The translations under genes and the position numbers were made by a program. Below, piece by piece: positions 1 through 23,495 of a DNA stretch of 23,495 nt (position 1 is the stretch's first letter; each line of letters opens with the position of its first letter). The DNA is taken from positions 1 through 23,495 of IMG/VR virus record IMGVR_UViG_3300008107_000478. One strand, given 5' to 3'. A model generated the notes under the pieces. The model searched no databases, was not told the DNA's origin, and was given only the letters and a program-made list of their open reading frames with translations. This DNA is from a virus.

Positions 1-1
1 T

Positions 2-565
2 GTTGGGCGGTGGCCTGCAAACATAATCCTAGACGAAACAACAGCCGAACTATTAGATAAACAAAGCGGAGATAGAAAAGGGATGGCTACTCAAAAAAGT
101 TCTGCATTGAAAATTTATGGTGGAAATTCGCTGAATGAATCTAAAACAACTTTTCCTGAAATAAGACAAGGTTTCAATGATTCTGGTGGGGCGAGCAGGT
201 TCTTTTATGTTGCTAAAGCAAATAAGAAAGACCGAAATGAAGGTCTAGATGCACTGCCTGACCATGACTGGAGTGGAGATGGCGCTGCTATTCCTGAAAG
301 AGCAAACAGACCTTTTATTCCAAGCAAGAACCACCACCCGACAGTAAAACCTACTTCGCTTATGACATACCTAATCAAGTTAGTGACTCCACCTAACGGA
401 ATTGTGCTTGACCCCTTTACTGGTTCTGGTTCAACAGGTAAGGCTGCGATTAGAAACGGGTTTAGATTTGTTGGAATTGAATTGACGGAAGAATATCTGC
501 CAATCATTACAACCAGACTTGACCATGAAATAAAGCAAAAGACCGAGGATTTGTTTAGTGAGTAA
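2..565 (+). CDS. DNA methyltransferase, C-terminal part (5' end outside window)
   Basis: The reading frame is open from base 2, so the gene starts upstream of the window; the first internal ATG is at 83. The visible 187 residues are the C-terminal half of a phage N4/N6-type DNA methyltransferase. They open with GRWPANIILDE, then GGASRFFY and AKANKKDRNEG (insert typical of phage enzymes), then HPTVKPT and the SAM-binding motif DPFTGSGSTGKAA followed by FVGIEL. The SAM-binding motif lies near the C terminus, so the catalytic DPPY-type motif should lie in the missing upstream part, as in the next gene. It transfers a methyl group from SAM to adenine or cytosine in DNA. Its stop overlaps the next start by 8 nt, so the pair is probably translationally coupled. 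The specificity cannot be read from sequence. Confidence 0.85.
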   Translation, partial: VGRWPANIILDETTAELLDKQSGDRKGMATQKSSALKIYGGNSLNESKTTFPEIRQGFNDSGGASRFFYVAKANKKDRNEGLDALPDHDWSGDGAAIPERANRPFIPSKNHHPTVKPTSLMTYLIKLVTPPNGIVLDPFTGSGSTGKAAIRNGFRFVGIELTEEYLPIITTRLDHEIKQKTEDLFSE

Positions 566-2447
566 ATATTTTGAAGAACCTGAAGCAACTATCTATCACG
601 GAAATTGTCTTGAAGAACTAAAAAATTTAGCGGACAACTCGGTTGATGCGATTGTGACTGACCCACCCTATGGGTTGGGAGACTCTGACCCGGACTATAT
701 CTTAAACGCCCTTAAGATGTGGATTGGCGGAGACAGAGAACACATTCCTGCTGGTAAAGGTTTTATGGGAAAGCAGTGGGATGCTTTTGTTCCACCACCC
801 GCTGTGTGGGATGAGTGTTTCCGTGTGCTAAAGCCAGGCGGACATATCTTGGTGTTTGCTGGAACAAGAACGCAAGACCTTATGGGATTGTCTGTTCGTA
901 TGGCTGGCTTTGAAATTAGAGATAGCATTGCCTGGATTTATGGTCAGGGCTTTCCTAAGTCGCTAGACATCTCTAAGCAGTTAGACAAGATGGCTGGGGC
1001 TGAGCGTGAAGTTATTGGCTCTGCTGGAAATGCTCCAGATTTACGAGATGTAGGTGCTAAGTCTAAAGAAGCCATTGGCATTGATAAATTGAGTTTTGGT
1101 CAAGTTCAAGATGCTGAACGCACTGAAATCTTAATTACTGCTCCATCGACAGACGATGCTAAGAAATGGTCTGGCTGGGGAACTGCTTTGAAGCCAGCAC
1201 TTGAGCCAATCATCGTTGGTCGTAAGCCGTTGTCTGAAAAGAATGTAGCAAGCAATGTTTTGAAGTGGGGAACTGGTGGTATTAACATTGACGGTTCTCG
1301 TATTGGAACCGAGCAAAGAACTGACACCATTACTGAAAATGGTTTTGGTAACAACTTTATGGATGATGGCTGGGTTCCATCTGGCAAGACTTATGAAAAA
1401 ACTGTCACTGGTCGTTTTCCAAGCAATGTAATTCTTCAACACTCAGATGGCTGTACGCCAACTGGACAAGTCATAACTGGGAAAACTTCTGCTGGTAATC
1501 GCACTGCTACTTTTGGAACGCAAGAGACAGTTTCAGGTGGAGATGGTTCGGGGGGATTTGATGGATACGAGTACAAAATTGAAGTTTACCAATGTGTAGA
1601 TGGTTGCCCAATCAAAGAACTCAATGAGCAGAGTGGCGTAACTAAGTCTGGTCAGCCTAGAGAAGACAGGGGAACTGGTGGCATTTGGAGCGAGGGAAAT
1701 GGAGTTCCTGTTGGTCAGCAGTATGGAGATGCTGGTGGAGCAAGTCGTTTCTTCCATCAAACAACTCCAGATGAAGAACCTATTGGTCGTTTTCCATCTA
1801 ATGTTATCTTTGGACATACTGAAGAGTGCGTTGAAGTCGGTGTAGTAGAAGAAAAATACTCAATCAACAAAACAGAAGACTGGACTGGCTTTGGTCAAAC
1901 GGAGCGACCAGACTATGTTGGTGAAGATAAAGTTGTAAGCACTTCAGTTTGGGAATGTGCTGATGGTTGTCCTATCAAAGAACTTGATGAACAAACCCAA
2001 GGAAAAATTACTCAAGGTCATTGGGCTCAGACTAAAGTCAGTGGGTATGGTGAGTTTGGTAGTGGCTCTGCTGAATACCTTGGAGTTGGTCGTAAAGCAG
2101 AAGAAAAGAGTGGTGGAGCATCACGCTTTTTCTATCAAGCAAAAGCCAATAAAAAAGACCGAAACGAGGGCCTTGGTGAAGACTTGCCTGAAAAGGGTAA
2201 GGTTTATAATGGAAAGTCTGCTGATAGTGCTGGCAACGCACCGGGTTCAGTAGAAGACAAATTCACTACTCAGCCAGCAAAGAACTTCCACCCAACCGTG
2301 AAACCAACGGCTCTTATGGAATATCTTGTCAAGTTAGTAACTCCAAAAGGCGGAATTGTGTTAGACCCGTTTTCTGGAAGTGGTTCTACTGGCAAGGCGA
2401 TTTTGAAATTGAAAAGAAAAGAAGTAGCCTTTTTTAGACACAACTGA
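558..2447 (+). CDS. DNA methyltransferase with duplicated insert and shortened C terminus
   Basis: 629 residues, GTG start overlapping the upstream methyltransferase. Catalytic motif TDPPYGLG is near residues 34-41, and the SAM-binding motif DPFSGSGSTGKA lies about 15 residues from the end, giving the catalytic-motif-first order of beta-type amino-methyltransferases. Between them are NIDGSRIG and two related segments, each running GRFPSNVI... then CxDGCPIKEL then GGASRFF, so the insert region is duplicated; the neighbouring gene shows one such segment. After GKA the protein diverges into a short basic tail. A second frame at 2399-2437 encodes DFEIEKKRSSLF and a stop, which resembles the expected family ending, so a frameshifting deletion or assembly error is likely here. 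Loss of the segment after motif I could weaken SAM binding; activity is uncertain. Confidence 0.85.
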   Translation: MSKYFEEPEATIYHGNCLEELKNLADNSVDAIVTDPPYGLGDSDPDYILNALKMWIGGDREHIPAGKGFMGKQWDAFVPPPAVWDECFRVLKPGGHILVFAGTRTQDLMGLSVRMAGFEIRDSIAWIYGQGFPKSLDISKQLDKMAGAEREVIGSAGNAPDLRDVGAKSKEAIGIDKLSFGQVQDAERTEILITAPSTDDAKKWSGWGTALKPALEPIIVGRKPLSEKNVASNVLKWGTGGINIDGSRIGTEQRTDTITENGFGNNFMDDGWVPSGKTYEKTVTGRFPSNVILQHSDGCTPTGQVITGKTSAGNRTATFGTQETVSGGDGSGGFDGYEYKIEVYQCVDGCPIKELNEQSGVTKSGQPREDRGTGGIWSEGNGVPVGQQYGDAGGASRFFHQTTPDEEPIGRFPSNVIFGHTEECVEVGVVEEKYSINKTEDWTGFGQTERPDYVGEDKVVSTSVWECADGCPIKELDEQTQGKITQGHWAQTKVSGYGEFGSGSAEYLGVGRKAEEKSGGASRFFYQAKANKKDRNEGLGEDLPEKGKVYNGKSADSAGNAPGSVEDKFTTQPAKNFHPTVKPTALMEYLVKLVTPKGGIVLDPFSGSGSTGKAILKLKRKEVAFFRHN

Positions 2448-2479
2448 TACTGTATTACTAATAAGACGAAAGGACACCC

Positions 2480-3760
2480 GTGGCTATAATAAGACCATCT
2501 GGTAACTCTAAACTAAAACTATTTACATCTGAATCTGTAACATCTGGACATCCAGACAAGATTTGCGACGCTATCTCAGACGCAATTCTTGATGCTTATT
2601 TAGCAGAAGACCCTGAGAGCAGGGTTGCTGTTGAAACTGCTGTCACGACTGGAGTTGTGTTTGTGTTTGGCGAAGTTTCAAGCCACGCTAGTCCAGACAT
2701 TCGCCAGATTGTTAGAGACACTATTCGCAAGATTGGCTACACATCTTCGGACATTGGCTTTGACGCTGACACCTGTGCTGTCTTTCTAAGCGTTGGTCAG
2801 CAATCTTCAGACATCGCTGATGGAGTGAAAATGTCTGTTGAAGCACGCTCAGGTTCGCACTTGGCAGACGACCAGCAAGGTGCTGGAGACCAAGGAATTA
2901 TGTTTGGTTATGCTACAGATGAGACAGATGAGATGCTGCCTATGCCAATTTACTTGGCACACAAGATTGCTCGCATTTTAGAAAAGGCTAGAACTAGCGG
3001 GTTTCTACCTTATCTAAGACCTGACGGTAAAACTCAAGTAACTGTGGGTTATGACGGCGACATCCCTAAGTCAATTGAAACCATAGTTGTCTCTACACAA
3101 CACGAGCCAAACATTAGCCAAGATGATATTGAGGAAGACATCATTATGCTTGTGCTTCCTATTCTCAAGAAAACTGAGTTGGCAATAAACAATCTAAAAA
3201 TTCTGGTAAATCCAAGTGGTCAATTTATTATTGGTGGTCCAAATGGAGATGCTGGGCTTACTGGTCGCAAAATTATTGTTGATACCTATGGTGGTATGGC
3301 TAGACACGGTGGTGGAGCCTTTTCTGGTAAAGACCCATCAAAAGTAGATAGGTCTGCTGCCTATGCTTTGCGTTGGATTGCTAAGAACATAGTTGCTGCG
3401 AAACTTGCTCGCAGAGTTGAAATTCAGGTCGCTTATGCGATTGGTAAGGCTAATCCAGTCGGTCTATACATCAACACTTTTGGAACTGGTGTAGTGAGTG
3501 ATGACAGATTACTTAGTGCCATTGATAAAGTATTTGACCTTAGACCGTCTGCTATCATAGACGCTCTCCACCTAAAAGAACCTATTTACAGTAGAACTTC
3601 TGCTTACGGACATTTTGGCGACCCAGAACTTCCTTGGGAGAAACTAAATAGAGTGGTAGAACTAACTGACGCAGTAAAAGAACCTACTCAATCTAATTCT
3701 TTCAACTGGGAAGAATTTAGAGAGTGGCTTTATGGTTATGGAAAGGATAACAATGACTAA
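2480..3760 (+). CDS. metK: S-adenosylmethionine synthetase
   Basis: 426 residues, GTG start with AAAGGA about 5 nt upstream. The enzyme makes SAM from methionine and ATP. Family signatures are intact: [14 protein letters not shown] (active-site His near residue 24), [26 protein letters not shown] followed by [13 protein letters not shown], and [16 protein letters not shown]. Length is slightly above a bacterial MetK (about 385) because of a short N-terminal extension and an acidic/aromatic C-terminal tail. It sits directly downstream of two DNA methyltransferases, which use SAM, so it probably raises methyl donor supply during infection (inference). A host-derived auxiliary gene is the simplest origin; its codon use looks like its phage neighbours, arguing against a very recent transfer. 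Confidence 0.95.
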
Positions 3761-4025
3761 TACAACCGAAACAACATTCAAAAAGAAGTGCCAGATACTT
3801 TCTGATTTGTGGGTGCTTCACAGGGAAAACGAAAAATACAAAGAATTGTTTTACTTTAGCGACTTAGGTTATCCGCTTGCTTACTGTATAGCGGAAAAAC
3901 TAATTGTAGGAGTTGGCCCTGAAGCAAAGAAAATTATTGAAGAAACTTTTGATTGGTTGCTAGATGCTCTCAAAAAAGAAGATATCGGATACGACAACCT
4001 AAAGAGTTTGATAGATGAGGTGTAG
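3753..4025 (+). CDS. Conserved small phage protein, unknown function
   Basis: 90 residues from the ATG at 3753, chosen over the ATG at 3732 because AAAGGA sits just upstream and the overlap with the MetK gene is then only 8 nt. It is predicted soluble and helical. The central run [17 protein letters not shown] and the ending [18 protein letters not shown] resemble a small protein family recurrent in aquatic phages, with a hydrophilic N terminus and the pattern DLGxPLAY (recalled resemblance, not searched). No catalytic motif is visible. Tight coupling to metK suggests co-expression only; function unknown. Confidence 0.7.
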
Positions 4026-4032
4026 AAAGTTT

Positions 4033-4152
4033 ATGTATGAAACTATCTGCGAACACGACCTACTTCATGTGTTTGAACGCCACGAGTGTGACGGCTGTTG
4101 TGCCCAAGTAATTCTTACAGAAAAAGAGAAAGAAAAAGAAAATGCACAGTGA
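4033..4152 (+). CDS. Tiny Cys/His-rich protein, possible zinc knuckle
   Basis: 39 residues from ATG 4033; an in-frame ATG at 4015 would add six residues and overlap the previous gene. It contains CEHD, HVFERHEC and DGCC, four cysteines and three histidines in about 25 residues, which could bind a zinc ion, followed by a Lys/Glu-rich tail. GAGG lies 12 nt before the start. It overlaps the next small gene by 11 nt, typical of phage gene packing. Function unknown. Confidence 0.5.
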   Translation: MYETICEHDLLHVFERHECDGCCAQVILTEKEKEKENAQ

Positions 4153-4288
4153 TTTTGAGATTGTTAGTGCCATATTCCTAACAACGCTGATTGTTGGGTT
4201 GATATCTGGTCTTATTGGAACTATTGCTTCTAGAGAAAGACTTGCTAAAGAACTAGAAAAAGAAAGAAAGAAAAACTCAAATGAGTGA
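4142..4288 (+). CDS. Small single-pass membrane protein
   Basis: 48 residues. Residues 8-29 (SAIFLTTLIVGLISGLIG) form one hydrophobic helix, followed by a strongly charged Lys/Glu/Arg tail predicted to face the cytoplasm. The gene overlaps both neighbours (11 nt upstream, 8 nt downstream). No family recognised. With the next gene it makes a pair of tiny membrane proteins; either could be a minor lysis or superinfection factor, but nothing in the sequence shows it. Confidence 0.5.
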   Translation: MHSDFEIVSAIFLTTLIVGLISGLIGTIASRERLAKELEKERKKNSNE

Positions 4289-4493
4289 GTACATAGTTGT
4301 TAGAAAGATAGATTGCTTTATAGTATCTACTATTATATTGATTTTCATAGGCTTTCTTGTCTATGGCTTTTCAATGCTAAAGCAAAATCAAACTCCAACT
4401 CCAAGTCCGTCAACTTCTGGTGAAATGTCAGAAGAGTGTAAAAAGATTTGGTTAGAGCAGGGTGAGGCGGTTGCTGAACAAAATGGATGCTAA
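4281..4493 (+). CDS. Small membrane protein with Pro/Thr-rich exposed part
   Basis: 70 residues. One transmembrane helix near residues 12-33 (FIVSTIILIFIGFLVYGFSM) is followed by a Thr/Pro/Ser linker and a C-terminal segment containing two cysteines (EECKK and NGC). The charge pattern suggests the C terminus is outside. ATG overlaps the preceding stop by 8 nt and the end overlaps the following start by 11 nt. No signal peptidase or lipobox motif is evident. Function unknown. Confidence 0.6.
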   Translation: MSEYIVVRKIDCFIVSTIILIFIGFLVYGFSMLKQNQTPTPSPSTSGEMSEECKKIWLEQGEAVAEQNGC

Positions 4494-4626
4494 AGAACTG
4501 GGCGTTGCCATCGACGCTCTTGATGAAAGAGTTGAGTTGCTGGGTGTGGAGATTGAAGTTATTGGAGAGCACATCAAGGCTCTTGGTATGAAAATACAAC
4601 GAGTACAAGAAGAAATGACAGAGTGA
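4483..4626 (+). CDS. Tiny coiled-coil protein
   Basis: 47 residues. The whole length is a heptad-like amphipathic helix: LGVAIDALDERVELLGVEI with Leu/Ile/Val at a/d positions and acidic side chains. It probably dimerises. It overlaps the upstream gene by 11 nt and the following GTG start by 4 nt, which supports real translation. No function can be assigned. Confidence 0.5.
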   Translation: MDAKELGVAIDALDERVELLGVEIEVIGEHIKALGMKIQRVQEEMTE

Positions 4627-5510
4627 AAATTTATATCGCTGGTCCAATGAGCAAAGTGAAAGACTTCAACTTTCCTTTGTTTTTTGAGACGGAAAACAAA
4701 CTAAAAGAACTTGGTTATGAAGTTATCAATCCCGCACATAACGATGGCAAAACTTTAGAAGAGGCTTTGAAAAATGCTGGTAGTCCTGAAAAACCTAGTA
4801 AATCTTGGAGTTCTTATATGCGTAGGGATTTGCCTAGCGTTTTGGCTGTTGATGCTATTTGCGTTTTACCCGATTGGCAAAAGTCTAAAGGTGCTTCGCT
4901 TGAAGTTCATGTCGCAGAAGCGTTAGGGCTACCTGTATATGTTCTCAAAGACGGAAGACTAATTCCTAGAGTAACTGTTATTGGTATTGCTGGCTGGGCT
5001 AGAAGTGGCAAAGACACTATTGCTGATTACTTAGTAAAGAATAAAGGCTACACAAAAGTCTCTTTCTCAACGCCAATGAAAGAAGCGATGTATCGCTTGA
5101 ACCCACGCATAACGGTAAATGAAGTTGTGAACACTCCTTTACGAGTTGGCGTAGATGTTTATGGTTGGGAAGGTCTGAAAGAACGCAGTCCAGATGTTCG
5201 TGGATTACTACAACGCTTTGGAACTGAAGTTGGTCGTGAAATGTTTGATGAAGATTTCTGGGTTGATTATGCTTTGAACTCTATTCCAGATGGTGGAAAA
5301 GTAGTGATAGCAGATGTTAGATATCCAAACGAAGCAGACGCAATAAAAGCGTTGGGTGGAAAAGTGTTTAGAGTGCTAAGAACTGGTGTTGGACCTGCTA
5401 ATGAACACGCTTCTGAACACGCTTTAAATGACTACAAGTTTGACGGTGAGTTCTCTAATGACGGGACAATAGATAATCTTTATTATATCATTGACGAGAA
5501 CATAAGTTAG
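4623..5510 (+). CDS. DUF4406 / deoxynucleoside monophosphate kinase fusion
   Basis: 295 residues, GTG start overlapping the upstream stop by 4 nt. Residues 1-112 are a DUF4406 domain of the nucleoside 2-deoxyribosyltransferase superfamily: MKIYIAGPMS at the start, and KGASLEVHVAEALGLPV with the Glu that serves as nucleophile in related transferases. Residues 116-295 are a P-loop kinase of the phage dNMP-kinase type: Walker A GIAGWARSGKDT (121-132), then SFSTPMKEAM, LLQRFGTEVGR and VVIADVRYPNEADAI. The kinase half would phosphorylate dNMPs for phage DNA synthesis; the first half may make or salvage a (modified) nucleotide. The domains exist separately in phages, so the fusion suggests substrate channelling (inference). 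Confidence 0.85.
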   Translation: MKIYIAGPMSKVKDFNFPLFFETENKLKELGYEVINPAHNDGKTLEEALKNAGSPEKPSKSWSSYMRRDLPSVLAVDAICVLPDWQKSKGASLEVHVAEALGLPVYVLKDGRLIPRVTVIGIAGWARSGKDTIADYLVKNKGYTKVSFSTPMKEAMYRLNPRITVNEVVNTPLRVGVDVYGWEGLKERSPDVRGLLQRFGTEVGREMFDEDFWVDYALNSIPDGGKVVIADVRYPNEADAIKALGGKVFRVLRTGVGPANEHASEHALNDYKFDGEFSNDGTIDNLYYIIDENIS

Positions 5511-5542
5511 TCGCTGTTTTTAGTCGGGGGTAAAATTACATT
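5507..5542 (+). promoter_or_regulatory. Leaderless-type promoter for the HExxH gene
   Basis: TAAAAT at 5531-5536 is followed by exactly 6 nt and the GTG at 5543, with TTAGTC at 5507-5512 as a weak -35. No Shine-Dalgarno lies at a usable distance; the GGGGG at 5526-5530 is 12 nt away. This spacing places the transcription start at the start codon, as in actinobacterial leaderless mRNAs. Confidence 0.5.
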
Positions 5543-5887
5543 GTGAGTAATATGCCAAGCAAAGTAATTGTAGGAACGCAGGTGTTCCAAGTAGTTTTAC
5601 GCACTCGTCAAAATGACGGAATGCTCAACGACAATACTTTTGGCTACACGCTTGATACTGAAAATCTCATTGTCATAGACGCTAGCCTTGCTGTGAGCAG
5701 ACAGAAAACAACTTTATTTCACGAAGTTCTACACGCTGTTCGTATGGTGTTTGATACATCTATAAAGCCTAAGAAAACAGACGACTTTGAAGTTTGGGAG
5801 CATTACTTTATTGGTCTTTATGAAGAGGGATTGCTTTTGGTTCTAAGAAACAATCCAGACCTTATGAAATATTTATTAGAAGATTAG
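5543..5887 (+). CDS. Small HExxH metallopeptidase-like protein
   Basis: 114 residues. The motif TTLFHEVLHAVRMVFD (around residues 56-71) has the HExxH zinc-binding signature. The preceding segment ENLIVIDASLAVSRQKTTL matches the strand-helix entry seen in ImmA/IrrE-like and other small phage metallopeptidases. A third zinc ligand is not certain; Glu residues in WEHYFIGLYEEGLL are candidates. Targets of such proteins are usually repressors or other proteins, but no DNA-binding domain is attached here. GTG start, apparently leaderless; ATG at 5552 is an alternative. Last gene of the first rightward block. Confidence 0.65.
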   Translation: MSNMPSKVIVGTQVFQVVLRTRQNDGMLNDNTFGYTLDTENLIVIDASLAVSRQKTTLFHEVLHAVRMVFDTSIKPKKTDDFEVWEHYFIGLYEEGLLLVLRNNPDLMKYLLED

Positions 5888-5949
5888 TATATAAATCTAT
5901 ATAAAGACATGCCCACAGAGAACATTTATTTTTTCCTAATAGATAATTA

Positions 5950-6060
5950 GATTTTGTGTTAGCATTATCAAGCAAAGGACTTATCACCCTTTGTGTCGAG
6001 TGGTTGTTCATAGTACTCGTCTCCTTTCGGTGAAGCCCCTCGGACTTTTAGTTCGGGGGG
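5950..6060 (+). ncRNA. Candidate structured RNA ending at terminator
   Basis: Within the gene-free stretch 5888-6119, three local stems precede the terminator: CAAAGG/CCTTTG near 5974-5994, CGAGT/ACTCG near 5998-6019, and the terminator stem. The first part (5888-5950) is AT-rich and could hold a promoter. It does not fold into a tRNA that I can recognise. It could be a small RNA of about 100 nt, or simply the untranslated 3' end of the upstream operon. Confidence 0.25.
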
Positions 6061-6070
6061 TTTCATTTTT
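6036..6070 (+). terminator. Terminator of the first rightward block
   Basis: CCCCTCGGAC (6036-6045) pairs with GTTCGGGGGG (6051-6060) across the loop TTTTA, ten pairs including two G-U, followed by TTTCATTTTT. It ends rightward transcription after the HExxH gene. Confidence 0.75.
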
Positions 6071-6075
6071 AAAAG

Positions 6076-6105
6076 AAAAACCCCTGCCAAAGCAGGGGCT
6101 TTTTT
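6076..6105. terminator. Bidirectional terminator between convergent blocks
   Basis: CCCCTGC (6081-6087), loop CAAA, GCAGGGG (6092-6098), with CTTTTTT on the right and AAAAGAAAAA on the left, so both strands give a hairpin plus U tract. It separates the rightward block from the leftward lysis block. Confidence 0.9.
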
Positions 6106-6119
6106 ATTCCTTGTCGGGA

Positions 6120-6611
6120 CTAAGCCTTTTTAGTAGGAACAACTTTCTTGACGGCTGCTGCTGCCTTAGCAACAACACCCTTCTTAGGTGCTCCATCAAA
6201 TACTGCAAACAAATCACGCAAGTCTTCAATACCAGCGGTAATAAGGTTCTTCTTTACACCGTAAGTGACATGCAAATGATTTCCAGTTGAGGCGGTGCCA
6301 GTCGTTCCAACAAGACCGACGATGGTCTTTCCAGCCTCTACCTTGTCACCCTGCTTTAGAGTTGATGGTACTTGGAAGTGTGCGTAAAGAATGAAATGAC
6401 CGTCGTAAGTAGACTGGATTAAGTAGTTACCTAGAACCTTAGTCTCTCCAACTTCCATAACGGTTCCACCAGTAATAGCCTTAATCTTGCTACCACCAGG
6501 GACTGACCAGTCAACGCCACGGTGTGGGTTGGTTCTGTAAGAGGCGAAGTTCTTAAACTCGTCGCCACGCTTTGCCTTTGGAAAAGGCTCTACATAAATT
6601 GCTTCAGGCAT
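6120..6611 (-). CDS. M23-family peptidoglycan endopeptidase (endolysin)
   Basis: 163 residues. M23/LytM zinc metallopeptidase residues are present: HRGVDW (His30, Asp34), YAHF (His78) and GNHLHVTYG (His112, His114). The enzyme would cleave peptide cross-links in the cell wall. The C-terminal tail is Ala/Lys/Val-rich (AKAAAAVKKVVPTKK) and probably flexible or wall/DNA-binding. No signal peptide is present, so release would need a holin. AAGGA lies about 8 nt upstream of the ATG. It is the last gene of the leftward lysis block, followed by a bidirectional terminator, and lies a few genes after three holin candidates. Confidence 0.9.
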   Translation of the reverse strand: MPEAIYVEPFPKAKRGDEFKNFASYRTNPHRGVDWSVPGGSKIKAITGGTVMEVGETKVLGNYLIQSTYDGHFILYAHFQVPSTLKQGDKVEAGKTIVGLVGTTGTASTGNHLHVTYGVKKNLITAGIEDLRDLFAVFDGAPKKGVVAKAAAAVKKVVPTKKA

Positions 6612-6633
6612 TTATTTTTCCTTAATTAGTTAG

Positions 6634-7704
6634 TTATTTTTCTTCTGTGATAGGCCCGCCAACAACCCAAGCAGAACAAGTTCTTGAAGCGGCGCACTTG
6701 AAATCAAATGCTTCGCAATAACCTAGTTCTGCTGTGTCAATAGCATCCCACGCGTTTTGCTGACCAGAATCGCCAGCAGAAATTCCACCCTCGATACAGT
6801 CCAACATCTTTGGTGTGCGAATAAACATTACGCAGTTTCCGCACACACTCTTTTTTGCTTCAGCAACTGGAACATTCCAACGCTGTGCTTTTTCTATCCA
6901 GAACCCACTATTTGGTTCTTTAGGATTTAGTGGTCCATACCCAGCAGTCTTGATTGCTTTTTCTCTATTCTCTAGATTGATAGCAATATCTTGTGTTGCT
7001 GGTGGGCAGGAATCGTCGTCTAGGGCTGCTACCATCGACGCTAGTAATGGACTAAGAGTTGATGCCTCTGAGTGCCTTGGGTGAAGTTTAGGAAGTAAGT
7101 CATTGTCTTGGACATACTTAGGATTGTTTGGCTTACCTGAACGAACAAGTTTTAGGAACGCATTTACACGAGCCATAGCCCACGAGTTGCGATTTTGGTC
7201 TGGGCGGTGTGAAGTTGAAAACGCACCTGCTCCACGACGATAGACGGCTTTTAGTTTTGCTAGCGTAACCTTGCGACCATTCTTTGCTTTGGCATTGTGG
7301 TCAGCAACTTTCTTTTCAAGAGCCTTAGTAATCTCGGCAGTAAAAGTAACGCCTTTACCTGTGGAAGCAGAACCTTTTTTATTTTTGTCTGAGCCTTTTA
7401 TTCTGTCTTTAGGTGGGGCTGGCTTAGAACCTGCTGTTGCTGTTATAACTACTCCATCAGGGATTACTGCAAATCGGCACTTTCCGTCTGGTTCAACTTC
7501 AGCGTCAATAATGGCACACTCAGAGCCACCTCTGTAAAGAACGCAATTGGAACACTTTACTCCAATGGCAGCGACTTCGTTTGCTTCGGCAGATTCATAG
7601 CCAGCCCAAATGCCAGTCTCATCCTCGTTGAACTTGCCATACTTTTCAGCGAGTAGCAATAACGCATTGGCAAGGTCGCGTTCTTCTGGATTTAGATTGG
7701 GCAT
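6634..7704 (-). CDS. Cys-rich two-domain phage protein, unknown function
   Basis: 356 residues from the ATG at 7704; the open frame continues upstream to 7872 through a stretch that codes for the neighbouring membrane protein, so the longer start is rejected. Residues around 45-80 contain CSNCVLYRGGSEC...GKC. A middle basic region has LKAVYRRGAGAFSTSHRPDQNRNSWAMARVNAFL, a segment I recall from other actinophage proteins. The last 100 residues contain VCGNCVMF, CIEGG, GYCEAFDFKC and RTCSAW. The two cysteine clusters may bind zinc or an iron-sulfur centre. A -10-like TACAAT sits exactly 6 nt before the ATG with no Shine-Dalgarno. It may be a virion-associated protein; the role is not assigned. 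Confidence 0.7.
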   Translation of the reverse strand: MPNLNPEERDLANALLLLAEKYGKFNEDETGIWAGYESAEANEVAAIGVKCSNCVLYRGGSECAIIDAEVEPDGKCRFAVIPDGVVITATAGSKPAPPKDRIKGSDKNKKGSASTGKGVTFTAEITKALEKKVADHNAKAKNGRKVTLAKLKAVYRRGAGAFSTSHRPDQNRNSWAMARVNAFLKLVRSGKPNNPKYVQDNDLLPKLHPRHSEASTLSPLLASMVAALDDDSCPPATQDIAINLENREKAIKTAGYGPLNPKEPNSGFWIEKAQRWNVPVAEAKKSVCGNCVMFIRTPKMLDCIEGGISAGDSGQQNAWDAIDTAELGYCEAFDFKCAASRTCSAWVVGGPITEEK

Positions 7705-7733
7705 ACTTTTATTGTAAGACTTTTTGAAAACGG

Positions 7734-7928
7734 CTATTCGTCGTCTTTCTCCCGACGGATAGGAAAGGTTAGTACCCAAATAAGCAGGGTTACACCAATT
7801 AACTTGCCTACAATGTCTCTCGCTGAGCCTTCTAGAAGCACCCAACCGAGAGCAAGACCTAGTAGAGTCCACGCTTGGTCAAGTAGGTCTTTGAATAGTT
7901 CGCCGAGGAATTTAGTTAGTTTTTTCAT
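7734..7928 (-). CDS. Small membrane protein, holin candidate
   Basis: 64 residues: amphipathic Lys/Leu N terminus (KKLTKFLGELFKDLLDQ), a hydrophobic helix (AWTLLGLALGWVLLEG), a short turn, a second helix (LIGVTLLIWVLTF) and a charged end (RREKDDE). Two membrane segments and a charged tail fit small holins or pinholins. The start shares one base with the stop of the preceding gene (TAATG), indicating translational coupling. It is one of three membrane proteins in a row, so which one forms the lethal pore cannot be told from sequence. Confidence 0.6.
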   Translation of the reverse strand: MKKLTKFLGELFKDLLDQAWTLLGLALGWVLLEGSARDIVGKLIGVTLLIWVLTFPIRREKDDE

Positions 7929-8143
7929 TATTTATCTTCTTTCTTGCCAGCGAAGTACCCACCGATAATTCCGATAAGTCCAACGAGTGCGTTTTGTACC
8001 AGAGCAATTGCGTCTGGGTTGGTTCCTACTGCTTCGCCAGTTACCTGCTGGGCAGTCAGCATGGCTATATACTCACCAATTACAACTATGCCAATAAACA
8101 CAAGTATGCCTAGGGTGATGATTAACATGAGTTTGTCTCTCAT
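7928..8143 (-). CDS. Holin-like protein
   Basis: 71 residues. Transmembrane segment 1 spans about residues 4-29 (MLIITLGILVFIGIVVIGEY); segment 2 spans about 47-65 (ALVQNALVGLIGIIGGYFAG), followed by KKEDK. Two helices with the second running straight into a charged tail is common in actinophage holins encoded beside lysins. TAATG overlaps at both ends couple it to its neighbours. It would permeabilise the cytoplasmic membrane to release the M23 enzyme. Confidence 0.65.
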   Translation of the reverse strand: MRDKLMLIITLGILVFIGIVVIGEYIAMLTAQQVTGEAVGTNPDAIALVQNALVGLIGIIGGYFAGKKEDK

Positions 8144-8439
8144 TATTCTTTTTCTTTCTTCTTGGTTGGGATTACTTCGTCTGTGTCTTTTAGTTTGGTG
8201 GTCTGGCGGAAAGCAGCGTTGATTTCATCCTTAGTTAGTTTTCCGTCTTCTAGGAACGCTAGGGATAGAAGTTCTACAACCTTTGCAACCGCCATAATTC
8301 CACCCATGATTGCGCTAAACCAGATAGGAATTTCCACTCCGCTTACTGAGCCAGCAACTGAGCCAGCACCAATAACTCCTAGAGCAGAAGCAACGAATGT
8401 GGCTATTACTCTAAGAATTACATTTCCAAAGAGTTTCAT
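8143..8439 (-). CDS. Holin-like protein with cytoplasmic Lys-rich tail
   Basis: 98 residues with two or three hydrophobic segments: VILRVIATFVASALGVIGAG, then IPIWFSAIMGGIMAVAKVVELLSLAFL. These are followed by the soluble segment EDGKLTKDEINAAFRQTTKL and a Lys/Glu tail. The combination of a hydrophobic helix plus GKLTKDEINAAF is seen in phage holins (recalled resemblance). Translation is coupled to both neighbours through TAATG. It probably works with the other two membrane proteins as holin/antiholin. Confidence 0.65.
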   Translation of the reverse strand: MKLFGNVILRVIATFVASALGVIGAGSVAGSVSGVEIPIWFSAIMGGIMAVAKVVELLSLAFLEDGKLTKDEINAAFRQTTKLKDTDEVIPTKKKEKE

Positions 8440-11006
8440 TATTTTCTCCTATAACTAGAACTTGAAGCCGCGGCTGTTGCCATAGCGGCTGTCTGGGCGA
8501 TTTGTCCGACAACAAGTGTCGTTACAACTAATGTCTGAGCCTTTTCGCGAGCCTTTGGCGAGATGTCGGCTCCAACATTGCCAACAAGGTTGAATACAGC
8601 AACTACTGCCGCGGCTGCTTGTCCAACACCTGGGATATCGGCAATTGACTCGTCAAGAACAATGTCGTCTTGCTGGGCAGCAACTGCTAGGGCTTCTAGA
8701 GCCTGTTGATACTCTGGTGAGCCCTCAGTGGCTGTCTCAAAGGTTTCTAGGGCTGCCTCTACAAGTTGCTCTGCTTGTTCTGGGGTCAGGTCAGTTGGGA
8801 CAACTTTGTCTAGTTCAACATCCATAAGGTCTTCAATAACTTCTGGAATATTGGGGTCGCCCTCTGGCTCTGGTTCTGGCTCTGGTTCTGGAGTGTCTGC
8901 TATTACCTGCGCTTCTGACATAGCCTTGTTGAAATCATAAGAACTTGCTTCAACGGCTGATGCTTGAGAAACTTTTAGGTTTGTTTCTGCTGTCGTGGCC
9001 GAGGCTTCCATCTGTGACTTAGTGGCTAATGCTATAGATTCTTGGCCCTGGAAAGTTTGTAGATTTTGCTGTTCTGTGGCTAGTTCTGAGTTGGCTGTGT
9101 CCAATGCTGATTGAGCAGAGGTAAGGTCTGATTGCTTGTTATCTAGGGCTTCTTGTGCGTTATTGCGTAAAGTTATAGCATAAGACAACTCATCTTCAGC
9201 GTTATTCTTTAGTATAACTCGCCTTCCCTTCTCGTCAAGTTCTATCGCATAAGCATCTGCTTTAATTTGCGCGAATGTCAGTGCTTCGTTGTAAGATAAC
9301 TGCGCTTCTTGTAGTGGGGGAAGCAAAGCAGGGTCATTGATAAGTGGGGCTGTTGGTTGACCTAAGTAAGTAAGAGTTCCAACAATGTGCTTATACCAAC
9401 CGCCACAAGGGTCGCCCCAAACGCCATTACTGGCAGAAATGGTTATTGAGTTGCCTTGTAGGTTTGGAACTATATTTATTCCGCACTCAGGGCGGTCTTT
9501 GGCTTCGTAGCGTAGAGAACTAGAAATAAATACTGCTCCGTCAGGGGCTGTGTAAGTTTTAGTCTGTCCCTCGTTGATAGCGACATCTAAGGTTCCCTCT
9601 ACAAGAACTGGCTCTGTGGTGTAGTAGGTTTCATAGCGGTAGATTGTTTCTTCTCTGTAAGTAATTGTGGTGGTAGTGGTAGTGGCAGAAAGAGTTGGGT
9701 TCTTCATTTCTGGACCGTAGGTTCCATACCAATACCCGCCATCAAGTCCTGTAAGAATAACCTTGTAAGAATAGACAGTTGAATTTGGATTTACAGAAAC
9801 GCTTCTGGTTGTCCAGTCGTGCCAGCCCTGTGGTGAGTTGTAAGACGCTCTACCGTTTTCTATTCCGTAAAGGTCATAAGTTATAACCTCTATCTTGTAG
9901 GTGTCCTGAATACCCCTGTTAGCATCTTGGTTCTTTACATCTACTGAAAGAGTAAGAGTGCCTGTAAGAGTTTCTTGCTTAGTGTAGGAAACGCTTTGGC
10001 TCATATACGAGAACTTGACAACGCCTTGGTTGATAGTTGGCTGTGAGCCTTGAGCACCTGTCCCAGCACCAGACCAAGTCGTGTGGTCTAGGGGTGGAAG
10101 AATGTTTTCGCTTTGTTGAGTGGTTGTAGTTACTTCTTCAACAATTATGGTTTCTGGAATTACTCGTATGTGTTCTTTTTGGTAAGTAGGTGCTGTCCAA
10201 CTAGGGTCAGGAATAAGCAGAGTGTCATAGTTTTGCTGTGCTTCTAATAGTGCTTGTGCTTTATTGCTGGTGTTGATTTGGGCTGTGCTGAGTTCGCTGA
10301 AAGCATTGTTGGTGATGTTTATTTGATTAGTCAGTAAAGCGTCAGCAGACGAGAGAGCCTGTTCTTTTGCTTGGACATCTGCCTTGACGACATTGAGATT
10401 AGTCAGTGAAGCGTCAGCAAGGGCTTTTGCTTGGTCTAAGTTGGTTTGTGCTGTGTCCCTTGTTGCTGTTTTATTATATACAGACTGCTGGGCTTCTTTG
10501 GCTAAAGACTGCTTGGCAAGATAGTCCTGAGTGGCTTTAGAAAGATTGACTTGTGCTGTTTGATAGACGGCTAAGTCTGATTTGGCTTTGGCTATCTTGG
10601 CTTCTAGGTCTGCTATTTTGGCTTTGATATTGGCTAAGGCTGTGTCTAGGCTTGCTTGTAAGGCTGGGTCTGTGGCTTCGGTGGAGAGAGTTGCTAGTTT
10701 TGCCTTGTATTGTGATAGTGTGGTTTCAAGAGCAGAAATGTCTGACTCTGTAATGATTGGAGTTGCTAATGCAAATCGTGTTTGATTCTTTTGATTGGGG
10801 TAGTTATATAGTAGGTGTCCTGACACCTTTTGGTATTGCCCTTGTTGTGGCTGTAATTCAGACGCTATTCCAAAAGAAGAAGTAGCCGCCTGAGCCATAC
10901 AAACTGGCGTAGAAAGAAATAGCACTGTCAGAGCAATCTGTGGTGCTTTTCTTTTTTTCTTGTTTTTTGAGTGCTCTCCCTCACCCCTGTTTTTCGGGGT
11001 AAGCAC
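8439..11006 (-). CDS. Large secreted coiled-coil protein
   Basis: 855 residues, GTG start with TTAGGAA about 6 nt upstream. A Sec signal peptide is clear: KNKKKRK, a hydrophobic core (IALTVLFLSTPVCM) and likely cleavage after AQA at residue 40. Then come a long Ala/Gln/Lys-rich coiled coil (about 75-265), a beta-rich middle with two carbohydrate-binding-like parts (about 270-560; Trp/Tyr/Gly-rich, with CGINIV and PCGGWY as a possible disulfide), a second coiled coil (about 565-700), a PEPEPEPE linker, and a C-terminal region with IADIPGVGQAAAAVVAVFNLVG and a hydrophobic end before SYRRK. A secreted phage protein in a lysis cassette could act at the envelope during lysis or superinfection exclusion, or be virion-borne. 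Function unknown. Confidence 0.75.
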   Translation of the reverse strand: MLTPKNRGEGEHSKNKKKRKAPQIALTVLFLSTPVCMAQAATSSFGIASELQPQQGQYQKVSGHLLYNYPNQKNQTRFALATPIITESDISALETTLSQYKAKLATLSTEATDPALQASLDTALANIKAKIADLEAKIAKAKSDLAVYQTAQVNLSKATQDYLAKQSLAKEAQQSVYNKTATRDTAQTNLDQAKALADASLTNLNVVKADVQAKEQALSSADALLTNQINITNNAFSELSTAQINTSNKAQALLEAQQNYDTLLIPDPSWTAPTYQKEHIRVIPETIIVEEVTTTTQQSENILPPLDHTTWSGAGTGAQGSQPTINQGVVKFSYMSQSVSYTKQETLTGTLTLSVDVKNQDANRGIQDTYKIEVITYDLYGIENGRASYNSPQGWHDWTTRSVSVNPNSTVYSYKVILTGLDGGYWYGTYGPEMKNPTLSATTTTTTITYREETIYRYETYYTTEPVLVEGTLDVAINEGQTKTYTAPDGAVFISSSLRYEAKDRPECGINIVPNLQGNSITISASNGVWGDPCGGWYKHIVGTLTYLGQPTAPLINDPALLPPLQEAQLSYNEALTFAQIKADAYAIELDEKGRRVILKNNAEDELSYAITLRNNAQEALDNKQSDLTSAQSALDTANSELATEQQNLQTFQGQESIALATKSQMEASATTAETNLKVSQASAVEASSYDFNKAMSEAQVIADTPEPEPEPEPEGDPNIPEVIEDLMDVELDKVVPTDLTPEQAEQLVEAALETFETATEGSPEYQQALEALAVAAQQDDIVLDESIADIPGVGQAAAAVVAVFNLVGNVGADISPKAREKAQTLVVTTLVVGQIAQTAAMATAAASSSSYRRK

Positions 11007-11014
11007 AAAAATTC

Positions 11015-11251
11015 CTAACTACCGGGCGACGGCTGTCCGTGTTGATTAGACCAAACAACTTCACGAACATCTTCCAAAAGATTGAAAGACGCTTCTACCA
11101 ATGCTTCGGTTTGAAGTAGTAGGTCTGCTTTAGAGTGTGGATAAAGTGGGTCAAGAAGTTGGTTATGAACCTCATTTATGACAGAAGTGGCTAATCTTAT
11201 GCGACGCAAATTTGCTTCTACAAGAAGTTGATATTCGTCTAAGCCAGCCAT
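11015..11251 (-). CDS. Small helical protein, unknown
   Basis: 78 residues, almost wholly alpha-helical (YQLLVEANLRRIRLATSVINEVHNQLL, then DLLLQTEALVEASFNLLEDVREVVW) with a short Pro/Gly tail. No known domain recognised. It is the first gene of the leftward block; its ATG lies 6 nt after TAAAAT on the minus strand and has no Shine-Dalgarno, so it is probably read from a leaderless mRNA. Helical hairpins of this size are frequent among early regulators and assembly cofactors, but there is no direct evidence. Confidence 0.6.
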   Translation of the reverse strand: MAGLDEYQLLVEANLRRIRLATSVINEVHNQLLDPLYPHSKADLLLQTEALVEASFNLLEDVREVVWSNQHGQPSPGS

Positions 11252-11263
11252 AAATCAATTTTA
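11252..11263 (-). promoter_or_regulatory. Leaderless-type -10 of the leftward lysis block
   Basis: On the minus strand TAAAAT (11263-11258) is followed by 6 nt and the ATG at 11251. No good -35 is visible 17 nt upstream. Two TATAGT boxes on the same strand further upstream (inside the ACTATACA repeats) are alternative -10 elements. Confidence 0.45.
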
Positions 11264-11287
11264 CCTTAGATTTTGTAAGCGATTTTT

Positions 11288-11335
11288 ACTATACACATTT
11301 GGCTGACTTGTATAGTTTTTTGAGAAAACTATACA
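11288..11335. repeat. ACTATACA operator-like boxes
   Basis: ACTATACA at 11288-11295 and 11328-11335 and its perfect inverse TGTATAGT at 11309-11316. The first two form an 8-bp-arm inverted repeat. On the minus strand each direct copy reads TGTATAGT, containing a -10-like TATAGT, so a bound regulator would control leftward transcription (inference). Confidence 0.55.
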
Positions 11336-11404
11336 GGTTTTGTGGTCTTATATTATAGAAAAAATGGTGAGATACTGTGAGAAAAAATAGAAAAATAAAA
11401 AAGA

Positions 11405-11564
11405 TTTGGGATAGTATCTAATGTATCTTTATTTTGGCCTATGTCCTAATACTATCGGGATATTTATATTTCTAAAAAAGATTTGCGATAGTATCCGAAA
11501 AGTGCTTTTTTCGGGATACTATTGGGTTTCACTAATTTATAAAAATGTTTTGCGATAGTATGTG
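11405..11564. repeat. GATAGTATC box array
   Basis: Five copies of a GATAGTATC-type palindrome in about 160 nt, alternating in orientation: GGGATAGTATC (11408-11418), its inverse AATACTATCGGG (11448-11459), GCGATAGTATCC (11485-11496), GGGATACTATTG (11513-11524) and GCGATAGTATG (11552-11562). Copies 3 and 4 also form a long imperfect hairpin around GTGC (11501-11504 region). This is probably a repressor/activator array or origin iterons of the divergent intergenic region. Confidence 0.65.
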
Positions 11565-11567
11565 CGA

Positions 11568-11706
11568 CCTATCTATACCTAAAAACCTAACTGATTGTTA
11601 ATCCTATACGCGCATGCATGTGTGCATGGGGGTGGCGGGAAACACAGTCAGATAGATAATTAGATAGGATAGGTTTTTTAGGTGTGTTTAGGTAAGATAG
11701 GTTTTG
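11568..11706. other. Inverted repeat around an alternating pyrimidine/purine tract
   Basis: CCTAAAAACCTA (11578-11589) and TAGGTTTTTTAGG (11670-11682) are near-perfect inverse arms. Between them, 11605-11628 alternates pyrimidine and purine for 24 nt without a break (TATACGCG, then CATGCATG, then TGTGCATG), a pattern that favours Z-DNA or easy unwinding. AGATAGGATAGG and AAGATAGGTTTTG repeat on the right. Together with the box arrays, the 500-nt gene-free stretch resembles an origin or master control region. Confidence 0.45.
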
Positions 11707-11755
11707 TTTTTGTGATAGCATTTTTTCAAAGCCGATTAGATAGAAAAGAGTTCAA

Positions 11756-12202
11756 ATGAGTTTTCAAGGTTTAGACATTTCAGAAGAGCAAGCGTTCAAA
11801 GATTATATAAACATCAAGCGAGCAAATAACCGTGATGGCAGGATTTGTATTTGTGGTCATGGTATGGGATTTCACACTTTCATAGATGCTCGTGGAATTC
11901 ATAAGTGTAATGCTCAAAAACAGAGTTGCCCTTGTAAGTCTCCAAGACCAGTTTTGCTGACCAACAATGTGAAGTCGTTTTTACATAAGACGATTGGTAG
12001 TGGTGGATTACACGCACTGACGCAAGGAATTGCTTCTGCTGTAAAGGGTAAGTATTTGGTTGAGTGGACTGTTGAACTGAAGTGCGACAGATGTGGCAAT
12101 GAAAATGTTGTACCTTGTCCAGTAAGTCAGAACGGCAGAATTGTAAATGAAGCCACAGGATTTGATGTCCTGCTTTGTAGAGATTGTAGGGTTTCGCCAT
12201 AG
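11756..12202 (+). CDS. Zinc-ribbon protein, unknown function
   Basis: 148 residues, first gene of the second rightward block, with AAAAGAG about 7 nt upstream of the ATG. There are two putative zinc sites: CICGHGMGFH...HKCNAQKQSCPC in the N-terminal half and CDRCG...PCPVS...CRDC in the C-terminal half. The middle (KSFLHKTIGSGGLHALTQGIASAVKGKY) is basic and could contact nucleic acid. Such paired zinc ribbons occur in phage regulators and nucleic-acid factors. No enzyme motif. The stop lies within an inverted repeat TTTCGCC/GGCGAAC (12191-12205). Confidence 0.65.
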   Translation: MSFQGLDISEEQAFKDYINIKRANNRDGRICICGHGMGFHTFIDARGIHKCNAQKQSCPCKSPRPVLLTNNVKSFLHKTIGSGGLHALTQGIASAVKGKYLVEWTVELKCDRCGNENVVPCPVSQNGRIVNEATGFDVLLCRDCRVSP

Positions 12203-12215
12203 GCGAACAAAATAG

Positions 12216-12245
12216 TTGCCAAAAATAGCAAGCCGTAGATATAAT
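12216..12245 (+). promoter_or_regulatory. Strong sigma-70-type promoter
   Basis: TTGCCA (12216-12221), 18-nt spacer, consensus TATAAT (12240-12245). ATG at 12251 is 5 nt after the -10 (possible leaderless start); AAAGGAG at 12266-12272 serves the ATG at 12284. It is one of the best promoter matches in the window and drives the block that ends at the 15310 terminator. Confidence 0.75.
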
Positions 12246-12283
12246 TAGGTATGAACACCGAACATAAAGGAGTAGGTAGTACT

Positions 12284-12811
12284 ATGACTAATTACCACAC
12301 TAGAGAAGAACTCATAGAAGAGTTCAGAGAAGCACTGGCACACGAGTTTGAAAGTTATGACCCAGAATACGAGTGGAAACACGGTTTTACAATGTTTCCT
12401 AACCAAATTGGTAATTTCAGATTGGTGGTTGGCTTTGATGAAAATTACATTCCAAGAAGCGACCAAGAAAGAGAAATTGACCCCAGACCAAGACCTTGGA
12501 TTGTTGGCTACAAAGACAGCATTGATGGGCGCATATCAACTATTGGTGCTTATGGAAAAGACAACTGGTTTGAAACTAAGAGAGAAGCCTACACTCAGTT
12601 TGCCAAATTGCTACTTGAAATTTCAGACAAGATTGTAGAACTTGAAATTACAGAAGAAACTCCACGCCAAGCCAAATGTATGAGTTGTAATAAATTACAC
12701 GACTATCAGCCAGAGAAATACAAAAAGACTAATGGCTATCCTGGCATGGTTACGCTTACTCCACACCTAGAAACAGATGTGGTCTATGACGGTTGTAGAG
12801 GCTGGGACTAA
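12284..12811 (+). CDS. Unknown phage protein with C-terminal zinc-like motif
   Basis: 175 residues from ATG 12284, chosen because AAAGGAG lies 11 nt upstream and the promoter's predicted transcript would start at about 12252; ATG 12251 would give 186 residues from a leaderless mRNA. The first two thirds alternate helix and strand (EELIEEFREALAHEFESY, FRLVVGFDENYIPR, RPWIVGYKDSIDGRI, REAYTQFAKLLLEISDKIVELEI). The end holds CMSCNKLHDYQP and YDGCRGWD. No family recognised. The stop overlaps the next ATG (TAATG). Confidence 0.65.
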   Translation: MTNYHTREELIEEFREALAHEFESYDPEYEWKHGFTMFPNQIGNFRLVVGFDENYIPRSDQEREIDPRPRPWIVGYKDSIDGRISTIGAYGKDNWFETKREAYTQFAKLLLEISDKIVELEITEETPRQAKCMSCNKLHDYQPEKYKKTNGYPGMVTLTPHLETDVVYDGCRGWD

Positions 12812-13137
12812 TGAGCGACGAAGAACTGTTTAGACAGATTGATGATGCTTTCAATAACACTCCTGTTTTTGAGATAACTGTCAAGGGCGTTGACCACACT
12901 TTTAGGATTACATCTATGGGTGAATTATCAACAGAGAAACTTTTGGATTTTTTACTCCAAGAGGGTGAAGATAAATTTACTAAGATGTTGGATTTTATCG
13001 CTATGTCTTTGATAGAGCCAAAAGATATAGAACTGCTAAAGCAAATGAAAATGAAGCAAGCGTTAAAGTTCATAGAGCAGTGGGTAGAACTCAGCAGTGA
13101 AGAAACTTGGAAAAGCCTAGGTAGAGACGATGCCTAA
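12811..13137 (+). CDS. Unknown; resembles tail assembly chaperone-like proteins
   Basis: 108 residues. The N-terminal strand segment FEITVKGVDHTFRITSMGELS and helical remainder (LLDFLLQEGEDKFTKMLDFIAMSL, LKQMKMKQALKFIEQWVEL) recall the layout of small phage tail assembly chaperones, in which a short beta part precedes helices ending in an IEQW-like segment. The resemblance is from memory and weak. No slippery heptamer precedes its end, and the next gene simply overlaps by 8 nt. Function is best left open. Confidence 0.55.
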   Translation: MSDEELFRQIDDAFNNTPVFEITVKGVDHTFRITSMGELSTEKLLDFLLQEGEDKFTKMLDFIAMSLIEPKDIELLKQMKMKQALKFIEQWVELSSEETWKSLGRDDA

Positions 13138-13558
13138 GAAAATAACACTACAAACAATAAAGTTAGATAGCGAAATGGCTACCATTTGCGATTTGACTAA
13201 GTTATTCAGCAAAACTCAAATGTCCATAGATATGAAAAAAGTTTCTGCGATAACAAAAAACTTTCCAGATATCTATGCGTCAGTACTAAAAGATTTGCCA
13301 GACAAGTATCTCTCTCCTTTGATATTAGGAAGACTGAGTGCCAATGTTCATTGGATAAGTAACATGGGCTGGCATTGGACTTTTGAAACTATTTATGAAG
13401 ACTACACTTTGAACGACGATATTGATATGACAGCAAAAGTAAGATTGGCTTTAGCAAGCAGATTAGATGCAGTTATGAAAAGGGCGATTGCTCTTTGCGA
13501 GATAGAGTATGACGCAGAATTCTACGACCCAGAGGATGTTTCAGTTGGAACACTATAA
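13130..13558 (+). CDS. Unknown soluble phage protein
   Basis: 142 residues, overlapping the upstream gene by 8 nt. Helical throughout: MATICDLTKLFSKTQMS, KVSAITKNFPDIYASVLKDLP, LSANVHWISNMGWHWTFETIYEDY, then DMTAKVRLALASRLDAVMKRAIALCEI and an acidic end. The Trp-rich centre (HWISNMGWHW) is distinctive. It probably forms a complex with the preceding protein, given coupling and similar size (inference). No family recognised. Confidence 0.6.
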   Translation: MPKKITLQTIKLDSEMATICDLTKLFSKTQMSIDMKKVSAITKNFPDIYASVLKDLPDKYLSPLILGRLSANVHWISNMGWHWTFETIYEDYTLNDDIDMTAKVRLALASRLDAVMKRAIALCEIEYDAEFYDPEDVSVGTL

Positions 13559-14207
13559 TATTTTGATTGCCACTCCAGGAAAACTTATTCACGGTGAGTA
13601 TGTAAAGTCATTGGTAGAAACTACTAAGTGGCTCAATCAGCGTGGGCTGACTTATAAATTTCTAAATGCTGGTTCATCTCTCGTTGCTCACGCTAGGGAA
13701 ATGACTGCGATAGATAAGAAAGAATCAAACTGGGACACCAATGAAATTGGTTCTGGTGAATATACCTACGACAGAATTGTTTGGATTGATTCAGATATCA
13801 TCTGGGGTCAAGATGCCTTTGAAAAACTAATTACTAGCGAACACGAAATCATCAGTGGTATGTACTACACGCAGATTGGTGATATGTCAGTTTCAGTTTC
13901 TAAATTCGCACCCGACGGTAAGAGCCCAATCAACTGTAAAGAATTAGATTTCTTTTTTGAAGACGAGCCACTAGAAGTGTTTGGAGTTGGCTTTGGGTTT
14001 ATCTCTATGAAGTCAGGTGTCTTTGAGCGTATGCAACGACCTTGGTTCCGAATTGAAAGAATTGACCACCCTGCCAAAAATATAGTCCTAGATATTGGCG
14101 AAGATTACTCTTGGTGTATGAACGCAAGACGAGCAGGTTTCAAAGTTATGCTTGACCCAAGTATCAAGGTGGACCACATCAAAGAGGGCGTATGGCACCT
14201 GAAGTAA
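13545..14207 (+). CDS. GT-A-fold glycosyltransferase
   Basis: 220 residues from TTG 13545, which has AGAGGA 8-9 nt upstream; ATG 13536 and ATG 13509 are in-frame alternatives. The start NILIATPG and the metal-binding DSD in YDRIVWIDSDIIW (near residue 85 of this form) are typical GT-A features. EDYSWCMNARRAGFKVMLDPSIKVDHI near the end matches the family's acceptor/metal-binding end in phage enzymes. It transfers a sugar from a nucleotide sugar onto an unidentified acceptor: DNA, virion protein or host surface. Proximity to the Mom-like gene makes modified DNA one candidate acceptor, but this is inference. It overlaps the upstream gene by 14 nt. Confidence 0.75.
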   Translation: MEHYNILIATPGKLIHGEYVKSLVETTKWLNQRGLTYKFLNAGSSLVAHAREMTAIDKKESNWDTNEIGSGEYTYDRIVWIDSDIIWGQDAFEKLITSEHEIISGMYYTQIGDMSVSVSKFAPDGKSPINCKELDFFFEDEPLEVFGVGFGFISMKSGVFERMQRPWFRIERIDHPAKNIVLDIGEDYSWCMNARRAGFKVMLDPSIKVDHIKEGVWHLK

Positions 14208-14353
14208 TTGGAAGACCTAAGTGTGGTTTTTGTATGACAGGTAATCACGAGAACTGTAAAAAAGAGATAACCTACTACGAAAAAACTTGGGTGTGTGAGT
14301 GTCCTCATAATCAGGAAAAGAAAGAACAAGATATAAACTTGTCTGGTGATTAG
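14192..14353 (+). CDS. Small zinc-finger-like protein
   Basis: 53 residues, AGAGGG about 3-8 nt upstream of the ATG, overlapping the glycosyltransferase end by 16 nt and the following GTG by 8 nt. CGFCMTGNHENC and VCECPHN provide four or five cysteines plus two histidines in zinc-knuckle spacing. The remainder is charged. Probably a small nucleic-acid or protein-binding factor; function unknown. Confidence 0.55.
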   Translation: MAPEVIGRPKCGFCMTGNHENCKKEITYYEKTWVCECPHNQEKKEQDINLSGD

Positions 14354-14978
14354 TTATTCCATAAGACCTGTTGCGTCAAAAGACGCTAACCAGATGGTTA
14401 TAGAAAATCACTACCTACATCGCCGAGCCAGCACTATGTATGCCTTTGGTCTTTTTGATGGCGATGAAATGCTCGGCTGTGTAATCTATGGAAAGCCAGC
14501 ATCTCCCTCAGTTTGTGTTGGAGTTTGTGGCAAAGATGAATCGGCTAATGTTTTAGAACTCACTAGGTTGTGGATAAAAGATGGCACTCCTAAAAACACA
14601 GAGTCTTATCTCATTGGTCGTAGCCTAAAACTCCTGCCTAAGAACAAAGATATAATAATCTCTTACGCAGAGATTGGTGCTGGTCATATCGGAATTGTGT
14701 ATCAAGCAACCAACTGGATTTACACAGGTATGTCTGACCGCCATGTTGAGTGGCGACTTGATGGAAAAACTGGTTCGCACTCTCGCCACATTTTTGACCA
14801 GCACGGTGGAGTAAATGGCGCAAAAGAATTTTATGGTGATAGACTTGAAAGACACGAGCGGCCGAGAAAGCACCGCTATGTATATTTCAATACAACTTCC
14901 AAAAGAAGAAAAAAAGAACTGCTGGATAAATTGAAATATAAAGTCCAGCCATATCCAAAGAAAGATACACAAAGATGA
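14346..14978 (+). CDS. Mom-like DNA adenine modification protein
   Basis: 210 residues, GTG start overlapping the previous stop by 8 nt. The fold is GNAT-like: ENHYLHRRASTMYAFGLFDGDEMLGCVIYGKP, then VLELTRLWIKDGTPKNTESYLIGRSLKLLPKNKDIIISYAEIGAGHIGIVYQATNWIYTG in sequence, matching the arrangement in phage Mu Mom relatives (LELxRLW, N-ES, YAExGHIGxVYQAxNxxYTG). Mom converts DNA adenine to a carbamoylmethyl form that blocks many restriction enzymes. The C-terminal 50 residues are very basic (RPRKHRYVYFNTTSKRRKKE), fitting DNA contact. The nearby methyltransferases and MetK fit an anti-restriction theme. Family assignment is from motif memory; product chemistry is untested here. Confidence 0.75.
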   Translation: MISYSIRPVASKDANQMVIENHYLHRRASTMYAFGLFDGDEMLGCVIYGKPASPSVCVGVCGKDESANVLELTRLWIKDGTPKNTESYLIGRSLKLLPKNKDIIISYAEIGAGHIGIVYQATNWIYTGMSDRHVEWRLDGKTGSHSRHIFDQHGGVNGAKEFYGDRLERHERPRKHRYVYFNTTSKRRKKELLDKLKYKVQPYPKKDTQR

Positions 14979-15286
14979 GTTGGTTCAAAAACCTATTCGG
15001 TAAAAAGAAAAAGAAAAAGCCAGCGGCTTCTTCAATCGCAAGAGATGAAAAAGGTCGTTGGATTTACGAAGTCCCATCAGCAACTAAGCATGTGGCAGAC
15101 CTACAACCAAGAGTTGTCTCTGAAAAAGTTTCTACAAAGTCAAAATCTTGTGGCTGTAAAAGCGGTAGCGTATGTCCTTGCGAAAAGAAAAAGGAAACAC
15201 CAAAGGCTCAAATCAAGCCAGTTGCTAAAAAGCCAGTGGCAAAGAAGCCAGTTGCGAAAAAGACTCCAACACCAAAAAAGAAGTAA
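14975..15286 (+). CDS. Lys-rich protein with histone H1-like repeats
   Basis: 103 residues, overlapping the Mom-like gene by 4 nt (ATGA). Basic N terminus (SWFKNLFGKKKKKKPA), a central CGCKSGSVCPCEK cluster that may bind zinc, then three copies of KPVAKK followed by TPTPKKK. Such KPVAKK repeats resemble histone H1/HU tails that bind DNA nonspecifically. Coupling to the Mom-like gene suggests a DNA-binding helper or a DNA-condensing protein (inference). The lysine tail is low-complexity, so a short repeat could vary in number between relatives. Confidence 0.6.
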   Translation: MSWFKNLFGKKKKKKPAASSIARDEKGRWIYEVPSATKHVADLQPRVVSEKVSTKSKSCGCKSGSVCPCEKKKETPKAQIKPVAKKPVAKKPVAKKTPTPKKK

Positions 15287-15309
15287 TTTCCAAATCACTT
15301 TCTAGAATT

Positions 15310-15350
15310 AACCCCGAAAAAATCTCACCCTTGATTTTTCGGGGTTTTTT
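15310..15350 (+). terminator. Strong terminator
   Basis: ACCCCGAAAAAATC pairs with GATTTTTCGGGGT across TCACCCTT, followed by TTTTTT. It closes the block that includes the Mom-like gene. 15351-15429 has no gene. Confidence 0.95.
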
Positions 15351-15418
15351 CTATGTTTGTAAATGAAAAACCCACCCCGGTCCCTCACCAGGCCCAAAAT
15401 TTCGCCGAAAGCAGATTT

Positions 15419-15435
15419 CGCTAATAGCGTATAGT
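15419..15435 (+). promoter_or_regulatory. Possible promoter with palindrome for the terminase-like operon
   Basis: TATAGT (15430-15435) follows directly on the palindrome CGCTAATAGCG (15419-15429). No TTGACA-like -35 at 17 nt is seen, so activator dependence or another role is possible. Confidence 0.4.
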
Positions 15436-15567
15436 GAGAACTGTCGGAGCATGGCTTCGGCGGGTAGAGACAACCTTAATTTGCGAGCAACGCAAAAAGA
15501 ATGGGTCAGGCGGGAAGCAGTCTCTCCCCAGTCTTCCCGTCTGGCTCCAAAACGAAGGACATCAGTT

Positions 15568-16467
15568 ATGTCAGACGCTCTTGATAAAGACCCGTTTGCT
15601 AAACCCGAACTCGAAGCCCCCGACATCCAGATTGATACCCCCGTCAATCTCCGCCCAGATTTATCTCTCCACGGAATTGAAGAAACCGATAGGGGAATTT
15701 GTTTAGACACCTTTGAAAATAGACAGGCGTTGCGTCGAGCAAGATTCAATTGGCTTCCTGTCTATGCTGTAAACGGCGTTCCAACAGGATTGATTCAGGC
15801 ACTCTCGCCTGAGATGCAAACTCAGCAACGGCTAATGTCGCTGGATGAAAAAGTTGCAATTCTTTCGGACCCTAATGATAAAAACTCTGATTATATAAAC
15901 GGCTATGACTTGCTAGCCGAGTCAGCAGCAGACTACATCGCCCCGCCTTGGGTACTAGGAGCAACACGCGCTTGGGCAAAACAACAAACGCAGGGTCTGC
16001 ATGGAAAAAAGGAACTCCCTCTTCCCCGTCGTTGTAAGGCAATCAAGGATGACGGTATCCGTTGCCAACTCTGGTCTGGAGGGCGTGGAGCAGATGACGG
16101 CCTATGTCGTGTCCATCTTGGTTCCTTACGCAATAAACCAACCGACTCAGTGGAGCGTGCCCGCTCTCGTCTAACTCAGGCTGCCCCAACCGCCGTCGAC
16201 ACTCTTGAGGAACTTATGAACTCGGCAGAGTCCGAACCCGTCAAACTCAAGGCGGCCTCTGAAATTCTTGACCGTGCTGGTATTCGTGCTGGTATTGACA
16301 TCAATACCGATGTCACTCTTGATGTCCGCCCCGCCGCTTCAATCATTGCTGAGCGTTTGGAACGCATTGCTCAAAACGCTATTGAAGCCCAACGGCGTTT
16401 AGAACCAGAGACCGTTATAGTAGAAGAAACAGAAGAAGCAGAGGTTGTCGAAGATGACGCTAAATGA
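15568..16467 (+). CDS. Terminase small subunit-like protein
   Basis: 299 residues from ATG 15568, which has GAAGGA 8 nt upstream; the frame is open back to ATG 15451 (338 residues) but that start lacks a usable ribosome site. A middle zinc-binding segment RRCKAIKDDGIRCQLW...GLCRVHLG and a C-terminal helical repeat SRLTQAAPTAVDTLEELMNS...VKLKAASEILDRAGI resemble phage small terminase proteins, which bind packaging sites and recruit the motor. The end is acidic (EETEEAEVVEDD). Large terminase is not in the window. Codons here use more C in third position than neighbours upstream. Assignment is from recalled resemblance. Confidence 0.6.
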   Translation: MSDALDKDPFAKPELEAPDIQIDTPVNLRPDLSLHGIEETDRGICLDTFENRQALRRARFNWLPVYAVNGVPTGLIQALSPEMQTQQRLMSLDEKVAILSDPNDKNSDYINGYDLLAESAADYIAPPWVLGATRAWAKQQTQGLHGKKELPLPRRCKAIKDDGIRCQLWSGGRGADDGLCRVHLGSLRNKPTDSVERARSRLTQAAPTAVDTLEELMNSAESEPVKLKAASEILDRAGIRAGIDINTDVTLDVRPAASIIAERLERIAQNAIEAQRRLEPETVIVEETEEAEVVEDDAK

Positions 16468-16648
16468 AATCATTGAAGAGTTAGTGGCGTTGACGGACAA
16501 TCTTCACTCCGATGTCAAACTTGCTTCCACTCGTTTAGAACACATTAGATTGACGGCCAGAGCAAACGAAGCCACGAACTTATTACATAACCTTATGAAT
16601 TTCCAGGATACAGATGACACCGAAACCAAAACCACCAACGGCGAGTAG
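16454..16648 (+). CDS. Small helical protein
   Basis: 64 residues from ATG 16454, with GAGG 9 nt upstream; the frame begins at 16445 with a TTG. It overlaps the end of the terminase-like gene by 14 nt and the following gene by 35 nt. Two helices (NEIIEELVALTDNLHSDVKLASTRLEHIRLTARANEATNLLHNLM) are predicted to form a coiled hairpin, with a Thr/Asp tail. No family recognised; a packaging or lysis accessory role is only suggested by position. Confidence 0.6.
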   Translation: MTLNEIIEELVALTDNLHSDVKLASTRLEHIRLTARANEATNLLHNLMNFQDTDDTETKTTNGE

Positions 16649-17390
16649 TCTTCGGGAACGCTTCATAAATAAAGCATTAGAGCACACGGGCTACTATACA
16701 AATAACGGCATGGAAAATGTCTTTGCCCAGGGGCTGAACATCAACGGCAAGCCATGGAACGGATTGTTTATTGATGTCGTTGCCAGTGAAGCGGGTGTCC
16801 GCTTACCCGTAGCCCACACAGTCTCAACGGTTGCCCTCGCCTATTACCTGGGTCACGGTTTTTTCCATGTAAGACCACGGCGAGGAGATATCGTCTTTCT
16901 CCAAACATCAACGGCAAGCGAATTCGGCTCGCCACATATCGGTATTGTTCTGGACACTAAACGGCACGCCATAGACGGGACTATACAAACGGTGGAAGGT
17001 ATGACCTCTAGCGGACTACCTAAACAACCACAGACACCTAACGGTGTCTATGTACGCACCCGTCATCAAACGGAAGTCATTGGATACGCAAGACCAAAAT
17101 ACAAGACGGCTAGCCCTTTGTCCCCAAACGAGAACGCACCAGTAATTACTCCTGCTCAGGTCCGCGCTGGAATAAAACATAAGAGCGTCGTTTTGGTTCA
17201 GTTAGCCCTCTCAAAAGTCACAGGCATCAAAGGCTTGCCAAGAGGACACTTTGATACAAAGACCAAACTTGCTTACGCCAAGTTCCAAAGAGACATTGGT
17301 TATGTTGGCATCTCAGCATCTGGCGATGCAGACTACAACTCGTTGAAACTGTTGGGCGAACTGACTGGTTTCTTCAACGCAAAGCCATAG
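16614..17390 (+). CDS. CHAP-like domain plus peptidoglycan-binding domain, no cysteine
   Basis: 258 residues, ATG with CAGGA 5 nt upstream. Residues 13-165 align in pattern with phage CHAP/NlpC-like proteins: GKPWNGLFIDVVASEAGV, RRGDIVFL, GSPHIGIVLD. The position of the catalytic Cys (usually W-C-x-x-F) is Asn-Gly-Leu, and the whole protein has no cysteine, so it cannot work as a cysteine peptidase. Residues 175-258 are a peptidoglycan-binding type 1 domain (VLVQLALSKVTGIKGLPRGHFDTKTKLAYAKFQ in sequence). It may be a wall-binding virion protein or a lysin using different chemistry. It follows the terminase-like gene in the same operon. Confidence 0.7.
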   Translation: MTPKPKPPTASSLRERFINKALEHTGYYTNNGMENVFAQGLNINGKPWNGLFIDVVASEAGVRLPVAHTVSTVALAYYLGHGFFHVRPRRGDIVFLQTSTASEFGSPHIGIVLDTKRHAIDGTIQTVEGMTSSGLPKQPQTPNGVYVRTRHQTEVIGYARPKYKTASPLSPNENAPVITPAQVRAGIKHKSVVLVQLALSKVTGIKGLPRGHFDTKTKLAYAKFQRDIGYVGISASGDADYNSLKLLGELTGFFNAKP

Positions 17391-17448
17391 CAGCAGCCAC
17401 TGACATTCAAGATTTCTTAAAAAAAACTTAAATTTTATGCAATATCTA

Positions 17449-17495
17449 TTGACAAATCCCAAAAATCGCTTTAGGATATGTCCCATATCCTAAAG
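17449..17495 (+). promoter_or_regulatory. Promoter overlapped by a 12-bp inverted-repeat operator
   Basis: TTGACA (17449-17454), 17-nt spacer, TAGGAT (17472-17477). The arms CTTTAGGATATG (17469-17480) and CATATCCTAAAG (17484-17495) are perfect inverses around TCC and cover the -10 and start site, the classic position for a dimeric repressor. Confidence 0.7.
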
Positions 17496-17519
17496 TGCAA
17501 AACGATACAATTCCCCCGG

Positions 17520-17550
17520 AACCCCTGTAAAAACGGGGGTTTATTTTTTT
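17520..17550 (+). terminator. Terminator shortly after the operator-controlled promoter
   Basis: AACCCC (17520-17525) pairs with GGGGTT (17536-17541) around an A-rich loop, then TTATTTTTTT. CCCCCG at 17513 could pair alternatively with CGGGGG. It lies only about 40-65 nt from the predicted start site. Confidence 0.8.
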
Positions 17551-17589
17551 GAACAAATTCCTTAAGTTATTTCATAAGACGGGATGCAC

Positions 17590-17628
17590 GCGGCGGGCCC
17601 GCCGCATGGAAAAAACGATAACCCAGGG
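17590..17628. repeat. Hairpin element A (copy of the GCATGGAAAAA module)
   Basis: A perfect 16-nt palindrome GCGGCGGGCCCGCCGC (17590-17605) runs into GCATGGAAAAA (17604-17614), then ATAACCC. The tail is shared with elements at 18397 and 22932. It is at the start of the ACGGCAAG array. Confidence 0.55.
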
Positions 17629-17631
17629 ATA

Positions 17632-17828
17632 ACGGCAAGTCTCCATCGGGGGTTATTACATAAGAACGGCAAGCACGCATCGCGGGAGGAGATGACGGCG
17701 AGCCTTCCATCGGGGTTTATAGCATAAGGACACGGTAAGAAGCAATGGAGCGAGAAGCAACGGCAAGCGAAAGGGGGTATAAGATAAAAAACATAACGGC
17801 AAGCCTTAGACGCAAAAAACGGCGAGCC
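17632..17828 (+). repeat. Degenerate ACGGCAAG tandem array
   Basis: Seven copies of ACGGYRAG at 17632, 17666, 17695, 17732, 17760, 17796 and 17819, spaced 23-37 nt. Several are followed by CCATCGGGG and TATAACATAAG-like stretches, so units of about 30-36 nt recur. No convincing open frame fills this stretch on either strand. The array lies between the lysin-like gene and the next small gene. Confidence 0.6.
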
Positions 17829-17851
17829 ATGAGCAGAAGAAAGAATAACGG

Positions 17852-18097
17852 ATGACATTTGACGAGTGGTTGAGCATAGGATTCGCTAACGGGTGGGTTG
17901 GTGCACCTATATGCGAAACGCATGACGGGTTGCCTACATCAGAGGCAGAAGATAAAGAGTTTGAAGAGGGAGACCCTTGTATCCACATTTTGCGTCTCTA
18001 CGACACACTGGAACACAAGATAGAGGTTGAAGAGAACCACGCTCCAAGCATCTGGCGTGCAACAAACATTGGATTAGGGATTTCTTCCACAGAATAA
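17852..18097 (+). CDS. Conserved small phage protein, unknown
   Basis: 81 residues. WLSIGFANGWVGAPICETHDGLPTSEAEDKEFEEGDPCIHILRLYD holds the recurring actinophage pattern PxCxTHDGxPTxxExxxxxxGDPCIHxLRLY (recalled). Two cysteines and one histidine could bind a metal. The remainder is acidic. GAAAGAA lies about 9 nt upstream of the ATG. Function unknown. Confidence 0.65.
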   Translation: MTFDEWLSIGFANGWVGAPICETHDGLPTSEAEDKEFEEGDPCIHILRLYDTLEHKIEVEENHAPSIWRATNIGLGISSTE

Positions 18098-18134
18098 AAA
18101 ATCACATAGTTTCTAATGTTTTATGATAAAAGTC

Positions 18135-18350
18135 ATGAGACACATAGAAATCCATTTGATTGAAGAATCCAAAGATGTCATTACAGCCAATCAAGTTGGC
18201 CTGGAATGCGAGGCATCTGAAACTTGCGAAGAATGCTTTAAACAAGTAGGCGAAACCCCTGTAAGTAAGAAGTTTGTGCCATTCTGTTTCATACTTGATG
18301 ATGAGGCTGAGTGGGTAGTTTGTAAAGACTGCGCCACCCCTGTTTTGTAG
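18135..18350 (+). CDS. Small zinc-finger-like protein
   Basis: 71 residues from ATG 18135, 7 nt after TATGAT (18122-18127) as a leaderless-type start; ATG 18123 (75 residues) is the alternative. CETCEECFKQVG and CKDCATP form a four-cysteine site or more, with FVPFCFILDDEAEWVVC between. No ribosome site is visible for either start. Function unknown. Confidence 0.55.
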   Translation: MRHIEIHLIEESKDVITANQVGLECEASETCEECFKQVGETPVSKKFVPFCFILDDEAEWVVCKDCATPVL

Positions 18351-18364
18351 TCTCCAGGTCCCCA

Positions 18365-18519
18365 TTTTTTCCATGCACGCCCATTTCCATGCTGACGCAT
18401 GGAAAAAGTGCTAACCCACAAATCCAGAACCCCCGGAGTCCAGGCCCTTCATCTAACACATAAGCCTTATGTTTTTTCAGGGAGATGAGCCTCACCATTT
18501 CTGTTCGCTCTGGGCGAAA
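18365..18519. repeat. Repeated intergenic module, copy B
   Basis: Starts with TTTTTTCCATGC (18365-18376), then the perfect hairpin TTTCCATGC-TGAC-GCATGGAAA (18384-18405) and TAACCC. CCTTATGTTTTTTC (18465-18478) and, exactly 38 nt after its start, TTCGCTCTGGGCGAA (18504-18518) follow. The same parts occur in copy C (22900-23013) with the same 38-nt spacing. CATAAG-C-CTTATG (18459-18471) is another small palindrome. It precedes a promoter. Confidence 0.65.
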
Positions 18520-18528
18520 TAAGTTTTT

Positions 18529-18569
18529 TTGACATTTTGGAATAAATGACGAACACTTGGTGTTATAGT
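18529..18569 (+). promoter_or_regulatory. Shared-box promoter upstream of the 184-residue unknown gene
   Basis: TTGACATTTTGGAATAAAT (18529-18547), 15 nt, TTATAGT (18563-18569). The layout is the same in the promoter at 23393-23433: identical 35-nt distance from TTGACA to TATAGT. AATAAAT may be the working -35, since it sits 16 nt before TATAGT. The leader to ATG 18688 is about 110 nt and ends with AAGGAGA. Confidence 0.65.
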
Positions 18570-18687
18570 CTGTGTATCAACGAAAAACACTCCCAAAAAA
18601 AGTTTTGGAAATGGACTTGACAAAGTGGTGAAAATCACTATTGTTGATAGTAGATACAAAAAAGCGTTTTAGATAAGGAGAGACCAA

Positions 18688-19242
18688 ATGAACGCAAACA
18701 CAGAAAAAACAGTAGTTGGCAAGGCACTCTATTTAGAGTTCCGCAAAGACAACTACACCTACCAAATGGTTATCACGCCACCAGCGACTAACGCTGAAGG
18801 TGGGGTAATCCCGGCTTGTGTAATGGAGAGACGACTTTCGTCTTGGCATCCACGCAAGAACTGGAACTTTTCATCAGTTCCAACAACTGGGGACTTCGTT
18901 CTACCTCGTCAAGCGAGTGGCGAGTTCCAGCAAGAGACTGACCTAAATCGTGTAAAGCACATTTCTGCTACACACCTACACAGATTAGTTTCAAAAACCA
19001 TTGACTCACTTATTCACAGAGATTGGAAGTTGTTCAAGCAACCAATCACAGTTGAGGCAACTTACAAGGATGTTGAACTTATCAAATCTGGTAAGACTTC
19101 AAACGAACTTGTTCGTAGGATTGAACGCTCTCGTAAAGCGTTTAATTTCCCAGAGGCGTTATTTGATGCACCTGCACCAGTAGCACCTGCAACACCAACT
19201 GTTGTCACCCTGACACCAGTAACTCCCGGCGTAGCAAGATAA
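18688..19242 (+). CDS. Unknown protein at the head of the AAA+/VWA block
   Basis: 184 residues, AAGGAGA about 7 nt before the ATG. It looks like a beta-rich domain (ALYLEFRKDNYTYQMVITPP, ACVMERRLSSWHPRKNWNFSSV) followed by helices (HLHRLVSKTIDSLIHRDWKLF, NELVRRIERSRKAFN) and a flexible Ala/Pro/Val/Thr tail. No known domain recognised. It lies 14 nt before the AAA+ ATPase and shares a promoter with it, so it may be a partner or substrate of the ATPase (inference). Confidence 0.65.
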   Translation: MNANTEKTVVGKALYLEFRKDNYTYQMVITPPATNAEGGVIPACVMERRLSSWHPRKNWNFSSVPTTGDFVLPRQASGEFQQETDLNRVKHISATHLHRLVSKTIDSLIHRDWKLFKQPITVEATYKDVELIKSGKTSNELVRRIERSRKAFNFPEALFDAPAPVAPATPTVVTLTPVTPGVAR

Positions 19243-19256
19243 GGAGACCAACCAAA

Positions 19257-20291
19257 ATGACTACACCAAACACAAATCCAACCTCACAAGAGTGGGTTGA
19301 AAACCAGCGTAGGATTCACGAGAACCTACCAGTCATGCTCAGCGCAGTTGTTGGGCAAGTTCTAAATCCAGTTGTCGCATCTGACCTAAACTTAGGTTAT
19401 GACGAGACAGCAGGTAAAGCAGTTATTCGCAATCGTGATAACGCCAACACTGAGAAAGCAGGAGTTCAAGTGACGCAAGTCGACGCTCTTGCTGGTGAAA
19501 GTTTTTATGTTCGCCCTAATGGACAGAAATACTTCACTCGTAAGTGGGGGCAACACACAGATGTTGAAGTTGCTCGTAGCCAGCGAGCAAGTGCGACTGG
19601 AAAGTCAATCTTGCTTTATGGTGCACCGGGCACTGGAAAGACAGCAATGTTTGAAGGTGCTTTTGGTGACGACCTAATCACAGTTCTTGGAACTGGCGAC
19701 ACCGAAGTTGGCGACCTAGTTGGTGGCTATGTTCAAACAATCGCTGGTGGCTTTGAGTGGGTGGATGGGCCGCTAGTGCGAGCAGCAGAAGAGGGCAAAG
19801 TCCTACTGATTGACGAGATTGGTTTGATTGACCCCAAAGTTCTTTCAGTCGTCTATGGTCTTATGGATGGTCGTAGAGAACTCAAAGTAACTGCCAACCC
19901 TGAACGAGCAATCGTTAAGGCTAAGGATGGTTTCTTCGTGGTGGCTGCTACTAACCCTAACGCTCCCGGAGTAAATCTTTCTGAGGCTCTACTCTCTCGC
20001 TTTGGTATTCAAGCAGAAATGACTACTGACTGGACACTTGCTCGTAAGTTAGGAGTTCCAGCACAAGCAGTAACTTGTGCACAGAACCTAGCCAAAAAGC
20101 AACAGTCTGATGAAGTCAACTGGTCACCACAAATGCGTGAGTTGCTAGATTACAGAGACATCTCTGCTGAACTTGGTGCAGACTGGGCAGTCTCTAACTT
20201 GATTGCCCAAGCACCAGTTGAAGACAGAGCGATTGTCGCTGATGTATTTACTCGTGTCTATGGCACAGAGTTCAAGCCAGCCAAAATCTAG
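19257..20291 (+). CDS. MoxR/CobS-type AAA+ ATPase
   Basis: 344 residues. Walker A GAPGTGKT (122-129), Walker B VLLIDE (182-187), sensor region AATNPNAPG (230-238) and SRF with an arginine-finger candidate (near 247-249) are all present. The GDLVGGY and DGPLVRAAEEGKVLLIDEI surroundings are typical of the MoxR/CbbQ/CobS group, ATPases that work with VWA-domain proteins to remodel targets or insert metals. A 105-residue N-terminal region without obvious motifs could select substrates. It precedes the HExxH/VWA gene, its expected partner. AAGGAGA lies about 9 nt upstream. Confidence 0.85.
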   Translation: MTTPNTNPTSQEWVENQRRIHENLPVMLSAVVGQVLNPVVASDLNLGYDETAGKAVIRNRDNANTEKAGVQVTQVDALAGESFYVRPNGQKYFTRKWGQHTDVEVARSQRASATGKSILLYGAPGTGKTAMFEGAFGDDLITVLGTGDTEVGDLVGGYVQTIAGGFEWVDGPLVRAAEEGKVLLIDEIGLIDPKVLSVVYGLMDGRRELKVTANPERAIVKAKDGFFVVAATNPNAPGVNLSEALLSRFGIQAEMTTDWTLARKLGVPAQAVTCAQNLAKKQQSDEVNWSPQMRELLDYRDISAELGADWAVSNLIAQAPVEDRAIVADVFTRVYGTEFKPAKI

Positions 20292-20353
20292 GTCTCCGAT
20301 TTTGGCTCGTGTGTGGGGTGGCTTACCCTTAGATTTCCGCCCCACACACACCC
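20277..20353 (+). other. Tandem hairpins after the AAA+ gene
   Basis: AGCCAAAATC (20277-20286) pairs perfectly with GATTTTGGCT (20296-20305), spanning the stop codon. A second hairpin pairs GTGTGTGGGGTGG with CCGCCCCACACAC (about 20308-20352) through one G-U. Neither is followed by a U tract, so these may be RNA-stabilising or attenuating rather than simple terminators. Confidence 0.6.
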
Positions 20354-20361
20354 TAAAAATC

Positions 20362-20403
20362 TGGGAATAAATCTTGACATTTTTTAGTTTTATACAGTAA
20401 AGT
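20362..20403 (+). promoter_or_regulatory. Promoter of the HExxH/VWA gene
   Basis: GGGAATAAAT (20363-20372), TTGACA (20374-20379), then TATACA (20391-20396) and TAAAGT (20398-20403). TTGACA-N18-TAAAGT is a standard promoter. The GGGAATAAAT box is shared with the promoters at 18539 and 23402. AAAAGGAG precedes the ATG at 20431. Confidence 0.7.
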
Positions 20404-20430
20404 AGTAGTAACAAGAAAAGGAGTTCAGAA

Positions 20431-22326
20431 ATGAGCCACTACAAAGTAAGCACCAAAACCATTGGTCGCACCCACCCTGACTGGTTGAAAGTCAATGCCA
20501 GCGTTGGCAAGATTGTCAACAAATGGTCGCTACGCCAAGACCTAGTTGTAGGTCTAGTTGAGGACACCACCATTGGTGCACCTGCGTGTTTCAATCCTGC
20601 CACAGCAGAGATTGAAGTTTGTATCAGCAAAGCGTTTGGCAATGTTGAGCCAAAAGAAGTTGGCGAACTTACACACCGAAAAAATCAACTTAAGCACCCA
20701 ACTGCTACTGGTGCTATTTTCCACGAGGCACTCCACGCTAGGATTTCTCGCTGGTCATTAGAGCAAGCAGCAAAAGATTTAGATGCAAGACACTTGCGTT
20801 TCTTGCATGCTATGGAAGAGGGTCGCATTGAGTATTGGGGTTGCGTATTTGTTCCAGAGAACAGATTGCTACTTCGTGCTTGTGCAATGGAAATCGTTAT
20901 GGCAGAACTTGACGAGCAAGTTAAAAATGTTTCAAAAGTAGACGCTGCTGCCTTTACTGCTCTGCTCACTCTTGCGAGAGTAGACGCTGGCGTTTTGGAT
21001 GCAAATGATGTTCCAGAAGTTGTTATGGAAATCCTGCACGAGGTTCTTGGTAAAGAGACCATTGACCAGTTGCGTGAAATCTGGAAAGAGTTCCAAGCAC
21101 ACAGCGACCACGAAAACGCATTACCACTTTACGAACTTACAAATCGTTTCATTGAAGTTCTTGATGCACGCAAAGATGAAGTTGGCGAGAAACCAACTGA
21201 AACACCAAAAGGTGGTTGCGAGTATCCGGGTGGAGAGAGTGGCACACCAGAACCGGGCACATCAAAGCCGAGCGAGGATGGCACACCTACACCAAGCAAC
21301 GAACCTACTGACGAGCAAGTCAAGCAGTTCAAGAAGTTCATTGAGCAAGTCAAAGACGCAGTTGAAGAAATGAAAGACATTGTTCAGATTGCCAACCAAG
21401 ACGACATCAATGACGAGATTGACATGGATGAACGCAAAGAAGAAGTCGAGCAAAGAGACAAAGCACACGAAGAAAAGAAACATCGTGACAAGATTGCTGA
21501 CGAAGTTTTCTCTGCTGGTTCTCACATAACTGGAATTAGAACCAACTCTGTTCTTCAAGACTCTCGCTCACCTAAGCCAGAAGAACTGGCAGCAGCCAAC
21601 AAAGTTGCTAACGCTTTGCGTAAAGCAAAGTATCGTGAGCGTTCACAAGTTCGTGCTGGTAGCGTTGTTCCACCTGGTCGCTTGCGTTCTCGTGCAGTTG
21701 TTCAGCGTGAGGCTCTTAAGGCTAAGGGTGTTGTATCTCCGATTGAAACTTGGAGACGCACACAGCGTAAGCAAACAGAAGACCCAACATTAAAGGTTGG
21801 CGTTATGGTGGACATTTCTGGTTCTATGAAACCAGCAATGCAACCAATGGGCATTACTGCGTGGATTATGTCAGAGGCAGTTCGTAGGATTCAGGGCAAG
21901 TGTGCAATGGTCTATTACGGTCAGAATGTATTTGCCACTCTTAAGCCGGGACAGAAGTTGGACAAAGTGAAGACTTTCACTGCCACCGACTCAACCGAAG
22001 AGTTTGCCAAAGCGTTCAAGGCTCTTGACAGTGGCTTGGGTCTAACCAGTGGAGACGGTGCGAGATTGCTCGTAGTTGTTTCTGACGGTAGATACCGTAG
22101 CGACCAGCAAGCATACGCCAAGCAGTTGCTCAAAGAGGCTGACCGTAAGGGCGTGGCTATCTTGTGGCTGACATTTGACGGTAAGACTGGCTACGCTAAG
22201 TCATACCTAGACGGAACAAGTGGCGAGATTGTATCGCTCAACAGCACCGAGTCGCCAGTCAAAGCAGCGCAGGTAATCGGACAGACCGCGGCCAAAGTGG
22301 TCTCGGCAATCGGCTCACGAGTCTAA
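20431..22326 (+). CDS. HExxH plus VWA protein, CobT-like partner of the AAA+ ATPase
   Basis: 631 residues. The N-terminal part carries a zinc-peptidase motif FHEALHARI (HEALH at 98-102) and AMEEGRIEYW (E129/E130 as possible third ligand). A Pro/Gly/Ser/Thr-rich linker (about 255-295) and a highly charged coiled segment (about 295-355) follow. The C-terminal VWA domain has the metal-ion site DISGSM (461-466) and VVVSDG (near 548-553). VWA proteins with MoxR ATPases form remodelling or chelatase-like complexes; the metallopeptidase-like motif suggests proteolysis or metal handling. The mixed architecture resembles phage genes labelled CobT-like, but the biological role is unproven. Own promoter and strong ribosome site. 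Confidence 0.85.
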   Translation: MSHYKVSTKTIGRTHPDWLKVNASVGKIVNKWSLRQDLVVGLVEDTTIGAPACFNPATAEIEVCISKAFGNVEPKEVGELTHRKNQLKHPTATGAIFHEALHARISRWSLEQAAKDLDARHLRFLHAMEEGRIEYWGCVFVPENRLLLRACAMEIVMAELDEQVKNVSKVDAAAFTALLTLARVDAGVLDANDVPEVVMEILHEVLGKETIDQLREIWKEFQAHSDHENALPLYELTNRFIEVLDARKDEVGEKPTETPKGGCEYPGGESGTPEPGTSKPSEDGTPTPSNEPTDEQVKQFKKFIEQVKDAVEEMKDIVQIANQDDINDEIDMDERKEEVEQRDKAHEEKKHRDKIADEVFSAGSHITGIRTNSVLQDSRSPKPEELAAANKVANALRKAKYRERSQVRAGSVVPPGRLRSRAVVQREALKAKGVVSPIETWRRTQRKQTEDPTLKVGVMVDISGSMKPAMQPMGITAWIMSEAVRRIQGKCAMVYYGQNVFATLKPGQKLDKVKTFTATDSTEEFAKAFKALDSGLGLTSGDGARLLVVVSDGRYRSDQQAYAKQLLKEADRKGVAILWLTFDGKTGYAKSYLDGTSGEIVSLNSTESPVKAAQVIGQTAAKVVSAIGSRV

Positions 22327-22338
22327 TCGGCTCGTGTA

Positions 22339-22407
22339 GAAGTAGGGGCTGGCAAGAGAACGGCTAGCCCTTACTTCAAACCTTAACGGCAAGCCTAACG
22401 GCTTGCC
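22339..22407 (+). other. Tandem hairpins after the VWA gene
   Basis: GAAGTAGGGGCTGGC (22339-22353) pairs over 15 positions with GCTAGCCCTTACTTC (22363-22377), with two G-U. GGCAAGCC (22388-22395) pairs perfectly with GGCTTGCC (22400-22407) around TAAC. No U tract follows either. The arrangement mirrors the pair after the AAA+ gene. Confidence 0.65.
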
Positions 22408-22434
22408 TTAGATAGAAAGAATAGGAGACTAACG

Positions 22435-22839
22435 GTGGGACAGTATCACAGATTAGTTAACATAGATAAGCAAGAGTGGGTAGACCCTCACGGATTAGGT
22501 CTAGGGTCAAAGCAGTATGAGCAAACGGGTTGCGATGCATCACTAGCAGACGCAATGTATGTGCTTGTAATGACAAGCCCTGATAGTGGTGGTGGAGATT
22601 TCCCCATGACAGACATTTCTGGTCGCTGGGTAGGCGACAGAGTTTTGATTGTGGGAGATTACACAGACAAAGACGCAGTGCCCGGATTTGTTGGGGCTGA
22701 CGCTATTTATCAGTTGGCAGAGGCTCAATACAAAGACATTACCCCTGATGTTCGCAAAGCGTTGAGCAAAGTGTTCAGGATTGAATACAGCACAACGACT
22801 ATGGGCAATCATACATTTTGGAACAGAGTTCTGGAATAA
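22435..22839 (+). CDS. Conserved actinophage protein, unknown
   Basis: 134 residues, GTG start with AGGAG about 8 nt upstream. MGQYHRLVNIDKQEWVDPHGLGLGSKQYEQTG at the beginning and LADAMYVLVMTSPDSGGGDFP and GRWVGDRVLIVGDYTDKDAV in the middle are strongly patterned and I recall them from other actinophages, with no assigned role. It has no membrane segment or cofactor motif. A strong terminator follows. Its place after the VWA gene suggests common expression only. Confidence 0.7.
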   Translation: MGQYHRLVNIDKQEWVDPHGLGLGSKQYEQTGCDASLADAMYVLVMTSPDSGGGDFPMTDISGRWVGDRVLIVGDYTDKDAVPGFVGADAIYQLAEAQYKDITPDVRKALSKVFRIEYSTTTMGNHTFWNRVLE

Positions 22840-22854
22840 ACCAAACGCAAAGAG

Positions 22855-22880
22855 TCCCCTGATTTTTCAGGGGATTTTTT
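22855..22880 (+). terminator. Strong terminator
   Basis: TCCCCTGA (22855-22862), TTTT loop, TCAGGGGA (22867-22874), TTTTTT. Confidence 0.95.
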
Positions 22881-22899
22881 GTTGCACCTGGGGTAATAC

Positions 22900-23013
22900 T
22901 TTTTCCATGCGAGAGGTTTGTTCCATGCTTCGCATGGAAAAACCAATAACCTGCGTTTCCTTATGTTTTTTCTTTGTTTGAAGGTGTCGTCTTCTTGTTC
23001 GCTCAGGGCGAAC
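22900..23013. repeat. Repeated intergenic module, copy C
   Basis: TTTTTCCATGC (22900-22910), hairpin TTCCATGC-TTC-GCATGGAA (22921-22939), then ATAACC. CCTTATGTTTTTTC (22959-22972) and, 38 nt after its start, GTTCGC-TCAGG-GCGAAC (22997-23013). The last is a perfect 6-bp hairpin. The parts match copy B. The first and second TTCCATGC can each pair with the one GCATGGAA, giving two exclusive hairpins. Confidence 0.65.
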
Positions 23014-23023
23014 AGAAAAATAC

Positions 23024-23063
23024 TTGCCAAAGGGAAGAAAATGTCAGCGTAGTGTGTTATCTT
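23024..23063 (+). promoter_or_regulatory. Divergent member of the shared-box promoter family
   Basis: TTGCCA (23024-23029), GGGAAGAAAATG, then TGTGTTATCTT (TATCTT 23058-23063). Spacing is one nt shorter than at 18529. ATG 23070 lies 6 nt after TATCTT and could be leaderless; GGAG at 23090 serves ATG 23100. Confidence 0.4.
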
Positions 23064-23099
23064 TCTTGTATGGGAAATGACAAAACGATTGGAGACCAA

Positions 23100-23384
23100 A
23101 TGCAATACTCAACTCTTTTTCCAAAGGTAACCCTAGTAAAGCGTTCACAGGGACAGCGTGGGCAGTATGGGGCTAGAAAAGCCTACATGATTTACATAAG
23201 GCAGTTAAACCCCACAGGGCGTTGGTGCGTCTTTATGTCTTGGGGCAGAGAAGAAGCACCTAACTCTTGGATGGGCAGTGAAAAGATTTTTGCGACAGAG
23301 CAGGAGGCAGTTGCTTTTGCTTGGGATAAGTTCTACGAAAAGATTGACAAAGGCTACACAGAAAAAGTCTTGAAAAATAGTTAA
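23100..23384 (+). CDS. WGR-like domain protein
   Basis: 94 residues from ATG 23100, picked for GGAG 5 nt upstream; ATG 23070 adds ten residues. The region KAYMIYIRQLNPTGRWCVFMSWGREE...KIFATEQEAVAFAWDKFYEKIDKGY shows the WGR-domain pattern: strand, W-G-R, then a helix ending in KGY. WGR domains are thought to bind nucleic acid or proteins. A stand-alone small WGR protein in a phage might act as a DNA-contacting regulator. The assignment is from motif pattern only. It lies between two shared-box promoters. Confidence 0.6.
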   Translation: MQYSTLFPKVTLVKRSQGQRGQYGARKAYMIYIRQLNPTGRWCVFMSWGREEAPNSWMGSEKIFATEQEAVAFAWDKFYEKIDKGYTEKVLKNS

Positions 23385-23392
23385 AAATAAAC

Positions 23393-23433
23393 TTGACATT
23401 TGGGAATAAATCCTGAATAATCATAGTTATAGT
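23393..23433 (+). promoter_or_regulatory. Shared-box promoter at window end
   Basis: TTGACATTTGGGAATAAAT (23393-23411), 15 nt plus one, then TTATAGT with TATAGT at 23428-23433. It has the same element order and 35-nt distance as at 18529. Confidence 0.65.
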
Positions 23434-23465
23434 TATTATAGAAGTTCTTTTGAAAGGAGAACAAA

Positions 23466-23495
23466 GTGGAAAGACTAGGAATCCACACTGAGTCA
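23466..23495 (+). CDS. Start of a further gene (cut by window end)
   Basis: GTG at 23466 preceded by AAAGGAG at 23453-23459; ten codons (MERLGIHTES) are visible. It is downstream of the shared-box promoter. Product cannot be told. Confidence 0.5.
   Translation, partial: MERLGIHTES

Follow-up and report, generated by a model that had tools for sequence, protein, structure and literature searches.

What do three adjoining genes of a freshwater actinophage, encoding a small companion of 184 residues, an AAA+ ATPase and a VWA protein, accomplish together, and on what would they act? The locus lies in the window analysed here (the whole stretch of DNA, 23,495 nucleotides), and its features are collected in Table 1. 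An AAA+ gene paired with an HExxH/VWA gene had been proposed in the initial annotation, together with a 184-residue gene 14 nt from the pair; domain, motif and model evidence demonstrates that both genes of the pair are real, and the gap between the companion gene and the AAA+ gene was measured as 14 nt. The trio is kept as a conserved set, its order being found in 74 of 80 viral loci, with the remaining six cut upstream by a contig end, although the phages with the 74 complete loci are related to one another and some of the copies are near-identical. Conservation of the companion beside the pair, a check set beforehand, is thus borne out, and the small protein is encoded just upstream of the AAA+ gene throughout the complete loci studied in this group.

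Table 1. Features of the three-gene locus, with positions counted from the first nucleotide of the window.
Feature	Positions	Strand	Description	Basis or result
Promoter-like site before 184-aa gene	18617..18644	+	TTGACA-16-TATTGT	total of such sites not above chance
184-aa companion	18688..19242	+	compact alpha/beta domain (about residues 5-158) and Pro/Thr-rich tail; no known family	ORF reading
AAA+ ATPase, 344 aa	19257..20291	+	CbbQ/NorQ/midasin/CobS type (MoxR class, broad sense)	ORF reading; Pfam, PHROG, PDB profiles, tree
Walker A	19620..19643	+	GAPGTGKT	sequence reading
Walker B	19803..19817	+	LLIDE	sequence reading
Hairpin between AAA+ and VWA genes	20309..20349	+	13 pairs	z -2.58 for the 142-nt intergenic stretch
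Promoter-like site before VWA gene	20374..20403	+	TTGACA-18-TAAAGT	motif scan
VWA protein, 631 aa	20431..22326	+	zincin-like domain ~1-250, linker and long helix ~255-361, VWA ~367-631	ORF reading
HEALH	20722..20736	+	residues 98-102, putative zinc site, predicted helix 90-105	
EEGRIE	20815..20832	+	residues 129-134, putative third ligand, predicted helix 119-140	
MIDAS motif	21811..21825	+	DISGS, residues 461-465	sequence reading
Two hairpins after VWA gene	22339..22411	+	about 22339-22377 and 22383-22411	z -5.80

The AAA+ protein matches Pfam AAA_5 (E 7e-21) and the PHROG families "ATPase" (E 2e-56) and "porphyrin biosynthesis" (E 2e-24). Its best PDB profile matches are midasin, NorQ and CbbQ, and the earlier label "MoxR" is correct in a broad sense. 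The P-loop pattern GAPGTGKT is found in 72 of 75 distinct AAA+ ORFs, and Asp186 and Glu187 of Walker B are invariant in an alignment of 33 members (A6). In the tree, the AAA+ of the window groups with actinobacterial relatives and apart from the CobS rows, with support of 81/88 at the joining fork and long outgroup branches.

Regarding the VWA protein, the Pfam VWA_CoxE match (E 5e-5, 23.4 bits) falls below the cut-off of 26.4. The best 50 structural matches of its model (pLDDT 85.1, pTM 0.65) are nearly all VWA/MIDAS domains, with Z between 14.9 and 17.6; the VWA part is closest to the Rea1 MIDAS domain (Z 17.6), and the NorD VWA domain is matched with Z 15.8 and an rmsd of 12.2. Of 83 distinct ORFs, 81 retain the MIDAS motif and two are fragments. 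The N-terminal domain is predicted to comprise strands followed by the HExxH helix and the helix bearing EEGRIE, the matches of the fold search being taken by the VWA domain. The initial annotation had read HEALH and EEGRIE as a possible zinc site and had asked for conservation of HEALH in homologues. Both motifs are kept in 80 of 81 distinct phage or viral VWA proteins of at least 500 aa (the exception is a frame-broken copy), while HExxH, sought by a looser pattern, is present in 80/80 actinobacterial loci. Moreover, His98, Glu99, His102, Glu130, Arg132 and Glu134 are invariant among nine phage proteins with identity down to 23%. Judged by sequence conservation, HEALH...EEGRIE is a zinc-protease-like site and not a chance occurrence. 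The combination of a conserved HExxH and a downstream Glu, a mark of zincin (gluzincin-like) metallopeptidases, is carried by the 631-aa protein. In a Rhodococcus plasmid VWA protein HExxH is lost, and any proteolysis is therefore not essential everywhere.

The companion had been called unfamiliar, and in agreement with this, profile searches of Pfam and PHROG gave no convincing match for its family; no description of this small third partner was found in the literature. An alignment of 58 members (A4) contains invariant Gly11, Tyr15, Glu17, Gln26, Pro31, Arg48, Trp59 and Arg144, and the predicted structure has a pLDDT of 91.2 and a pTM of 0.80. The model was compared with WGR domains at several levels. 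The Pfam WGR family PF05406 is not among the 21 families listed for the 58 members at E up to 1, a scan in which HMMER filters discard most matches above about E 0.1. Profile-profile comparison with WGR proteins by hhalign gave E 0.073 and 0.1, with a real probability of 0.8% that was reached by 7 of 100 column-shuffled controls. In fold comparison, the WGR domains of PARP2/3 gave Z 4.4-4.9, compared with 5.7 and 5.2 for unrelated folds. In the viral library BFVD, WGR_MMR_like ranked second (probability 0.96, E 0.022) with poor superposition (TM 0.37/0.46, rmsd 13), and Foldseek returned no significant PDB match. The predicted fold thus resembles WGR weakly, and homology is not confirmed by the sequence profiles. 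A possible WGR-like nature of the companion had not been noticed in the initial annotation.

On actinobacterial plasmids, a WGR-domain protein occupies the slot before a related AAA+ gene, an arrangement that is new here. On four plasmids (L143, L144, L145 and L150) an annotated WGR protein directly precedes the AAA+ and VWA genes, and in L153 a Pfam WGR domain (E 1.3e-5) is fused to the AAA+. Among 80 genome-contig loci, six contain an ORF that matches a WGR profile, each terminating at the AAA+ domain or shortly before it. About 10 of 12 AAA+ N-termini examined by eye look winged-helix-like, and two that were scanned matched Pfam MarR_2 at E 0.006 and 0.013, below its cut-off. This cassette of plasmids and genomes shares with the phage trio the gene order, the zincin-VWA protein and an AAA+ of 41-46% identity over 71-94% of the query. 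It differs in its third gene, which is a recognisable WGR, whereas the phage counterpart is divergent and unrecognised by Pfam. The 184-aa family itself was not found in the three Gordonia phages and three plasmids searched; a homologue is present in all four Microbacterium phages examined.

Expression of the genes in fixed ratios had also been proposed, from strong hairpins and separate promoters between them. Hairpins do follow the AAA+ and VWA genes, and the stem 3' of the AAA+ gene recurs in 59 of 64 relatives compared with 119 of 320 shuffles, but the 14-nt gap between the first two genes contains none. Promoter-like sites are at chance level in 18450-23495 (4 found, 4.3 expected), and before the VWA gene a site of this kind is present in only 17 of 65 distinct relatives. 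Three of the four sites are on the + strand, each in a gap ahead of a gene. The hairpin and promoter-site counts do not support fixed ratios. Overall, the core observation of the initial annotation and both of its conservation checks stand, whereas no hairpin lies between the first two genes, and the promoters and fixed ratios are unsupported.

Sequence and models support a set composed of an AAA+ of CbbQ/NorQ/midasin type, a VWA protein whose N-terminal domain retains a full zinc-protease-like site and a small upstream protein. That these form one ATP-driven remodelling machine or protease, with the small protein directing it, probably towards a protein bound to nucleic acid, is a tentative reading to which we assign slightly less than an even chance. 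ATP hydrolysis by the AAA+ would pull or twist the linker of the VWA protein, for which NorQ-NorD offers a "finger-in-pore" precedent in the part of that report available (PMC13036017). The zincin-like domain would thereby be pressed against a client, to be cleaved or dismantled, and the 184-aa protein would serve as targeting adaptor. The client would most likely be a DNA- or RNA-bound protein during infection, because the adaptor slot in actinobacterial relatives holds WGR or a winged-helix-like stretch fused to the AAA+. A narrower version, which we regard as rather improbable, is an ATP-powered protease carried by the phage to strip or cut DNA-bound proteins, in which the AAA+ ring would drive the zincin-VWA arm and an interchangeable module, be it WGR, a winged helix or the divergent 184-aa protein, would recognise the nucleic acid. 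In eukaryotes, DNA-protein crosslinks are cleared by protease/AAA+ pairs such as SPRTN/Wss1 with p97, and this same version would provide their prokaryotic or viral counterpart by analogy, in logic and not in descent.

Several other explanations have to be weighed against a machine aimed at nucleoprotein. In virion assembly or processing, the pair would serve phage structural proteins as chaperone and protease, with the 184-aa protein as structural adaptor; this use of the pair is proposed, in the portion of the source available, for a jumbo-phage (group 2.2) MoxR-vWA pair with a metallopeptidase domain at the N-terminus of its vWA member (PMC7824862). Upstream of the trio are an endolysin gene and a gene resembling a terminase small subunit (PHROG E 2e-5), and in DSL-LC01 the genes for the terminase large subunit and the portal follow about 14 kb downstream of it. 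We nevertheless consider this unlikely, though worth serious attention: AAA+/zincin-VWA relatives reside in actinobacterial genomes (80 loci) and plasmids, where prophage or phage-plasmid residence is possible, partner domains of WGR or winged-helix-like type give no hint of virions, and two Microbacterium phages carry their AAA+ and 184-aa genes among nucleotide-metabolism genes. In these two phages, the ones with flanks read, the 184-aa gene directly precedes the AAA+ gene with the VWA gene elsewhere. Together with the plasmids, where WGR stands at this position and in one case is joined to the AAA+, this makes it improbable that the 184-aa protein does a separate job and stays next to the pair only through operon inheritance, even given the relatedness of the 74 loci and the absence of a WGR tie in its profile tests.

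Another improbable explanation is that the pair represents CobS/CobT cobaltochelatase subunits that borrow CobN from the host and raise cobalamin for a phage B12-dependent ribonucleotide reductase. A cobalt-chelating role has been proposed for tailed viruses with cobST, in the part of that paper available (PMC8651126). In DSL-LC01 the VWA gene bears the annotation "cobalamin biosynthesis protein", the "porphyrin biosynthesis" match of the AAA+ fits, and 3 of 57 VWA relatives weakly match the PHROG cobaltochelatase CobT subunit (best E 0.0037). Of 14 records with the trio, 13 match the B12-dependent reductase TIGR02505 (11 over cut-off), compared with 8 of 14 control genomes (one over cut-off); the four Microbacterium and Gordonia records, which have AAA+ and VWA relatives, give no match. 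Furthermore, CobN was not found in any of 18 phage records, some possibly fragments, although a host could supply it. The window proteins have no CobS or CobT match in NCBIfam (E up to 0.01), and the VWA protein has no match to PF06213 or CobT_C (PF11775) in Pfam (E up to 1). The placement of the AAA+ apart from CobS, within the tree support given above, the lack of HExxH in the sole cellular CobT-like protein examined (L234) and the absence of any role for the 184-aa protein also argue against it.

An AAA+/metallopeptidase-VWA pair in phages is already in print, as the available parts of PMC7824862 and PMC8651126 describe, which the initial annotation had missed. The jumbo-phage pair has the same two components, but the portion of its description available names no third conserved protein, and the fixed 184-aa partner upstream sets the present trio apart. 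CobS/CobT of cyanophages, pelagiphages, Vibrio phage JPW and archaeal tailed viruses likewise join an AAA+ to a VWA partner (PMC8651126, in part), and the partners in P-SSM4, HTVC008M and JPW also contain HExxH. However, phage CobS lies on a separate AAA+ branch, the JPW partner matches CobT_C (E 8e-29), unlike the window proteins, and the gene order in P-SSM4, HTVC008M and JPW is VWA first, AAA+ second. NorQ/NorD and CbbQ/CbbO resemble the window pair in AAA+ type and VWA fold but not in its zincin-like N-terminal domain, and no nitric oxide reductase or rubisco gene was noticed near the trio. The yeh cluster of E. coli unites genes for YehF (WGR), YehL (MoxR) and YehP (VWA), but YehP lacks HExxH, YehL forms a very long branch of the AAA+ tree, and yehF and yehL are not neighbours. 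VMAP and other ternary conflict systems also combine MoxR, vWA and a third conserved protein, and "WGR" is absent from the available text on them (PMC7159879). The 184-aa family has no Pfam match of VMAP kind and the 184-aa protein itself no PADLOC match, in libraries that may lack a VMAP model.

AAA+/VWA pairs are common in phages, with related AAA+ listed in 509 phage records and often annotated as cobalamin or porphyrin genes, and the function of cobS in phages is called uncertain in the accessible part of PMC11288001. The ring and its protease-like partner were known in phages; the small third partner is the addition. That the trio has a constant third component, with WGR in its slot in relatives, offers a concrete handle on the target and a hint at what the machine acts on. 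If that target is nucleoprotein, the "cobS/cobT" annotations in many phages, and the inferences on B12 metabolism built on them, would need revision.

The 23,495-base virus record is taken for a member of an actinophage group, because Actinomycetia phage DSL-LC01 from Dishui Lake is among the relatives of its genes, with a host predicted among Actinomycetia (PMC10611076), and because WhiB was found in 18/18 related records searched; in the WhiB control of 14 genomes, a match was obtained in Corynebacterium alone. Four IMG/VR contigs, among them one of 135 kb, carry the VWA gene at 100% identity; its frame is broken in one of the four. A near-identical relative, IMGVR contig 3300008114_000097 (loci L005, L012, L020 and L101), displays a VWA gene split into two ORFs, owing either to faulty assembly or to a gene that is really broken. 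The positions of the trio and of other genes in the window are listed in the table.

Positions of the trio and of other genes in the window
Feature	Position	Strand	Evidence
184-aa companion gene	18688-19242	+	ORF
AAA+ ATPase gene	19257-20291	+	ORF; Pfam AAA_5
631-aa VWA protein gene	20431-22326	+	ORF
Second adenine-methyltransferase-like ORF	2-565		By eye
Adenine-methyltransferase-like ORF	558-2447		
Full-length MetK	2480-3760		TIGR01034, E 1e-163
Deoxynucleotide monophosphate kinase fused to DUF4406 domain	4623-5510	+	
Small protein with second HExxH (HEVLH)	5543-5887	+	Weakly like DUF6782 putative metallopeptidase and M78/IrrE, both below cut-off
Mom DNA-modification family protein	14346-14978	+	Pfam PF25680, E 1.3e-45
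WGR-domain gene	23100-23384	+	Pfam, E 1.2e-4, just over cut-off

Among the closest viral relatives, the companion is a constant neighbor of the AAA+/VWA pair, as the initial annotation had asked of it. The order companion, AAA+, VWA was kept in 74/80 viral VWA loci (the best 80 of 265, so that the counts describe the closest relatives), and in the other six the contig ends ahead of the missing gene. These loci sets contain near-identical copies, the distinct companion ORFs numbering 68 in all. The gap between the companion and AAA+ genes was 5-50 nt in 68/74 loci and 207 nt in one, while the apparent overlap in five was obtained with ORF starts taken as the first possible ones. In whole-record searches, the companion family was found in 3/3 Microbacterium phages and in DSL-LC01, and was not found in the Gordonia phages (0/3) or the plasmids (0/3). 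In Pumpernickel and another Microbacterium phage (E 2.5e-9 for the latter), the companion homologue lies directly before the AAA+ gene and the VWA gene is located elsewhere; therefore, the companion travels with the AAA+ gene. In Pumpernickel (L250:829-1718), two adjacent genes directly before the AAA+ gene match the 184-aa family, the first in part (E 1.5e-4). In the Gordonia phages (L003, L017 and L018), the AAA+ proteins carry a long extension at the N-terminus, and the protein of 227-276 aa encoded between AAA+ and VWA is a different one; profile comparison via an alignment of these intervening proteins and a family search found no similarity to the 184-aa family.

Regarding the pair itself, midasin, NorQ and CbbQ come first when the AAA+ profile is compared with the PDB. 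The model of the VWA protein (pLDDT 85) falls into three parts: a domain at the N-terminus, a long helix-containing linker, and the VWA domain. In this predicted model, the VWA domain resembles the MIDAS domain of Rea1/midasin (Z 17.6, rmsd 3.2, 199 residues) and the VWA domain of NorD (Z 15.8, rmsd 12.2, 237 residues), and HEALH and EEGRIE are located on predicted helices 90-105 and 119-140, respectively. Residues H98, E99, H102, E130, R132 and E134 show no variation across nine phage proteins, whose identity goes as low as 23%, or across 57 viral ones; the alignment of VWA relatives holds 57 of 63 members, and that of AAA+ relatives 33 of 54. Conservation of HEALH, on which the initial annotation had made its zinc site depend, was borne out: the full HEALH/EEGRIE-type motif was present in 80/81 distinct phage and viral VWA ORFs of at least 500 aa among the closest relatives, the sole exception being a frame-broken copy with its N-terminus in a separate ORF. 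The motif was also found in 80/80 actinobacterial loci (the best 80 of 185, hence again the closest relatives) by a looser pattern in which W, K or Q was permitted for R. HExxH and a similar second motif also occur in the partners of cyanophage P-SSM4, pelagiphage HTVC008M and Gordonia phage Hanem; the Vibrio phage JPW partner carries HExxH but lacks the second motif, and a Rhodococcus plasmid relative has lost HExxH.

Several variations of the pair were encountered among the relatives. The Rhodococcus plasmid protein (L146:7925-9715), its zinc site lost and MIDAS kept, is encoded next to an AAA+ gene and an ATPase whose annotation assigns it to the repair of double-strand breaks. In Streptomyces odonnellii (L186:4702-7641), the AAA+ and VWA parts form a single 979-aa open frame, which could reflect a genuine gene fusion or an error in sequencing. 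In two relatives, GIY-YIG/NUMOD3 homing-endonuclease-like ORFs (L087:5426-5968 and L090:1926-2462) separate the AAA+ gene from the VWA gene, and in one relative a tRNA-Ile gene (anticodon TAT; L081:5568-5643) does so. HslV, annotated in DSL-LC01, was rejected as a partner of the AAA+ protein, Pfam Proteasome being over cut-off in 0/18 records. A known defense system was likewise rejected, as PADLOC gave weak P-loop matches alone (IetA, MkoA and others) apart from one for a plasmid WGR protein, given below.

The 184-aa protein itself had no match in PHROGs, Pfam, NCBIfam or PADLOC. Its 58 relatives gave scattered weak matches, the best at E 0.0078 in Pfam and, among 25 of 44 matches listed, E 0.005 in PHROG. 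A PDB sequence match to a decarboxylase (E 0.0027 over 42 profile positions) was not believed. The companion model, a confident one (pLDDT 91.2, pTM 0.80), was built from an alignment of 58 of 59 near-distinct viral members, with locus L040 left out, as was L001. Among viral models, Foldseek placed an unnamed 145-aa protein at the top (E 5e-4). The next match, at probability 0.96 and E 0.022, was a phage protein labelled “WGR_MMR_like”, and superposition was poor for each of these proteins (TM 0.26-0.46, rmsd 13-14). Plain Foldseek against the PDB gave no significant match, and in structural comparison the WGR domains of PARP2/3 reached Z 4.4-4.9 against 5.7 and 5.2 for unrelated folds. Profile comparison with WGR proteins was not significant (E 0.07 and 0.1). 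The real WGR probability of 0.8% was reached by 7/100 column-shuffled WGR alignments, the highest at 5.6%, which counts against a WGR reading of the companion; two reversed-alignment controls gave 0.0 and 0.1. No significant link was provided by a bridge via the Gordonia third proteins (E 0.24), or via the N-terminal extension of the AAA+ protein at locus L151 (E 0.18 against the 184-aa family, E 0.022 against WGR). WGR membership, supported by neither Pfam nor profile comparison, was thus dropped and retained as a lead from fold and position only.

The positional lead arises from the actinobacterial relatives. On plasmids of two Streptomyces, one Pseudonocardia and one Streptosporangium, a “WGR domain-containing protein”, AAA+ and VWA (or hypothetical) genes follow in the same order; in PADLOC, the plasmid WGR protein matched WGR_XIII (E 0.007). 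In Streptomyces sp. NBC_00637, WGR is fused to AAA+ (Pfam WGR E 1.3e-5). Among the best 80 of 185 genome loci, the AAA+ ORF adjoins the VWA gene in 79, the contig of the remaining one ending there, and in 6/80 a WGR-profile ORF has its end at the AAA+ domain or immediately upstream of it. About 10/12 AAA+ N-termini from those genome loci appeared winged-helix-like by eye, and two that were scanned gave weak MarR_2 matches below cut-off (E 0.006 and 0.013). We infer that the slot before AAA+ would hold a targeting module of nucleic-acid type. The recognizable WGR-domain gene downstream of the trio was left out of the unit, since relatives differ in how far away and on which side their matches lie.

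The proposed expression signals fared less well. Strong hairpins had been placed between the genes: none was found between companion and AAA+; downstream of the AAA+ gene there is one of 13 pairs, and downstream of the VWA gene there are two. At least 9 consecutive paired bases on one side occur within the 80 nt that follow the AAA+ gene in 59/64 distinct relatives, compared with 119/320 shuffles and 118/320 coding windows, which fits attenuation or termination there. Separate promoters were not substantiated; promoter-like matches were not above chance in number, though 3/4 lie in + strand gaps before genes, and a site before the VWA gene occurs in 17/65 relatives. Fixed expression ratios are accordingly not shown by these hairpins and promoter-like sites. 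Elsewhere in the window, the Mom-like protein, the adenine-methyltransferase-like ORFs and MetK possibly constitute a DNA hypermodification set.

The AAA+/VWA pair is already known, and two roles have been put forward for it. Cobalt insertion, as by a cobalt chelatase, was proposed for tailed viruses (PMC8651126), and is kept as a rival because B12-dependent reductase matches co-occur in 13/14 trio-bearing records, 11 of them over cut-off; moreover, AAA+ matches PHROG “porphyrin biosynthesis”, and a CobT-named PHROG is weakly matched by 3/57 VWA relatives. It is nevertheless weakened, as CobN was found in 0/18 records and no CobS/CobT model in NCBIfam or Pfam was matched. The AAA+ branch is also separate from CobS in a tree of 36 chosen rows, including 6 of 80 genome loci, where the joining fork has moderate support of 81/88 and several outgroup branches are long. 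The single cellular CobT-like protein examined (L234) is without HExxH, and was the one match over cut-off of two in a search of 149 genomes of one phylum. Virion processing, the other rival, is the role proposed for jumbo phages (PMC7824862).

A mechanical model is offered by NorQ/NorD, in which the VWA domain inserts a finger into the pore of AAA+ and the linker is twisted and stretched by ATP hydrolysis (PMC13036017). The phage machine has both of the same parts, and adds a zincin-like arm and a putative adaptor; no published description of such a third partner was found in a search largely outside the subscription literature. The 184-aa companion would act as the adaptor that chooses the client, and the machine may serve the ATP-driven cleavage or disassembly of that client, probably on nucleic acid, a tentative reading to which we give nearly even prospects.
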